Below are positions 1 to 64,000 of a stretch of DNA of 64,000 nt, piece after piece. The translations under genes and the position numbers were made by a program. This DNA comes from Bacteroidia bacterium. Its GTDB lineage: Bacteria; Bacteroidota; Bacteroidia; JADZBD01. Under the pieces are notes generated by a model. That model saw only the letters and a program-made list of their open reading frames with translations. It searched no databases and had not been told where the DNA came from. The number at the start of each line of letters is the position of its first letter. Within the stretch, counting starts at the first letter, position 1. The DNA lies in contig JADZBD010000002.1 of assembly GCA_020852255.1 (NCBI GenBank), forward strand, positions 471,531-535,530, written 5' to 3'.

Positions 1-996
1 CAGTTGTTCCACTGAATGCCGGGGGGTCCATCCAAGCTTTTTGCGTGCTTTCGACGCATCTCCGATAAGGCAATCCACTTCGGAAGGCCGGAAGTAGCGC
101 TTGTCAATCTCCACCAGCGTTTTTCCGGTCTTTGGGTCAACACCTTTCTCCTTCGCTCCCTTCCCGGTCCATTCTACTTTCATTCCTGCATACTGGAAGG
201 CCAATTCCACAAATTTCCTCACTGTAATCTTCTTTCCCGTTGCAAGCACATAATCATCCGCTTCTTTCTGCTGCATCATCAGCCACATTCCTTCCACATA
301 ATCTTTTGCATGGCCCCAGTCACGTTCAGCGTCCAGATTACCCAGGTAAAACTTCTTCTGCATTCCCAGCTTCAGACGAGCCACTGCCCGTGTGATTTTT
401 CTGGTCACAAATGTTTCACCCCGGATCGGACTTTCATGATTGAACAAAATTCCGTTGCACGCATAATATCCATATGCCTCTCTGTAGTTTTTTGCGATCC
501 AGTATCCGTATATTTTGGCCACTCCATAAGGGGATCGCGGATAAAACGGTGTGGTCTCGCGCTGCGGTATCTCCTGCACCAGTCCGTACATTTCCGAGGT
601 CCCTGCCTGATAAAAGCGCGTACGTTCCTTCAGTCCGAGAATACGAATCGCCTCCAGCAGCCGCAGCGTTCCCAGCGCATCCGCATTAGCGGTATATTCC
701 GGGGTCTCGAATGAAACCATCACATGCGACTGTGCTGCCAGGTTATAAATCTCGTCCGGTTTCGTTTCCTGGACGATGCGAATCAGGTTGGTGCTGTCGG
801 TGAGGTCTCCGTAATGCATATAAAAGCGAATACCTTTTTCGTGCTGGTCGTGGTAAAGGTGATCCACCCGGTCCGTATTGAACAGAGAGCTCCTTCGTTT
901 AACCCCGTGAACGATATATCCTTTGGAAAGGAGCAGTTCGGCGAGGTAAGCGCCATCCTGTCCTGTGATCCCTGTGATCAGTGCCACTTTTGCCAT
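1..996 (-). CDS. gmd: GDP-mannose 4,6-dehydratase (3' end outside window)
   Basis: Converts GDP-mannose to GDP-4-keto-6-deoxymannose, the first step toward GDP-fucose and related sugars for surface glycans. It starts at ATG 994-996 and 332 codons are visible with no stop before the window edge; the family is usually 345-380 residues, so only a short C-terminal piece is missing. The N-terminus has the Rossmann motif TGITGQDG (residues 8-15). The short-chain dehydrogenase active site is visible as GTSEMYG (132-138) and YGVAK (Y157, K161). A weak promoter-like TATCTTCG lies at 1022-1029, 25 bases upstream. The next gene, cysQ, is on the same strand but separated by 38 bases. Confidence 0.95.
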
Positions 997-1034
997 AGAA
1001 TCAGAATCTTACAGATAGCCGCGAAGATACGCTG

Positions 1035-1817
1035 TTATTTGCAAAGGAAGGACGGGTTGCGGAGATTCTCCCGGTTATAGCGAAGGGGCTGCATGGTTTC
1101 AAGGCTGTATACTTCCTTCCCCACCGCCATTACAAGCGCATGACCGGCAGCGGTATCCCACTCCATGGTGGGGCCAAAGCGTGGATATTCATCAGCGAGC
1201 CCTTCCGCCACGAATGCAAATTTCATTGAACTTCCTCCGGTGATGGTTGCCATTCCCGGCATCCCTGCGGCTTTTTCCTGCAAATAGGATTCTGTTTCGG
1301 AACCGCGGTGCGAACGTGACGCTACAACGGTATACGGGCGTGAACCGGAAGAAACGGGCAAAGCGATCCCATCTCCGGTATTCCTGAAATCTGCAGCCCC
1401 TACCTTTCGGGCTCCCAAGGCCGGTCCTCCGTAATAAATTTTTTCCGTGACCGGTGCATAAATAACACCGGCAAGGGGAATGCCGTTTTCTACCAATGCG
1501 ATATTCACTGTAAACTCTCCGTTGCGGCGCACAAATTCCTTTGTTCCGTCCAGCGGATCCACAATCCAGCAGCGCGTCCATTTCCGGCGAACGGTATATT
1601 CTTCGGCCGGTGTTTCCTCATCCAGAAAAGGGATACCGGCTGATTGCAAACACCTGCGGATGATCGTGCCGGAGCGCTTATCTGCTTCAGTTACCGGACT
1701 CCGGTCCTCCTTCATCTCCACCTTAAAACTGGTAGCATATACACGCATAATTTCTATTCCTGCCTCCACCGAGGCAAGAATAGCTCGCCGTGTGAGTTCG
1801 GCGATGTCAGTAGGCAT
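1035..1817 (-). CDS. cysQ: 3'(2'),5'-bisphosphate nucleotidase CysQ
   Basis: Inositol-monophosphatase-superfamily phosphatase that removes the 3'-phosphate of PAP (and PAPS), preventing build-up of a by-product of sulfate activation and sulfotransfer. Visible motifs are TEAD (residues 43-46), the acidic pair EE (67-68), the signature DPLDGTKEF (87-95), GGSSMKF near 200 and MEWDTAAGHAL near 220, all metal- or substrate-binding elements of the family. The length of 260 residues is normal. Its start overlaps the end of deoC by 11 bases, so the two are probably co-transcribed from the deoC promoter. The sulfate-activation genes cysC-cysD-cysN lie about 1.1 kb away on the opposite strand, which fits a PAP-recycling role. 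Confidence 0.93.
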   Translation of the reverse strand: MPTDIAELTRRAILASVEAGIEIMRVYATSFKVEMKEDRSPVTEADKRSGTIIRRCLQSAGIPFLDEETPAEEYTVRRKWTRCWIVDPLDGTKEFVRRNGEFTVNIALVENGIPLAGVIYAPVTEKIYYGGPALGARKVGAADFRNTGDGIALPVSSGSRPYTVVASRSHRGSETESYLQEKAAGMPGMATITGGSSMKFAFVAEGLADEYPRFGPTMEWDTAAGHALVMAVGKEVYSLETMQPLRYNRENLRNPSFLCK

Positions 1818-2604
1818 TTCCGGGCATATTTTTTATTTCCTCACCTGCCAGTTGATCTACCAGCCTTGATGCTCCAATCCGGAATCGCTCGGGTGAAATC
1901 CACTCATTTCCCAACACAGCGCGCGTCATAGCGATGTATCCGCAAGCAGTTTTGGCATCCGGTATGCCACCGGCCGGTTTTATACCTGTTCGCTTTCCCG
2001 TTTCAGCAAGCGCCCTTTTTATTTCCAGAAGCATGCCGGCAACAGCAGCCGGAGAAGCCCCTGCAGGAATCTTCCCTGTTGATGTTTTAATAAAATCGGC
2101 ACCGGCTTTAATCGCCAGCGCTGAAGCCCTGCTGATATTGGTTTCCGATCCCAGTTCGCCCGTTTCCAGTATCACTTTCAGCGTTCGCTTACCGCAGAGC
2201 GATTTCAGGGATGCGATCTCATCGGAATTGGCATTGTAATTATGTTCCAGGAACTTCCCCCTGTTAATCACCATATCAATTTCATCGGCCCCCTCATCTA
2301 ATGCGTACCTGACTTCATTCTCTTTAAGCCGTAACGGAAGTTGCCCTCCGGGAAACCCGCCAGCAACCGAGGCGACCCTGATACCGGAACCGGAAAGAAT
2401 CTGCCGTGCCGTTTGTACCATCGTGGGATACACACACACCGCCGCCACTTTATGCCGGAGCGCCTTTTCGCAGAGACGATGGATATCCTCGGCGGTGTCC
2501 TTTCCTTCCAGTGAAGTGAGATCGATCAGTGAAAGAATCAGCGATGTCTTTTCCCCTGCGGAGCCGGCCTGTTCAAAAGCAGATATAAGTTCAGCGGCTG
2601 TCAT
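1807..2604 (-). CDS. deoC: Deoxyribose-phosphate aldolase
   Basis: Cleaves 2-deoxyribose-5-phosphate to glyceraldehyde-3-phosphate and acetaldehyde (deoxynucleoside catabolism). The protein is a class I aldolase TIM barrel. The Schiff-base lysine lies in GADFIKTSTGK (K173 counted from the ATG), a second catalytic lysine lies in GIKPAGGIPD (K209), and EIDMVIN holds the conserved Asp near 110. I chose the ATG at 2604, giving 265 residues, rather than the in-frame TTG at 2613, because a TATTTTTG promoter element (2611-2618) overlaps that TTG. The mRNA is then predicted to be leaderless. The gene heads a two-gene unit with cysQ. Confidence 0.93.
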   Translation of the reverse strand: MTAAELISAFEQAGSAGEKTSLILSLIDLTSLEGKDTAEDIHRLCEKALRHKVAAVCVYPTMVQTARQILSGSGIRVASVAGGFPGGQLPLRLKENEVRYALDEGADEIDMVINRGKFLEHNYNANSDEIASLKSLCGKRTLKVILETGELGSETNISRASALAIKAGADFIKTSTGKIPAGASPAAVAGMLLEIKRALAETGKRTGIKPAGGIPDAKTACGYIAMTRAVLGNEWISPERFRIGASRLVDQLAGEEIKNMPGNAY

Positions 2605-2610
2605 TCCCGG

Positions 2611-2618
2611 CAAAAATA
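2611..2618 (-). promoter_or_regulatory. Promoter -7 element of deoC-cysQ
   Basis: TATTTTTG read on the minus strand matches the Bacteroidota consensus TAnnTTTG. It ends 6 bases before the deoC ATG, so transcription should begin at or within a few bases of the start codon. Confidence 0.6.
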
Positions 2619-2763
2619 CTGCGAAATCCGGCAGGACAAGTCCGGGAAACCGCAGGAAAGTAATCCTTTCCGTCCCAGGGTGCCTAAAAAATTACCTGAT
2701 AATCAAGGTCTAAGAATCGCGTCAGGCTTCTTTTGGAGCAGGAAGCGGATGCAGAAACATTCA

Positions 2764-2794
2764 TTTTGCACTCTCGGCGAATTCCATACCTTTG
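2764..2794 (+). promoter_or_regulatory. Promoter of the sulfate-activation operon
   Basis: A -33 element TTTTG (2764-2768) and a -7 element TACCTTTG (2787-2794) are separated by 18 bases, close to the Bacteroidota pattern TTTG/TAnnTTTG. The predicted transcription start is about 2799-2802, at the leader-peptide ATG. Confidence 0.7.
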
Positions 2795-2801
2795 TGCCAT
2801 T

Positions 2802-2867
2802 ATGAAAAAGACCAATGCCATCGCTCGCCATTCCTGCAGCTGTTGCTGTATGATGCATGCCTGCTGA
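2802..2867 (+). CDS. Cys/Met-rich leader peptide of cysCDN (21 aa)
   Basis: A 21-codon reading frame, ATG 2802 to TGA 2865-2867, ends in SCSCCCMMHAC, so five Cys and two internal Met fall within its last ten residues. It sits directly behind a consensus promoter and is followed 29 bases later by an intrinsic terminator, then cysC. The basic N-terminus (MKKTNAIARH) lacks any signal peptide. The arrangement matches classical attenuator leader peptides, whose regulatory codons specify the end product of the operon, here cysteine and possibly methionine. The start codon lies about where transcription should begin, so the leader is probably translated from a leaderless mRNA. A structural role such as metal binding is the alternative but explains neither the terminator nor the position. 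Expression is unproven. Confidence 0.75.
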   Translation: MKKTNAIARHSCSCCCMMHAC

Positions 2868-2930
2868 ACGGGAAGTCTTTGTCCTAACTGATACAGAACC
2901 CTTCCCGAAACGAGAAGGGTTTTTTATTTT
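2831..2930 (+). promoter_or_regulatory. Predicted transcription attenuator of cysCDN
   Basis: Four mutually exclusive segments can be read. Segment 1 (2831-2840, TTCCTGCAGC) lies on the Cys codons and can pair with segment 2 (GCTG 2863-2866 and GGAA 2871-2874). Segment 2 (CGGGAAG 2869-2875) pairs perfectly with CTTCCCG at 2901-2907 as an antiterminator. That pairing consumes CTTC (2901-2904) of the terminator 5' arm. A ribosome stalled on the Cys codons at 2835-2849 would leave segment 2 free and allow readthrough. A ribosome at the stop codon would cover segment 2 and permit termination. Pairings were found by eye; energies were not computed. Confidence 0.65.
2897..2930 (+). terminator. Intrinsic terminator of the attenuator
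   Basis: Arms AACCCTTC (2897-2904) and GAAGGGTT (2914-2921) form an 8-bp stem, possibly extended by two CG pairs inside the loop, followed by TTTTATTTT (2922-2930). It lies between the leader peptide and cysC (ATG 2952), so it can only serve to abort transcription of the operon. Confidence 0.85.
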
Positions 2931-2951
2931 CGTACATGAGATGATACACCA

Positions 2952-3551
2952 ATGAGTAAGAATATCTTTCCAACTGATACTATTCTGGGCCGTGAAGCAA
3001 AAGAACGCCTGCTGAACCAGCGGGGAACCGTAATTTGGATGACGGGGCTGAGCGGCTCAGGGAAAACCACTATTGCCACAGAGCTTGAAAAGTGTCTGAA
3101 TGAGAAAAAAAAGCTCACACAAGTTCTTGACGGGGATAATATCCGTAGCGGTATCAACAGAAACCTGGGATTTTCGGAAGAGGACCGCGTTGAAAACATT
3201 CGCAGAATATCAGAAGTGGCCAAATTATTCTGCCATGCAGGGCTGATCACGATCTGTTGTTTTGTTTCACCCACACGCGCTATCCGTGAACAGGCAAAAA
3301 GTATCATCGGCGAAGAGGATTTTACAGAAGTTTTTGTAGACACTCCTCTTGAAATTTGCGAAAAGAGAGATGTGAAAGGACTGTATGCCAAGGCGCGCAA
3401 AGGGGAGATCGCAGATTTTACCGGTATTTCTTCTCCCTTCGAAGCACCGGAAAATCCTGACCTGCACCTGCATACTCAGGGCCATTCCGCCAGGGAGTGC
3501 GCTGCACTCATTCTGAAAGAACTTGAACACAGAAAATTACTCAGCATATGA
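2952..3551 (+). CDS. cysC: Adenylylsulfate kinase CysC
   Basis: Phosphorylates adenosine 5'-phosphosulfate (APS) to PAPS with ATP, in the cytoplasm. The P-loop is GLSGSGKTT (residues 32-40). DGDNIRSGINRNLGFSEEDR (60-79) is the APS-binding signature of the family, and GLYAKARKGEI and FTGISSPFEAPENPD are typical C-terminal elements. The length of 199 residues is normal for a stand-alone kinase. It is the first structural gene behind the Cys-rich leader and terminator. Its stop overlaps the cysD start (ATGA), so translation is probably coupled. Confidence 0.97.
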   Translation: MSKNIFPTDTILGREAKERLLNQRGTVIWMTGLSGSGKTTIATELEKCLNEKKKLTQVLDGDNIRSGINRNLGFSEEDRVENIRRISEVAKLFCHAGLITICCFVSPTRAIREQAKSIIGEEDFTEVFVDTPLEICEKRDVKGLYAKARKGEIADFTGISSPFEAPENPDLHLHTQGHSARECAALILKELEHRKLLSI

Positions 3552-4453
3552 ACAAGCGTCATTTAAAACACCTTGAAGAACTGGAGTCGGAATCTATTTA
3601 TGTAATACGTGAAGTAGCCGCACAGTTTGAGAAGCCAGCCCTTTTATTCTCCGGAGGCAAAGACAGCATTGTCTGCTTTCACCTCGCCCGCAAGGCTTTC
3701 TTCCCGGCACGCGTTCCTTTTCCGCTGGTGCATATTGACACCGGGCATAACTTCGGTGAAACACTGTTGTTTCGTGACGAACTTGTAAAAAAGCACGCGG
3801 TGAGTCTCGTTATTGGCTCGGTACAGGAAAGCATAGACACCGGGCGCGTTACGGAAGAAAAAGGATACAACGCCAGCAGAAACGCACTGCAGACTGTGAC
3901 CTTACTGGACACGATTGAAAAATATAAGTTTGATGCATGTATCGGGGGTGCCAGAAGGGATGAAGAAAAAGCCAGAGCCAAGGAGCGGTTTTTCTCACAC
4001 CGTGACGAATTCGGGCAGTGGGACCCCCGGAATCAGCGCCCCGAGCTCTGGAATATCTTCAATGGGAAGAAAAACATTGGAGAACACTTCAGGGTGTTTC
4101 CTATCAGCAACTGGACGGAGATGGACGTTTGGCAGTACATCCTGAAAGAAAAGATTGAAATTCCAAGTATCTATTTCACACATGAACGCGATACATTTAC
4201 CCGAGACGGAGTGATTTATGCCTACTCCGATTGCATTTTACTCAAACCTTCAGAAAAAGTGGAGCGCAGACAGGTTCGTTTCCGCACAATCGGCGATATG
4301 ACCTGTACAGGTGCGGTTGTTTCCCGGGCCAGCAGTCTGGAGGAAATTGTTCAGGAGGTGGCTGCAACGCGTGTTACCGAACGGGGTAGCCGCATAGATG
4401 ATAAAAGAAGTGAGGCGGCTATGGAAGACCGGAAAAAAGCCGGATACTTTTAA
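3548..4453 (+). CDS. cysD: Sulfate adenylyltransferase subunit 2 CysD
   Basis: Catalytic subunit of ATP sulfurylase, which forms APS from ATP and sulfate with the GTPase CysN. It is an adenine-nucleotide alpha-hydrolase-like enzyme with the PP-loop SGGKDS at residues 35-40. ARRDEEKARAKERFFSHRD and the C-terminal stretch of a basic, Arg-rich helix are typical of CysD. The length of 301 residues is normal. The ATG overlaps the cysC stop by four bases and the gene is followed after 22 bases by cysN. Confidence 0.97.
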   Translation: MNKRHLKHLEELESESIYVIREVAAQFEKPALLFSGGKDSIVCFHLARKAFFPARVPFPLVHIDTGHNFGETLLFRDELVKKHAVSLVIGSVQESIDTGRVTEEKGYNASRNALQTVTLLDTIEKYKFDACIGGARRDEEKARAKERFFSHRDEFGQWDPRNQRPELWNIFNGKKNIGEHFRVFPISNWTEMDVWQYILKEKIEIPSIYFTHERDTFTRDGVIYAYSDCILLKPSEKVERRQVRFRTIGDMTCTGAVVSRASSLEEIVQEVAATRVTERGSRIDDKRSEAAMEDRKKAGYF

Positions 4454-4475
4454 ATAAAAAATAAGAAATAGATTG

Positions 4476-5744
4476 ATGAAAAAAGATTCGTATTTAGAAA
4501 TGGACTTATTAAGATTCACTACGGCCGGTTCAGTAGATGATGGGAAGAGTACTTTGATCGGAAGATTATTGTATGATTCAAAATCAATCTTTGAAGACCA
4601 GTATGAATCCATCAGAGCCACCAGTGAAAAGCGCGGAGAAGAATATGTAAACCTGGCACTTCTGACAGACGGATTACGCGCAGAAAGGGAACAGGGTATT
4701 ACGATTGATGTTGCCTACCGCTACTTTGCAACTCCAAAACGGAAATTCATTATTGCTGACACACCCGGGCATATCCAGTACACCCGGAATATGGTCACGG
4801 GTGCAAGTACCGCCAATGTGGCCATCATCCTGATTGATGCCCGGAAAGGCGTGATCGAGCAGACTAAACGACATTCCTACATCGCTTCTTTATTGGGCAT
4901 TCCTCATGTTTTTGTTTGTGTGAACAAAATGGACCTGGTGGATTACCGGGAGGATGTCTTTCACACCATCTGTAATGATTACGGGATCCTTGCAAAGAAT
5001 ATCGGCGTGAAAGACGTTCATTTTATTCCCATTTCCGCTCTGAAAGGGGATAATGTGGTGGATACGTCCCAAAACATGAACTGGTATAAAGGAACCACCT
5101 TACTTCATTTACTGGAATCTATTTCCATTGACTCAGATGTGAACCTGAACAGCTTCCGTTTTCCAGTCCAATATGTGATACGCCCGATGAGCAGCGAACA
5201 TCATGATTACCGCGGGTATGCAGGACGGATCGCAGGAGGAGTGATCCGAAAAGGGGATCCGGTGGTGGTGCTTCCCGGGGGCCGCACTACAAAGATTAAG
5301 AGTATAGACACGCTGAATGGCAGTCTTGACGCGGCCTTTGCACCCATGAGTGTGACGATTACCCTTGAAGATGAGATTGATATTTCCCGTGGAGACATGA
5401 TCGTAAGTGCTGCGGACGCACCTCCGGAAAATCAGGAATTTGAACTCATGGCCTGCTGGCTGGCGGATCGGGAACTTGTTCCCGGCAATAAATATGTGGT
5501 GAAACATACTTCCCGTGAAGTTCGCGCCGTGGTAAAGGAAATCGTTTATAAAGTAGATGTGAATACCCAGGATAAAATAGAAGGAGTCAGCAAAGCGCAC
5601 CTTAATGATATTGTGAAAATAAAATTAAAAACAACAGCTCCTCTGTTCTTTGATCCGTACCAAACAAACCGCAACACCGGATCGCTTATTCTGATTGATG
5701 AAGGAACGAATGTGACAGCGGGAGCCGGAATGATCCTGCACTAA
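4476..5744 (+). CDS. cysN: Sulfate adenylyltransferase subunit 1 CysN (GTPase)
   Basis: Regulatory GTPase subunit of ATP sulfurylase, whose GTP hydrolysis drives APS formation. It is an EF-Tu-like protein with P-loop GSVDDGKST (residues 18-26), DTPGH as the G3 box and NKMD as the G4 box, followed by beta-barrel domains. The protein has 422 residues and no fused APS kinase domain, consistent with the separate cysC. I start at ATG 4476; an in-frame TTG directly before it is less likely. The stop codon overlaps the stop of a convergent acetyltransferase gene, and no terminator is visible between them. Confidence 0.97.
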   Translation: MKKDSYLEMDLLRFTTAGSVDDGKSTLIGRLLYDSKSIFEDQYESIRATSEKRGEEYVNLALLTDGLRAEREQGITIDVAYRYFATPKRKFIIADTPGHIQYTRNMVTGASTANVAIILIDARKGVIEQTKRHSYIASLLGIPHVFVCVNKMDLVDYREDVFHTICNDYGILAKNIGVKDVHFIPISALKGDNVVDTSQNMNWYKGTTLLHLLESISIDSDVNLNSFRFPVQYVIRPMSSEHHDYRGYAGRIAGGVIRKGDPVVVLPGGRTTKIKSIDTLNGSLDAAFAPMSVTITLEDEIDISRGDMIVSAADAPPENQEFELMACWLADRELVPGNKYVVKHTSREVRAVVKEIVYKVDVNTQDKIEGVSKAHLNDIVKIKLKTTAPLFFDPYQTNRNTGSLILIDEGTNVTAGAGMILH

Positions 5745-6178
5745 CGCAGCATCTCAATATGCGGGATATTATCCTCCGGATAGGGTTCTCCCTGCGGAAC
5801 AAACCCGAATTCGCGGTAAAATTTCTCAAGATAACATTGCGCCCCGATTCGTACAGGTACACATCCGTATTTATCCGCAATCAGCTTCAGGCAATTATTC
5901 ATGAGCTCCCTCCCTGCTCCGAGTCCCCGGCATTCCGGATGCGTTACAACTCTTCCGACAGATACCTCCCTGAAGGATACTCCCGCTGGCAGAATGCGTG
6001 CGTAGGCGATCAGCTGGTTACCGCGGTATCCCAGCACATGCAATGCGTCCTGATCCTTATTATCGGTGTCCACATATGCACAATTCTGTTCCTTATGGAA
6101 AACAAGCGACCGGAGTCGGAGCAGTTCATACAAATCCCTCGTTTTCAGATCCTCAAACGGCATTACTTTCCATTCCAT
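5741..6178 (-). CDS. ElaA-like GNAT N-acetyltransferase
   Basis: A predicted acyl-CoA N-acyltransferase of about 145 residues with unknown substrate. The N-terminal block LYELLRLRSLVFHKEQNCAY is characteristic of the ElaA group, and SVGRVVTHPECRGLGAGREL contains the acetyl-CoA pyrophosphate-binding motif (R/Q-x-x-G-x-G). The reading frame is open from 6226, but MEWKVMPFEDL at 6178 matches where ElaA proteins begin, so I use that start. It overlaps the end of the VanZ-like gene by 16 bases and is the last gene of the gcvH unit. It converges on cysN with overlapping stop codons. Confidence 0.85.
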   Translation of the reverse strand: MEWKVMPFEDLKTRDLYELLRLRSLVFHKEQNCAYVDTDNKDQDALHVLGYRGNQLIAYARILPAGVSFREVSVGRVVTHPECRGLGAGRELMNNCLKLIADKYGCVPVRIGAQCYLEKFYREFGFVPQGEPYPEDNIPHIEMLR

Positions 6179-6549
6179 GCTCCTGCTTTTTTCAGAATCA
6201 CCGGTGCAAACACCCATCCCATCCATGCCCCTGCCGCATCTGCCACACTATCAAAAATATCAAAACTCCGCTCTGTAAAAACGAGTTCCTGCATCAATTC
6301 CAGGCCTAACCCGTAGAGGGTTCCCGCCACAGCCCACATCAGAGAAAGTGAATGCTTCGTTCGCCGGTGATGCTCCGCCGTTGCCAGCAGCAATAAAATA
6401 ATGAACATTCCGGCATGCACCCATTTGTCGAGCCGGAACAGGCGCATCCAATCTGCATCCGGAAGATCACGTCCGGGAATAGCACATAAAACAAAAATGA
6501 GCGATGCCCACAGGGTCGCCCATTTATAAGACAGTAATAGCCGGAACAT
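6163..6549 (-). CDS. VanZ-like membrane protein
   Basis: A 128-residue membrane protein with about four hydrophobic segments: residues 8-25, 40-58, 70-85 and 105-120. The VanZ-family signature DKWVHAGMF (41-49) and a late acidic/FDxxDSVADAAGAWMG segment are visible. VanZ-like proteins are small membrane proteins of mostly unknown function; some influence glycopeptide resistance or ribonuclease-related processes. It lies 4 bases after gcvH and overlaps the acetyltransferase gene. The order ruvA-sprA-gcvH-vanZ is one I recall as common in gliding Bacteroidota. Confidence 0.85.
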   Translation of the reverse strand: MFRLLLSYKWATLWASLIFVLCAIPGRDLPDADWMRLFRLDKWVHAGMFIILLLLATAEHHRRTKHSLSLMWAVAGTLYGLGLELMQELVFTERSFDIFDSVADAAGAWMGWVFAPVILKKAGAWNGK

Positions 6550-6553
6550 GGAA

Positions 6554-6934
6554 TCAGTGTCCCACCATCGCTTTATAATCCGCTGCGGACATCAAGCCAG
6601 CAGCCTGGGAGGGATTATTCATCTCCACTTTGATCATCCAGCCTGCGCCGTACGGATCTTTGTTTACTGATTCCGGATTGGTGGTGATACCTGGGTTAAC
6701 TTCCAGCACCTTTCCCGAAACCGGCATAAAGAGATCTGACACTGTTTTCACAGCTTCTACTGTACCGAAAACAGCTTCTTTGTCAAGGCTCTCTCCTTTG
6801 GTTTCAATTTCCACATATACGATATCACCCAGTTCACTTTGGGCAAAATCCGTAATGCCTATAGTGGCCACATTGCCTTCCACTTTCAACCATTCGTGGT
6901 CTTTGGTGTACTTTAATTCTGAAGGAAAATTCAT
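6554..6934 (-). CDS. gcvH: Glycine cleavage system H protein
   Basis: Lipoyl carrier of the glycine cleavage system, shuttling the aminomethyl group between the P, T and L proteins. The lipoylation lysine sits in [12 protein letters not shown], near residue 63, matching the family motif (ES/A-V-K-x-x-S-D). The length of 126 residues is normal. It has its own promoter (TACATTTG, 6957-6964) in the short gap after sprA and is followed by the VanZ-like gene. No other gcv genes are in the window. Confidence 0.96.
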
Positions 6935-6956
6935 ACGTTCTTTGTTATTTGTCGGG

Positions 6957-6964
6957 CAAATGTA
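6957..6964 (-). promoter_or_regulatory. Promoter -7 element of gcvH
   Basis: TACATTTG on the minus strand matches TAnnTTTG and ends 22 bases before the gcvH ATG, within the 38-base gap after sprA. It suggests gcvH-vanZ can be expressed independently of the sprA unit. Confidence 0.6.
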
Positions 6965-6972
6965 AACTTTTT

Positions 6973-9900
6973 TTACAAAGTAAACCTAAGAGCAATTCCG
7001 GCATTTGTATTGGAGGAATTGTAACTGGTAGAGATCACGGGTCGGGTGATCAGCTGGTCGTAGAACAGACGGATATTCAGGCGCTCGGAAATTACGTAAT
7101 CCGCCGAGGTTTTCACGGATAATACCAGCTGACCTGCCGTAGGCTGGGTTACATTTTCCACTATTTTTCTGAGAACGGTTACGTTTCTGCGGATGGATAG
7201 GTCCGCCTTGAGATTCAGGTCGCTTTTCAATGTCCGCTTCTTTGAATCCGTCTTGGACTTCTTCTTTTTCTTTCCGAACTGAATCTTCACATCCGGTATG
7301 CGGTAACCGGCTCCAATCACATATTCCTGACCGAAAATCTCCGTGACTTGTGAGCTGGTCAGACTGAGTGCAATGTTTCGGTCCTTTTTGATCTCAAAAT
7401 TCGCTGTAATCTTATTATTCATCGTTACGTCCACCTTGATCAGCGGTGAGAACTGTTCACTCAGGGTTATGGTGCTGATTTGTTCAGGGAGTATGAAATC
7501 GCCGGCGCTGTTGAAGGCATTGGGCAACCCCGTATTCGGATCCTCCGTGTAGTTCAGGTTCTGTACGTAGGAGAAGCTGTACGTAGAACGGTAGGCATGT
7601 GAAAGTGTAACGGTTTTAAACAGCTTTTGCAGGGCCTTTACCTTCGAAAGGCCATCGTAGGTGATCCGCCAGTTGGGCTTTGGAATAGTAGGGAACACAT
7701 TACGGCTGACTCCACCCGCATTATATCCTCCGTATCCCGCCAGAAAGGAGAACATCATCACCTGCTGCGAGGTGGCTCCGTATCCGTTGTAAAACCCGTT
7801 CGTTACCCCGGTGCTGTTTCCGTAGTCGCCTGCCAGGAGAGCCGACATCTCAGCGCGCATGTTTTTAAATTGAGTGAACGGGTCGTAGGAGAAATCCTTC
7901 TTCCCTAATTTTGAAAAAGCCGTACGCCAGGAAAGGAATGACATGGAAAAGTTACCTGCATGCGCTACATTTCGCTCCTCGAACATATCATCCAGCGGAT
8001 CAAAAACATAGAACATGGTCCGGTTCTTTGAATAATTCCTGTTGGCCGTGAATTCAATTTTAAAATTATTAATTGGTTCAACGTTTACCCTGCCGTTATA
8101 GTTAAGCGTATAGTTATTCAGGTATGCGGTATTATGATTCGCCGTAGTCATTAAGCCGGCTGAAGAAAGTTCTGTGTGAATATCGGGGTTCTGTCCGCCG
8201 AGTACAAAACCCAGCCCGGGCGAAAATGATTCCTGGTAAGGGGTCGTGGAAGCCATCCCGAAAAAGTTGGTGTTTTGCGTATATCCCGGAAGCGTTGTTC
8301 CCTGGTTATTTGTAACGGAGAATGATGCGTTACGAACCATCATCAGCGTACGGGCCAGGTAATCAAGAATCGTGATCTCGTTTTGATCTTTTTCCTTCTT
8401 TTTTGTAGTGTCTGCATTGGCCTTCGGCGGGGTCTTACCTCCCTTCCCGGTAGTGGGCTGCTGGGCATTTTTCTTCTGGAATTTAGCGTTAACCTTTTTG
8501 AAGTACTTCACCTTATTATAGAAGTTTACCATATTCATCTGGGTGTTCAGCGTCTTACCTTGTGTGTTCTGCAACACTCTTCCGAGGGTATCCGCTGCAA
8601 ACATTGGCCGTTCCCAGTTGAAAGAAGCAGAATATCCGGCATTCGCAGTGATCCAGTCGAAAATTGGAATTTTATTAATCGGAATGGTATAGTCCACCCG
8701 TGCCGTTTGATTGAAGGTTGTAGTAGTTCCGCCCCGCTTGATTTCGTTGCGTATAGTGTCTTTCTCCTGCTCATTATCAATCTTTCCGTCAGGTTCTCTG
8801 ATCTGCCCGGTATTGGTAGCGGAGTACTGCAATTTCAGGCCTTTGGTTATATCCCACCGCAGATCATAGGTCCGAAGTATACTAAAGCGCTTTTGGAAAG
8901 CCGTATCAATAGTCAGGTACTCTCCTGTGATATCCCTCAGCAGTCGTTCGGAGTAGTACCTGTTTACGTCCATGACAAAAGCGAAGCTGCTGGGATACAG
9001 ATTAAGATTGAACTCCCGTAACAGCGTCAGGTGCTTTGACCGGAATAACTTTTTCTTTTCGAGTGGTTTCCACGGTTTGGGCTGCGTATTAAAGTTATAG
9101 GTTATCCCACCCCGGTAATCTCTGGACAGATAATGCGCCACACTGTAATTGTGCTGGAAAATTTCGGAATAGGACAGGTTAAGGGCCAGATTTTCCACAT
9201 CATAGAAGTGTGTTTTCTTCTTGTCCTTCCCGCGTTCCTTTTTCACATTCGTGAGATTAATGCTCTTTCTACGGGTATAATCCTGTGCCGAATTGCGAAT
9301 GGAATCCTTATATGCGTCGGAAAATTCGGTATTGCTGTACACGTTGCTTAGTTCAATGTCAGGATCGTAAGGATTAAACTGCGGATTGATCCGGGTTTCA
9401 GAGAATCCATAATAGAGCGGCACACGGATATTCCATCCGGTCGGGAAAAACTTACCCAATTCCACCTGGGTAATGATATCGTATGACAGTACTGTCTCCT
9501 TTTTGCGCTCACTCACTTTCTTTTCAAGGCTGCCCCATCCCGGCGTGCTGATGTTTCCCGCCAGAGTAATACTTCCCAGATCAGCCAGTTTGGCGGTAAT
9601 GCGTCCGGTTGCCGCCCAGCCCCCAATCTCATCAAAATCAGTCAATCGCAGCTCATTCACCCATACTTCTGTACACTTACTGAGGCCATCGTCGCCATCG
9701 CCGGCAATCTTCTTCTTATTTCGCACACCAATCATTATGGTTTTGATTGTGCTGAGGTTGGGATTACCTTTCACGCGGATGAAACGGGTATTACCCTGCT
9801 CGTCCTGTATGGTCACCAGGTATTCAGTAGTAAGTGAAACGCCACTGGTGCTGATGGCCATTTTTGAATTGCGCTCCTGTTTGGCCGATTGCAGATCCGC

Positions 9901-12900
9901 GAAATTCATGATCAGATCGTTTTCAAATCTCCACACTCTCCGTTTATCGTCATCGCTGGTATTGCTGTAATATCCCGGAGCAGTTACATAGAGCGGAATT
10001 TCGTATTCGTAGTAATTCGATGTATAATCGGTTCCCAGACGGACAAAAAGAGTAACATCTCCGTCATTCAGTACTTCGTTATTGGGACCGGCCTCCGCGT
10101 GAACAAACATTTTCATTTTTTTGTAGGACCGTACATCCAGGCTTACATTCTTGTAACAGGCCCGGGAATCTCCGTCCTTCAGGCAGCAGGTGCGCAGCGC
10201 CAGTGCCTGTTCGTTCAGTTTTACCAGATTCGCCGTGGTAATATCTGTTTCCTGCTCAATATCCGGAGGCAGCACATAGTTCACCGGTTGTTTGCTTCCG
10301 TTTTCTTCATAGTTTACTCCTGAAATATCGAAGGTAGTACAGCCGTTGTCATTGGGCTGATAATCACCGGGTGCGAGAAGATCATATGCATACTTTCTCC
10401 ATTCACCCCTCACGAGATCCAGTTTGGCGAAGCGCATCACCATCGGCGTTTGGAAACCCTTCATGTACATCCTGAAGAAACGAATGGATTTAAAATCTTC
10501 TATATTACCCACTTTCTGAAATTGGGACAGTGGAATCTTAAACTGATACCAGTACACCACCTTCGTTTGACCATTCGGTGCCGGAGCAGACGACTGGTAA
10601 ACATTGGTAATATAATTGTTCCCCACATTGTTTGGATTAATATCCGTGGGATTTACCCGGATGCGGTACTGATAATAGCTCTCCGTTTCGTTCAGGTTGT
10701 TATCACGGTTAACATCTTCCGTATTGGGGATCGTGGTAGACGACTGGGTATATCCGTTGTCACCGCTTTCCACCGGTGAGTTACCCTCCATTCCGTTATA
10801 ATATTTGTAGCGGCGGATGATGTCGTATTGCAGGTCATCATAATCTCCCCTGTAGTGGTGATAATAATCGTGGGAGACATCACCATTTTCACCTGTTGCA
10901 TCCACCATGTTCTGGTAGGCTGTTGAAGACGTTCCATAAACGGCAGCAATCCGTCCCAGGTACCAGTCAAAAAAGTTTGTTTCGTTATTGGAACCACCCA
11001 GCGGATCGGTATCGGCCAGTCCGTCTAATCCGATATCCTGCCCCCGTCTTCCGTCATTGGTATTGTCAAAGGCGTTCACGATCGAAGTGGTCGTTGGAAT
11101 ATTTCCCCAGCTGGTCTGAATAGTGGGAAGTGTTGTATTGTTCGGGTTGGGAAGACCGTTCTCAAAACTCTTTCGTCCGTCCTTCAGAATATCCTCCGAT
11201 ACATTTCCGATATTAATGTACAGATCCCCGCTGTTGTTCATTACATTATAGCTGGGGAAAATCTCGGTGTAATCCGTCGGGGTTCCGTTCGCATCGCGTA
11301 CGAAAGGATCCATCAGCCAGAACTGAATATACTCCACATTCGCTGCCTCAAAATCATTTGTTTCTATCTTTCGCATGATACCGGCCCAGCGCGAAGCGGG
11401 ATCCTTTAACTTCCCGTTAATGTCCAGTCCGGAGGCCAGAAAAGTACTATCCACATTGTAGTTATAAGGTCCTGGTTCCTGCGGATAAAAACTGAGGTCC
11501 AGTGTTGGAATGTTGATGGGCTGTCCGGTAGGCGACTGTTTATTCGGGAACAGCTCGGTTTCCAGAATTTCGCGTGTGAGGTTATTCGACTGCTGATTGG
11601 TATTGGTTACCACCTGTGTTGTACGGAGGAGAATGGGATCTATCACATACCACGACAGAAGCGCACGGTTCATGCCGGGCGATGTGCCGGTGTCGGCTGC
11701 TTCCGGGAAAAGAGTAGGTTGCAGCTGGGGTACCGATGCCAGGGTCCATGCACCCACCGACTTAATATCAATGTTAGTTTGGCTTCCTTCAAAATCATCG
11801 ATGTACGAATTACCATCCTTGCCAATCGCCTTGGAATGTCCGGGGAATAACTTGGCTCCTTCAAACGAGGTGGTAATGGTGGAAATTTCCTTCGTGGCGT
11901 AAAGTGGCAGCTTATCCACCAGGCGGGTTAGCCAAGGAGCTTCGGTCCGGTAATTTCCGTCGATTCCCACCACATTATTCTTAATGGGTTCATCCCCGAT
12001 ATTCACCTTTTGTGTGAGCGGCTTCTCATTCAAACGAACGTGTGTAAAACCAAGATTGAAATCGCGGCTTACGCGGTAATCTATCCGAGTACCGATCATT
12101 GTTTTACTCTGAATGGAGAAAAGCGAATTACTTTCCAATGAGATCTTGATCGGAGTTCCCGACTGCAGAATTCCCTCATTGATGATTTTGACCTTTCCCA
12201 GGGCATAATCCACAGTATAATCCTGATTCTCGATAAGAGGCACTCCTCCGGCAGTAACCATAACGGATCCCTGCGGTACATTGGCCGCATTCAGTGAAAT
12301 CTCTGACCCGGAGGCAGACTTATAGGAACCTCTTATCAGAAAACGGTTTTTATCAGGAAACTGCTGTGCCGCAGTCTTAGACGAATCATACAGCTGATCG
12401 TAGGCATACTTATTTTCGATCACCACCAGGTTCACATTGCCGGTCGGATTGATTTGTTTGCGCAGGTAATCGCCAAATGGCTCCACGGCGGGAAGGTACA
12501 CCCTTCCGTTACTGGCGTTAATGGTAATTTTATCCAGGAAATCGAACATGCCGTCCGGCGTATTATTCATGGAGGTATTCATATTATCCAGGTTCAGCAC
12601 CTGTATAAGCTGTTGCCCGCTGATACCAAGATTATTTTCCGGAAGCACGTTCACATAGGTACCGGAACTGGGATTGTTGTACAGTACATCCAGCTTGAAA
12701 TCCTGTGCCTTTACCTGATAAGCACCAATGGCATAAACGTTCTTCATCATCAGATCCCACATCAGGGTATCGCGGCGTGTAGATACGTTAGTACTTTTCA
12801 AAAGCTTCACCAGAATGCAGGAAGAATCGGCAACCCCGTCGGTAGAGAATTCTCCCACCTGAAAAACATCTCCGTTCACGGTATACTGAAAAGCCACAGC

Positions 12901-14367
12901 CAGAACCTGGTCAGGGTTCAGTTGGGTGTTCAGTGAAATGAAGCCCAGCTTCTCATTCACGTAATACTCTGATGGAGTAAGCTTTCGGGCCGAAATCACC
13001 TTTTCAAAATCCCGCACCGCCTCAAAAACGGGTAGAAAGTTCAGTGGGCTTGTTAAAAAACCTGCGACCTGGTTTTTATCACGGACCTGCGGGTAGGTTA
13101 CCGGGAATACCGAAGGGTTCAATCCGTTATTCGAGTTGCCCGGTGTGGTATTCGGCAGCGCAACCGGCCCCAGGTTTCCAATCACAAGAGGGGATGTCAG
13201 ATTAGAGTCCTCCTCCCCCAAATCAGTAAACGCAATGAGGTGCCTTGTATCGGTAATGCTGCTGGTGGTATTGGTAATCCACACCTCTACCTTATTTACA
13301 TTGATATTGGAAGCCACACCCGGCAAGGTAGCCAGAGCAGACTCGTAATGGTCTCTGAACCACTGGGAGAGAAAATAATGTTTGTTGGCTTCGTAATTGT
13401 CGCCGTTGACTTCAAAGTTACTGGTCTGGGCTCCCCCGGTAATCTCAATTTCGCTTTTCTTTCCTTTTTGCTGCGAAAAAACATTGGTCACAGTTACTTT
13501 CCCGAACTGAAGCTGTGTTTTAATACCGAAGAGGGAAGTACTTCCGGTAATCAGTGTGCCCGAGAGCGGAAGACTTACGTTTCCTGCCTCGATCTTCTTG
13601 ATGATATCATCCTCAAAACCGGTGAATTCCAGTTTCATCTGATTTTCATAATCGAAGGTCGCTTCGGTGTTATACGAGGTTGTCAGTTTCAGTTTTTCTC
13701 CGATTTTACCGATCACGTTCAGCTGAATCTTCTCGTTAAAGTCAAAGGTGGTCAGTCGGCGCTGCTTTTCCGGGATAGAAGGGTTATCTGTTTTCGAAAT
13801 ATTTACGCCAAATGTCAACTCCGCGCTTCCCTGTGGGCGGATATCTACCGTGTTCCCGCCGAAAATATCCTGAAATACTTGTCCCTTCACATGGAGTTTT
13901 GGATTGAATCCCTTCTTTCCGTTTTGGGAATTCAATTCATCCGCATGCGTCTTTTGCTTCCAGTATTCTTTCAGGTGCTGCTCTTTCTGCCAGTTCATGT
14001 ACTCATCCACAGTCATGTAAGAAGGCGGACGGTAATCGATGGAACCCATTTTCTGTTCCACGATGTACATGTTGGAATCGGGATCAAAGGTGACGATGGT
14101 TTTTATATTGGATGGGTCATTCAGGAAGAGCGGACTCTCATCCCTGTACATTGGATCACTGTTGCTTTGATCTGTGAACGGGTACGGCAGGTCAATGGTT
14201 TTAACCGAGTCTGTATCCGAGGCCAAAACAAGCCGGTCAGGGTTAAATTCCGAAACGGACAGATGGCCGGGTTCAAGTGTAACGCTGGAGGCGAAAATCA
14301 AAGCGGCAAAGCCCGCCGCGAAGGGGGCTGTAACCGAATAGAGTTTTCCGCTTTTGTGGCCTGCCAT
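6973..14367 (-). CDS. sprA: SprA, outer-membrane translocon of type IX secretion / gliding motility
   Basis: A 2464-residue protein matching the giant barrel SprA (Sov) that forms the type IX secretion channel in the outer membrane and is required for gliding in Flavobacterium. An N-terminal hydrophobic segment (about residues 10-27) may act as signal peptide. The block [18 protein letters not shown], followed by [22 protein letters not shown] and [19 protein letters not shown], is highly characteristic. The rest is rich in alternating beta-strand patterns and the protein ends in an aromatic beta-strand (IALRFTL), typical of an outer-membrane barrel. It starts 5 bases after ruvA, and maeB-ruvA-sprA look like one transcript. 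Three probable type IX substrates are encoded elsewhere in the window. Confidence 0.96.
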
Positions 14368-14372
14368 AGGAT

Positions 14373-14954
14373 CTACAAGAACTTAAGTGCTTCTTTGATC
14401 AGTTGTTCCGCCGGCCGGTCGGAAGGATCAGATTTAATAACTTTTTCAAGGGCCTTTTCACCAGCAGCCCGGGTAAATCCCAGCGCGGTCAAGGCACTTA
14501 ACGCCTCCTCACGGGTTTTATTGTGAGCCGTAAGGAAATTTACCGGAGCACCGGTTTTGCCTACTTTATTCTTCAGATCCACAATGATTCTCTGAGCTGA
14601 TTTTTCACCAATCCCTTTCACCGATTTAAAAAGAGAAACGTTACCTGCAGCGATTCCTCCGGCAATCTCCTCCGGTGACAAAGACGAAAGGATCATTCGG
14701 GCGGTTGCTGCTCCCACCCCGGAAACTGAAATAAGCATTCGGAACATATCCCGTTCTCCTGTATCGAAGAATCCGTAAAGAACATGCGCATCTTCCCTGA
14801 CCGCCAGGTATGCATAAAGTTTACATTCTTTAGAAATGCCCAGTTTTGCCGATGTTGAAAGGGAAATATTCAAATGAAATGCCACTCCATTACAATCCAC
14901 CACACAATGTGTAGGGGTTTTCTCCACCAATTTTCCCTGGAAATATTCGTACAT
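14373..14954 (-). CDS. ruvA: Holliday junction branch migration protein RuvA
   Basis: Tetrameric junction-recognition subunit of the RuvAB branch-migration complex. The N-terminal OB-fold (MYEYFQGKLVEKTPTHCVVD) is followed by helix-hairpin-helix elements MLISVSGVGAATARMILSSL and SVKGIGEKSAQRIIVDLK, with a C-terminal domain for RuvB contact (ALSALTALGFTRAAGEKAL). The length of 193 residues is normal. It is separated from maeB by one base and from sprA by five, so it is probably translated from a common mRNA. No ruvB or ruvC is in the window. Confidence 0.96.
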   Translation of the reverse strand: MYEYFQGKLVEKTPTHCVVDCNGVAFHLNISLSTSAKLGISKECKLYAYLAVREDAHVLYGFFDTGERDMFRMLISVSGVGAATARMILSSLSPEEIAGGIAAGNVSLFKSVKGIGEKSAQRIIVDLKNKVGKTGAPVNFLTAHNKTREEALSALTALGFTRAAGEKALEKVIKSDPSDRPAEQLIKEALKFL

Positions 14955-14955
14955 A

Positions 14956-17232
14956 TCAGCGGTGATGGGCTTGAGCGTCTATAACGGCAATGGTAACCAT
15001 GTTCACAATTTCACGCACCGCACTTCCCAGCTGCAGAACATGCACCGGCTTTTTTAACCCGAGCAGAATGGGTCCGATGGCTTCCGCGCCTCCCATGGTT
15101 TGCATGAGTTTGTAAGCAATATTCCCCGAAGCAAGATTGGGGAATATCAGGGTATTTACTTTCTTATCTACCAGTTCCGAGAACGGAAAAACCTCCTTGA
15201 GCAGTTCGTTGTTCATGGCGATATTAGCCTGAATATCCCCGTCAACGATCATTCCAGGATAATCCCGGTGCAGAATGGCAACGGCTTCGCGCACTTTGTC
15301 GGGCACGGGTCCTTCGCTGGAACCGAAATTGGAATAAGAAAGCATGGCGATGCGGGGAACGATATTGAACCTGCGCACCGACTGGGCAGTGAGTACGGTA
15401 ATATCCACAAGGTCCTGCACCGTAGGATCCACATTCATGGTAGTGTCAGCAAAAAAGAAGGGCCCTTGTTTGTTATTCAGTATGTACATACCCGCGCAGC
15501 GCCGCACACCATCCTGAACACCAATGCATTGCAGGGCAGGTCGGATCGGATCAGCATATTTCCGGGTAAGTCCTGAGATCATCGCATCCGCGTCACCGGT
15601 TTCAACCATCATGGCGCCGAAGTAGTTTCTTTCCCGCATGATCTGACGGGCTTCATAGAGTGTGAAACCTCTGCGTTTGCGCTTATTGAAGAATTGTTCT
15701 CCGAAGGAATTTCTTCGTTCTTCCTCCCCCGGATCTCTGGAATCAATTATAGGTACATCCTGAAGATCAAGGTGATTTTCCTCAATCATCTTCCGGATCT
15801 TGCTTACATCTCCCAGCAGAATGGGGCGCGCTATCCCTTCGTCCTTGACCTGCTGTGCTGCTTTAAGGATCTTGTAGTGATCCGCCTCAGTGAATACCAC
15901 CCGTTTGGGATTCTGACGGGCCTTATTGGTGATGAAGCGGATCAGTTTGTTATCGAGGCCGAGTCTGTTTACCAATTCGTTCTTATAGGTCTCCCAGTCG
16001 GCGATGCCTGAGCGAGATACACCGGAATCAATTGCTGCTTTGGCCACCGCCGGAGCCACCGTGGCGATCAGCCGCGGGTCAATAGGTTTTGGAATGATAT
16101 AATCCCGCCCGAAGACCAGATTTCTGGAATGATAGGCCGAGTTCACGCTTTCCGGTACGGGCTCCTTTGCCAGCTGGGCAATAGCATACACGGCAGCAAG
16201 CTTCATTTCCTCGTTGATACATGTGGCACGCACATCCAGCGCACCGCGAAAAATATAAGGGAACCCCAGCACATTGTTAACCTGGTTGGGATGATCCGAA
16301 CGCCCGGTGGCAATGATCACATCTTCCCGCGAAGCAACGGCATCTTCATAAGGAATTTCCGGGTCAGGATTGGCCAGCGCGAACACGATAGCGTTCTTCG
16401 CCATGCTTTGGATCATTTTCTGGGTAACCACATTTCCCTTGGAAAGGCCAAGGAACACATCAGCACCTTTCATTGCTCCGGCGAGATCCGTAATCTTTTT
16501 ATCAATTGTTCGTGCGAAGAATTTTTTATTCTGATCCAAATCGCTGCGGTCAGTGGTCAGAGGTCCTTTGCTGTCCAGCATCAGGATATTTTCCTTTTTC
16601 GCGCCGAGAGCCAGGTAGAGTTTCGCACATGAAATAGCGGAAGCGCCGGCGCCGTTCACTACAATCTTCACTTTACTCACATCCTTTCCGGATACCTCAC
16701 AGGCGTTGAGTAAAGCGGCCGAAGAGATGATGGCTGTTCCGTGTTGATCGTCGTGCATCAGCGGAATAGTCAGTTCCTCCTTCAGGCGTCTTTCTATTTC
16801 AAAACATTCCGGGGCTTTGATGTCCTCCAGGTTGATTCCTCCGAATGTTGGCGCGATCGCCTTCACCGTCTGGATGAACACCTCAGGATCCAGTGCATCA
16901 ATCTCAATATCGAACACGTCAATATCCGCGTAGATCTTGAAGAGCATTCCTTTTCCTTCCATCACCGGTTTGGAAGCCATTGGTCCTATATTGCCGAGTC
17001 CGAGCACTGCCGTTCCATTAGAAATCACTGCCACCAGGTTCCCTTTTGCTGTGTACTTATAAACGTCATCCGGATTCTTCTCGATTTCGAGACAGGGTTC
17101 AGCAACACCTGGCGAATAGGCCAATGTCAGGTCGCGCTGCGAGGAGTGGGGTTTGGTAGGAATCACTTCGATCTTACCCTTCCTGCCCTGGGAATGGTAG
17201 TCCAGGGCGTCCTGCTTTCTGAGTTTGGCCAT
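14956..17232 (-). CDS. maeB: NADP-dependent malic enzyme (MaeB type, malic enzyme fused to PTA-like domain)
   Basis: Oxidatively decarboxylates malate to pyruvate. Residues 1 to about 425 form the malic enzyme module: [33 protein letters not shown] and the NADP-binding [15 protein letters not shown]. Residues from about 430 to 758 form a phosphotransacetylase-like module ([32 protein letters not shown]), which is thought to be regulatory rather than catalytic in this family. The size of 758 residues is normal for the fused type. It heads the maeB-ruvA-sprA gene run. A promoter-like TATATTCG lies about 55 bases upstream but is a weak match. Confidence 0.95.
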
Positions 17233-17397
17233 CTTTTTAAGTTGAGAAAGAGGACAATAGCCCCCTCTCCTTTTTTAAGGTAAAGGCGAATATACTAAAA
17301 AAGAAGGGGTCCCCGTTTTCAATTTTAGGAGCTTCATTTTAAACACTTTAGCATTGTTTTTGGTCAACAATTTTCCTACTTTGCGTCACCTAAAATT

Positions 17398-18099
17398 ATG
17401 GATCGGAACGTTAAAAAACTGGTGGTCTTCACCGGAGCCGGAGTGAGTGAGGAAAGCGGACTTAAAACCTTTCGCGACAGCGGGGGCTTGTGGGAGGAAT
17501 ACAATGTGATGGATGTGGCAACCCCGGAAGCCTGGGAGAAGAATCCGGCGCTTGTGCTTGAGTTTTACAATAAGCGCCGCAGGCAGATTCTTGAAGCGCG
17601 TCCGAACCGTGCGCACAATGTGATCGCGTCGCTCCAGGATCACTTTGATGTGCAGGTAATCACACAAAATATAGACAACCTGCATGAACGTGCCGGATCA
17701 AAACATGTACTTCATCTACATGGTGAGATCACCAAAAGCCGGAGTTCCGCGGATCCCAAATTGATTTACAGTTTGCGTAATGACGAGTTGAAGATGGGAC
17801 AGCTATGCGAGAAAGGTTCACAGCTCCGTCCGCACATCGTATGGTTTGGAGAGATTGTTCCCAACATCGAAGAAGCGCAGCGATTATCGAGCCTGGCGGA
17901 TATTTTTGTGATAGTAGGCACCTCGCTGAATGTATATCCCGCGGCCGGGCTTGTGGATTACGCTCCCTATGATGTTCCGAAATTTGTGGTAGATCCTAAT
18001 CACACGCGTGCTGAACTTATTCCTAATCTGGAGATCATTCGTGCAAAGGCCGGGGAAGGAATGGAACAACTGCTGAAGGAACTCATGCAGCTGAAATAA
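17398..18099 (+). CDS. Sir2-family NAD-dependent deacylase
   Basis: A 233-residue sirtuin that removes acyl groups from protein lysines using NAD+. Visible NAD-binding motifs are GAGVSEESGLKTFRD (residues 13-27), TQNIDNLHERAG and GTSLNVYPAA, with the catalytic His in HLHGE. FYNKRRRQ carries the Y-x-x-R pair that marks sirtuins preferring succinyl or other acidic acyl groups. The usual two Zn-binding Cys-x-x-Cys pairs are absent: the first region reads KSRSSADPKL and the second LCEKGSQLRP with a single Cys. I believe such zinc-less forms are common in Bacteroidota. It is transcribed divergently from maeB. Confidence 0.92.
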   Translation: MDRNVKKLVVFTGAGVSEESGLKTFRDSGGLWEEYNVMDVATPEAWEKNPALVLEFYNKRRRQILEARPNRAHNVIASLQDHFDVQVITQNIDNLHERAGSKHVLHLHGEITKSRSSADPKLIYSLRNDELKMGQLCEKGSQLRPHIVWFGEIVPNIEEAQRLSSLADIFVIVGTSLNVYPAAGLVDYAPYDVPKFVVDPNHTRAELIPNLEIIRAKAGEGMEQLLKELMQLK

Positions 18100-18180
18100 A
18101 GCCCAATTCATCAGAGCCCGGAATATCCCGTTTTGTACTATCTTTAGTCTACTGAACGTCCCCGTTCAAATAAAAGTGCC

Positions 18181-21100
18181 ATGCATCGGCGAATACTCTT
18201 TGCAGCATTCCCCTTTTTACTTTTCCCGCAATTCTTTTTTGCCGGAGATCCGCCGATCGCACAGGATATTACCCCGCTGTGTATCTCGCCGGAAGCGCAG
18301 GTAGACCTGGATATCGGAAACGTGCGTTCGCGGATCCTTAATGGAGGGGATATGTGGTGGGATCTGAGCAATGCAGGGTATGAGGTACCGAAAGGAACAG
18401 GAGATCATAGCCTCTTTGCCGGAACGTTGTGGTTTGGCGGCATTGATGCCAGCGGGCAGCTTCATACAGCATGCATGACCTACCGCCAGGGCGGAAACGA
18501 CTTCTGGCCAGGACCGATGGACACTGTGAATGTGATTGCTTACGATTCACTTTGTGAAGCATACGATTATATCTGGAAAGTGAATCGATGGGAAGTGGAA
18601 GAGTTCATTGTGCGGCGGAATGAGTCTGGTTACATTATTCCTAACGACATCGCGTCCTGGCCAGGAAATGGCAGAACCTACCGGGGTGAACCCAACTACC
18701 TGGCGCCATTCACTGACGTAAACGGCGACGGTAAGTATTTCGCTGCAGATGGTGATTATCCGGGATTTGACCTTTCAGGAAACAATATCTGCAACAAGAT
18801 ACCTGGAGATCAGTGCTTATGGTGGATAATCAACGACAGAGGAAACAGTCACGAAGAAACCAACGGATTAAGCTTAGGAATCGAGATACATTGCATGGCG
18901 TACGCCTTTCAATCCTCTGGCGAAGAGCTGGCCAACGCAACTTTCTACCAATACAAACTGATAAATCGTTCTGCAGATGAGTTCAATAATTTCTGGTGGG
19001 GACAATACGCAGATGTGGACCTGGGTGATTATTCGGACGACTTCGTAGGTTGCGACGTGAAAAGAGGCTTAGGATATGCCTACAACGGTGACCCTGCTGA
19101 CGGGAATGGAGGACCAGGGAGTTACGGTAATTACCCACCCGCCATTGGCGTAGACTTTCTTCAAGGTCCTCTGGCAGATGCTTTTGATGGCCTGGATAAT
19201 GACCAGGACAGTATGTTAGACGAACCGGGTGAGCGATTTAAAATGAGCCGGTTTGTATACTATAACGGCGACTGGTCCTCCCAGGGAAATCCAAACAACG
19301 CGATCAACTTTTATACTTACCTGCAGGGAGTCTGGATGGATGGCGTACCTATCACCTACGGCGGCAATGGTTATAATGAGCCAGGTCCGGTTTGTCACTA
19401 CATGTTCCCCGGAACCTCCGACCCCTACGGCTGGGGAACCGGCGGAGTTCCCATGCCATCCTGGACAGAAACTACTGTAGGCAACACACCATCAGATCGT
19501 CGCTTTCTAATGACTATGGGTCCAATGACGCTTGAGCCTGGCGAAGTCATGGAGTCTACGATTGGTGTGCCATGGGCTCAGGATTCTTCCGGGAATAATC
19601 TGACATCTGTCAATAAACTACAATTTGCGTCTGACATTGTGCAGGCAGCTTTTGACTCTTGCTTTATCTTCCCCTGCACTTCCCCACTGGCTCAGCTTAG
19701 TGAGCAGCATTTCGGGTTGACCTATATGTTTGCGGCATTTAGCAACGGTGATAGTTTCAGCTGGGATTTTGGAGATAACAGCGGGTCTGGCCAGAAATTT
19801 CCAACGCACATTTATACTGAAGAAGGGCGATATACCGTATGCCTTACTGTTACTAATTCCTGTGGAAGCAGTAGCACTTGTTTAGTAATTGATGTGGAAG
19901 AAGCAGGGCATCTATGCGGTCCCGAACTCACACGCATTGAAGGAAAAGGGAACAGCGGCTACGGAACTGATATCACCGAAAAAACGGAACAGGATATCCT
20001 ATCCAGCAATGACCACCGTGTGCTCTTTCCAACCTACAAGGGTGCCAAAGGACCAGTGCGTGTAATAGTAAAGGACTTCGAACATCTTGTGAATGGAGAT
20101 TATATTTTAAAATTTGATTCCGTTCATACAAGTTCCGGATGGAAAATGTATCGGCAGGGTAGTTTGGACACCGTGTTCTCTGATTCTGTGATTAGCATTA
20201 AAACCCGTCAAATGATCTCCCAATGGGGATTAGAAGTAACTGTGGACCATAAGCCTGAACCCGGTGATCCGGGAAGCGTGAACCTCGGCTTCGTTGAAGC
20301 AAACATGATCTTTACAGACCCTGGCAAAAAATGGCTGAAAGGACTGGCAGATAAAGATGGACAAAGCGACAGAAACTGGATTCGATCAGGTTTCCGGAAT
20401 GACCAAACCAACAATGTATGTATGGCTCAATTCGATGATTACATCGGTTTGGATCCCGGAGAGATCTATGAAACGGTAATGGGCGGAATGTGGGCACCTT
20501 ATCGACTCACCGGTTCATCCCAAGCTGTTTTTTCTCCCTTTTGCTATAGTGGAGGGCCCTGTTGGGACAAGATGTTCGCATCAATGGCGAATCTTAATAA
20601 GTTATCCAATGTTGACCTGGTGATAACCGCTGACAAAAGTAAGTGGACTCGTTGCTGCGTTCTGGAAACCTGCGATGATCCGATGGTGGTAGAGCCACAT
20701 CCCACAAACACGCTGATGAACGCCCGGAAGTTGGATCTGCGCACTGCCCAAAGCGTGGATAAGAGCGGAAATACCGGCGATGGCTGGCCTACCAATGACC
20801 CGAGCGATGCTGATTTTATCAGTCCTACGGGCATGTCATGGTTCCCGGGGTATGCCATTGACCTTGAGACCGGAGAAAGACTCAACATTGCCTTTGGTGA
20901 AAATTCGTGGCTGGCCGGACATAACGGAAGAGATATGTTGTGGAATCCAACTGCGACCGAGATTCTTCAACCAGGCACAGTACCCGTTTTCGGGGGCATG
21001 CATTACATCTACATTTTTGGACATAATTCTGATGACACAAATTTTATTCCCCGTTACGACTATGGAAAAAAGATTCGTGTGCTCCTTAATGCCACAGCGC

Positions 21101-21579
21101 CTAACACTCCTGTCAACACCGTGAAGCGGAATGTTTTTCGCGACGCCATGTGGGTCAATATTCCTCTTCTTGAGCCCGGGCGATCCATTTTTGAAACAGA
21201 TGTACGTATCCGGCTACGTGTTATGAAACCCTTTATGGCTTACCCCACCACTGCAAATCCTCAAAACCGGAATTACCCGATGTACTCATTCACCATTAAT
21301 AGTGATGCTTATCAGGATTGCTATGACTATACCGGTCCAACGATACTCTACCCTAATCCCTTTAGCGATGAGGCCCTGCTTGAATTTGAAAACAATGAAA
21401 GTCATCCGGCTCATCTGAAAATCTATGACGTAAAGGGACGGCTGGTGCGCATATACAAAAGTATCAGAAACGATCGCATTGTAATCCGCCGTGAGTCACT
21501 GGCAGACGGAGTATACTTCTATGAACTGCATATTTCGGGTGAGAAACCTCAAACCGGAAAATTCATTCTCACAGATTGA
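18181..21579 (+). CDS. Secreted PKD-domain protein with type IX (type A) sorting tail
   Basis: A 1132-residue exported protein of unknown function. An N-terminal signal peptide (MHRRILFAAFPFLLFPQFFFAG) is followed by a long region without a domain I recognise, rich in Trp, Gly and Asp, with EF-hand-like loops (TDVNGDGKYFAADGD, DNDQDSMLDEPGE). A PKD domain is at about residues 500-575 (FSWDFGDNSGSG, HIYTEEGRYTVCLTVTNSC). The C-terminus (about 1050-1132: ILYPNPFSDEALLEFE, LKIYDVKGRLVR, ADGVYFYELHISG) is a type A sorting domain, so the protein should pass through SprA and be anchored or released at the surface. A TATCTTTA promoter-like element is at 18139-18146. The gene converges on gmk with a 7-base gap. 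Confidence 0.85.
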   Translation: MHRRILFAAFPFLLFPQFFFAGDPPIAQDITPLCISPEAQVDLDIGNVRSRILNGGDMWWDLSNAGYEVPKGTGDHSLFAGTLWFGGIDASGQLHTACMTYRQGGNDFWPGPMDTVNVIAYDSLCEAYDYIWKVNRWEVEEFIVRRNESGYIIPNDIASWPGNGRTYRGEPNYLAPFTDVNGDGKYFAADGDYPGFDLSGNNICNKIPGDQCLWWIINDRGNSHEETNGLSLGIEIHCMAYAFQSSGEELANATFYQYKLINRSADEFNNFWWGQYADVDLGDYSDDFVGCDVKRGLGYAYNGDPADGNGGPGSYGNYPPAIGVDFLQGPLADAFDGLDNDQDSMLDEPGERFKMSRFVYYNGDWSSQGNPNNAINFYTYLQGVWMDGVPITYGGNGYNEPGPVCHYMFPGTSDPYGWGTGGVPMPSWTETTVGNTPSDRRFLMTMGPMTLEPGEVMESTIGVPWAQDSSGNNLTSVNKLQFASDIVQAAFDSCFIFPCTSPLAQLSEQHFGLTYMFAAFSNGDSFSWDFGDNSGSGQKFPTHIYTEEGRYTVCLTVTNSCGSSSTCLVIDVEEAGHLCGPELTRIEGKGNSGYGTDITEKTEQDILSSNDHRVLFPTYKGAKGPVRVIVKDFEHLVNGDYILKFDSVHTSSGWKMYRQGSLDTVFSDSVISIKTRQMISQWGLEVTVDHKPEPGDPGSVNLGFVEANMIFTDPGKKWLKGLADKDGQSDRNWIRSGFRNDQTNNVCMAQFDDYIGLDPGEIYETVMGGMWAPYRLTGSSQAVFSPFCYSGGPCWDKMFASMANLNKLSNVDLVITADKSKWTRCCVLETCDDPMVVEPHPTNTLMNARKLDLRTAQSVDKSGNTGDGWPTNDPSDADFISPTGMSWFPGYAIDLETGERLNIAFGENSWLAGHNGRDMLWNPTATEILQPGTVPVFGGMHYIYIFGHNSDDTNFIPRYDYGKKIRVLLNATAPNTPVNTVKRNVFRDAMWVNIPLLEPGRSIFETDVRIRLRVMKPFMAYPTTANPQNRNYPMYSFTINSDAYQDCYDYTGPTILYPNPFSDEALLEFENNESHPAHLKIYDVKGRLVRIYKSIRNDRIVIRRESLADGVYFYELHISGEKPQTGKFILTD

Positions 21580-21586
21580 TTCACTA

Positions 21587-22156
21587 TCACTTGCTGAGAA
21601 ACCCTCCCACCACCTCCTCCGCTTCCCTAAAAGCAGCGGAGAGATCGGAATTATTAAGTATGAAGTCGAATTGCGGAGCGGTTTCCAGCTCCATCCGCGC
21701 CTTGCCCAGGCGCCTTGCAATGCTTTCCTCCGTTTCAGTTTCGCGTTTGCGCAATCGCTCTTCCAGGGCATCAATGGAAGGTGGCATTACGAACACGGCG
21801 AGCGCCTTTTTACCGTATTGCTTCTTGAGATTCAAACCGCCTTTTACATCCACATCGAAGATGACATGCCTGCCCAGCCGCCATATCCGTTCTACCTCTT
21901 TCTTCAGCGTTCCATAGAAATTATCTCTGTAAACTTCTTCCCACTCCACAAATTCTTCACTGGCAATCCGCTTTTTGAAATCCGCTATCGATAAAAAGTA
22001 ATAATCCACTCCTTCTGTCTCATCCGGTCGCTTTCCGCGGCTGGTGGCCGAAACGGAGAATTCCAGCTTTTCAGGGAATAGATGCAGCAAGTGATGAACA
22101 ATAGTGGTTTTACCTGCGCCGCTCGGTGCGGAAAATATGATCAGCTTCCCGTTCAA
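21587..22156 (-). CDS. gmk: Guanylate kinase
   Basis: Phosphorylates GMP to GDP. The P-loop is APSGAGKTT (residues 10-18). SATSRGKRPDETEGVDYYFL is the GMP-binding region with the conserved Arg and Tyr, and VIFDVDVKGGLNLKKQYG is the typical core strand. The length of 189 residues is normal. It overlaps the yicC stop by 4 bases (ATGA), so translation is probably coupled to yicC. Confidence 0.97.
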   Translation of the reverse strand: MNGKLIIFSAPSGAGKTTIVHHLLHLFPEKLEFSVSATSRGKRPDETEGVDYYFLSIADFKKRIASEEFVEWEEVYRDNFYGTLKKEVERIWRLGRHVIFDVDVKGGLNLKKQYGKKALAVFVMPPSIDALEERLRKRETETEESIARRLGKARMELETAPQFDFILNNSDLSAAFREAEEVVGGFLSK

Positions 22157-23016
22157 AGGATATTATTGATCTGTTCTTTGATCTTTTCCAGTTCATCCTT
22201 CATGAGTACCACGAGCTTCTGAATGAGGGCATCATTTGCTTTTGAACCAATGGTATTGATCTCCCGGCCCAGCTCCTGTGATATAAAACCCAGCTTACGT
22301 CCGTTCCCCTTCTCCCGCATAGTGGAGGTAAAATAGTCGCAGTGGGTTTTTAATCTCACCTTCTCTTCGGTAATATCCAGCTTCTCCATGTAGTAGATCA
22401 GCTCCGCTTCAAACCGGTTCGTATCAAACTGACCCTTTAACTCTGCCACCGACTGCCTCAACCTGTCCTTTATCCTGACCACTCGCATTTCATCCATTTT
22501 CTCAATTTCCTTCAGATTTTTCCGGATAAGATCAATACGGCGCTCCAGTTCCTTTTGCAGGGATTTCCCTTCATCGGTTCTGAATTTGCTTAACCCCTCC
22601 AGCGCCTTAACCAGTCCCGCCTTCACCTGCTTCCATTCTTTGTCTTCCAGCTCCGCCTTTTCCGTCTTCAATACTTCGGGCAAGCGCAGAACATGAGCTA
22701 AAAGATCACCTTCCGGTGCTTTGAGTTCCCTGGCCAGTGATTTTAATCCAGTATAATATGTTTTCACCAGCTTCCGGTCTATCCCCGGCAGCCCTGCTTC
22801 CGGACCCTGCTCCACGTAAACTGAAACATCTATTTTACCTCTTTCCAGAGCTCCGCTTACCAGGGTGCGAATTTCGTTTTCATAGGGCCGAACCAGGCCG
22901 GAGAGGCGCAGGTTCAGGTCCAACTGTTTTGAATTGAGGGACCGGACTTCAATATTCACCTGTTTACCCTTCAAATTCACGGTGGCTTTCCCAAAGCCCG
23001 TCATGGATTGCATCAT
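22153..23016 (-). CDS. yicC: YicC-family endoribonuclease-like protein
   Basis: A member of the YicC/YloC stress-induced family, some members of which have been shown to be RNases acting on structured RNA. The N-terminal signature MQSMTGFGKA and the C-terminal pattern FISQELGREINTIGSKAND, ending MKDELEKIKEQINNIL, are diagnostic. I place the start at ATG 23016 (a second ATG follows at once). A TACATTTG promoter element (23020-23027) lies 3 bases upstream, which excludes the upstream in-frame TTG at 23022. The pairing of yicC with gmk is conserved in many bacteria. Confidence 0.94.
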   Translation of the reverse strand: MMQSMTGFGKATVNLKGKQVNIEVRSLNSKQLDLNLRLSGLVRPYENEIRTLVSGALERGKIDVSVYVEQGPEAGLPGIDRKLVKTYYTGLKSLARELKAPEGDLLAHVLRLPEVLKTEKAELEDKEWKQVKAGLVKALEGLSKFRTDEGKSLQKELERRIDLIRKNLKEIEKMDEMRVVRIKDRLRQSVAELKGQFDTNRFEAELIYYMEKLDITEEKVRLKTHCDYFTSTMREKGNGRKLGFISQELGREINTIGSKANDALIQKLVVLMKDELEKIKEQINNIL

Positions 23017-23019
23017 AAA

Positions 23020-23027
23020 CAAATGTA
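23020..23027 (-). promoter_or_regulatory. Promoter -7 element of yicC-gmk
   Basis: TACATTTG on the minus strand matches TAnnTTTG and ends 3 bases before the yicC ATG at 23016, predicting a leaderless yicC-gmk mRNA. Confidence 0.6.
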
Positions 23028-23045
23028 AGGAATGCTCTGTTACAA

Positions 23046-23444
23046 TTACTTGTGAAGAAAATACCGGATGAGATCCGCCGAGCTGACGATACCCACCGGT
23101 TTGCCATTATCTACCACCACCACAGCATGCACTTCGTTTCCGGCAAGGATCTCCCCTGCCAGCCGAATGCTTGCCGTGGAGGCAATGCTCACCGGATGAG
23201 CCGACATCACGTCTTTCACCAGTTTATTCTGGTAAGGTGCCGCGTCGTCATTCAGTCCGGCTCCTTCTGCAGCATACATAAAATCGTGCAAGCTCACCAT
23301 TCCCACCAGCAATCCGTTTTCCACCACCGGTATATGGTGATGAAATCTTATTTTCTCGAAAATATGCTTAGCGTCTACCAGTTTCTGGCCCGGGCTGAGC
23401 GTTACGAGGTGGCCGGACATGATCGTTGATACTGCTTTTTCCAT
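23046..23444 (-). CDS. CBS-domain pair protein
   Basis: A 132-residue stand-alone protein made of two CBS domains (about residues 5-60 and 75-130), which usually bind adenine nucleotides and sense energy state. The first contains DAKHIFEKIRFHHHIPVVENGLLVG with the typical HHIPV(V) core; the second contains SIRLAGEILAGNEVHAVVVVD and GIVSSADLIRYFL. No catalytic domain is fused, so the partner is unknown. A promoter element TACCTTTG lies at 23462-23469, 17 bases upstream. Confidence 0.9.
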   Translation of the reverse strand: MEKAVSTIMSGHLVTLSPGQKLVDAKHIFEKIRFHHHIPVVENGLLVGMVSLHDFMYAAEGAGLNDDAAPYQNKLVKDVMSAHPVSIASTASIRLAGEILAGNEVHAVVVVDNGKPVGIVSSADLIRYFLHK

Positions 23445-23461
23445 TGCTTTAGGATTGTTTC

Positions 23462-23469
23462 CAAAGGTA
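23462..23469 (-). promoter_or_regulatory. Promoter -7 element of the CBS gene
   Basis: TACCTTTG on the minus strand is a full match to TAnnTTTG, 17 bases before the ATG at 23444. Confidence 0.55.
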
Positions 23470-23581
23470 AAGATGGGATTTTTCCGGGATTCTGATGAAT
23501 GTCACTTCTCCGGAAGGATAATCTTATCTTTATCATTTTCCGGGCCTATCGTCAAAGCTAATTTCAGGAAAAACATCTGCC

Positions 23582-23959
23582 ATGAAAACGAGAACACTTA
23601 TTGATCTGCTGAGTCTTTCCGGAAACCTGTATATGATTGCACGTGACGAGGAACTAATGAAGCACCTGAAAGAATGGTCTGCCGAAGCAAAAAAGAAGGC
23701 GAATGCGGTTTGGGACAACCTTGGAGAAGATACCGGGGAGGATGCCGAGTTGCTGGAACAGCTGCTGACCAGGGTGAAGAAAGCCAAACTTGAGTTTGAC
23801 AGAAAAGTAGAGGAAACAGCCGAAAAAGTGTATCACCGGATGAAGCTTGCACATGAGAATGATATCGAAAAGTTGGAGCAGAAAATGGAAGCCCTCCAGC
23901 GTGAACTGGCGCTGACAGAAGCCCGTTTAATTCAGCTAGAAACGGCCAAACAGCACTGA
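23582..23959 (+). CDS. Small coiled-coil protein upstream of an ABC1/UbiB kinase
   Basis: A 125-residue, highly charged helical protein that I do not recognise. The N-terminus (MKTRTLIDLLSLSGNLYMIARDEELMKHLKEW) is followed by Glu/Lys-rich helices. From about residue 85 a heptad-like coiled coil runs to the C-terminus (EKLEQKMEALQRELALTEARL). There is no signal peptide or membrane segment. Its TGA shares one base with the ATG of the following UbiB-type kinase, so the two are translationally coupled and may act together. It resembles phasin-like or poly(3-hydroxyalkanoate)-associated small helical proteins only in general composition. A TATCTTTA promoter-like site lies at 23525-23532. Confidence 0.75.
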   Translation: MKTRTLIDLLSLSGNLYMIARDEELMKHLKEWSAEAKKKANAVWDNLGEDTGEDAELLEQLLTRVKKAKLEFDRKVEETAEKVYHRMKLAHENDIEKLEQKMEALQRELALTEARLIQLETAKQH

Positions 23960-25680
23960 TGGGAATCCTGAGTTACTTCGACAAGAAGTATATTTTTCTG
24001 AAGCGGTACAACCAGATCATCCGGGTGATGATGAAGTATGGTTTTGACGATTTTGTATCGTACCTGGAGGAAAAAAAGCGCTTTCGCTTTCTTAAAAAGC
24101 TGATCCCAAAAACAACGATCGAACGTGCGACACATCTGACCAAGTGGGAGAAGATGCGACTGGTTTGTGAAGAACTGGGACCCACCTTTGTAAAATTCGG
24201 ACAGATCCTCAGCAACCGGCCCGACCTTCTTCCGGAGAAACTGATTTACGAACTGGAGAAACTGCAGGACAAAGTTCCGCCGCTTCCCGGAAAAGTTGCA
24301 CTCCAGGTTATCGAAACCGAACTGAAAAAACCAGTGTCGGAATTGTTTGCATCCATTGAGGAGGAAGCTTTCGCTTCAGCCTCCATGGCGCAGGTGCATC
24401 ATGCCACACTGAAAACGGGCGAAAAAGTGGTCCTTAAGGTGCAACGACCCGGCATTAAAGAAATGATCGAATCCGATATCAAGGTAATGTATTACGTGGC
24501 CGGGATATTCAGCCGTCGCATTCCTTCCCTGAAATCCTTTGATCCGCCAGGTTTGGTCAAAAATTTTGAAGAAAGCATAACCCGGGAGCTGGATTTTATT
24601 TACGAATCCATCAATATTCAGCGCTTCCATCACCAGTTTCATAATGATAAGAGTGACGAAGGGGAGATTTATGCACCGGAAGTACATCCTGAATTTACTA
24701 CGGAACGTGTACTGACTATGGAGTTCATTGACGGAACCAAAATCTCCAAACTGGAACGGTTAAAAAAAGAGGGATACGATCCAACGGTGCTGGCACGCAG
24801 ACTGGCGGTTTCTTTTTTCAAGCAGATTTTCGAATACGGCTTTTTCCATGCCGATCCGCACCCGGGGAACCTTCTTGCTATACCTGTTAACCGCATCTGC
24901 TATCTTGATTTCGGCATGATGGGCAATATCATGCGGAAGGATATTGAACAACTGGGGTACCTTTTTATTGCAGTAAAGCAGAAGGATGTGCGTAAGATCA
25001 TCCGCGCTCTGCAATCCTTATCCGATAATCCGGTAATCCGTAATTTCCGCGACCTTGAAAGTGATCTGAATGAATTTGTACAGAATCATCATTTCCGCAG
25101 TGTTCATTCCAATGAAATGAGCCACATCCTGATGTCGCTTAAGGATATCATCATCCGTCATGGTCTGCGTGTACCCTCCCACTTTTTCCTTCTAGGGAGA
25201 TCCATGGTAACCATCGAAGGAGTAATCCATAAACTGGATCCGGACCTGGATCTCATTGACCTCGCCCGACCTTACCTGATTAAAACCGTGGCCAAACAAT
25301 ACAACCCGTTCAAATTTGCCAAGCGGGTATTCAACTCCGTATATGAAATGGGAATGTATATGGAGGACTTCCCGCGCGATCTGAAGAATGCCATCCGTAA
25401 GATCAATACCGGGGAGATCAAAGTCGACCTCCGGCACAAGGGCATTGACCCGCTGGTGCATACCATTAACCGCGTTACCCGCCAAATCATTACCTCCATC
25501 ATCGGTGCGGCACTCATCATCGGCGGAACCCTTATGCTTATTTATAAGGTGCCTCCACTGTGGGATGATACTTCCTTTCCCGGGATATGCAGTTTTGTTA
25601 TCGCCGCTATCCTGGTAGTCGGGATGCTCCGCGACCTGCGCAAAGGGGATCACGACGAGTGGCCCGGCTGGGATGAATAG
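23959..25680 (+). CDS. ABC1/UbiB (AarF) family atypical kinase
   Basis: A 573-residue member of the ABC1/ADCK/UbiB family, membrane-associated ATPases/kinases that support ubiquinone or menaquinone synthesis and lipid homeostasis. Visible elements are the KxGQ-like motif in GPTFVKFGQILSNRPDLLP, the Ala-rich loop EEAFASASMAQVHHATL, the invariant lysine in VVLKVQRPGI, the catalytic GFFHADPHPGNLLAI and the DFG-like LDFGMMG. Two C-terminal hydrophobic segments (about residues 512-532 and 540-560) are typical membrane anchors. It is coupled to the preceding coiled-coil gene by a one-base stop/start overlap. Confidence 0.93.
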   Translation: MGILSYFDKKYIFLKRYNQIIRVMMKYGFDDFVSYLEEKKRFRFLKKLIPKTTIERATHLTKWEKMRLVCEELGPTFVKFGQILSNRPDLLPEKLIYELEKLQDKVPPLPGKVALQVIETELKKPVSELFASIEEEAFASASMAQVHHATLKTGEKVVLKVQRPGIKEMIESDIKVMYYVAGIFSRRIPSLKSFDPPGLVKNFEESITRELDFIYESINIQRFHHQFHNDKSDEGEIYAPEVHPEFTTERVLTMEFIDGTKISKLERLKKEGYDPTVLARRLAVSFFKQIFEYGFFHADPHPGNLLAIPVNRICYLDFGMMGNIMRKDIEQLGYLFIAVKQKDVRKIIRALQSLSDNPVIRNFRDLESDLNEFVQNHHFRSVHSNEMSHILMSLKDIIIRHGLRVPSHFFLLGRSMVTIEGVIHKLDPDLDLIDLARPYLIKTVAKQYNPFKFAKRVFNSVYEMGMYMEDFPRDLKNAIRKINTGEIKVDLRHKGIDPLVHTINRVTRQIITSIIGAALIIGGTLMLIYKVPPLWDDTSFPGICSFVIAAILVVGMLRDLRKGDHDEWPGWDE

Positions 25681-25756
25681 CTGATATTACTCAAAACGTA
25701 CCTGCCTCATTATCAGAGGCTCCTGCCTACCCCCGGTTCCTCTTCTACCTAATTAT

Positions 25757-25772
25757 AAGTATTTAATTACTT
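25757..25772. promoter_or_regulatory. Candidate operator of the NO/Fe-S repair operon
   Basis: AAGTATTTAATTACTT is a 16-base inverted repeat, perfect except for one symmetric pair. It covers the region where the -33 element of the downstream promoter (TATCTTTG at 25791) should lie, so a bound protein would block transcription. Its AT-rich form resembles sites of Rrf2-family repressors such as NsrR, and an Rrf2 gene ends the operon. The assignment is inference. Confidence 0.5.
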
Positions 25773-25790
25773 TTATTACAAAACTAAGAT

Positions 25791-25798
25791 TATCTTTG
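25791..25798 (+). promoter_or_regulatory. Promoter -7 element of the RIC operon
   Basis: TATCTTTG matches TAnnTTTG, 34 bases before the ATG at 25833. The palindrome at 25757-25772 overlaps the corresponding -33 position. Confidence 0.6.
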
Positions 25799-25832
25799 TG
25801 CGGTAATCAATCACGAATTAAAAACAACAGGA

Positions 25833-26792
25833 ATGGAAACAACCACAGAGAATATTATCAATGTAACATTGATAGAGCCCCGATTAAAGCACCCGACTAT
25901 TTTTGCCGGTTTTGACAAACTGGCGGAAGGAGAGAATTTCGTGATCCATAATGACCATGATCCAAAACCGCTCTACTATCAGCTTCTCGGCGAGCGGGGT
26001 GATATATTCACCTGGGAATACCTCGAACAAGGTCCGCAGTGGTGGAAAGTAAGGATCAGTAAGAAAGTGAGAGGAGAGGGAAAAGAAACGCTGGGCGAAA
26101 TCGCTGCCAAAGATCTGCACAAGGCAAAAATCTTTAAGAAATACGGCCTTGATTTCTGCTGCGGCGGAAAGAAAACAGTAAAAGAAGCCTGCCTTGAAAA
26201 GGGTCTGGATGTCACCAAGGTTGAACAGGAGCTGCAGCAGGCGGAAGAGGTCAGGGAAAGTCGTCCGCTCCCTTATAACGAATGGGATCCTGGCTTTTTA
26301 GCCGACTATATTGTGAATACCCACCACGGTTATATTAACAAAAATCTTCCTGATATCCGGATGTATGCGAACAAGGTAATGCGCGTGCACGGCGACCAGC
26401 ATCCGGAGTTACACAAGGTATATGAACTCGTAGAATCCGCCGCTAACGAAATCCTTCCACATATGCATAAGGAAGAACAGATCCTTTTCCCGTACATACG
26501 GCAACTCGCCATTATTAAAAAGAATTCAGAACCCTTCGAAGGCAGTCCGTTCGGAACTGTGGAGAATCCAATCCATATGATGGAACATGAGCACGATACA
26601 CTTGGCAACATTCTGAAAGAACTCAATGCCTGTACGGGAGGTTATACGCTGCCGCCCGATGCCTGCGCCAGTTACAGTATGCTTTACCGCATGCTGGACG
26701 AATTCGAAAACGATCTGCACTTACATATCCATCTCGAGAATAACATACTTTTTCCAAAAGCAATAGAAATGGAGAAGTCGCTGAGAAATTAA
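25833..26792 (+). CDS. Iron-sulfur cluster repair protein RIC (ScdA/YtfE) with N-terminal DUF2249 domain
   Basis: Di-iron protein that repairs Fe-S clusters damaged by nitric oxide or oxidants. Residues 10-78 look like a DUF2249 domain, an addition not present in YtfE itself. Residues 87-140 are the ScdA N-terminal (DUF542) domain with the motif GLDFCCGGKKTVKEAC. Residues 155-310 are a hemerythrin-like bundle with the expected His/Glu ligands (HHGYI, HGDQHPELHKV, HMHKEEQILFPYI, HMMEHEHD, HLHIHLENNILFP). The total of 319 residues is longer than YtfE (about 220) because of the N-terminal domain. It is the first gene of a same-strand cluster ending with an Rrf2 regulator. Confidence 0.92.
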   Translation: METTTENIINVTLIEPRLKHPTIFAGFDKLAEGENFVIHNDHDPKPLYYQLLGERGDIFTWEYLEQGPQWWKVRISKKVRGEGKETLGEIAAKDLHKAKIFKKYGLDFCCGGKKTVKEACLEKGLDVTKVEQELQQAEEVRESRPLPYNEWDPGFLADYIVNTHHGYINKNLPDIRMYANKVMRVHGDQHPELHKVYELVESAANEILPHMHKEEQILFPYIRQLAIIKKNSEPFEGSPFGTVENPIHMMEHEHDTLGNILKELNACTGGYTLPPDACASYSMLYRMLDEFENDLHLHIHLENNILFPKAIEMEKSLRN

Positions 26793-26813
26793 TATTCTGA
26801 AGAGAGGATTGAG

Positions 26814-27293
26814 ATGCCAATGCCATACATTGCTTCAGTTTTTCTTCATATCCTCTTTGCTGCTTTCTGGATGGGCGGTATGCTGTTCCTGCCTCTGGTA
26901 TTTTTGCCGGGAATAAAAAACGAAAGCAACCGTGTTGCGCTGCTTTATAAGACCGGAATCCGTTTTCGTTTGTATGGATGGGTTGCACTGGCAGGGCTGC
27001 TTATCACGGGACTCCTGAATATGTATTTACGCGGTATACCATTCAGTCTGGAATTCCTAACGGAGAGTGGCTACGGGCGGCTACTTGCGTTCAAACTGAT
27101 ACTCTTTTCCATCCTGCTGATGATAGCATTTATTCACGACTTTTACATTGGTGAAAAAGCTATAGAACTAATAAAGGCAGATCAAAAAAATAAGCTTACG
27201 CTGGTTGCCCGATGGTCTGGCCGCATCAATTTGCTGTTATCTGTCCTTATCGCATTTCTGGGGGTAGCGATCTCACGAGGAGGATGGATATAA
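26814..27293 (+). CDS. Four-TM CopD-like membrane protein
   Basis: A 159-residue integral membrane protein with four hydrophobic segments, about residues 5-28, 52-72, 86-108 and 133-155. The first carries a His (SVFLHILFAAFWMGGMLFLPLVFLP), and the pattern of a His in helix 1 with W-x-G-G is reminiscent of CopD/DUF2269-type proteins that may bind heme or copper. The function is unknown. It lies 21 bases downstream of the RIC gene, in the same operon. An alternative ATG lies two codons later. Confidence 0.7.
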   Translation: MPMPYIASVFLHILFAAFWMGGMLFLPLVFLPGIKNESNRVALLYKTGIRFRLYGWVALAGLLITGLLNMYLRGIPFSLEFLTESGYGRLLAFKLILFSILLMIAFIHDFYIGEKAIELIKADQKNKLTLVARWSGRINLLLSVLIAFLGVAISRGGWI

Positions 27294-27294
27294 C

Positions 27295-27372
27295 ATGGCT
27301 GATTTGCTCTCCATACAGAAAGCGCCAATGTACAGCGGTATAACCGGGAGGCATCCATTCCGGAATGGTTAA
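27295..27372 (+). CDS. Possible small ORF in the RIC operon (25 aa)
   Basis: The 100-base gap after the 4-TM gene holds an ATG-started 25-codon frame (MADLLSIQKAPMYSG...). It begins two bases after the previous stop, which would allow coupled translation. There is no recognisable motif. It may be chance, or leftover sequence from a lost gene. Confidence 0.2.
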   Translation: MADLLSIQKAPMYSGITGRHPFRNG

Positions 27373-27393
27373 CCCGAATTAAAAACTACGATC

Positions 27394-28209
27394 ATGATCA
27401 CTATCAATGCCGACACAAAGATTGCAGCAGTTATTAAAGCACATCCGGGTGCATTGGAAGCGATTATCAGCCTGTCACCAAAATTCAACAAACTGAGGAA
27501 TCCTGTGTTGCGCAAATTAATGGCCTCACGCACCTCACTTTTTACTGCCAGTAAAGTTGGGGGCTGTTCCGTAAATGATTTCTTTCTGAAACTGGAACCG
27601 CTGGGCTTTACGATTGACCGGACCACTGCCCCCTCAGAGGACCACTTCACAGCTGAAAAGCCCGGCTTTATGAATAACATTCAGCAACTATCTGTTGAAA
27701 CACTGGATGTTCGGCCGGTAATAGCCGAAGGGAAAGATCCGTTCAGTAGTATTATGCAGAAGATAAATGAACTCCCGGCGGATTCGGTTCTGCTGCTGAT
27801 CAACACATTTGCACCGGTACCTCTTTTGAATATCCTCAGCAAACAAGGTTTTGAATATTTTGTGGAACACAAGAACGACGATCTTGTGCACACCTACTTC
27901 TTTCGTAAAGGAGGCACCGGAAATGCAACACTGCCACAGGTGGGTGATGCCACCGGCTGGGACGAGGTTTACCAACGTTTCCGCGATAAGCTGGTCAACA
28001 TAGATGTACGCCACCTGGAAATGCCTCAGCCAATGCACATGATACTGGAGGCACTCGAACAACTGCCTAAAGACCAGGCACTGTTTGTTCAGCATAAACG
28101 TATCCCCGTATTTCTTCTTCCCGAGCTGGAAGAACGAAAGATGGAGTACCGTATCAAAGAAATCAGTGACGGAAATGTTCATCTTTTGATTTTTCATTCC
28201 GAATGTTAG
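27394..28209 (+). CDS. DUF1858-DUF2249 protein
   Basis: A 271-residue soluble protein. Residues 1-75 resemble DUF1858 (ITINADTKIAAVIKAHPGALEAI), a domain that accompanies hybrid-cluster and Fe-S repair proteins. The remainder contains two DUF2249-like units, about residues 98-172 (LDVRPVIAEGKDPFSSIMQKI) and 205-270 (IDVRHLEMPQPMHMILEALEQLP), each with the conserved LDxR and a predicted alpha/beta fold like the TusA/SirA group. The RIC protein of the same operon also has a DUF2249 domain, pointing to a shared partner or ligand. The stop overlaps the next gene by 7 bases. Confidence 0.8.
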   Translation: MITINADTKIAAVIKAHPGALEAIISLSPKFNKLRNPVLRKLMASRTSLFTASKVGGCSVNDFFLKLEPLGFTIDRTTAPSEDHFTAEKPGFMNNIQQLSVETLDVRPVIAEGKDPFSSIMQKINELPADSVLLLINTFAPVPLLNILSKQGFEYFVEHKNDDLVHTYFFRKGGTGNATLPQVGDATGWDEVYQRFRDKLVNIDVRHLEMPQPMHMILEALEQLPKDQALFVQHKRIPVFLLPELEERKMEYRIKEISDGNVHLLIFHSEC

Positions 28210-29495
28210 GTGCCCCCGTTGATACTTCCACCATCAGGACCACCTCGCACAAAGTGGTACTGCCCTTCTATATTTACGCTGCTCTCTCCTACCTGGTGGC
28301 CACGATTTTCCTTTTTATTTCCGCCGAAGCGTTTATGACGCATTATTTTCATCCTCAACTCCTCTCACTTACGCACATGATGACACTGGGCTGGGGAACC
28401 ATGATTATTATCGGCGCCAGTCATCAGATGATACCGGTTATCAGTGAGGGAAAACTATACAGCGAATGGCTGGCCTATTTCACCTTTGGTCTGGCGGCCC
28501 TTGGAATTCCACTGCTACTGTACGGCTTTTATAATTTTGACATGGGATTTTCTGCCCGGCGTGGGGGCGAACTGATTGTACTCGCTCTAACGACCTATCT
28601 CATCAACATCGGCGGAAGTATCTCGGGAGGCCGGAGTAAAAACGTGCATACCCTGTTTGTTTTTACTTCCGCGGCCTGGCTCTTATTTACTGCCGTACTG
28701 GGTCTGCTGCTTGTTTACAATTTCACAGGAGTGGTTCTCCCGTCAGATTCGCTGCATTACCTTCCCCTGCATGCCCATGTCGGCATCATCGGCTGGTTTC
28801 TCCTGCTGGTAATTGGAGTAGCCTCACGGCTGATTCCAATGTTCCTCATTTCCAAATACACTAATACGAAACTTCTTGGGCTTATCTGCATTCTAATCAA
28901 CGCTGCGCTGCTTCATTATCTGGCAGTCTTTTTTCTTCAGGCGAATGCATCCTGGCTATTCATTCCACTCACGATGATTCTGCTTGCGGTTCTGTTATTT
29001 GCATTTTACTGTTATGAATCGTACCGTAAACGCATCCGTCGCATGGTAGACGATCAGATGAAAATCTCTCTGCTTTCCGTTGGAATGATCCTGATTCCTG
29101 TGCTGTTTCTGTTTGCAATTCTGATTCCGATATTGACTGCTTCAGGAGATCATATTACGCTGGTCCTGACGTACGGTTTTGTGATCTTTTTTGGATGGAT
29201 TACGGCACTGATATTTGGAATGACATTTAAGACCCTGCCGTTTATCGTGTGGAACAAGGTTTACCACCACCGCTCTGCCCGCGGAAAGACCCCCGGTCCG
29301 AAGGAGCTTTTCAGCCCGGTCGTGTTTAAGATCATGAGTCTGGCCTATCTTTCCGGTTTTATTATTTTCGCATCCGGGATATTGTTTACTTCTGTTGTGA
29401 CGCTAAAAGTTGGTGCCTTGTTGCTGATCCTCACCGGGGTAATGTATAATCTGAATGTATTTAAAGTTATTACTCATAAAGCCGTAACTAAATGA
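28203..29495 (+). CDS. 12-TM NnrS / heme-copper oxidase subunit I-like protein
   Basis: A 430-residue membrane protein with about 12 hydrophobic segments. Histidines fall in helices in patterns recalling heme-copper oxidase subunit I and NnrS: SLTHMMTLGWGTMIIIGASHQMIPVI near residues 55-80 and LPLHAHVGIIGWFLLLVIGVASRLIPMF near 193-220. NnrS-type proteins protect against nitric oxide in denitrifying or NO-stressed bacteria, which fits the RIC neighbourhood. It lacks obvious full catalytic features such as a His-Tyr pair, so oxidase or NO-reductase activity is not claimed. It overlaps both neighbours (7 and 4 bases). Confidence 0.75.
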   Translation: MLGAPVDTSTIRTTSHKVVLPFYIYAALSYLVATIFLFISAEAFMTHYFHPQLLSLTHMMTLGWGTMIIIGASHQMIPVISEGKLYSEWLAYFTFGLAALGIPLLLYGFYNFDMGFSARRGGELIVLALTTYLINIGGSISGGRSKNVHTLFVFTSAAWLLFTAVLGLLLVYNFTGVVLPSDSLHYLPLHAHVGIIGWFLLLVIGVASRLIPMFLISKYTNTKLLGLICILINAALLHYLAVFFLQANASWLFIPLTMILLAVLLFAFYCYESYRKRIRRMVDDQMKISLLSVGMILIPVLFLFAILIPILTASGDHITLVLTYGFVIFFGWITALIFGMTFKTLPFIVWNKVYHHRSARGKTPGPKELFSPVVFKIMSLAYLSGFIIFASGILFTSVVTLKVGALLLILTGVMYNLNVFKVITHKAVTK

Positions 29496-29815
29496 ACGTA
29501 AAAACAAATAATACTATTCAGTGTACGGTTGCGCTGGCGGGATTGTCTACGGTATTGGATCCGGAGATTGGGCTGAACGTGGTAGATCTGGGGTTGATTT
29601 ATGAAATAAATTTTGATGAGCCGGGAAAAAAAGTAACATGCCTGATGACACTCACTGCAGAATTTTGCCCAATGGGAGATTCCATTACGACCGGAGTTAG
29701 GGAGTCATTGCAGACTTCATTCACAGGTTATTCAGCAGAAGTGGTTCTTACATTTGATCCGCCCTGGAATTTTGAACGGATCTCGGAAGAGGGCAAAGCG
29801 TTTTTAAAACGATAA
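29492..29815 (+). CDS. MIP18/SufT-family Fe-S cluster assembly protein (DUF59)
   Basis: A 107-residue protein of the MIP18/PaaD/SufT family involved in maturation of Fe-S proteins. The signature LSTVLDPEIGLNVVDLGLIYEI is at residues 18-39, TAEFCPMGD (about 59-67) carries the conserved Cys, and DPPWNFERISEEGK is near the C-terminus. It overlaps the preceding membrane-protein gene by 4 bases and sits 2 bases before the Rrf2 regulator gene, so a role in rebuilding clusters damaged by NO is a reasonable inference. Confidence 0.9.
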   Translation: MNVKTNNTIQCTVALAGLSTVLDPEIGLNVVDLGLIYEINFDEPGKKVTCLMTLTAEFCPMGDSITTGVRESLQTSFTGYSAEVVLTFDPPWNFERISEEGKAFLKR

Positions 29816-29817
29816 TC

Positions 29818-30249
29818 ATGCTGAGCCTGACATGTAAAGCGTCGATCAAAGCAGTCATTTATCTTGGCTCAAAATCCGACTCAAATATGAAGTCCGGCAT
29901 CCGGGAGATTGCCGAATATATCAATGAAAATGAACATACTGTTGGGAAACTTCTGCAAAAACTTGTGAAGGCTAAAATTATCAATAGTGTCAAAGGCCCT
30001 AACGGCGGATTCTATATGACAGGCAGGCAATATAGACAGCCTATTATTAATATTGTTCATGCCATAGACGGGAAGGATGTGTTCAGTAAATGCGGCCTGG
30101 GATTAACAAAATGCAGTGAAACACATCCCTGTCCGTTTCATAATGATTTCAAACCAATTCGTGAACTGTTCAGGACAATGTGCTCCGATAAAAACGTGAA
30201 TGATCTCTGCAGCGACGTGAACAGCGGGCTGGCCCATCTGATCGGCTAA
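29818..30249 (+). CDS. Rrf2-family transcriptional regulator, likely Fe-S sensing
   Basis: A 143-residue winged-helix repressor-type protein (MLSLTCKASIKAVIYL, the recognition region ENEHTVGKLLQKLVKAKII and the wing SVKGPNGGFYM). Cys92, Cys99 and Cys105 are spaced C-x6-C-x5-C (KCGLGLTKCSETHPCPFH), like the cluster ligands of IscR and NsrR. The gene is the last of the RIC operon. I infer that it represses the operon through the palindrome at 25757-25772 and is relieved when NO destroys its cluster. An IscR- or RsrR-like role is the alternative. Confidence 0.9.
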   Translation: MLSLTCKASIKAVIYLGSKSDSNMKSGIREIAEYINENEHTVGKLLQKLVKAKIINSVKGPNGGFYMTGRQYRQPIINIVHAIDGKDVFSKCGLGLTKCSETHPCPFHNDFKPIRELFRTMCSDKNVNDLCSDVNSGLAHLIG

Positions 30250-30276
30250 GACCGGTGATGCCCGATAAAGTACTTT

Positions 30277-31251
30277 TTACTTTACAGCCTTTTTCTTCTT
30301 TTTCTCCTGCTTTTTAAAATATCTTTTCAGTGGAAAAGTGTGTTTTAGCGCCTCCAGATCTTCATTGAGCAGAATAGTCCCCTTGTTCAACTCCTTCATA
30401 CTCTGGTTGAGATGATGAACAAAGGCTGTATCGTTAAGCAGCACGCCAATACTTCCCTCTCCCTTTTTCAATTTACCGGAAATGTCCGAAATATCACCGC
30501 TGAGCACAGCGAGGGAATCCGACAATTTCTCAAATTTCAACACGGTTTGTTTCACGCTGCCGTAAAGCGCCGTATCCGTTACCAGTGCCCCCAGCGAGCC
30601 TTTGCCATTTTTTATGCCGGCCACAAGGCTATGCAGGTCTCCTGTGATCTGCAAGGTATGATCCGAAGTCTTGCGGATTTGCACAATAGACGCTTTTATA
30701 TTTTCCGCCACTTCTTCATCCGTGAGCAGCGACCATATGGTATTTCTGCTTCGGAAACGCTCCGTAATATCCTTCAGGTTAGCAGTAATGTCCTTCATAT
30801 TATCATTCGTAACGCTTAGCGTACGTATCATCTGCTCTATTTCGATGGGAGCCACAGTAGCCAGCACATCCTCCGGTTCCACCATAGGCGATGGGCCGGA
30901 GGAAGGAGTTATGTTCACCAGTTTATTTCCCATCAGTCCGTCGGTACTTACCGCCGCCTTGCAATTCTTCCGGATATATTTCTGAACACTTTCCTCAATC
31001 ATCATGGTCACCCGTACATTTGAATCGTTCACAATCATGACCTCCGAAACAGTGCCTACGTCTATACCGGCGTAGCGCACATTATTGCCCTCCATCAGGC
31101 CGCTTACGGTACTAAAATTTGCATACAGATTAAAGGTTGATCCAAACAAATTCTGTTTAGTTCCCACCAGATAGAGTGCGGCAATCAGTAAGGCTGTTCC
31201 AGCCAACACAAAAATGCCAAGCCGTAAATTTCTGGTTCCTTCTTTTTTCAT
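30277..31251 (-). CDS. mlaD: MCE/MlaD-family lipid-transport substrate-binding protein
   Basis: A periplasmic, membrane-anchored MCE-domain protein that relays phospholipids between the membranes. One N-terminal membrane helix (about residues 10-28) is followed by a single MCE domain (about 38-115: VSGLMEGNNVRYAGIDVGTVSEV) and a long helical region. The Lys-rich tail (KRYFKKQEKKKKKAVK) is unusual but common in Bacteroidota versions. The start overlaps the mlaF stop by 4 bases. The gene converges on the Rrf2 gene without a clear terminator. Confidence 0.9.
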   Translation of the reverse strand: MKKEGTRNLRLGIFVLAGTALLIAALYLVGTKQNLFGSTFNLYANFSTVSGLMEGNNVRYAGIDVGTVSEVMIVNDSNVRVTMMIEESVQKYIRKNCKAAVSTDGLMGNKLVNITPSSGPSPMVEPEDVLATVAPIEIEQMIRTLSVTNDNMKDITANLKDITERFRSRNTIWSLLTDEEVAENIKASIVQIRKTSDHTLQITGDLHSLVAGIKNGKGSLGALVTDTALYGSVKQTVLKFEKLSDSLAVLSGDISDISGKLKKGEGSIGVLLNDTAFVHHLNQSMKELNKGTILLNEDLEALKHTFPLKRYFKKQEKKKKKAVK

Positions 31252-31991
31252 GTCAGCTTAAAGTAAGGTTTCACTGCAGGGTCTGAGGAGTGTCGCAGTT
31301 CATTGAGCGTTCCCTCCTCGTGATTTCTTCCGTCAATCAGCATCACTACACGGTTGGAAGTGATCTCCACGCAGTTGAGGTCGTGCGAAATAATCACCGA
31401 AGAAGTTTTGTATTTCTTCTGAATCTCCACCATCAGGTTTGAAATTTCACGACCGGTGATTGGATCCAGACCCGTGGTAGGTTCATCGTACAGAATAATT
31501 TCGGGTTTCAGAATAAGAGTACGTGCGAGTGCGATGCGCTTTCGCATACCGCCCGATAATTCCGCAGGCATTAAATCCACTGTTTCCGCGAGGCCAACGT
31601 TGGAGAGCGCTTCCATCACCAGCGCATTCACTTCTTCCTTTTTCATTTGTATCCAGTGCCTCCTCAGAGGAAACTCCAGGTTCTCCCGTACCGTCATGGA
31701 ATCATAAAGGGCATTACTCTGGAAGAGGAACCCGACTCTGGCGCGTAATTTATCCAGTTCATCCCTGTCCAGCTCCGTCACCTCCTGTCCAAACACCTTC
31801 ATGGAACCGGCGTCCTGTTGCATCAACCCAATGACAATTTTAATAAATACCGACTTGCCCGAGCCGGATTTTCCCAGCACCACCACATTTTCGCCCCGAT
31901 GAAGCTGCAGGTCGAAATCGCGCAACACATGATTGCTTCCGAACGATTTCCGGATCCCCTTGCTTTCGATAACCAGTTCGCCGATCTCCAT
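31248..31991 (-). CDS. mlaF: ABC transporter ATP-binding protein MlaF
   Basis: ATPase of an MlaFEDB-type retrograde or anterograde phospholipid transporter. It shows Walker A GKSGSGKS near residues 38-45, the ABC signature LSGGMRKR, Walker B ILYDEPTTGLDP and the switch His in VIISHD. The length of 247 residues is normal. It lies 3 bases after mlaE and overlaps mlaD by 4 bases, so the three genes form one operon. Confidence 0.94.
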   Translation of the reverse strand: MEIGELVIESKGIRKSFGSNHVLRDFDLQLHRGENVVVLGKSGSGKSVFIKIVIGLMQQDAGSMKVFGQEVTELDRDELDKLRARVGFLFQSNALYDSMTVRENLEFPLRRHWIQMKKEEVNALVMEALSNVGLAETVDLMPAELSGGMRKRIALARTLILKPEIILYDEPTTGLDPITGREISNLMVEIQKKYKTSSVIISHDLNCVEITSNRVVMLIDGRNHEEGTLNELRHSSDPAVKPYFKLT

Positions 31992-31994
31992 TAC

Positions 31995-32771
31995 TCAATT
32001 AAGCCCAAGAATATCCGTGATCTGAACGGCCACCAGATCTATCAGGAATACCAGAAGGGAAGCGATCACAACAGCAGAATTTGCGGACCGCCCCACCCCT
32101 TCCGTTCCTTTACTTGAAAAATACCCTTTATAACATCCCACCATACCAATGGCATATCCAAAAAAGAAAGTTTTAATAAAAGCAGGAATAAGATCCGAAT
32201 AATTCATCACTTCAAACACCTGATTCCAGAAAAGTTCCCAGCTCACAACTCCGCGAATATTCGCGCCGAGGTAACTGCCGTAGAGCGATACACCATCGGC
32301 AAGAATGGATAGAATGGGGAGCATCAGTGAAGTAGCCAGCACCCGTGTAACCACCAGGTACCTGTAAGGATTGGTACCGGAAACATCCATTGCGTCAATT
32401 TGCTCTGTTACGCGCATGGATCCGAGTTCCGCACCGATGCCGGAACCTACTTTTCCAGCGCAGATCAGTGCAGTAATTACGGGCGCAATTTCCCGTACCA
32501 GTGAGAGCGATACCATTTTGGGAAGCCAAGCCTCAGCACCGAATTCCACCAGTGTGGGCCGTGATTGGATGGTGATTACCAGCCCCATGATAAACGCGGT
32601 GATGGCAACCAGAGGTAAGGAACGATAGCCAACGTAGTACGACTGCCGCAGGAACTCGGAAAACTCGAACCCCGGCCGGAACAACTCCCTGAAAAAACGC
32701 GCAGCGAAAGCAGCCATCCGGCCTGTATCGTCCAATGTTTCTCTCAGGGGTGCGAGGGGTCCCGATGCCAT
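31995..32771 (-). CDS. mlaE: ABC transporter permease MlaE
   Basis: Inner-membrane permease of the MlaE family, 258 residues, with about five or six hydrophobic segments. The signatures SLVREIAPVITALICAGKVG, MRVTEQIDAMDVSG and a late GCYKGYFSSKGTEGVGRSAN are diagnostic. I start at ATG 32771 rather than the open frame's upstream limit at 32792. A TATCTTTG promoter element (32776-32783) ends 4 bases before this ATG, and the longer form would start upstream of that promoter. Confidence 0.93.
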   Translation of the reverse strand: MASGPLAPLRETLDDTGRMAAFAARFFRELFRPGFEFSEFLRQSYYVGYRSLPLVAITAFIMGLVITIQSRPTLVEFGAEAWLPKMVSLSLVREIAPVITALICAGKVGSGIGAELGSMRVTEQIDAMDVSGTNPYRYLVVTRVLATSLMLPILSILADGVSLYGSYLGANIRGVVSWELFWNQVFEVMNYSDLIPAFIKTFFFGYAIGMVGCYKGYFSSKGTEGVGRSANSAVVIASLLVFLIDLVAVQITDILGLN

Positions 32772-32775
32772 TCTC

Positions 32776-32783
32776 CAAAGATA
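32776..32783 (-). promoter_or_regulatory. Promoter -7 element of mlaEFD
   Basis: TATCTTTG on the minus strand, a full TAnnTTTG match, ends 4 bases before the mlaE ATG and predicts a leaderless operon mRNA. Confidence 0.65.
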
Positions 32784-32827
32784 GCTAATCACAAAGGAAA
32801 GGTCCTGTGAGTGGTGTCAGCACAGAT

Positions 32828-32843
32828 ACTGACCCCGGTCAGT
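32828..32843. repeat. Perfect 16-bp palindrome upstream of mlaE
   Basis: ACTGACC-CC-GGTCAGT has two perfect 7-base arms. Neither strand carries a T-run after it, so it is more likely an operator than an intrinsic terminator. It lies about 60 bases upstream of the predicted mlaE start of transcription and just downstream of the regulator remnant at 32875-32988. The binding protein is unknown. Confidence 0.4.
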
Positions 32844-32874
32844 TAATGAACCGCAGGAGCAAACCCGAATGAAC

Positions 32875-32988
32875 TTATTTCTTTATGATTCTGCCGAGGT
32901 CAATAGGACGGATGATACTTTCTTCCAAAGAGAGAATGGTGTCTGTACGTTCGATTCCTTCGATGACCTGTATTTCGTCATTCAGTAC
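32875..32988 (-). pseudogene. C-terminal fragment of an Lrp/AsnC-type regulator
   Basis: Directly after the stop codon of the EamA transporter, and in the same frame, an open stretch encodes LNDEIQVIEGIERTDTILSL followed by EESIIRPIDLGRIIKK and a stop. The pattern I-Q-x-I-x-G-I-x-R-T-x-T followed by a strand and the R-P-I motif matches the end of the Lrp/AsnC ligand-binding (RAM) domain as I know it. No N-terminal helix-turn-helix part or start codon is present, so this is a remnant left by a deletion or recombination. The family match is from memory of patterns, not a search. Confidence 0.5.
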
Positions 32989-33867
32989 TCAGGCTGGTTT
33001 CCGCACACTCACCAGGTAGACGCCGGTAAAAATACAGAGAGCAGAAAGTACCTTGCCGAGATCAAGGTGATCCTTTCCCAGGCCAACTGCGATGATGGCC
33101 GTTAGAACAGGCTGAAGATAGATATACGCGCTTACGACAGATGGGCTAAGGGCCTTCAGTGCGAAGGTATTGAGCAGGTATGCAATAAAAGTAGTACCGA
33201 TAATGATAAAAGCCAGGGCGCCCCATGCCCACCGCGAGAAAGCGCTATAATCCACCGCCGTGTCTGCAACCCCGAACGGCAGCACCAGAATGGCTCCGAA
33301 GAGGAAGACCCACTTCAGAATGGTTACAGTATGATACTTCTGCATCAGGGGCTTTACCAGCACGAGATACAATCCCCAGGATGTGGCGTTAAGTAAAACA
33401 AAAAAGTCGCCCAGTGGATCCGCAACACCCTTTGTATCACCGCTTCCGGAGTACATCAGTGCAGCCGCTCCGAGAAATCCCAACAACACCCCCGCGGCTT
33501 TCACCATTGTAATGCGCTCCCGGATAATGAGTGCCGCCAGAATCAGTACAAGAATAGGGGTAGTAATCATCATAATGGCCGCATGAATGGGGCTGGTCAG
33601 ATCCAATCCTTTAAGGAATAGCATCTGGTTGATGCACACTCCGAAAACGGCAAGCATCAGGAGCCGGGGCAGATCTTTGCGATCCGTCTTTTCACGTACA
33701 AACAAGGTACCGGCGAACCAAAAAAGTAAACTTGCGCCGGCAGCCCGTAAAACCACCAATCCTGCCGGTTCCATCCAGTCCGCTGTAAAGTCTTTAGCTA
33801 CAACAAAACTGATGGCGTAGATCACCTGTGCAACCAGCAGCGCCGTATGAGCATAAATGGTATTCAC
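32989..33867 (-). CDS. EamA/DMT-family transporter
   Basis: A 292-residue inner-membrane exporter with ten hydrophobic segments arranged as two EamA repeats (first about residues 5-140, second 150-285). The substrate is unknown; relatives export amino acids or metabolites, including cysteine pathway compounds. The frame is open from 33954, but a TATCTTTG promoter element (33897-33904) lies inside that extension. I therefore use GTG 33867 (MNTIYAHTALLVAQ), 29 bases downstream, which also gives the normal family length. It is divergent from the cystathionine gamma-synthase gene, with the two -7 elements 14 bases apart. A regulator remnant follows in frame after its stop. Confidence 0.88.
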   Translation of the reverse strand: MNTIYAHTALLVAQVIYAISFVVAKDFTADWMEPAGLVVLRAAGASLLFWFAGTLFVREKTDRKDLPRLLMLAVFGVCINQMLFLKGLDLTSPIHAAIMMITTPILVLILAALIIRERITMVKAAGVLLGFLGAAALMYSGSGDTKGVADPLGDFFVLLNATSWGLYLVLVKPLMQKYHTVTILKWVFLFGAILVLPFGVADTAVDYSAFSRWAWGALAFIIIGTTFIAYLLNTFALKALSPSVVSAYIYLQPVLTAIIAVGLGKDHLDLGKVLSALCIFTGVYLVSVRKPA

Positions 33868-33896
33868 CCTGTTTTCGGTTTTTTTTGAACCGGGCA

Positions 33897-33904
33897 CAAA
33901 GATA
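33897..33904 (-). promoter_or_regulatory. Promoter -7 element of the EamA transporter
   Basis: TATCTTTG on the minus strand, 29 bases before the GTG at 33867. It faces away from the metB-like promoter at 33919 with only 14 bases between the elements. Confidence 0.6.
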
Positions 33905-33918
33905 CACTGTCGAATCCT

Positions 33919-33926
33919 TACTTTTG
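33919..33926 (+). promoter_or_regulatory. Promoter -7 element of the cystathionine synthase gene
   Basis: TACTTTTG matches TAnnTTTG and ends 5 bases before the ATG at 33932, predicting a leaderless mRNA. Confidence 0.65.
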
Positions 33927-33931
33927 ATGTT

Positions 33932-35071
33932 ATGAAATTCGACACCAAAGCCATTCATGCCGGACAGGAACCCGATCCCAGTACCGGCGCGATCATGACA
34001 CCCATTTACCAGACCTCAACATACGTACAGGAGGCTCCCGGGAAACACAAAGGGTACGCCTACGCCCGCGGGAAAAATCCAACACGCATGGCACTGGAGA
34101 AGTGCATCGCCGCGTTGGAGAACGCCCGTCACGGACTTTGCTTTTCAAGCGGAATGGGAGCCAGCGACGCCGTTATCAAAATGCTCAGACCCGGTGATGA
34201 AGTTATCGCCACGGATGATCTCTACGGAGGCTCTTACCGGATGTTTGAAAAGATCTTCTCTCCCTACGGTATCAAATTTATTTATGTGGACATGGGGGAT
34301 GCGGCGAACATCCGGCGTGCGATAACGGATAAGACCAGGCTTCTGTGGGTGGAAACACCTACTAATCCGCTCATGAAGATCATTGATATTTCGGCCTGCG
34401 CTGTTATTGCAAAGGAGCGAAAACTGATATTGGTGGTGGATAACACATTTGCCTCGCCCTATCTGCAGAATCCGCTGGATCTGGGCGCAGACATTGTAAT
34501 GCATTCCGCCACAAAATATCTCGGCGGACACAGCGATGTGGTGATGGGTGCCCTTTGTACCAACAACGACAACCTGCTCGAGCAGCTTGCCTTTGCACTC
34601 AATGCCAGCGGTGCGAATCCCGGCCCCATGGATTCCTTCCTGGTCCTGCGCGGAATAAAAACCCTGCATGTACGTATGGACCGACATTGTTCCAACGGCA
34701 AAGCCGTTGCAGAATTTCTGAAAGGACATCCCAAAGCGGAAAAGGTCTACTGGCCCGGTTTTGCCGACTTTCCTAATCATGCGGTTGCAAAAAAACAGAT
34801 GCGCGGTTTCGGGGGAATGATCTCCTTTGTGTTGAAGGGTGCTGACGCCGAGGCAACAGGAAAAATGATGCAGCGAACGAAGGTATTTTCCCTTGCCGAA
34901 TCCCTGGGCGGTGTGGAATCGCTTATTAATCATCCGGCCAGCATGACCCATGCCAGCATCCCAAGAGAAGAAAGGCAAAGGGTGGGTGTGGTAGATAATC
35001 TTATTCGATTGAGTGTGGGAATTGAGGATGTTCAGGATCTTTTAGACGATCTGAAACAGGCCCTCAGCTGA
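33932..35071 (+). CDS. Cystathionine gamma-synthase / gamma-lyase family PLP enzyme
   Basis: A 379-residue PLP enzyme of the Cys/Met metabolism family. The N-terminus KFDTKAIHAGQEPDPSTGAI is typical, MTPIYQTSTYVQ and YAYARGKNPTR are cofactor/substrate elements, and the PLP lysine is in MHSATKYLGGHSDVV. The sequence cannot distinguish synthase (MetB, cystathionine from an activated homoserine and Cys) from gamma-lyase (cystathionine to Cys). The open frame begins at 33857, but the ATG at 33932 fits the family and follows a promoter element by 5 bases. The neighbouring divergent exporter and the Cys-responsive cys operon upstream suggest sulfur amino-acid metabolism. Confidence 0.93.
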   Translation: MKFDTKAIHAGQEPDPSTGAIMTPIYQTSTYVQEAPGKHKGYAYARGKNPTRMALEKCIAALENARHGLCFSSGMGASDAVIKMLRPGDEVIATDDLYGGSYRMFEKIFSPYGIKFIYVDMGDAANIRRAITDKTRLLWVETPTNPLMKIIDISACAVIAKERKLILVVDNTFASPYLQNPLDLGADIVMHSATKYLGGHSDVVMGALCTNNDNLLEQLAFALNASGANPGPMDSFLVLRGIKTLHVRMDRHCSNGKAVAEFLKGHPKAEKVYWPGFADFPNHAVAKKQMRGFGGMISFVLKGADAEATGKMMQRTKVFSLAESLGGVESLINHPASMTHASIPREERQRVGVVDNLIRLSVGIEDVQDLLDDLKQALS

Positions 35072-35131
35072 TTTTTTGCCGTTTATCCCAATTTGTTGCA
35101 ATTCGCTCGCGGAATTAATAGGTTTACCCCG

Positions 35132-35851
35132 TTGAATCACTATTATATCACCGGAACCTCCCGCGGCATTGGCAAATCCATGGCCGAATACCTCTTACGC
35201 GACCATACCAATCATGTGGTCGGGCTCTCGCGGACCAATACCCTGTCACACCCAAATTTCTCCTGGCATAAACTGGATCTGAGTGATCCGGCAGCGGTTA
35301 AGGCCTTCCGGTTTTCCTACCATCCCGGAGCAGGAAAGATCTGGCTGATCAATAATGCGGGTACAATCGGTCAGATTAAACCGGCCGGCAAACTGAATCC
35401 CGATCAGCTCATCGCCTGCTTTCACGTGAACCTGGTGAGTCCGGCCGTTCTGATCAACAGTTTTATTGAAGCATTCCGTGAAGAGAACTGCGACCGTATG
35501 ATCGTCAATGTGAGCAGCGGGGCGGGCAAAAATCCAATTGACGGATGGAGTTCTTACTGTGCGTCGAAAAGCGGACTGGATATGTTCAGCCGTGTCGTGG
35601 ATAAAGAGCAGAAAATCTCCCGGCAAACAGGCATCCGCATTTTCTCCATTGCACCAGGAATAGTAGACACCCAGATGCAGACAGAAATTCGTTCGGCCTC
35701 GCCTTCTGATTTCAGCAGGCTCGAAGATTTTCAGAAGTACAAGAATGACAACGTGTTAGGGGATCCGCGCTTGACAGCGGAGAAATACTTTAGTATCTTA
35801 GCGAAAATAGGATCCCCGGAAGAAATTGTTTTTTCAGTAAAGGACCATTAA
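35132..35851 (+). CDS. Short-chain dehydrogenase/reductase
   Basis: A Rossmann-fold NAD(P)-dependent oxidoreductase of about 239 residues, close in pattern to sepiapterin-reductase-like SDRs. Visible are the nucleotide motif TGTSRGIGKSMAEYL, NNAGTIGQIKPAG, VNVSSGAG and the catalytic SSYCASKSGLDMF (Tyr-x3-Lys), followed by SIAPGIVDTQMQ. The frame is open from TTG 35093. I prefer the TTG at 35132 (MNHYYITGTSRGIG), because SDRs start just before the nucleotide motif and a TAGGTTTA promoter-like element at 35119-35126 ends 5 bases upstream. The start is uncertain. The substrate is unknown. Confidence 0.88.
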   Translation: MNHYYITGTSRGIGKSMAEYLLRDHTNHVVGLSRTNTLSHPNFSWHKLDLSDPAAVKAFRFSYHPGAGKIWLINNAGTIGQIKPAGKLNPDQLIACFHVNLVSPAVLINSFIEAFREENCDRMIVNVSSGAGKNPIDGWSSYCASKSGLDMFSRVVDKEQKISRQTGIRIFSIAPGIVDTQMQTEIRSASPSDFSRLEDFQKYKNDNVLGDPRLTAEKYFSILAKIGSPEEIVFSVKDH

Positions 35852-35869
35852 TTCTAATAAAATCCAGTG

Positions 35870-37957
35870 ATGAAAACAGTATTGTACTCAATGCTCCTGG
35901 CCTGTTCGGTTCCTGCTATGGCCCAGCAGGTTGTTCCATGCCATACGATGGAGCACATGGAAGAATTGTTCCTTCAGGATCCGTTAAAGCGAGCTGTCTT
36001 TAATGAAGAAGAGAAAAAATTCGAGGAGATCCTCCGGAACAATCCTGAATTGCAAACACAGGGTGGGCCCCGGATCATTCCGGTAGTATTCCATATCATC
36101 CATGTTGGCGGAACGGAAAACATCAGCAAGGCGCAGGTACTGGATCAGATGCGCATACTGAATGAGGATTTCCGCAGACTAAATCCGGACACCGTAAATA
36201 CGCCCGGCCCCTTTAAACCTCTGGCCGGCGATGCCAATATCGAATTTCGCCTGGCACAAAAAGATCCCAGTGGGAATTGTACGGATGGTATTGTACGCAA
36301 ATATTCGCCTTTGAGCGTGAATGCGCGCGACAATGTGAAGGCGGTGAGTTACTGGCCTGCCACAAAATATTTCAATATCTGGGTGGTTAAATCCATTGAT
36401 GCCAATGGTAATCCGGGTACGATTCTCGGTTATGCTCAATTCCCAAACTTGCTGCCGATCAGCCCTGGAACGGATGGTGTGGTACTCCGTCATGATGTAG
36501 TGGGAGACATAGGCACAGCAGCAACGGGGCCGTTCGCCAATTATAACGGCCGCACGCTTTGTCATGAAGCCGGTCACTGGCTTAACCTGCGCCATATTTG
36601 GGGTGATGCCGTATGCGGAAACGACCAGGTGAGTGATACACCTACGCACCTGGGAGCGAATTCAGGTTGTCCGACTTTCCCTTACAACGTAGGCAGCCAG
36701 TGCAATCCGGGCCCCAATGGTGAGATGTATGTGAATTACATGGACTACACTGATGGTAATTGTCAGAATATGTTTTCGGTTGGACAGTGTACTCGTATGA
36801 ACACCACGTTGAGCGGTGCAAGAGCCAACATCTGGAGTGCTTCAAATCTTACGGCAACCGGAACAGACGGATCGCCCGCTGTGCTCTGCGCCCCGGTAGC
36901 CCAAATTTCCCCCTTTGTTCCTGCCCTGATATGTGCCGGCGATTCCGTTCTTTTCAAGGATATGTCGTATAACGGGACCGTAAGTAACCGCAACTGGTCC
37001 TTCCAGGGCGGCTCCCCGTCCTCCTCCACTGATTCTACTGAATATGTCACCTATTCCACTCCCGGGATTTATTCCGTAACACTCACTGTGAGCAACACCG
37101 CGGGAACCAACACAGCTACAAAAACAGGTTGGATCGTTGTCAGTGCCGGCACCGCTCAGTATAGTACATGGAATTATTATGAAGGATTTGACGCTTCCCA
37201 GCTTCCGTCAGACTGGGCCGTATACAACCTGGGAGGAGATGCAGTAACCTGGACGATCACAAATACCGCCAGCTGGTTTGGCGGAAGCTCCGTCCGGTAT
37301 GTGAATAGTTCCGGACTCACGGGCCAGGTGGATGAGCTCATTTCACCTTCCGTAAATATGACTTCCATTAATTCTCCGAAACTCTATTACTATGTGTCCT
37401 ATGCCCAGCGCGATGCCAATTCGGATGACAAACTTCGTATTCTGGTGTCTATTGATTGCGGAGAAATGTGGACCCAGCGAAGTTCAAAATCCGGATCCAT
37501 TTTAAAGACCGTTAATCCGCAAACCGCTTCATTCATTCCCACGCAGGCCAGCCAGTGGAGACTGGAAACAGTAAGTTTGGCCGCTTATCAGAGCGCTGCA
37601 AAACTGAAGGTGAAATTTGAATTTACTTCCGATGGCGGAAATAATATTTACGTGGATCACATTAATATGACCGGCACACTAGGTATGGAAAACACGGGGG
37701 CCGATCCTTTCGGGATGAACGTATTTCCCAACCCGGTGGAAGGATTTTCTCAGCTCCTATTCACTACGGACGGTCCGGAAACGATCCGTATATCATTAAA
37801 CGATGTGATGGGGAGGGAAGTGAAGGAAATATTAAAAGGGGAATTCAGTGGAGAAACCCAGCTGGCTTTCCATTCCGGAGATCTGGCTCCCGGCATTTAT
37901 CTGCTGACCCTGGAGCATAACGGTAATACCTATGTGAAGAAGCTGGTGATCCGCTGA
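35870..37957 (+). CDS. Secreted M43-type zinc metalloprotease with PKD domain and type IX sorting tail
   Basis: An exported protease of 695 residues. A signal peptide (MKTVLYSMLLACSVPAMAQ) is followed by a pappalysin-like M43 domain with zinc site HEAGHWLNLRH (about residues 232-242) and Met-turn region VNYMDY. A PKD-like domain follows (about 355-430), then a jelly-roll-like region (about 430-600: YYEGFDASQLPSDWAVYN) resembling cleaved-adhesin/MAM-type modules. The C-terminus (FPNPVEGFSQLLF, ISLNDVMGREVKE, LAPGIYLLTLEHNGNTYVKKLVIR) is a type A sorting domain, so it is a likely SprA-dependent cargo. I start at ATG 35870, not the GTG one codon earlier. A strong terminator lies 37 bases after the stop, inside the trpS coding sequence. 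Confidence 0.92.
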   Translation: MKTVLYSMLLACSVPAMAQQVVPCHTMEHMEELFLQDPLKRAVFNEEEKKFEEILRNNPELQTQGGPRIIPVVFHIIHVGGTENISKAQVLDQMRILNEDFRRLNPDTVNTPGPFKPLAGDANIEFRLAQKDPSGNCTDGIVRKYSPLSVNARDNVKAVSYWPATKYFNIWVVKSIDANGNPGTILGYAQFPNLLPISPGTDGVVLRHDVVGDIGTAATGPFANYNGRTLCHEAGHWLNLRHIWGDAVCGNDQVSDTPTHLGANSGCPTFPYNVGSQCNPGPNGEMYVNYMDYTDGNCQNMFSVGQCTRMNTTLSGARANIWSASNLTATGTDGSPAVLCAPVAQISPFVPALICAGDSVLFKDMSYNGTVSNRNWSFQGGSPSSSTDSTEYVTYSTPGIYSVTLTVSNTAGTNTATKTGWIVVSAGTAQYSTWNYYEGFDASQLPSDWAVYNLGGDAVTWTITNTASWFGGSSVRYVNSSGLTGQVDELISPSVNMTSINSPKLYYYVSYAQRDANSDDKLRILVSIDCGEMWTQRSSKSGSILKTVNPQTASFIPTQASQWRLETVSLAAYQSAAKLKVKFEFTSDGGNNIYVDHINMTGTLGMENTGADPFGMNVFPNPVEGFSQLLFTTDGPETIRISLNDVMGREVKEILKGEFSGETQLAFHSGDLAPGIYLLTLEHNGNTYVKKLVIR

Positions 37958-38926
37958 TCAGTAGCCTAGCTTTTCTCTGACCAGTTTGAGTTTGGCCCGT
38001 GCTATCGCACGGGCTTTTTCTTCTCCGTCCGCAAGAATACGCTCCAGCATTTCCGGCTGGTTCATGAGATCATGAAAGGCATCGCGCTGCGACCGGTAGC
38101 ACTCCATGATGAGCTCAAAGAGAGCTTGTTTAGCATGTCCATAACCAAATCCCCCCCCCAGATATTTCGTTCGCAAATCACTCACCTGAAGGTCCGTACC
38201 GAGTAGTTTGTACAGCGCGAACACGTTGCACTTTTCGGGATCCTTCGGAGCCTCCAGCGGGGTGGCATCGGTAACAATGCCTTTGACCGCCTTCAGCAGC
38301 TCTTTTTCCGGCAGAAAGATATTAATGAAATTATTGTACGACTTACTCATTTTCTGCCCATCCGTTCCGGGAACGATCATTACTCTTTCATCAATCAGTG
38401 GTTCAGGAATCACAAATGTGTCGCCGTATTGATGATTGAATGCACCTGCGATATCGCGGGTCATTTCGAGGTGCTGCAACTGATCTTTCCCTACGGGTAC
38501 TTTGTGTGCATCGTAAAGTATTATATCTGCGGCCATTAGAACCGGATAGGTAAAAAGACCTGCGTTCACATCCGACAGTTTCCCGGCCTTATCCTTAAAT
38601 GAGTGCGCATTGGCCAGCATGGGAAAGGGAGTAAAGCAGCTGAGATACCAGGTGAGTTCACAAACTTCCGTCACGCGGCTCTGGCGGTAGAGCAGGTTCC
38701 GTGAGGTATCAAAACCAAAGGCCAGCCAGGTAGCAGCGACTGCCGCGGAGGAGTTGCGCCGGAACCCGGCATCCTTGATTGTGGTAAGGGAATGAAGGTC
38801 GGCGATAAAGAGGAAGGACTCATTTCGCGGATCCTGTGAAAGCCGGATGGCAGGAAGAATGGCCCCCAGAATATTCCCCAGATGGGGGATATTAGAACTT
38901 TGAATTCCGGTAAGTATTCTGGCCAT
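37958..38926 (-). CDS. trpS: Tryptophanyl-tRNA synthetase
   Basis: Class I synthetase charging tRNA-Trp, 322 residues. The HIGH-type motif reads PHLGN (residues 14-18) and the KMSKS motif is present intact in GTDGQKMSKSYNNF. VLMAADIILYDAHKVPVGKDQ is the tryptophan-binding core. I start at ATG 38926, since a TAACTTTG promoter element (38933-38940) ends 6 bases upstream and the open frame's further start at 38935 would lie within it. The last codons (encoding KARAIARAK) contain, on the opposite strand, the terminator of the convergent protease gene. Confidence 0.96.
   Translation of the reverse strand: MARILTGIQSSNIPHLGNILGAILPAIRLSQDPRNESFLFIADLHSLTTIKDAGFRRNSSAAVAATWLAFGFDTSRNLLYRQSRVTEVCELTWYLSCFTPFPMLANAHSFKDKAGKLSDVNAGLFTYPVLMAADIILYDAHKVPVGKDQLQHLEMTRDIAGAFNHQYGDTFVIPEPLIDERVMIVPGTDGQKMSKSYNNFINIFLPEKELLKAVKGIVTDATPLEAPKDPEKCNVFALYKLLGTDLQVSDLRTKYLGGGFGYGHAKQALFELIMECYRSQRDAFHDLMNQPEMLERILADGEEKARAIARAKLKLVREKLGY
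37995..38019 (+). terminator. Intrinsic terminator of the M43 protease gene, embedded in trpS
   Basis: Arms GCCCGTGC (37995-38002) and GCACGGGC (38007-38014) form a perfect 8-bp GC-rich stem with a 4-base loop, followed by TTTTT. On the plus strand it is 37 bases after the protease stop codon, but the same bases encode the C-terminal ARAIARA region of TrpS on the other strand. Confidence 0.8.
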
Positions 38927-38932
38927 TAGCGG

Positions 38933-38940
38933 CAAAGTTA
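38933..38940 (-). promoter_or_regulatory. Promoter -7 element of trpS
   Basis: TAACTTTG on the minus strand ends 6 bases before the trpS ATG. It lies back-to-back with the acyltransferase promoter (38952), 11 bases between the elements. Confidence 0.65.
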
Positions 38941-38951
38941 ACAGGTTTCGC

Positions 38952-38959
38952 TAATTTTG
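38952..38959 (+). promoter_or_regulatory. Promoter -7 element of the acyltransferase gene
   Basis: TAATTTTG ends 4 bases before the GTG start at 38964. Its -33 region falls on the trpS start codon. Confidence 0.6.
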
Positions 38960-38963
38960 AGGA

Positions 38964-39698
38964 GTGAAGTACCTCACCCTCGTTCCCCGGGTTTTATGGA
39001 AATGCTGGCTCTCGCTCAATTTCGGGATCGGCATGCTCCTGCTCTATCCCTTTTTCCGGTTGCTCCTGAGCCGCTCCTCCAGCTACCCTGCTGCATTCCG
39101 GCTGATGAGAAGCTGGGCCTACTTCATTGCGTTCACCTCCGGGATTTACCCCCGGATTCAACGGATGCCCTCTATGGAAAAAGGACCTTGTGTTTATTGC
39201 GCCAATCACCATTCGTATCTGGATATTCTGATGTCATACATTGTGATTCCGCATTACTTCATCTTTATGGGGAAACGTGAGATTCAGAATACTCCATTAT
39301 TCAATGTATTTTTCCGGGGGATGAATATCCTGGTAGACAGGAAAAGCAATGTAGATTCGCACAAAGCTTTTCTGCGCGCCGGTGAGGAACTGCAGAAGGG
39401 GAACAGTATTTTTATTTTTCCTGAGGGTGGCATCATTTTCCGGGATCAGCAGTTGCACCGGTTTAAGAACGGAGCCTTTCGTCTGGCGATTGAGAAGCAA
39501 GTGCCGGTAGTACCCATAACGTATCTGAATAACATCCATTTACTTCAGACAGGCTCATTTCTAATGGCCGATGCCCGACCCGGAATTGCACGAGTCATTG
39601 TGCATGAACCCATTCCCACCAAGGGCATGGGAGCCGGTGATTTAGTATCTTTGCGGGAGAAGTGCTATCAGGTGATTGACGAGGCGCTTCGCAAATAA
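38964..39698 (+). CDS. PlsC-type 1-acylglycerol-3-phosphate O-acyltransferase
   Basis: A 244-residue membrane-bound acyltransferase making phosphatidic acid or a related lipid. A hydrophobic N-terminal segment (about residues 12-35) is followed by the catalytic NHHSYLDIL (His82-x4-Asp87), the substrate motif FPEGG and VPVVPITY. The GTG start at 38964 is favoured because it follows a promoter element by 4 bases; an upstream frame limit at 38957 overlaps the promoter. The gene is followed after 6 bases by gatC, probably on the same mRNA. Confidence 0.9.
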   Translation: MKYLTLVPRVLWKCWLSLNFGIGMLLLYPFFRLLLSRSSSYPAAFRLMRSWAYFIAFTSGIYPRIQRMPSMEKGPCVYCANHHSYLDILMSYIVIPHYFIFMGKREIQNTPLFNVFFRGMNILVDRKSNVDSHKAFLRAGEELQKGNSIFIFPEGGIIFRDQQLHRFKNGAFRLAIEKQVPVVPITYLNNIHLLQTGSFLMADARPGIARVIVHEPIPTKGMGAGDLVSLREKCYQVIDEALRK

Positions 39699-39704
39699 TT
39701 ACTC

Positions 39705-39998
39705 ATGGAGATCAATGATAAAATGATTGACCATCTGGCCTGGCTTTCCCGGCTTCAGTTTAACGGACAGGAAAAAGAACAGGTCAAAAAAGATCTTGGG
39801 CGCATGCTGGACTTTGTGAATAAGCTGAATGAACTTGACACCAGCGGAGTTGAACCACTCATCTACATGAGCGAAGAAGTGAATGTTCTCCGAGAGGACA
39901 ACATCCGGAAGGAGATCGGCACAAAAGAAGCCCTGATGAACGCACCAAAAAAGGACTCTGATTATTTCAAAGTTCCAAAGGTGGTCGAAAAAAAGTAG
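39705..39998 (+). CDS. gatC: Asp/Glu-tRNA amidotransferase subunit C
   Basis: Small chaperone-like subunit of the GatCAB complex, which converts mischarged Glu-tRNA(Gln) or Asp-tRNA(Asn). The 97 residues show the family pattern HLAWLSRLQFNGQEKEQVKKD, MLDFVNKLNELDTSGVEPL and a late KVPKVVE. Subunits A and B are not in this window, so gatC is unlinked, as is common in Bacteroidota. It converges on the bacilliredoxin gene with a one-base gap. Confidence 0.93.
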   Translation: MEINDKMIDHLAWLSRLQFNGQEKEQVKKDLGRMLDFVNKLNELDTSGVEPLIYMSEEVNVLREDNIRKEIGTKEALMNAPKKDSDYFKVPKVVEKK

Positions 39999-39999
39999 C

Positions 40000-40410
40000 T
40001 CAGCAGAATTGATCGAATACCATCTTCAGGTGCTCTGCGAGCATCTCCGCAGATCGTCCCTCGATGTGATGCCTTTCAATGAAGTGAACCAGTTTTCCGT
40101 CTTTAAATAAAGCCATGCAGGGTGAGGAAGGAGGGTACGGGGCAAAATACTTCCGTGCTTCTACTACTGCTTCGGTGTCAAATCCGGCAAACACCGTGAT
40201 CAGCCTGGAGGGTTTCTTGGCACCGGAAAGCGCCAGTCTTACCCCGGGACGGGCTGCGCCGGCAGCGCATCCGCATACAGAATTGACCACACATAATACC
40301 GTACCGCCACCCGTCAAGGCACTCTTGACATCGTCGGGGTTTGTAAGGTCTTCAAAACCAACGGTAGTAAGTTCTTTTTTCATTGGAATTACAATCTCTG
40401 CAGGGTACAT
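40000..40410 (-). CDS. BrxA/BrxB-type bacilliredoxin
   Basis: A 136-residue thioredoxin-fold protein of the YphP/YqiW family, which removes low-molecular-weight thiols from proteins. The catalytic CGC motif sits in VVNSVCGCAAGAARP, and PSSPCMALFKDGKLVHFIERHHIEGR is typical for the C-terminal half. The frame is open from 40530, but the family starts at MYPAEIVIPM. The ATG at 40410 is chosen because it lies 21 bases after a TATCTTTG promoter element (40432-40439) that interrupts the longer version. Confidence 0.92.
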   Translation of the reverse strand: MYPAEIVIPMKKELTTVGFEDLTNPDDVKSALTGGGTVLCVVNSVCGCAAGAARPGVRLALSGAKKPSRLITVFAGFDTEAVVEARKYFAPYPPSSPCMALFKDGKLVHFIERHHIEGRSAEMLAEHLKMVFDQFC

Positions 40411-40431
40411 ATGGTATACGTTTTGAGAGGA

Positions 40432-40439
40432 CAAAGATA
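40432..40439 (-). promoter_or_regulatory. Promoter -7 element of the bacilliredoxin gene
   Basis: TATCTTTG on the minus strand, 21 bases upstream of ATG 40410 and 12 bases from the divergent M16 promoter element. Confidence 0.6.
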
Positions 40440-40451
40440 GGGCTATATTTT

Positions 40452-40459
40452 TAACTTTG
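40452..40459 (+). promoter_or_regulatory. Promoter -7 element of the M16 protease gene
   Basis: TAACTTTG, a full TAnnTTTG match, 25 bases before the ATG at 40485. Confidence 0.6.
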
Positions 40460-40484
40460 CTCCTTAACAATCTCAGGAATTTCC

Positions 40485-43445
40485 ATGAAAAAGATGTTGC
40501 TTTTCCCGATCCTTCTGCTGACAACGGCACTCTTCACACAGGTGCCGGCTCCGGTAGCGCCAAAGGCGAAACTTGTACAAACCGTCACCAAGAAAGGTAA
40601 TGAGATCGTGATTCCGTATCAACGCTGGGTACTACCCAATGGACTTACCGTGCTGATCCATGAAGACCATTCGGATCCCATCGTGCATGTGGACATGACG
40701 TACCATGTAGGGTCGAACCGTGAGCAACCCGGCCGCTCAGGATTCGCCCACTTTTTTGAACACATGATGTTCCAGGGGTCGGACAACGTAGCTGACGAAG
40801 AACATTTCCGGATTGTGACCGAATGCGGAGGTACTCTCAACGGAACCACCAACCTGGACCGGACAAACTATTTTGAGACTTTGCCATCAAATATGCTTGA
40901 GATCGGGCTGTGGCTGGAGGCGGACAGGATGGGATTTCTGCTAGACGCAGTTACACAACAAAAATTTGAGATCCAGCGGTCCACAGTAAAAAACGAACGC
41001 GGACAGAATTACGATAACCGGCCGTACGGACTCGTGAATGAAAAAGTAATTGCAGCCCTCTATCCAAAAAACCATCCCTATTCCTGGCCAACGATTGGTT
41101 ATATAGAAGACCTGAACCGGGTAGATGTCAACGATCTGAAGAAATTTTTCCTTCGCTGGTATGGTCCGAACAACGCTGTACTTACTGTTGCCGGAGATGT
41201 AGATCCCAAGCAGGTAATCGCACTGGTAGAAAAATATTATGGATCCATTCCCCGCGGCCCGGAGGTAAAGAATCTTCCAAAATCTTCTGTGAGCATTGAC
41301 AAAGACCGGTATATCAGCTACGAAGACAACATCCGTTTCCCCCTTTTGCAGTTCAATTGGCCCACTGCTTCATCTTTCACGGATGACGAAGCGGCCCTGG
41401 ATGTTCTGGCTAACCTGCTCAGCGGGTCCTCGAAGGGTTCTATCTTTTACAACAACTTCATAAAAACAAACAAAGCAGTGAATGCTTCCGTTTCCAATCC
41501 TTCATCGGAGCTTCACGGCCGGTTCACCGTAACCGTGCTTCCCTATCCCATGTACAACCTTTCCCAGATGGATTCTATGATTCGTTCAGCGCTGATAGAA
41601 TTTGAGAAGAAAGGGGTCTCTGACGAAGACCTTAAAAAATTCAAAGCAACGCATGAAGCGGATGTCATCAACAGTCTGAGCAGTGTGAGCGGGAAGGCCT
41701 CCCAGCTTGCCGCCTACTTCACTTTTACAGGCAACGCCGATTTCATCAAGGTGGATCTGCAGCGTTATCAGAAAGTAACGAAAGAAGATGTAATGCGGGT
41801 GTACAACAAGTATATTAAAGGTAAGCCCGCTGTTATCATCAGCGTATACCCCAAGGGGAAACCGGAAATGAAAGCTAAAGAAGACACGTATGTTTCCCCT
41901 CCGCGCGATCTCAATACACCGGAAAGCGAGGAATACAAGAACCTGAAGTACGTAAAAGCCAAAGATTCCTTCGACCGAAGTAAAAAACCCCAGCCGGGTC
42001 CTAACCCCGTAATCAAAGTTCCGGATTACTGGCAGGAAACGCTGCCCAACGGACTCAAACTGATCGGCACCCGTTCGGATGAATTGCCCAGTATTACCAT
42101 GCAAATCAACATAGAGATAGGTCACCGCTTTGAAGATCCCTCGAAGGCCGGAATTGCAAATTTACTGGCTGATCTTCTGAACGAATCCACTCAGAAAACA
42201 GCTGCGGAGAAGATCAGTGATCAGCTTGAGTTACTTGGCTCGGAGATTTCCGTTTCGGCCGGGCTGAACGACATCACCTACACAATAAACTCACTGACTA
42301 AAAATCTTGATGCAACGCTCAAGATCCTGGAAGAGATGATGTTCTTCCCTAAATTTGATTCACTCGAGTTTAAACGATCAAAAAAAATGATTCTTGAAAG
42401 CATCGAGAATCAAAAAACCCAACCCACCGTTATTGCCGACAATGTGTTCCGGAAACTGATGTACGGACAGGGTTCAGTACTTTCAACACCGGTTATTGGA
42501 ACAAAAGAATCCGTGGGACAAGTGAGTCTGGAGGATGTGATTGCTTACTACAATTCCAACTTTTCACCATCTGTGACTAACGTGGTGGTAGTGGGAGATG
42601 TTTCAAAAGAGCTGCTGCTTCCCAAAATCGAGTTCCTGAAAAAGTGGAATAATAAAAAAGTAGTGCGCAGCCTGCCTCCTGCTCCTGCGCCGGTGAATAA
42701 GACAACTGTTTATTTTGTGGATAAGAGCAAAGCCGCCCAAACGGAGTTTCGCTTCGGGCATCCCTCCATCCCCTACGATGCCACCGGAGACTATTACAAA
42801 AGCACGTTGATGAATTTTCCTCTTGGCGGAGGGTTCAGCGGCAGAATCAACCTCTTCATTCGCGAAGAAAAAGGCTGGGCGTATAACGCCTACGGTTTCT
42901 TCCGCGGGTCGAAGTATGATGGTTCATGGTACGCCTTCGCCGGCATCCGCGCCGACGCTACCGACAGCGCACTTGGAGAATTCATGCGCATTATTAAAGA
43001 ATACCACACCACCGGCATCACAGAAAAGGAACTGAGTTTCACAAAAAACTCCATTGGGCAGAGCGATGCGCTGAAGTTTGAACAGCCCGGACAGAAGGCC
43101 GGTTTCCTGTTGCGGCTCCTGGATTATAATCTCGATAAGACTTACATTGAAAAGCAGGGTGAGATCCTGAAAACTATCACGAAGGCGGACCTGGATGCTT
43201 ATGCCAAGAAAATGCTTCAGCCCGAGAACATGATTATTACCGTAGTCGGAGATAAGGAAAAATGGTACGCCGGCATAGAAAAGAAAGCGAAGGAGCTGGG
43301 ATACGAAGTGGTTGAGCTGGATGCGGACGGGAACATTATTGTAAAGGTTCCGCCTAAAGAAGAAAAGAAAGAAGAGATTAAACCTCCGTATAATTACGAA
43401 ACGAAGGATAAGAAGAATCCAAAAAAGAAGAAAAAGAAGGATTAA
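40485..43445 (+). CDS. M16-family zinc metallopeptidase (double domain)
   Basis: A 986-residue exported protease of the insulinase/pitrilysin type. A signal peptide occupies about residues 1-20. The first half holds the inverted zinc motif HFFEH (89-93) with the downstream Glu in NERGQN (Glu171). The second half (from about 510, YWQETLPNGLKLIGT) is a second M16 module that lacks the zinc motif and should be structural, as usual in such fusions. The tail is very Lys-rich (KKNPKKKKKKD). The gene ends at a strong terminator shared with the convergent OmpA gene. Confidence 0.93.
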   Translation: MKKMLLFPILLLTTALFTQVPAPVAPKAKLVQTVTKKGNEIVIPYQRWVLPNGLTVLIHEDHSDPIVHVDMTYHVGSNREQPGRSGFAHFFEHMMFQGSDNVADEEHFRIVTECGGTLNGTTNLDRTNYFETLPSNMLEIGLWLEADRMGFLLDAVTQQKFEIQRSTVKNERGQNYDNRPYGLVNEKVIAALYPKNHPYSWPTIGYIEDLNRVDVNDLKKFFLRWYGPNNAVLTVAGDVDPKQVIALVEKYYGSIPRGPEVKNLPKSSVSIDKDRYISYEDNIRFPLLQFNWPTASSFTDDEAALDVLANLLSGSSKGSIFYNNFIKTNKAVNASVSNPSSELHGRFTVTVLPYPMYNLSQMDSMIRSALIEFEKKGVSDEDLKKFKATHEADVINSLSSVSGKASQLAAYFTFTGNADFIKVDLQRYQKVTKEDVMRVYNKYIKGKPAVIISVYPKGKPEMKAKEDTYVSPPRDLNTPESEEYKNLKYVKAKDSFDRSKKPQPGPNPVIKVPDYWQETLPNGLKLIGTRSDELPSITMQINIEIGHRFEDPSKAGIANLLADLLNESTQKTAAEKISDQLELLGSEISVSAGLNDITYTINSLTKNLDATLKILEEMMFFPKFDSLEFKRSKKMILESIENQKTQPTVIADNVFRKLMYGQGSVLSTPVIGTKESVGQVSLEDVIAYYNSNFSPSVTNVVVVGDVSKELLLPKIEFLKKWNNKKVVRSLPPAPAPVNKTTVYFVDKSKAAQTEFRFGHPSIPYDATGDYYKSTLMNFPLGGGFSGRINLFIREEKGWAYNAYGFFRGSKYDGSWYAFAGIRADATDSALGEFMRIIKEYHTTGITEKELSFTKNSIGQSDALKFEQPGQKAGFLLRLLDYNLDKTYIEKQGEILKTITKADLDAYAKKMLQPENMIITVVGDKEKWYAGIEKKAKELGYEVVELDADGNIIVKVPPKEEKKEEIKPPYNYETKDKKNPKKKKKKD

Positions 43446-43475
43446 AAAAAAGCCCCGGATAATCCGGGGCTTTTT
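43446..43475. terminator. Bidirectional intrinsic terminator
   Basis: AAAAAGCCCCGGAT and ATCCGGGGCTTTTT form a near-perfect inverted repeat with A-tract on one side and T-tract on the other. It lies between the convergent M16 and OmpA-family genes (stop codons at 43445 and 43479) and can serve both. Confidence 0.9.
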
Positions 43476-43478
43476 AAA

Positions 43479-45461
43479 TTACTTTTTGCTGATGGTGAAC
43501 TGTACCCTTCTGTTCAGGGCCTTTCCATCATCCGTTTTATTATCGGCAATGGGTTTGGTTTCACCGAAGCCGTTGGATTTTATGCGCGCTGCGTTTACTC
43601 CCTTTGATACGAGATAATCCAATACGGATTTTGCACGGTTTCGCGAAAGAGTCAGGTTGGCTGCATCCGATCCTACATCGTCAGTATGACCCTCAATTTC
43701 AATTTCCATAGTTGGATTCTCATTCATTACTTTAACGAGCTTATCAAGTTCCATATAGGATTCGGGCAGGAGGTCCCACTTGCCAGACTCAAAAAAGATA
43801 TTGTTCAGACGAACAGTTTGACCTACTTCAATCGGCACGAGGTAAAGATCCCGTGTAACCTCCTTGTATTCCTTGAGATCACTCAGATCAAGGTTCTCGT
43901 TTACAGCGATAAAACCCGGTGCACTGGCGGAGAAACCATATTTCTTTCCGAACGGTAAGCTGATCATGTAGGAACCATCCGTAGGATTGGTGGTTGCTAC
44001 TCCCACCTCTTTACCGTTTTCCATCAGAATATAGCTGATATTGGCCTTCAGTGGTTCGCGGGTTTTCTGATTGTAAACTTTTCCGGAAACGAGAGCAACA
44101 GGATCCGGCTTGATCTCCTTCGGTAATTTAACACGGAACACATCGATACCTCCGATGGTTTTGCCACTACTTGTGAAATAGGCGTAATCCCCGGAAGCGG
44201 GAATGGTATAATAGGCATCCCACTCCGGTGTATTGATGGCGGGTCCCAGGTTTACAGGTTCCGACCAGTTGGTCCAGGTATCATCCAAACGCCTGGTCAT
44301 AAAGATGTCATTCGATCCGTATCCCATGTGCCCGGCGGAAGAGAAATACAAGGTTTTATCATCCGCAGCAAGGAAAGGACTTGTTTCTCCCGAAGCGGTG
44401 TTCACCACATTTCCGATATTCACCGGCTCTGACCACTCTCCGTTATCAAGTAACATAGAGAAATAAATGTCCTTATCACCATAGGTATCATCCCGCTCCA
44501 CAGTCATCAGGATATACTTTCCCGAGTTGGCCATGCAGTACTCATTGTAATCATTCTTATTGTAATAATTCTTGATCGGAAGCTTGGAAGGCATTTCAAA
44601 TTTTCCGCGGCTTCCTTTCATGCTGTAGGAAATTCCTTTCCCGCCCTCGGTCTGGTAAACGCCTCCCACGATGATTTTATTTCCGTCGGGTGTAACGGAA
44701 CAAACGAAGTTTGGCTTTGAATTATTCAGCGGTTCTCCCGGGTTAGTGGCCTTCCCCCATTTCCCGTCGGGCTGCAGCTCACTCACCCAGATATCCTGCC
44801 CACCTTTCCCTTTGGGATCATCATCGCGGCAAATGAACAGGGTTTTGCCGTCGGGAGAAATCACCGGAAGCAATTCATCGTAAGTACTGTTCACATTTTC
44901 ACCCAGATTTTCTTTTTGTGAGACAAAATTCACGTCTGTAGCGATCACCGGTTTAGGAATCCATTCGTCGGCACTTTCAGATATACCAATCGCGTCAAGA
45001 CTGGCATACTTTCCGTTCCATGCCAGATCTACGGTAATTTTTACCGCCACAACCTCATATTCCGTCATTGGAAACTTTACATAAAGCATCCGTGCACCGC
45101 CGTCTATGAGCTTAGGCTTCCCTTTATGCACCTTATATGCTTTTCCGGAAGCATCGAACAGCTCCACTTTTGTAACTGCGGATGCGTTGTATGCCTCACA
45201 GATAATCACCTGCTGAATTTTCATGGGCTTGCTGAATCCCACCTTAATGAATTCCTTCGGAGTCTTTTTCGAAGGGCTCCAAGTATTGGGATTGTCACCA
45301 CCCTTCGGCATACAGGATGGCTTCCCCAGCACCTGGTTGGCTGAATAGCCTTTGGTGTCGAACTGGGATGAGTAATCAATTACTTTAGAGGCCCATTGCA
45401 CCTGCTGAGCAAGGAATGCAAGGGGGAGGAATAATCCTGCGAATAATAATTTTGCTTTCAT
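43479..45461 (-). CDS. OmpA-family outer-membrane protein with PD40-type repeats
   Basis: A 660-residue protein. A signal peptide (residues 1-18) is followed by a discoidin-like region (about 25-160: NTWSPSKKTPKEFIKVGFSKPMK), then WD40/PD40-like beta-propeller repeats (about 195-430: LLPVISPDGKTLFICRDDD, SPFLAADDKTLYFSSAG). A carboxypeptidase-regulatory-like domain (about 445-530) precedes the C-terminal OmpA peptidoglycan-binding domain (about 545-660: IEIEGHTDDVGSDAANLTLSRNRAKSV). The combination is common in Bacteroidota and is linked to the outer membrane or gliding apparatus. A variant promoter TAATTTCG (45467-45474) ends 5 bases before the ATG. Confidence 0.9.
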   Translation of the reverse strand: MKAKLLFAGLFLPLAFLAQQVQWASKVIDYSSQFDTKGYSANQVLGKPSCMPKGGDNPNTWSPSKKTPKEFIKVGFSKPMKIQQVIICEAYNASAVTKVELFDASGKAYKVHKGKPKLIDGGARMLYVKFPMTEYEVVAVKITVDLAWNGKYASLDAIGISESADEWIPKPVIATDVNFVSQKENLGENVNSTYDELLPVISPDGKTLFICRDDDPKGKGGQDIWVSELQPDGKWGKATNPGEPLNNSKPNFVCSVTPDGNKIIVGGVYQTEGGKGISYSMKGSRGKFEMPSKLPIKNYYNKNDYNEYCMANSGKYILMTVERDDTYGDKDIYFSMLLDNGEWSEPVNIGNVVNTASGETSPFLAADDKTLYFSSAGHMGYGSNDIFMTRRLDDTWTNWSEPVNLGPAINTPEWDAYYTIPASGDYAYFTSSGKTIGGIDVFRVKLPKEIKPDPVALVSGKVYNQKTREPLKANISYILMENGKEVGVATTNPTDGSYMISLPFGKKYGFSASAPGFIAVNENLDLSDLKEYKEVTRDLYLVPIEVGQTVRLNNIFFESGKWDLLPESYMELDKLVKVMNENPTMEIEIEGHTDDVGSDAANLTLSRNRAKSVLDYLVSKGVNAARIKSNGFGETKPIADNKTDDGKALNRRVQFTISKK

Positions 45462-45466
45462 AGCTG

Positions 45467-45474
45467 CGAAATTA
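45467..45474 (-). promoter_or_regulatory. Variant promoter -7 element of the OmpA gene
   Basis: TAATTTCG on the minus strand differs from TAnnTTTG by one base and ends 5 bases before the ATG. The hairpin at 45492-45519 overlaps its -33 region. Confidence 0.4.
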
Positions 45475-45491
45475 AGAGTTGTTTTGAATTA

Positions 45492-45519
45492 AGGCGTGTT
45501 CCTTGTTAGGAACACGCCT
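45492..45519. repeat. Perfect 12-bp inverted repeat upstream of the OmpA gene
   Basis: AGGCGTGTTCCT and AGGAACACGCCT flank a 4-base loop. It lies 42 bases after the stop of the upstream outer-membrane gene and just upstream of the OmpA promoter. No T-run follows on the minus strand, so it may be a weak terminator, an mRNA-stabilising hairpin or an operator. Confidence 0.5.
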
Positions 45520-45560
45520 ACCACATTGATCACCCGCCTCAACCAACAAATAACAGTGGT

Positions 45561-46511
45561 TCAGAATTTTACGTTAAAAGGTATGGAGATTCCCATGGTC
45601 ATCATTAGGAACGCATTGGCCGAGAGAATGCCCGATTCCTGCGACTTAAACCCCGGGCGTGAGCCCCACTCAAACTTGTAGGTCAGCCAGGTGCGCATCG
45701 GATTCTTATAAGACCATCCCATTCTCCATCCCATGTGTTTTTTCTCTTTCACATCCAGATCCGCATTCGGACTCACAATGCCGCTCACAGGGTGGGTAAC
45801 GTCACCTTTTCCCATACCTACGCCCGGTGCAAACAGAAAGTCAATGTAGAAATCTGAGTACGCTGAGTTCCGGCGCGTTCCCCAGTCGTCTACAGAAACC
45901 TGAAGATTGGTGATGGATTTGAAGGATATTCCGCCAACGATTGTCATGGTTTTCATCATAGCTGCCCCTGTTGCCCTGCTGGTATCTACCCCCTCCAGTT
46001 TATACGCATGGGCATCTTCTGTTTCATAAGGGGTATTAACCATGTAGATGCCGCCGCGTACCCCGAAAATCTTTCTCTTGGTTCCGGGCGCCATAAAAAA
46101 CTTCGTATTGGTGTAGGTATACCCCCCTGACGAATGCGAGCTTGAAGAAAGAACAATCTTCATACTGCGCTGCTTGGTCTTATCTACCAGATTCAGGGAT
46201 GCTACGCCCTCGAACCACATGTGCGTCTTCACATCCTTATCATTCTTATTTGAGCTCTTGACGACATCAAGATAAGCTCTTCTGAAATCAATATTTAGGG
46301 TTCCAAGGCTGCCGTAATGAAGGTCGGCCCGTACACCCCATCCCAGTGTAACGTCCGTCCACCAAGCATCACAATAAAAAGGATCCAGGTGGATCATCAG
46401 TTTCTTAATGTTGTAGGGGTCATCTTCCAGTACCTTGTAATGAATGTCCTGCCCGTAGGAGGCTCCGCTCATAGCGGCCAGCCAGCCCAATGAGAAAATA
46501 AGTTTTTTCAT
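45561..46511 (-). CDS. Outer-membrane beta-barrel-like protein
   Basis: A 316-residue exported protein not assigned to a known family. A signal peptide (MKKLIFSLGWLAAMSGASYG) is followed by alternating hydrophobic/polar strands with many aromatic residues (TDVTLGWGVRADLHYGSLG, LTYKFEWGSRPGF). The C-terminal strand ends in an aromatic residue (GISIPFNVKF), as in outer-membrane barrels. A promoter TACATTTG (46547-46554) lies 35 bases upstream. It lies upstream of the OmpA-family gene on the same strand, but the OmpA gene has its own promoter-like element. Confidence 0.75.
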   Translation of the reverse strand: MKKLIFSLGWLAAMSGASYGQDIHYKVLEDDPYNIKKLMIHLDPFYCDAWWTDVTLGWGVRADLHYGSLGTLNIDFRRAYLDVVKSSNKNDKDVKTHMWFEGVASLNLVDKTKQRSMKIVLSSSSHSSGGYTYTNTKFFMAPGTKRKIFGVRGGIYMVNTPYETEDAHAYKLEGVDTSRATGAAMMKTMTIVGGISFKSITNLQVSVDDWGTRRNSAYSDFYIDFLFAPGVGMGKGDVTHPVSGIVSPNADLDVKEKKHMGWRMGWSYKNPMRTWLTYKFEWGSRPGFKSQESGILSANAFLMMTMGISIPFNVKF

Positions 46512-46546
46512 TTGTTTGTTGTTAGGTTAATCATTGTGGTTTAGCG

Positions 46547-46554
46547 CAAATGTA
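46547..46554 (-). promoter_or_regulatory. Promoter -7 element of the barrel gene
   Basis: TACATTTG on the minus strand matches TAnnTTTG, 35 bases before the ATG at 46511. Confidence 0.55.
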
Positions 46555-46614
46555 TCCGTCCCGCAACAAACAGCTAAACCGAAAAAGCCAATTTCTTACT
46601 ACATTCGCCCACGG

Positions 46615-47979
46615 ATGGACCAGCTTTCTGAATTATATCAAATTCTTGATAAAGAACAAGTTAGGCGACTTGGGGAAGTCCCGCTGAGCCCTACTGAAAA
46701 CGACTACCTGCAGGCCTTATCCAACCGGAGGAGCTCAGAGAATTTATCAGAATCTCATACCTACAAACTAAGCAGTGTTGTAACCCGGAAGATCCTGGAT
46801 CATCTGTTCGCCGATCCGGTTGAATCTATTCTTTGGCTCAAGGAGCAAGGCCTCTATAAACATATGGCGCACCGGATGGTATGGTTGGGAAAGAAGCTGG
46901 AAAGTACGCAAGGGCTTCCGGCCACGGAAAACTTTTACCTCAGGTGTATTCACCAGGCTCTGGATATTCCCTTCCGTTATTACAACGAAAAACTGGTTAA
47001 GACCCTGGCAGACCGGTACATGGCTATACCTGATAAGAAGCAGGAATCACGGATAAATTACATAAAGTACCATACACTATTTGCCACCTGCAATCGTGCC
47101 GCTGCTTCCAAAGATCCGTTCCGCCTTTTCCGTGAAGAACCTGCCGAATTGTCCGCTGCCGCCGGTGACCTGCTCGCTAAAGGGCATTACGGCGCCTTGT
47201 TTTATCTCTACCGCTGCCTTTGTTCCTACTATACCTACATGGTTACGGATCACGACCGGATGCTGGATTATCTTGACCGCTCCATTGCATTGGTTCCGAA
47301 AGTTCAGCATTATTTCACAAGAGACATGAATCTCACGCTTCGCGCGCACCGGGCCGACGCACTTTTACGTGCAGGTGCAGCGGAGGAAGCCTACAGGGTG
47401 TACAAGGAGATATTAATGGGCGCAGCCCCCGACACACTCTACGGATTGCACTATCATGCCGAACATTTCGCTGTTGCAGCACTGGCCACCGGGCGTACAA
47501 AAGAAGCCGGTGAACTGATTCACCGCTATTTTGAGGACTTCCCTAATACCCTCAAGGATGTACCGGCCACACGGAAAGCCCTTATACACAGCAAACTCTT
47601 TCTGAGCAGTGGTGACGTTCCTCAGGCTCTCTCCCATCTTCGCGAGGCGAACCGCCTGAACGAAAAAACCTACTACCAGCCCTTCATGTTACAAATAAGA
47701 ATACTCGAGACCATCACGTTCATCCTGAAAAAGGATGTTGATTTCGCTCTCTCCCTTTGTATCAGGAATCAGAAATACCTGGCAGCGCAGAAGGACAAAA
47801 AAAAGCTGTTGCCTTATAAAAAATTCTGGGATTCCGTATCACGGCTGTTGAATGCTTCATCCAGAAAAAAAACACTTCCCGCAGCAGATGAAGATTACAT
47901 TCTTCTCTTCCAGCAACACTTCCTCAATCTCTATGCACATCTTCCTTCTAAAATGCTGGAAGCCATACGTGCGCTCTAA
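46615..47979 (+). CDS. Helical repeat protein of unknown function (TPR-like)
   Basis: A 454-residue cytoplasmic-looking protein without signal peptide or membrane helix. It is almost wholly helical and rich in Leu, Ala, Tyr and Arg, with segments that resemble tetratricopeptide units (for example HADALLRAGAAEEAYRVYKE, and AALATGRTKEAGELIHRYFE), so it may be a scaffold. No catalytic motif is seen and I do not recognise the family. The frame is open from 46534, but ATG 46615 (MDQLSELYQILDKEQ) is preceded at 7 bases by the variant promoter TACATTCG (46600-46607), so I use that start. It converges on the radical SAM gene with a 4-base gap. Confidence 0.75.
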   Translation: MDQLSELYQILDKEQVRRLGEVPLSPTENDYLQALSNRRSSENLSESHTYKLSSVVTRKILDHLFADPVESILWLKEQGLYKHMAHRMVWLGKKLESTQGLPATENFYLRCIHQALDIPFRYYNEKLVKTLADRYMAIPDKKQESRINYIKYHTLFATCNRAAASKDPFRLFREEPAELSAAAGDLLAKGHYGALFYLYRCLCSYYTYMVTDHDRMLDYLDRSIALVPKVQHYFTRDMNLTLRAHRADALLRAGAAEEAYRVYKEILMGAAPDTLYGLHYHAEHFAVAALATGRTKEAGELIHRYFEDFPNTLKDVPATRKALIHSKLFLSSGDVPQALSHLREANRLNEKTYYQPFMLQIRILETITFILKKDVDFALSLCIRNQKYLAAQKDKKKLLPYKKFWDSVSRLLNASSRKKTLPAADEDYILLFQQHFLNLYAHLPSKMLEAIRAL

Positions 47980-47983
47980 CCCT

Positions 47984-48982
47984 TCAGATTTCAGGTTCAA
48001 TTCTTGAGCCCTCAGAACAATTCGTGCAAATATCAATGGATGATCTTCCATTGAGAATTTGCTTTCTGAATGCACGGTATCCTTCCGAATACCAGATCTC
48101 CCTGAATGTGTTGTTGCGCAGATCCCCCATCACATACCGGGCGTCCTTGTCAAAACAACAGGGAAGAACCTTTCCATCCCAAGTAATCACTGCCGAACTC
48201 CAGAGTTTCCAGCACCTGTTTTTCCATGCATTCACAATCTCCAGCCTTTTATCCTTTCCTTTCCGGTAACGCGAGCGGTTCGGGTGAGCCGGCATCAGAT
48301 CATTAGGATCCGCAGGGTCGTTGATCTGTACGGTTTTAAAATTCAGTTCCTCAGCGCCCCAGCTCCTGTATTGTTTCCTGACAGCGCTCACCTCCTGCTC
48401 ATTATGCTTCATTACAAGGAACTGAAGCGTCAGGTCCGGTCCGGTTCCTAACCTCTTTTTCGTTTCAGAGAGAAGTTTTAAGCCATCCAATACACGTTGC
48501 ATATCTCCTCCGATCCGGTATTTTTCATACGTATCCTGGTGCATACCGTCGAGCGAAACGATCAGCTTGCCGAGTCCTGACCGGCACACCTTCTCACAGG
48601 TTTCCTCATTGAGGAAATGCGCATTGGTAGATGTTACACAATACATCCTTCGGGAAGCGGCAATGCGAATCAATTCCGTAAATTCAGGATGCAGGAAAGG
48701 TTCCCCCTGAAAATAAAAGGTCAGATAGCCGCAATGCGGGGCTACTTCATCCATTATCCGGGTGAAGAGTTCCCGGCCCATGTAGCCGCTCGGACGGGTG
48801 AATGACCTCAGACCGCTCGGGCATTCCGGGCATCTCAGGTTACAGAAGTTGGTTGGTTCAACCGCTATTGCCGCCGGTAGCGGAGCTCCGTGGAAGCCCA
48901 GCCGGTGCGATCCAAGGAAAGCCAGCCTTGAGCCTGCGGCATGAAGGGCGCGTTTCCATGTAAAAGCGCTGCCTCGGGTCAT
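47984..48982 (-). CDS. Radical SAM protein with SPASM domain
   Basis: A 332-residue radical SAM enzyme. The cluster motif is CNLRCPECP (Cys-x3-Cys-x2-Cys) near residue 48. GGDMQRVLDGLKLL and SLDGMHQDTYEKYRIGG are typical of the SPASM subgroup. The C-terminal SPASM domain provides auxiliary-cluster Cys residues (CWKLWSSAVITWDGKVLPCC, then CTNC). Such proteins modify peptides, proteins or sugars; no precursor peptide gene was found nearby, so the substrate is open. I start at ATG 48982, because a TAACTTTG element (48986-48993) ends 3 bases upstream and contains the upstream TTG. Confidence 0.9.
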   Translation of the reverse strand: MTRGSAFTWKRALHAAGSRLAFLGSHRLGFHGAPLPAAIAVEPTNFCNLRCPECPSGLRSFTRPSGYMGRELFTRIMDEVAPHCGYLTFYFQGEPFLHPEFTELIRIAASRRMYCVTSTNAHFLNEETCEKVCRSGLGKLIVSLDGMHQDTYEKYRIGGDMQRVLDGLKLLSETKKRLGTGPDLTLQFLVMKHNEQEVSAVRKQYRSWGAEELNFKTVQINDPADPNDLMPAHPNRSRYRKGKDKRLEIVNAWKNRCWKLWSSAVITWDGKVLPCCFDKDARYVMGDLRNNTFREIWYSEGYRAFRKQILNGRSSIDICTNCSEGSRIEPEI

Positions 48983-48985
48983 GTT

Positions 48986-48993
48986 CAAAGTTA
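48986..48993 (-). promoter_or_regulatory. Promoter -7 element of the radical SAM gene
   Basis: TAACTTTG on the minus strand ends 3 bases before ATG 48982, predicting a leaderless mRNA. Confidence 0.65.
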
Positions 48994-49016
48994 GAATAAA
49001 ATCCTACCCGTTCGGT

Positions 49017-49024
49017 TATCTTTA
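49017..49024 (+). promoter_or_regulatory. Promoter-like -7 element of the DUF5686 gene
   Basis: TATCTTTA (one mismatch to TAnnTTTG) ends 4 bases before ATG 49029. Confidence 0.45.
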
Positions 49025-49028
49025 CAGG

Positions 49029-51491
49029 ATGAAACGTTGGTTTGCCGTACTCTTACTGCCTCTGTTCACGGCGGCACAAGTACACACCCTCACGGGTACG
49101 GTTACTGATAGTGAAAACAATGAACCTGTTGCCTTTGCAGCAGTGCACGCTGAAGGCACAAAACAAACCGTGCTAACCGATATCTCAGGGCAATTTACCC
49201 TACAAACCGGAGCACCTGTATCCGTATTACGTATTACCCATGTTGCATACCACCCGATCACGGTTAGCTTAGAAAAGAACCAGGCCAGCATTCGTGTTAA
49301 AATGCATCCGGTGGTGCATTCATTTGACGCAGTGAACATTCTTCCGGGTGAGAATCCCGCGCACCGCATTATTCTTCAAGTTCAGAAAAACGCAGCATTC
49401 AATGACCCCTACGCTCAAAGCAGTTTCCGCTGTGAGACGTATACAAAAATGTATGTTACCGGAGAGTTTCCGGCAGATACGTCGGAAGGTGGCGCCGATA
49501 GTTTGAAAAAAACAAGGCAGTATTTCAAAAAGCAACATCTGTTTCTAACCGAAACAGTAACAGAGAAAATCTATATCAAACCGTCGAAAGAAAACGAGAA
49601 GGTGATCGGTAGCAGAGTATCCGGCTTCCAGCTGGCCCCTTTCTTCACTCCTGTAAGCCAGCTTCAAAGCTTTGGCTTTTACAGTAGCTTCATCACTATT
49701 CTCGACAAAGATTACGTTAATCCCCTCTCCCAGGGTACTTTTAAGCGGTATTTCTTCCTCCTCGAGGATACGATACTGACCACGGAAGGTGACAGCATTT
49801 TTCTGATTTCGTTCCGTCCCCGGAAAGGGAGGAATTTCGAGGCGATGAAGGGAGTATTATATATCCACACATCCGGATATGCGCTTTACCGTGTGATCGC
49901 CGAACCGGTAGATGAAACAGGCGTGATCTCCGCGCATATTGAACAGGAATATGAACGGACCAACGGCAAATGGTTTCCGATGGTACTACACACAGACTGG
50001 TATTACAATAACATGAAGGTGGGCGACAGTAGTATCACCGCCTCTACACGTAACTTTTCATTAGGAACCACCAATAAAATGAAAGTAGTATGTAAAAGCA
50101 GGATTCGCCGTATTGAGATAGGAAACGATCTTGACGATGTTCGCTTCTCGCCCGATGCAGTGTTTGCCGATCCGGAGCATGGCAGACGGGATAGTGCATG
50201 GTGGGAAGACAAGCGAATGGAAAAACTGGATGCAAAGGATCTGCTGACCTACCGGAAGTTAGATAGTACCGGCAATGCGGAACATTTCGACCGCAAAATG
50301 GATTTTGCAGAGGCGCTGGCAGATGGAAATATTCCGTTGGGTCCGGTAGAACTGGAACTCCCTCACCTATTCCGGTATAACGAAGTGGAAAAAGTGAGGA
50401 TCGGGGTCGGACTTCACACATCACGCAGGTTATTGCGTTTGTGGCAGCTGGGCGGATATGTAGCCTACGGAGCAAAAGATCAGCGTTTCAAATACGGCGG
50501 CCGGATTCATTGGCAGTGCCGCGCATCGCATGAATTTTCGATCGCAACCCGGTACTTGTTTGATTTATCAGAACCCGGAAAAACTGACTGGATGGAACCG
50601 CGTGGAAAAATAGATGGTTCCTCTGTCAGGGAGTACAAAATTTCCTGGCTAGAATGGAAAGAATCCGTCCGAATGATGATGAGCATGCGCATGAATCAAC
50701 ACTTGAAATGGTATGCGGCAGCCGAACAGTATTCCTTATGGCCGGACTCCGGTGTTTTTGCCGGAGTCAATTCCGGAGCACAAGTGCGGATGGACGGAGT
50801 CAGCGCCCTGACCGGTACGGTGCAATTGCGCTGGCAGCAGAATGAAAAATTTATCCATACACGATTCGGAAGAAACAGCCTGGGAAGTAAGTGGCCGGTG
50901 GTATACCTGCGTTGGTCCGGCACGGTCGGAGATCCGGTTTTCGACCTGCAGCTTCCGGTTACCTCCCTGGTGCATGCCCGATGGAACCGTTATGAGTTCC
51001 GAGTGGATTGGGAATGGAAAACAAAAACCAAAGGGACGTCTTTTTTCCGTCTGGAGGGAGGCAAAATGTATGGAAAAGTTCCGGTGAGTATCGCCTTCAT
51101 CCCCTTCGGGAGCTATGCTGGTTTCGGACACTTTGCGGAAAACACCTTTGAGAACATGCGCTACAATGAATTTGCTTCCACCACCTGTCTAAGTCTTTTT
51201 CACAGACACGATTTCGGTAAAATCTCCCGAAAACATTCGTTTAATCCTTCCGTGGTATTGGTGAATAACTTGCATTGGGGCCTTACGGATAACACCATTC
51301 TTCCTACACCCGGCATTGCGCCCGTTACGCCCGAGCAGGTTTACATGGAATCCGGAATTCAGATTAACGGGCTGCTCCGAAATCAGTTCATTGGGCTGGG
51401 CTTGCAGGGAATGTACCGGTATGGCTATTATTCCTTCCCACAAGTATCTGATAATTACTCCATTAAGACCACATTCAAGATTCTTTTCTGA
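49029..51491 (+). CDS. DUF5686-like outer-membrane protein with carboxypeptidase-regulatory domain
   Basis: An 820-residue exported protein. A short signal peptide (MKRWFAVLLLPLFTAAQ) is followed by a CarboxypepD-regulatory-like domain (about residues 18-105: LTGTVTDSENNEPVAFAAVHAEG). The rest is a large beta-rich region with aromatic strands and a final ...SIKTTFKILF, consistent with an outer-membrane barrel of the DUF5686 group. The function is unknown; related proteins resemble TonB-linked receptors without the plug. The frame is open from 48981, but ATG 49029 gives the signal peptide directly and follows a promoter-like element by 4 bases. Confidence 0.8.
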   Translation: MKRWFAVLLLPLFTAAQVHTLTGTVTDSENNEPVAFAAVHAEGTKQTVLTDISGQFTLQTGAPVSVLRITHVAYHPITVSLEKNQASIRVKMHPVVHSFDAVNILPGENPAHRIILQVQKNAAFNDPYAQSSFRCETYTKMYVTGEFPADTSEGGADSLKKTRQYFKKQHLFLTETVTEKIYIKPSKENEKVIGSRVSGFQLAPFFTPVSQLQSFGFYSSFITILDKDYVNPLSQGTFKRYFFLLEDTILTTEGDSIFLISFRPRKGRNFEAMKGVLYIHTSGYALYRVIAEPVDETGVISAHIEQEYERTNGKWFPMVLHTDWYYNNMKVGDSSITASTRNFSLGTTNKMKVVCKSRIRRIEIGNDLDDVRFSPDAVFADPEHGRRDSAWWEDKRMEKLDAKDLLTYRKLDSTGNAEHFDRKMDFAEALADGNIPLGPVELELPHLFRYNEVEKVRIGVGLHTSRRLLRLWQLGGYVAYGAKDQRFKYGGRIHWQCRASHEFSIATRYLFDLSEPGKTDWMEPRGKIDGSSVREYKISWLEWKESVRMMMSMRMNQHLKWYAAAEQYSLWPDSGVFAGVNSGAQVRMDGVSALTGTVQLRWQQNEKFIHTRFGRNSLGSKWPVVYLRWSGTVGDPVFDLQLPVTSLVHARWNRYEFRVDWEWKTKTKGTSFFRLEGGKMYGKVPVSIAFIPFGSYAGFGHFAENTFENMRYNEFASTTCLSLFHRHDFGKISRKHSFNPSVVLVNNLHWGLTDNTILPTPGIAPVTPEQVYMESGIQINGLLRNQFIGLGLQGMYRYGYYSFPQVSDNYSIKTTFKILF

Positions 51492-51566
51492 AGCAGCTTC
51501 GGATAAATTAGCTAACTTCGGGGTTTGAACTAATAATCAGGGACTTAGGTAGTCTGCTCTTGTCTT

Positions 51567-53984
51567 ATGTGGTCAGCCCTTGGTAGAGCCATACTTCGTT
51601 ACCGTGTACAGTTTCTGATACTGCTCATGCTGCTGACCGCCGGGTTTGCATACATGGCCACGCGCATTGAGCTATCCTACACTTATCAGCGTGCGTTACC
51701 CAAAGACGATCCTGACTTTATCCGGTATGAGCAATTTCGTTCAAGGTTCGGTGGGGACGATAAAGTGCTTCTCCTCGGTTTTTCTGATCCTGATATTTTC
51801 AAACTGGATCGTTTCAATGCATGGTATGATACAGACCGGAAGATCCGTGAAATCCAGGGCGTGAAGGATGTATTATCCGTTACCAGCCTGTACAATATCC
51901 GCAGAAATGATTCCCTGGTAAAATTCGAATTTAAGCCCATTATCACACAACGACCTTCTACACAGCAGGAGCTGGATAGTTTGAAGGAAATCATTTTGAA
52001 TCTCCCATTTTACGACGGTCTGGCGTTTAAAGAAGAAACTTCAGCCACCGTAATGGCGGTAACTTTTAATGAAAAAGAGCTCAACTCACGTAACCGTATA
52101 TCCATTGTGCACGATCTGGTGCGGCTGGGTGATGAGTTCGCGAATAAATTAAATGTTGAGATTCACTATTCAGGTGTACCCTACATCCGTACATACATGA
52201 TGGAAAAAGTTTCCATGGAGATGGGTTTGTTCCTGGGTCTTGCCATATTAGTTACAACTATTATTCTCTGGGTATTCTTCCGTTCCTTTAACGCGGTTTT
52301 CTTCTCCGTGATCCAGGTGATCATCTCTGCCGTTTGGTCTTTCGGCACACTGGCACTCTTCGGATACAAGATCACATTGCTCACCGGGCTTATACCACCC
52401 CTGGTGGTGATTATCGGGCTTCCCAACTGTATTTTTCTGATTAATAAATACCAGGAGGAACTGCGAAAACATGGTAATAAAGTAAAAGCGCTGAGCAGAA
52501 CAGTTGAGAAGGTAGGATTATCCAATTTGCTGGCGAATGTTACGACAGCTATCGGATTTTTCGTTTTTTATTTCACCAATAGTACGATGCTGATGGAGTT
52601 CGGGATTGTGGCCGCAGTGAATGTGATGACCACTTACACCATCGCTTTATTTTTCATTCCAATCGTGTTCAGTTATCTCCCCGCACCTTCCGGAAAGGCC
52701 ACCAGTCACCTGGAAGGAAAGCGTATTAATTTTCTGATCAATTGGGTTGACAAGCTCATCCATCGCCACCGGAGGATACTGTACCTGATCACAACCGTAG
52801 TAACTGTTGTGGCCATCTACGGAATGTTTCAGGTGAAGGTGATCGGATACGTGGTGGATGATCTGCCAAAGCGAGATCCGATTTACACACATCTGAAATT
52901 CTTCGAGAGTAATTTCGGAGGTGTATTGCCTTTTGAAGTAAGCATCGACTCAAAAAAACGAAACGGGATCTTTACAGATAACGCAAAAACACTTTATAAA
53001 ATGCGGGCGCTCCAGAAAAAAATGGCAGAATATGAGGAGCTATCCCGTCCGGTTTCCATTGTAGAAGTATTAAAATTCGCCTATCAATCGTACAATGACG
53101 GCAAGCCGAAATACTTCATTCTCCCCGGCGCTACAGAACTGAAAAAACTTTCTGATTATACCAAGGGCGTGAAAGGAGGGGAAGACCGTTTTGCATCATT
53201 TATAGACAGTACGCACCAGTACACGCGGATTTCATACCAGGTAGCAGATATTGGCTCTGTCCGCTTAAAAGCTCTTTTAAAAGAAATCCAGCCAAGAATA
53301 GACTCCATCTTTCCGAAAGAAGAGTACGATGTAGGCATTACAGGTTACTGCAGCACTTTTCTGAAAGGAAACGATTACCTGTTCCACCATCTTATGATCA
53401 GCCTGATCATTGCCATTGTACTGATTCTGATCATTGGGATGATTTTATTCCGCAGCGTAGCCATTATCATTCTTTCCAAAGCTCCTGCGCTCATTCCGCT
53501 GGTGATCACAGCAGGAATCATGGGATTCCTTGGCATTCCCTTCAAGCCTTCCACTATACTTATTTTCTCCATCGCCTTTGGTATCGCATCAGATGGAACG
53601 ATATATATTCTCACAGAATACCGGAATCAGCTCCTGAAAGGAAAAAACACAGACAAGAACAAAGCTATCTCGCGGACCATCCATGAGATCGGAATCAGCA
53701 TGATCTATACAGCGGTCATTTTGTTTTCCGGTTTTGTTATTTTCTCTGTCTCCTCGTTTGGCGGTACCGTTTCACTTGGCATATTGCTTTCGGTAACATT
53801 GCTGGTTTCTCTTTTTACGAACCTTGTACTGTTGCCTTCTATCCTTTTGTCGCTTGAGAAACGGATCGTTCTGAAGGCACTCAAGCGTGAACCCCTCATC
53901 AATCTCATGGATGAAGAAGAGGATATTGATCATGAGAAGCTGGAAATACAGAAGCGTCACCACAAAAAAGACGAAAACGAATGA
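51567..53984 (+). CDS. RND/MMPL-family transporter
   Basis: An 805-residue inner-membrane protein with 12 predicted membrane helices in two repeats: one N-terminal helix (about 15-32) and a group at 215-375, then one near 400-420 and a group at 605-770. Each half has a large extracytoplasmic loop. The pattern matches MMPL/HpnN-like RND proteins, which export lipids or hydrophobic compounds by proton drive. Charged residues lie in helix 4-type segments ([51 protein letters not shown]). The gene overlaps rfbA by 4 bases, and the C-terminus is strongly charged. Confidence 0.9.
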
Positions 53985-54838
53985 AAGGCATCGTCCTGGC
54001 CGGAGGATCCGGTACCCGCTTGCATCCGCTGACACTGGCTATCAGTAAACAACTTATGCCCGTGTATGATAAACCTATGATCTATTATCCCCTCTCAGTG
54101 CTGATGATGGCCGGGATCCGCGAGATACTGATCATATCCACACCCCACGATCTCCCGATGTTTGAGCGATTGCTTGGTGACGGAAGTGGGATCGGCTGCA
54201 AATTCAGTTACGCACGTCAGGAGGTACCCAACGGACTTGCTCAGGCCTTTGTCATAGGCGAAAACTTTATCGGAAAAGATAAAGTATCACTGGTGCTGGG
54301 GGATAATATCTTTTACGGAACCGGTCTGGGAAGAATGCTCAAACATTTCAACGACCCTGACGGCGGCGTAGTGCTTGCCTATCATGTAAGCGACCCCGAA
54401 CGGTATGGTGTGGTGGAATTTGACGCGTCCGGCAAAGCTGTTTCCATCGAAGAAAAGCCGAAAAACCCGCGCTCAAGTTACGCTATTCCGGGCTTGTATT
54501 TCTACGATAACTCTGTGGTGGATATTGCAAAAAATCTGAAGCCCAGTGCCCGCGGAGAATTTGAGATTACCGATGTGAACCGAGAATATCTGAAAAGGGG
54601 GAAACTGAAAGTGGCGAAGCTGGAAAGGGGCACCGCCTGGCTGGACACTGGAACATTTGCCTCACTGATGCAGGCTTCGCAATTTGTTCAGGTGATTGAA
54701 GACCGGCAGGGTCAGAAAATCGGATGTATAGAGGAAGTAGCCTACCGTATGGGGTTCATTACAAAAGAGCAGCTTCATAAGATCGCCGAACCCTTACGCA
54801 AGAGCGGATACGGAGAATATTTACTGAAAGTGGAATGA
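53981..54838 (+). CDS. rfbA: Glucose-1-phosphate thymidylyltransferase
   Basis: Makes dTDP-glucose from dTTP and glucose-1-phosphate, the entry step to dTDP-rhamnose and other surface sugars. The nucleotide-binding motif [13 protein letters not shown] is at residues 6-18. [29 protein letters not shown] and [10 protein letters not shown] are the family signatures. The length of 285 residues is normal. It overlaps the transporter stop and the polyprenyl synthase start by 4 bases each, so the three are translationally coupled; rfbB-D are not in the window. Confidence 0.96.
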
Positions 54839-55806
54839 GCCAGGAGCTGATCACCCGATGCCTCATAGCCGTTGAGAAGGACCTCCGGCAATCTGTTCAG
54901 CACCTTTCCAAGGAACCATCCGGACTCTACGACCCTGTTCGTTATACATTGAAAAAAGGCGGAAAAAGAGTTAGACCCGTACTGGCACTGCTTGGTGCAG
55001 CCGTAACCGGTGCCTCTATAGCCAAAGCCCTGCCCGCCGCACGTTGTGTTGAGTTTTTTCACAACTTCACCCTCCTGCACGATGATATCATGGATGCCTC
55101 CGCCCTTCGCAGGGGAAAGCCATCTGTCTACAGAAAATTTGGTGTGAACAGAGCCATTCTCAGCGGCGACGCACTCTTTGTACTGGCCTGGCGTTGCCTG
55201 GACGATTATCCCGTCAAGGTTTCTTCTCAATTATATCCCATCTTCCATCGCATGGCGCTGGAGGTATGCGAAGGACAGGAAATGGATATGGCTTTTGAGC
55301 AGCGAAACAGTGTTACCTTGAAGGAATATGAAGAAATGATCCGGAAAAAGACGGCGGTATTGCTGGGCGCAAGTCTGGAAATGGGCGCTCTCGCCGGTGG
55401 CGCGACTGAATTGACCGCACGTAAACTTTATAAAATAGGCGTGGAGCTGGGAATCATTTTCCAAATCATGGATGACCTGCTGGATACTTTCGGAAATGAA
55501 AAAATGACCGGAAAGAAAACAGGACAGGATATCCGGGCCGGAAAAAAAACCTGGCTGGCTTCCTATGTAACCGATTGCCTCGGAAATTCACGCCAAGGCC
55601 GGTCCTTCCAGAAAATGCTCAGAACAGGAAACGAAGAAAAAGTAAGAAAGGTTTACCGGAACCTGAAAGTCAGAGAAGCAGGAGAGTCCTTGTGCCGCAG
55701 AAAGACCGCCCGCCTGATCAATACCATTAACGCCCTGCCACTTTTGCCCAAAGGAAAAAAAAGTCTTCTTTTTCTTCAGGAATCCCTGCTTACGAGAAGC
55801 CGTTGA
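54835..55806 (+). CDS. Polyprenyl (isoprenyl) diphosphate synthase
   Basis: A 323-residue trans-prenyltransferase condensing isopentenyl diphosphate units. The first Asp-rich motif is DDIMD (residues 83-87) with RRGKPS just after, and the second is in [23 protein letters not shown] binds IPP. The residue pair before the first motif (Thr79, Leu80) does not allow me to fix chain length, so geranylgeranyl or longer quinone-side-chain products are possible. It ends the MMPL-rfbA operon with a 4-base overlap. Confidence 0.93.
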
Positions 55807-55882
55807 AAAGGTTTTTTTCATTAGACAAAACGGGACATTCCCACGACAAAAGCGCCCTTTTCCGACTTAAATAATTAACAAG

Positions 55883-55900
55883 CCGTTGTGCAACGGTTTT
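55883..55900 (+). terminator. Weak terminator after the polyprenyl synthase gene
   Basis: CCGTT and AACGG form a 5-bp stem with a 4-base loop followed by TTTT, 76 bases after the stop codon. Short stem, so only a tentative call. Confidence 0.4.
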
Positions 55901-55935
55901 AATCCCTCATCCGTCTTTTATATAGGGGATTTACT

Positions 55936-55943
55936 TATATTTG
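55936..55943 (+). promoter_or_regulatory. Promoter -7 element of the giant repeat gene
   Basis: TATATTTG matches TAnnTTTG, 37 bases before the GTG at 55981. Confidence 0.55.
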
Positions 55944-55980
55944 GAAATGTGTAGCTCCCTCTGTTTCAAAGCAATAGCCC

Positions 55981-58900
55981 GTGGGTAGACAATTACTTTT
56001 TTTTAGTTTGCTTTTAGTGACCCTGTCGGCTGCAGGTACGGATTTCTACTGGGTTGGGGGGCCTGGCAGATGGAATGATCCGGCACATTGGTCGGATCGC
56101 CCGGGCGGCATGCCCGGAATCCTTATTCCCGGAGATGGAGATGTTGTCTATTTCAACACGCAATCCGGATTAAAATCAGGAGACGGGGTTGTTGTGGAGG
56201 GGAGTATTATTTGTGAGGGCATACACTTTTTGGATCCCGCAGCAGATTTTAAGATCCGTGTGGCAGCGGGTGTTTTGATTCAAACCAGTTCCTCCGCAGA
56301 TTATTCAACGCTGAACAAATACCTCACCCACCGGCAGGTGGCAACAGGTTCAGACAGCAACAGTACTGCAAAATTTATTGCCGCTCCGGTCAATCACACC
56401 TGCTCCATTGTAGTGATTACAGACAACCTTTGTCCGGGGCTGTGCAACGGTGTGGCCACCGTTAATGTGAATCCACCCGGAAGTTATTCCTATCTGTGGT
56501 CGAACGGACAAACCACACAAACGGCAACAGGTCTTTGCACAGGCCAGGGTTACATTGTGCAGGTGATAGACAATAACAATCCAAACGATGTTTGTCAGGC
56601 TGGAATCATAATGACCAACTACCTTCCCTTCGGAAGTTTTTTCAACAATGTGAATCCATTGTGCAATAGCTGGTGCACAGGTCAGAGCACTATCAACGTG
56701 ATCGGAGGAACCGTTCCGTACTCGTACCTGTGGACACCGTCTGCCCAAACCTCCAACGTAGCCACGGGTTTGTGTGCAGGCACCTACACCATCAATGTTA
56801 CGGATGCCAACGGTTGTACCTATTCTGCCACTACCACCATTACCCAACCTACTGCTATTTCTCCCAACCCTACACAAACCAACGTTCTGTGTAATCCCAA
56901 CTGCACAGGTGTAGCCACGGTAACGCCCACCGGAGGCACTCCCCCCTACAATTATGTTTGGGCTCCAGGCGGACAAACCACGAATTCCATCACCGGGCAA
57001 TGTGCAGGCACCTACACCGTAACAATTACTGACGCCAACGGATGTACCCGCACACAAGCAATCACCATCACTCAGCCACCGCAGGCACTTAACGTTACTG
57101 TTAATTCCGCCGGAAATCCCGTTGCTTGTAATGGAGACTGTACAGCTTCTGCCACTGCAACTCCTTCAGGAGGAACGGCCCCATACTCTTATTCGTGGTC
57201 GCCGGGCGGACAAACCACAGCTAACATTACCGGGTTATGTGCGGGAACTTACACGGTTACCGTGACAGACGCCAACGGATGTACCAGTACACAAACCATT
57301 ACAATTACGGAACCACCCATACTTACACTGTCTCTCACCACCACCAATAACCCGCTGCTTTGCTTTAACCAGTGCAATGCCACAGCCTCAGCCACTGTAG
57401 GAGGCGGAACGCCAACATATAGTTATCTCTGGAGTCCGGGCAATCAAACCACAGCAAACGTTACTGGCCTCTGTGCCGGAACCTATACGGTGATTGTTAC
57501 AGATGCGAACGGATGTACCATTTCTCAAACGGTAACCATCACCCAACCGCCACAACTCACGGTGAACATTACCACGACCAATAATCCCCTCACGTGTTTC
57601 AATCAGTGCATTGCTACAGCCACAGCAAATCCGGGCGGCGGAACACCCGGATATTTCTATTTGTGGAGTCCGGGCGGACAAACCACACAAGGAATTTCCT
57701 CCTTATGTGCCGGAACATATACTGTAACAGTTACAGACGCCAACGGATGTACACGAACTCAGACAGTAACCATCACTCAACCACCACAGATTACCATTAA
57801 CATTACAACCACCAACAACCCCCTTGCGTGCAACGGAAACTGTAATGCCACAGCAACGGCCAACGTGGGAGGAGGAAGTCCCCCTTACAGCTATTCCTGG
57901 AACACCGTGCCTGTACAAACCACGCAAACTGCCACCGGTTTATGCGCAGGAACCTATACCGTTACAATCACGGATAATCTGGGATGTACACGAACCGCAT
58001 CTGTGATTATTACACAGCCGACGCTGCTAACCACCACTCAGTCTTCCTCTGCATTACAGTGTAATGGTGACTGCACTGCGAATCTGGGTGTAAGTGCATT
58101 TGGAGGAACCGCCCCGTATCAATACGCCTGGCAACCGGGCGGACAAACCACCTCGAGCATTACCGGACAATGTGCAGGAACCTATACTGTAACTGTTACC
58201 GATGCCAACGGATGTACATCCAGCCAGGTGATTAATGTTACGCAGCCTACTCCACTAAATATTTTCACTGTTACAAATAACCCTTCCTGTAACAATGGAT
58301 GCGATGGTTCGGCTTCTGCTCTTGGAGGCGGAGGCAATGCACCTTATACGTACCTCTGGGCACCCGGCGGACAAACCACATCTAATATCACCGGCTTATG
58401 TCCGGGAACCTATACTGTAACGATCACCGATGCGAACGGATGTACCGCGAGCACAACCATAACCATTACGAATCCACCACCGGTGAACACTGGTGTCACT
58501 ACTCAGAATGTTTTATGTAATGGACAATGTAACGGATCCGCCACTGCAAATCCCTCCGGCGGAACGGCACCTTATTCTTATCAGTGGCAACCAGGCAACC
58601 AAACGAGTGCCACCATCACCGGGTTATGTGCCGGCAGCTATACACTCACGGTCACAGACGCGAACGGGTGTACTGTCAGCCAGATCGTAACCATTACCCA
58701 ACCGGCACCGCTGGTAGCGCAAATCACCGCCACCACCACGTCCTGTAATATTTGTAACGGAACCGCTACTGCCAATGCCGTCGGAGGTACTGCTCCCTTC
58801 TCCTATTTGTGGAATCCCACCGGACAAACCACACAAGCCGCCACCGGTTTATGTCCCGGACAATATACTGTGACCATAACGGATGCGAACGGGTGCACGG

Positions 58901-61900
58901 CAACCGCTGTTGCAAACGTGTTTCAGACGGTACAGATTATTATCACCACGTCTACAGATACGCTGGATTGTAATGGCGACTGCGATGGAATTGCTACCGC
59001 CATAGCGTCCGGGGGAACGCTTCCATACTCTTATCTCTGGAATACCTTTCCCATTCAAACTACGCAATCAGCCACCGGGCTTTGTGCAGGCACCTTTACT
59101 GTAACGGTAACAGATGCCAACGGATGCTTTGGTACTGCTACAGTAACCTTTGCAGATCCACCTGCCCTTACACTGAGTCTATCCGGAACAAATCTTCTGT
59201 GTAACAACATTTGTATTGGTACCGCCACAGCAACACCCGGCGGCGGAACTCCCGGTTACACCTATTCCTGGAACACGGTTCCTGTTCAGACCACGCAAAC
59301 AGCAACAGGCCTTTGTGCCGGCAGCTATATTGCTACCGTAACCGATGCGAACGGGTGTACCATCACGAGTTCCATCACCATCACCGAACCATCACCCGTT
59401 ACCATTGCCCCAACATTTACCCTGGCCAATTGCAATATCTGTGACGGTGTTATTAATCTTAATCCATCCGGCGGAACTGCACCGTATACTTATGTGTGGG
59501 TGCCAAATGTTTCCAATGGTCCGACGGCGAACAACGTTTGTGCCGGTATTTATTCGGTGACCATCACGGATGCCAATGGCTGTACGTTCACGTTTACGGT
59601 TACTCTGAACAATAACAGCGGACCCTCATTAACCATGACTTCTACTCCGACCACCTGTTACGGCGACTGCGATGGTACGGCAACGGTTACCGCAAACGGA
59701 GGAACGCCTCCATACACCTACCTGTGGAGTCCGGGTGGGCAAACCACTTCTACTGCCACAGGACTTTGTCAGGGAACCTATACTGTACAGGTAACCGACC
59801 AGCCGGGATGTATATCATTTAACACTGTCACAATTAATCAACCTGCTCCTTTCAGTGCCCCGGCAGTAATTGTAAACTCTTCGTGTGCCACTCCTTGCAA
59901 CGGCTCAATAAATATAACTCCAACAGGAGGAACAGCGCCATATACCTATTTGTGGATGCCGGGAAATAGTACAACGGAAGATCTCACAGGTTTATGCGCC
60001 GGCACCTATACGCTCACCATTACCGATGCGAATCTTTGCGACAGCACATTCACTTACACCATCACGGCTCCGCCGGCGGTAACCGTAACGGTTAATTCCA
60101 CCAATGTAAACTGTAACAACGCATGCGATGGTACGGCAATCGCCAATCCATCAGGTGGCGTAGGTAATTTCACTTATCTCTGGATGCCCGGCAATTTCAG
60201 CACACAGAATATTGTAAATCTTTGCCCTGGTGTTTATACCGTAACGGTTACGGACGGAAACGGGTGTACAGCTAGCGCCACGGTGACCATCACGGAACCT
60301 CCGGTACTTACTTTAATCCTTACCTCCTCCACTCCCCCGCTTTGCAACTCTTCTTGCGACGGAACAGCAACAGTAACGGCAGGTGGTGGTAACCCTGCGT
60401 ATACCTATCTGTGGAGCCCGGGCGGCTTCACCACTGCCACGGTTACAGCGTTATGCGGACTGAATTATACGGTTACCGTTACGGATGCGAACGGATGTAC
60501 CGCGGCCATTCCGGTAAATATTGTACCCCCTGTTGCTGTGAATACCGGCCTGCAAACCTTTAATGCAAGTTGTAATTCAGCATGTAATGGTGCCGCCATT
60601 TCCACACCAACGGGAGGAACCGGCCCTTACCAGTATTTATGGATGCCCGGAAGTCTTACTACTTCTACAGTAAATGGACTTTGTCCCGGTTCCTATACTT
60701 TGACCGTAACCGACGCCAACGGTTGTACTGCATCTACGATTTTCACGATCACCGCACCCAATGTTCTGCAGGCGGGCGGCTTTGTTTCCACATTACCATC
60801 CTGCCCTAATTCCTGTGATGCAGTGATTACCGCTAACCCCGTGGGTGGCACTCCTCCGTATTCCTATTTATGGTTGCCTGTCAACGCCACTACACAAACA
60901 GTGACGGGTGTTTGCGGACAAACCACCTACACCTTACAGGTAACAGATGCGAACGGTTGTATAGGTCAGCAGATACTTCCGGTAAATGATCCACCGGCCA
61001 TCACTGCCACACCGGCGATCGGACAAGCCAATTGCGGCGTTTGCAACGGAACCATCGCCATTGTTGCGGCGGGAGGGTCGCCACCCTACACGTATCTCTG
61101 GGCCCCGGGTAATCAAACGACCGCCAGCATCACCGGACTTTGTGCCGGTTTGTATACCGTAACTGTAACAGATGCCGGAGGATGTACCAGTTCCTTTATA
61201 TATGGTGTCAGCAACACTACAGGGCCCTCACTCGTTATGAGTTTTACCGGTACAACTTGTCCCGGAGATTGCGATGGTACCGCTGGTGTGGTAGCAACGG
61301 GCACCGGGCCTTTTACTTATGTTTGGTCACCGGGCGGGGCGACTACTGCTTCGGTCACCGGCTTATGTGCCGGACAACATTTTGTAACGGTCACCGATGC
61401 CAACAGCTGTATTACTATCGATTCCGTAAATATCCAGGATCCTCCGAATATTCTGGCGAATGCCAACGTAACCAATGCCTCCTGTTCAGGGATTTGTGAT
61501 GGAAGTATCCTGATTAATCCTTCAGGTGGAAACGGCGGTCCGTATACTTATCTATGGCTGCCCGGAAACCAGACTACATCTTCCATCACCGGCCTTTGTG
61601 TTGGCACCTATTCAGTGATCATCACCGATGTTCAGGGATGCCTTGATACCATTGCCGTGAATGTACTGGGAAACACTGTGATCGCCTTTGCCACCACATC
61701 CACCAATATACAGTGCAGTAATGTCTGTACCGGAACCGCCATGGTGATTAACCTGGTAGGTGGTACAGCGCCCTATTCTTACAGCTGGACAGATCCTTTC
61801 GGTCAATTTACACCGCAGGCAACCGGATTATGTGCCGGAACATATACCGTAACGGTCACTGATGCCAATGGTTGCTTCACCACCCAGTCTGTTACTATCA

Positions 61901-64000
61901 CTGCCACTCCTCCCATTGTTGTAACCTCGGCCCTCACCCCACCATCCTGCGGCATGTGCAATGGCCAGATCGTACTTACCCCTACCGGAGGCACGGCTCC
62001 GTACACCTACATCTGGAATAACGGGCAAACCACAGCCAGTGTAACGGGTATTTGTGCAGGTCTGTACCAGGTTACCATCACCGATGCCAACGGTTGTTCT
62101 CAAACATTCAACATTCCCGTCAGCAATCCGGGCGCTCCAACACCAAACGTCACCATTGTCAATCCTCCGTGTTCGAATACCTGCACCGGTTCGGCCACCG
62201 CGGCACCCACAGGAGGAACAGCTCCATACACCTATAACTGGCTGCCGGGCGGACAAACAACTTCGTCTATCAATGGACTGTGTCCTGGAACCTATTACGT
62301 ACAGGTTATCGATGCAAACGGATGTATTACCACCGACACGGTGGTGATTAGCGCACCTACGCAAATACAAGGTAACCCCATGATTATTCATACCGACTGT
62401 GGCGCATGCCAGGGTTCCATTACCATGAGTCCAAGCGGAGGAACTGCACCTTACACCTATCTGTGGTTACCCGGTAACCAGGTGACTGCGGGAATTTCAA
62501 ATCTTTGTGCAGGAGTATACACAGTTACCATCACCGATGCTAACGGCTGCACTGAGTCCTACACCATTCCGGTCACAAATGTGAATGGCCCTTCCGTTTC
62601 ACTTACTACCGTTAATCTCACTTGTAACAGCGGGTGTATCGGATCAGCCACTGCTACTGTAAGCGGAGGTACTCCACCTTATTCGTACAACTGGAGTAAC
62701 GGAGGCACAACCAGCAGCATCACAGGACTTTGTTCAGGGACATATACTCTAACCGTCATAGATGCAAATAACTGCTCTACCCTGGTTGTAGCCACAATTA
62801 CAGGACCACCTGCCATTCTTTTCAGTGCGCCGGTGGTTGTGCAACCTCTTTGCAACGGTGATTGTAACGGATCTGTTACAGCATTGCCGCTCGGCGGAAC
62901 CTTACCCTTTACCTTTCTATGGTCCAACGGCTCCACTAATCCTTCAATTACCGGTTTATGTTTCGGTACTTATACTGTAACCGTAACGGATGCCAACGGT
63001 TGCACAGCCACGCAAACCATGACGCTGAATAATCCGCCAGCTATCACTGTAACAAATGTGAATGTGACTCCATCGAGTTGCAACACCGTAAACGACGGAG
63101 GCATTGATATCACAGTTACCGGAGGAACGGGTGCCCTCACATATGCCTGGAGCAACGGAGCTACCACACAAGATCTTTCCGCCATTCTCTCCGGCACATA
63201 CAGTGTGGTGATAACAGATGCGAACGGGTGTAGCACCTCCACTACGGTGATTGTCAATTCCAATGTTTCAGTGATTGCGGATGCAGGGTCAGATACCAGC
63301 GCCTGCGCGGGTTCGTCCTACATGTTTAATGGCAGCGGAAGTGTAAATGCATCCAGTTACCAATGGTACGAGATTCCGTCCATGACAAACCTTGGTACCA
63401 ATCCCACCATTGTTGTTAATAATCCGAACGCCGGCACCTACACCTACATTCTTATTACCCAGAATGGAGGATGTTCCGACACAGATACAGTGATGCTGAC
63501 AGTGAATCCCCTGCCTTTTGCGAATGCCGGTAACGATCAGAGTATTGTTGTGAACGGAAATACCACCATCGGCGGTTCACCCACCGGGCCCGGTGGCTCC
63601 ACCTATCTGTGGCAGCCGTCCACAGGACTAAGCGACAGCCTTGCAGCAAATCCCATAGCCTCCCCTACAATCACAACAACCTACACTGTAATTGTGACTT
63701 CAGCTGACGGTTGTACAGCTTTGGACAGCATAACTGTTACCGTGTTACCAGAGATCATATTCCCCAACGGAATTTCGCCAAATGGTGATGGCAGTAACGA
63801 TACCTGGATTATTGATAATATCCATTTATTCCCGAATAACTGGGTGGAAGTTTATAACCGTTGGGGAGAACTTCTTTACCATGGCGACGGATACGACAAT
63901 ACCAGTGTTTTCTGGGATGGAACCTACAAAGGAAAGAACGTTCCTGTAGGTACATATTATTACATCATTAACCTGAACGATCCCATGTTCCCGGATGTGT
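55981..64000 (+). CDS. Giant SprB-like repeat surface protein with type B sorting domain (3' end outside window)
   Basis: An open frame of 2673 codons runs from GTG 55981 to the window end without a stop. The N-terminus (MGRQLLFFSLLLVTLSAAG) is a signal peptide, followed by an N-terminal module with FYWVGGPGRWNDPAHWS. Then about 30 repeats of roughly 77 residues run from nucleotide about 56395 to 63255, each with a C-N-G start, a Y-x-W-x-P-G-G-Q-T-T centre and LC-x-G-T-Y-T-V-x-V-T-D-A-N-G-C end; they match the SprB repeat pattern. Two Ig/PKD-like domains follow, then IFPNGISPNGDGSNDTWII and VEVYNRWGELLYH, the gliding-motility-associated C-terminal (type B sorting) domain. It is probably a mobile surface adhesin exported by SprA. 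Only the final residues are missing. Confidence 0.92.
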   Translation, partial: MGRQLLFFSLLLVTLSAAGTDFYWVGGPGRWNDPAHWSDRPGGMPGILIPGDGDVVYFNTQSGLKSGDGVVVEGSIICEGIHFLDPAADFKIRVAAGVLIQTSSSADYSTLNKYLTHRQVATGSDSNSTAKFIAAPVNHTCSIVVITDNLCPGLCNGVATVNVNPPGSYSYLWSNGQTTQTATGLCTGQGYIVQVIDNNNPNDVCQAGIIMTNYLPFGSFFNNVNPLCNSWCTGQSTINVIGGTVPYSYLWTPSAQTSNVATGLCAGTYTINVTDANGCTYSATTTITQPTAISPNPTQTNVLCNPNCTGVATVTPTGGTPPYNYVWAPGGQTTNSITGQCAGTYTVTITDANGCTRTQAITITQPPQALNVTVNSAGNPVACNGDCTASATATPSGGTAPYSYSWSPGGQTTANITGLCAGTYTVTVTDANGCTSTQTITITEPPILTLSLTTTNNPLLCFNQCNATASATVGGGTPTYSYLWSPGNQTTANVTGLCAGTYTVIVTDANGCTISQTVTITQPPQLTVNITTTNNPLTCFNQCIATATANPGGGTPGYFYLWSPGGQTTQGISSLCAGTYTVTVTDANGCTRTQTVTITQPPQITINITTTNNPLACNGNCNATATANVGGGSPPYSYSWNTVPVQTTQTATGLCAGTYTVTITDNLGCTRTASVIITQPTLLTTTQSSSALQCNGDCTANLGVSAFGGTAPYQYAWQPGGQTTSSITGQCAGTYTVTVTDANGCTSSQVINVTQPTPLNIFTVTNNPSCNNGCDGSASALGGGGNAPYTYLWAPGGQTTSNITGLCPGTYTVTITDANGCTASTTITITNPPPVNTGVTTQNVLCNGQCNGSATANPSGGTAPYSYQWQPGNQTSATITGLCAGSYTLTVTDANGCTVSQIVTITQPAPLVAQITATTTSCNICNGTATANAVGGTAPFSYLWNPTGQTTQAATGLCPGQYTVTITDANGCTATAVANVFQTVQIIITTSTDTLDCNGDCDGIATAIASGGTLPYSYLWNTFPIQTTQSATGLCAGTFTVTVTDANGCFGTATVTFADPPALTLSLSGTNLLCNNICIGTATATPGGGTPGYTYSWNTVPVQTTQTATGLCAGSYIATVTDANGCTITSSITITEPSPVTIAPTFTLANCNICDGVINLNPSGGTAPYTYVWVPNVSNGPTANNVCAGIYSVTITDANGCTFTFTVTLNNNSGPSLTMTSTPTTCYGDCDGTATVTANGGTPPYTYLWSPGGQTTSTATGLCQGTYTVQVTDQPGCISFNTVTINQPAPFSAPAVIVNSSCATPCNGSINITPTGGTAPYTYLWMPGNSTTEDLTGLCAGTYTLTITDANLCDSTFTYTITAPPAVTVTVNSTNVNCNNACDGTAIANPSGGVGNFTYLWMPGNFSTQNIVNLCPGVYTVTVTDGNGCTASATVTITEPPVLTLILTSSTPPLCNSSCDGTATVTAGGGNPAYTYLWSPGGFTTATVTALCGLNYTVTVTDANGCTAAIPVNIVPPVAVNTGLQTFNASCNSACNGAAISTPTGGTGPYQYLWMPGSLTTSTVNGLCPGSYTLTVTDANGCTASTIFTITAPNVLQAGGFVSTLPSCPNSCDAVITANPVGGTPPYSYLWLPVNATTQTVTGVCGQTTYTLQVTDANGCIGQQILPVNDPPAITATPAIGQANCGVCNGTIAIVAAGGSPPYTYLWAPGNQTTASITGLCAGLYTVTVTDAGGCTSSFIYGVSNTTGPSLVMSFTGTTCPGDCDGTAGVVATGTGPFTYVWSPGGATTASVTGLCAGQHFVTVTDANSCITIDSVNIQDPPNILANANVTNASCSGICDGSILINPSGGNGGPYTYLWLPGNQTTSSITGLCVGTYSVIITDVQGCLDTIAVNVLGNTVIAFATTSTNIQCSNVCTGTAMVINLVGGTAPYSYSWTDPFGQFTPQATGLCAGTYTVTVTDANGCFTTQSVTITATPPIVVTSALTPPSCGMCNGQIVLTPTGGTAPYTYIWNNGQTTASVTGICAGLYQVTITDANGCSQTFNIPVSNPGAPTPNVTIVNPPCSNTCTGSATAAPTGGTAPYTYNWLPGGQTTSSINGLCPGTYYVQVIDANGCITTDTVVISAPTQIQGNPMIIHTDCGACQGSITMSPSGGTAPYTYLWLPGNQVTAGISNLCAGVYTVTITDANGCTESYTIPVTNVNGPSVSLTTVNLTCNSGCIGSATATVSGGTPPYSYNWSNGGTTSSITGLCSGTYTLTVIDANNCSTLVVATITGPPAILFSAPVVVQPLCNGDCNGSVTALPLGGTLPFTFLWSNGSTNPSITGLCFGTYTVTVTDANGCTATQTMTLNNPPAITVTNVNVTPSSCNTVNDGGIDITVTGGTGALTYAWSNGATTQDLSAILSGTYSVVITDANGCSTSTTVIVNSNVSVIADAGSDTSACAGSSYMFNGSGSVNASSYQWYEIPSMTNLGTNPTIVVNNPNAGTYTYILITQNGGCSDTDTVMLTVNPLPFANAGNDQSIVVNGNTTIGGSPTGPGGSTYLWQPSTGLSDSLAANPIASPTITTTYTVIVTSADGCTALDSITVTVLPEIIFPNGISPNGDGSNDTWIIDNIHLFPNNWVEVYNRWGELLYHGDGYDNTSVFWDGTYKGKNVPVGTYYYIINLNDPMFPDV
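56395..63255 (+). repeat. About 30 tandem SprB-like coding repeats
   Basis: Units of about 228-240 bases, mean near 230. Two DNA blocks recur: a block like CCGGGCGGACAAACCAC and a block like GATGCGAACGGATGTAC, at nearly every unit (for example 57001, 57241, 57480, 57710, 58170, 58400). Units differ in many third positions, so they are old duplicates rather than recent identical copies, although the conserved blocks stay near-identical. Confidence 0.85.

Follow-up and report, generated by a model that had tools for sequence, protein, structure and literature searches.

Classical attenuators, such as those of the trp, his, phe, thr and ilv operons, consist of a short open reading frame (ORF) carrying codons for the end product, followed by mutually exclusive antiterminator and terminator structures and by an operon devoted to the same amino acid. 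The Cys/Met leaders described below share this organization. They differ from the classical cases in the residues sensed, proposed to be Cys and Met, in occurring in Bacteroidota, in being preceded by promoters of the TAnnTTTG type, in having predicted mRNAs that are nearly leaderless, in often being arranged as two modules in series, and in that the antiterminator arm lies in the reading frame in about half of them. The thr and ilv leaders sense mixed amino acids, as is proposed here for Cys/Met leaders.

Leaderless upstream ORFs (uORFs) with poly-Cys runs have been described in mycobacteria (Canestrari et al. 2020; candidates in PMC1262725). They are likewise Cys-rich, located at or near the mRNA 5' end and followed by cys operons. 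The actinobacterial Cys-rich leaders precede these operons without conserved terminators (PMC1262725), and those of mycobacteria act through translation attenuation (PMC13236596, citing Canestrari 2020). In contrast, the Bacteroidota modules possess intrinsic terminators that coevolve with antiterminators, and they are enriched in Met. The SAM riboswitch (S box, RF00162) also controls sulfur amino-acid genes by premature termination but, unlike the Cys/Met leaders, it relies on an aptamer and has no leader peptide.

A broad survey published in 2010 listed Proteobacteria and Actinobacteria as the only groups with known leader peptides, and extended the range to Firmicutes (PMC2965389). In Bacteroidota, small ORFs reminiscent of leader peptides have been mentioned in B. 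thetaiotaomicron (PMC7366714). In Flavobacterium psychrophilum, which belongs to the same phylum, amino-acid operons are preceded by structured 5' regions, pheA and hisG elements among them, and strong clues for leader-peptide attenuation have been reported; Cys is not named, and the main text names neither a Cys/Met leader nor a sulfur operon (PMC9723704). A Cys/Met leader of the terminator-based, near-leaderless and often tandem form was not found for Bacteroidota in the open-licence full-text literature searched. A sequence-only reading of the locus studied here had suggested that control of this sort might be undescribed in the phylum. This calls for some qualification, since leader-peptide attenuation of unspecified nature has been noted in F. 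psychrophilum (PMC9723704). The kind of regulation is known, and it is the Cys/Met form that is new, as far as the literature was searched.

The window analysed is a stretch of 64,000 nucleotides from a Bacteroidia bacterium (contig JADZBD010000002.1). The same reading had placed a 21-codon Cys/Met-rich ORF between a promoter and a terminator, upstream of cysC-cysD-cysN, and all of this is confirmed in the sequence (Table 1). The peptide ends in SCSCCCMMHAC. Thus, the operon is preceded, as in an attenuator, by a short ORF enriched in end-product codons, and an intrinsic terminator separates this ORF from the first structural gene, cysC. The terminator stem has a folding energy of -12.7 kcal/mol (z -3.73), which none of 200 shuffled sequences equalled. 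A generic terminator scan did not call this structure, probably because its loop limit was 3-8 nt. The upstream gene (1807-2613) is encoded on the minus strand and so cannot be what the terminator serves. Rfam covariance models, that of the SAM riboswitch included, gave no match in the window; matches in 20 related loci were limited to RNase P, a tRNA and an unrelated SAM riboswitch. An inositol-monophosphatase-family gene (1035-1817, minus strand) adjoins cysCDN and may encode a PAP phosphatase similar to CysQ, which would complete the sulfur cluster.

Table 1. Features of the cysCDN leader region (positions in the window) and of related loci (handles of genomes, G; loci, L; families, f)
Feature	Location	Strand	Remarks
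-33 promoter element TTTG	2765..2768	+	from sequence; Bacteroidetes sigma-ABfr consensus TTTG/TANNTTTG (PMC6847099)
-7 promoter element TACCTTTG	2787..2794	+	from sequence; 18-nt spacer after TTTG
Leader peptide ORF MKKTNAIARHSCSCCCMMHAC	2802..2867	+	ATG 2802, TGA 2865-2867, 21 codons
Putative sensing codons of the leader ORF	2835..2864	+	Cys 2835, 2841, 2844, 2847, 2862; Met 2850, 2853
Antiterminator 5' arm CGGGAAG	2869..2875	+	directly 3' of the stop codon; folds of 2869-2938 and 2856-2917
Shared segment CTTCCCG	2901..2907	+	antiterminator 3' arm and part of terminator 5' arm and loop; folding
Intrinsic terminator GAACCCTTC...GAAGGGTTTTTTATTTT	2896..2930	+	stem-loop 2896-2922, T-rich tract 2917-2930
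cysC, adenylyl-sulfate kinase	2952..3551	+	first gene under the putative control; Pfam PF01583, TIGR00455
cysD, sulfate adenylyltransferase small subunit	3548..4453	+	TIGR02039 above cut-off
cysN, sulfate adenylyltransferase large subunit	4473..5744	+	TIGR02034 above cut-off; start codon uncertain
Twin Cys/Met leader and terminator, window's genome	G000:C4 ~115924-116216 (L116, L283)		ahead of the sulfite-reductase operon
His leader MNNQFHNHHHASYPKG, promoter box and terminator	L319 reverse complement 7726-7776 (G000:C2)		ahead of hisG-hisD-hisC-hisB
Tyr/Phe leader MNTNYFFLPYYYTRPGRGMERK, promoter box and terminator	L369 reverse complement 3244-3312 (G000:C9)		ahead of the DAHP synthase/chorismate mutase gene
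SAM riboswitch, only one found in the genome	G000:C2:461799-461910 (L378), ~10 kb upstream of the window	-	ahead of metH
Modules ahead of cysC	G001 (ICCMMCCN), L004/G395 (CCTMMCCMMCCI), L027/G417 (CTMCCCM), G245 (MMCCMMCCD)		
Further genomes with a module ahead of cysC	G313, G219, G334, G254, G172, G142, G038		
Leader counterparts, cysC loci	L003, L290-L294, L296, L301, L305-L307		
Tandem modules behind one promoter	L149 (G245), L150 (G001), L151 (G038), L198 (G192)	- or +	upstream of sulfite reductase
Leader-free sulfite-reductase loci	L212, L226, L246, L247, L249-L251, L253-L260, L263-L271 and similar		families f12, f15, f54, f68, f4 and others

The -7 box, of the Bacteroidota TAnnTTTG type, is separated from the leader ATG by 7 nt. 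Judging from sequence alone, the promoter belongs to the -33/-7 type of this phylum (PMC6847099) and not to the sigma-70 type; a sigma-70 scan of the window gave nothing above chance at the leader, and that model was rejected as the wrong promoter type for the phylum. Because the last G of the Bacteroidetes -7 box sits at -5 (PMC6847099), transcription is predicted to begin at about position 2799. The 5' untranslated region would then be only ~3 nt long and the leader mRNA nearly leaderless, which corrects the sequence-only reading.

That reading had also left the antiterminator arm (2869-2875) out of the regulatory region. The arm is fully complementary to the shared segment in the 5' half of the terminator, a pairing that reaches p 0.05 against shuffles in the duplex test. 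RNAs starting at 2848, 2854, 2857 or 2860, which model a ribosome on each of the first four Cys codons, and ending at 2917, adopt the antiterminator fold, with energies of -14.6 to -16.7 kcal/mol. An RNA from 2878 to 2930, modelling a ribosome at the stop codon, adopts the terminator fold. At equilibrium, the full-length RNA (from an A-site at 2835 to 2930) prefers the terminator even with the arm free, meaning that antitermination must be kinetic. When the full-length leader is folded untranslated, the start of the leader is engaged with the segment at the arm's end, and the terminator forms. In this module, as in most others, the predicted antiterminator and terminator exclude each other and the former would be reachable only on stalling, with the ribosome geometry less certain where the arm lies inside the ORF.

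It is very likely that the leader and its terminator constitute a ribosome-mediated transcription attenuator that senses Cys, and probably also Met, a reading that rests on no expression, ribosome-profiling or termination data. In the model, RNA polymerase would start almost at the leader AUG, with the ribosome trailing it through the leader. With ample Cys-tRNA (and probably Met-tRNA), the ribosome would reach the stop codon and mask the adjoining arm; the terminator would fold, and transcription would end ahead of cysC. When charged Cys-tRNA is scarce, the ribosome would stall at the Cys codons, the first of which is 34 nt 5' of the arm. The free arm could then pair with the shared segment before the 3' half of the terminator is synthesized, and the antiterminator so formed would let the polymerase continue into cysCDN. 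That the ribosome stalls, that Cys and Met are sensed and that readthrough changes in response are all inferences without bench data; the parts themselves are shown.

Their recurrence is shown as well. Comparable modules, with the same anatomy and a different sequence, lie ahead of cysCDN in 11 other genomes. No such leader was found at the cysC locus of three close relatives (L005-L007, 81-82% CysD identity), and many leader-positive genomes likewise lack one at cysD. A class-wide search with the DNA pattern ATGATGTGYTGY...TTTTTT matched 45 of 395 genomes, mostly by chance, and nevertheless pointed to two of the genomes with tandem modules (G245 and G038).

A pattern search of the window's own genome revealed a second leader, MNYTIHTILNKGMMCCMMCCCPRGMEMSC, with its promoter and terminator. 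The operon behind it encodes an NIR_SIR/HEPN sulfite reductase, a uroporphyrinogen-III methyltransferase (SUMT), a siroheme-synthase/TauE fusion, CysH and a homoserine dehydrogenase. This siroheme sulfite reductase is present in 93 of the 395 Bacteroidia genomes sampled. When 92 regions upstream of its gene were tested for a leader followed by a terminator, 60 matches were obtained on the sense strand and 2 on the antisense strand. At least one module precedes the gene in 40 of 88 class-sampled genomes, which belong to 16 of 25 families. A leader lies ahead of sulfite reductase in the cultured Chryseolinea lacunae Jin1 (L061/G441). Roughly half of the genomes that carry this sulfite reductase are without a Cys/Met leader there (Table 1). 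One match, 3.7 kb upstream of sulfite reductase (L243), lies inside a gene and was dropped as a false positive, and a minus-strand match from the cysC-locus search (L011) was dropped as well. The sequence-only reading would have been refuted had neither the Cys codons nor the terminator been conserved in relatives. This was looked for and the reading was not refuted, as the device recurs before both cysC and the sulfite-reductase operon. The interpretation as a sulfur-sensing attenuator is thus supported by comparative evidence from outside the window; in the absence of expression data, its physiology remains unproven.

Tandem pairs of modules occur in 16 of the 88 genomes, all among the 40 carriers. 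Of 55 first modules, 40 have the promoter box in front of them, compared with none of 17 second modules (one module, that of L243, is misclassified in this count), which indicates that both members of a pair are on one transcript. Over 41 leaders, the predicted 5' untranslated region has a median length of 7 nt. On these promoter positions, which are predictions, the modules have the hallmark of the mycobacterial type, a near-leaderless poly-Cys uORF before cys genes. Several tandem loci have an upstream module ending in MMCCMMC(I/A) and a downstream module with the sequence MCMCCMM..RMR, in which the antiterminator arm falls within the ORF. Two other loci carry poly-Cys leaders, ACCVCCCCC ahead of cysH-sir (L287 in G427; its stop codon is 806 nt 5' of sulfite reductase) and MCCCCCMCMC (L216 in G006). 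Their terminators are weak or borderline, and they are possibly variants of the device.

Coevolution of the antiterminator with the terminator is also shown. The stretch following the Cys cluster was paired with the 5' arm of the terminator in 72 modules. The best pairing averaged -13.6 kcal/mol, with a mean z of -2.74 relative to dinucleotide shuffles, and it reached p<=0.05 in 51 of them. In the remaining 21, including the sulfite-reductase module of the window's genome (p 0.185), it was not significant. When terminators were swapped between genomes, the mean fell to -9.7 kcal/mol (Wilcoxon P 1.2e-12). Since own terminators pair better than swapped ones, shared sequence alone does not account for the pairing, which is maintained by matched changes. 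Relatedness among the genomes means that the P value exaggerates how many independent events there were; the set also contains one likely false positive, the far-upstream L243, without material effect on the figures.

Two geometries are found. In 33 of 71 modules, that of the window among them, the arm starts within a few nucleotides of the stop codon; in the other 38 it is inside the ORF, at a median of 25 nt before its end. The arm search began after the last Cys codon, and the distance from Cys codons to arm is therefore partly set by the method. The stalled state is easily pictured for both geometries, whereas the state with ample Cys is simple only when the arm adjoins the stop codon. Masking by a ribosome at the stop codon does not apply to the 38 others; there, one has to assume that the arm would be covered by a moving ribosome coupled to the polymerase or by a protective upstream hairpin.

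Other putative attenuators are found in the same genome. A His leader and a Tyr/Phe leader, which served as positive controls, precede genes of the corresponding pathways, and attenuation thus appears to be a general habit of the lineage. The genes behind these leaders, and metH, were identified from their own sequences. In this genome, the last step of Met synthesis, metH, is behind a SAM riboswitch, and sulfate assimilation is behind leader peptides.

The amino-acid specificity of the leaders was assessed on ORFs followed by a terminator within 2 kb upstream of sulfite reductase, 198 sense and 152 antisense. At least three Cys within eight residues were found in 56 sense and 4 antisense ORFs, and at least three Met, by the same test, in 38 and 1. 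Most other residues showed no excess; that of Asn was weaker (25 sense against 3 antisense). Strong enrichment in terminator-linked leaders is thus limited to Cys and Met. A scan of 1.19 Mb of the window's genome (about 36% of it), on both strands, for a C/M leader plus terminator returned 6 matches. Two are the cysCDN leader and its sulfite-reductase twin; the remaining 4 fall in longer frames with no sulfur operon linked to them.

Four rival explanations deserve consideration. The one that survives best, a variant of the attenuator reading rather than an alternative to it, holds that the leader senses Cys only and that the Met codons are incidental, for instance alternative starts or coding constraints imposed by the RNA arms. 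In its favour, the window leader has five Cys and two internal Met, and some leaders are nearly devoid of Met (e.g. L287). Against it, Met enrichment is as specific as that of Cys, clusters of the MMCCMMC type recur, and the second sulfur operon includes homoserine dehydrogenase, an enzyme of the Met pathway. Sulfide and homoserine are the two precursors of methionine when it is made by direct sulfhydrylation. As the sulfite-reductase operon supplies both, dual sensing makes sense. We lean slightly against the Cys-only variant; sensing of both Cys and Met remains an inference, since the role of Met cannot be separated from that of Cys by sequence alone.

A second explanation is control at the level of translation, as in mycobacteria, where stalling on poly-Cys would act by uncovering the next gene's start, not by antitermination. 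Near-leaderless Cys-rich uORFs before sulfur genes are indeed common to both groups (PMC1262725; PMC13236596, citing Canestrari 2020). However, the Bacteroidota modules have strong intrinsic terminators and coevolving antiterminators and so lack the terminator-free arrangement expected of translational control. Moreover, Bacteroidota mRNAs are naturally without Shine-Dalgarno sites to mask (PMC6847099), and at tandem loci the first terminator is followed by a second module, not by a gene start. We regard this possibility as very unlikely. Also very unlikely is that the ORF encodes a functional small Cys-rich peptide (metal- or redox-binding, or the precursor of a modified peptide) and that the terminator merely ends its transcript. 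The Cys content is high and some leaders reach 30-40 residues, but length and sequence vary freely outside the Cys/Met cluster, the leaders accompany sulfur operons and are separated from the gene by a terminator, and the His and Phe/Tyr leaders of the same genome follow the same logic of codons for the end product. Finally, one could suppose that a Cys-rich ORF lies by chance next to an unrelated terminator that belongs to the upstream gene, and could invoke the abundance of small ORFs and the lack of a sigma-70 promoter above chance at the leader. This is all but ruled out: conservation contradicts it, with sense matches outnumbering antisense ones 60 to 2 and many families represented, and the upstream gene is on the minus strand.

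The preferred reading is thus that of transcription attenuators. Short leader ORFs of this kind are typically skipped by gene finders, and no Rfam family matched. As far as could be found, the control of sulfate assimilation in Bacteroidota is largely uncharacterized. The device needs no protein regulator and its signal can be predicted from the sequence, which makes it directly testable. If the reading is correct, a terminator-based Cys attenuator is widespread in one class and provides one of the few cases of a single leader reading two sulfur amino acids. A bolder interpretation, which the evidence favours by a small margin, is that of a sulfur regulon extending through much of the Bacteroidia, in which dual Cys/Met attenuators control the two halves of sulfate assimilation, cysCDN and the sulfite reductase-siroheme-cysH-homoserine dehydrogenase operon, with tandem pairs forming a two-step gate in many genomes. 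Serial attenuators are unusual, and they raise the quantitative question of whether their effects are additive, multiplicative or AND-like. If the gate exists, it could make the response to Cys and Met sharper or graded (AND-like).
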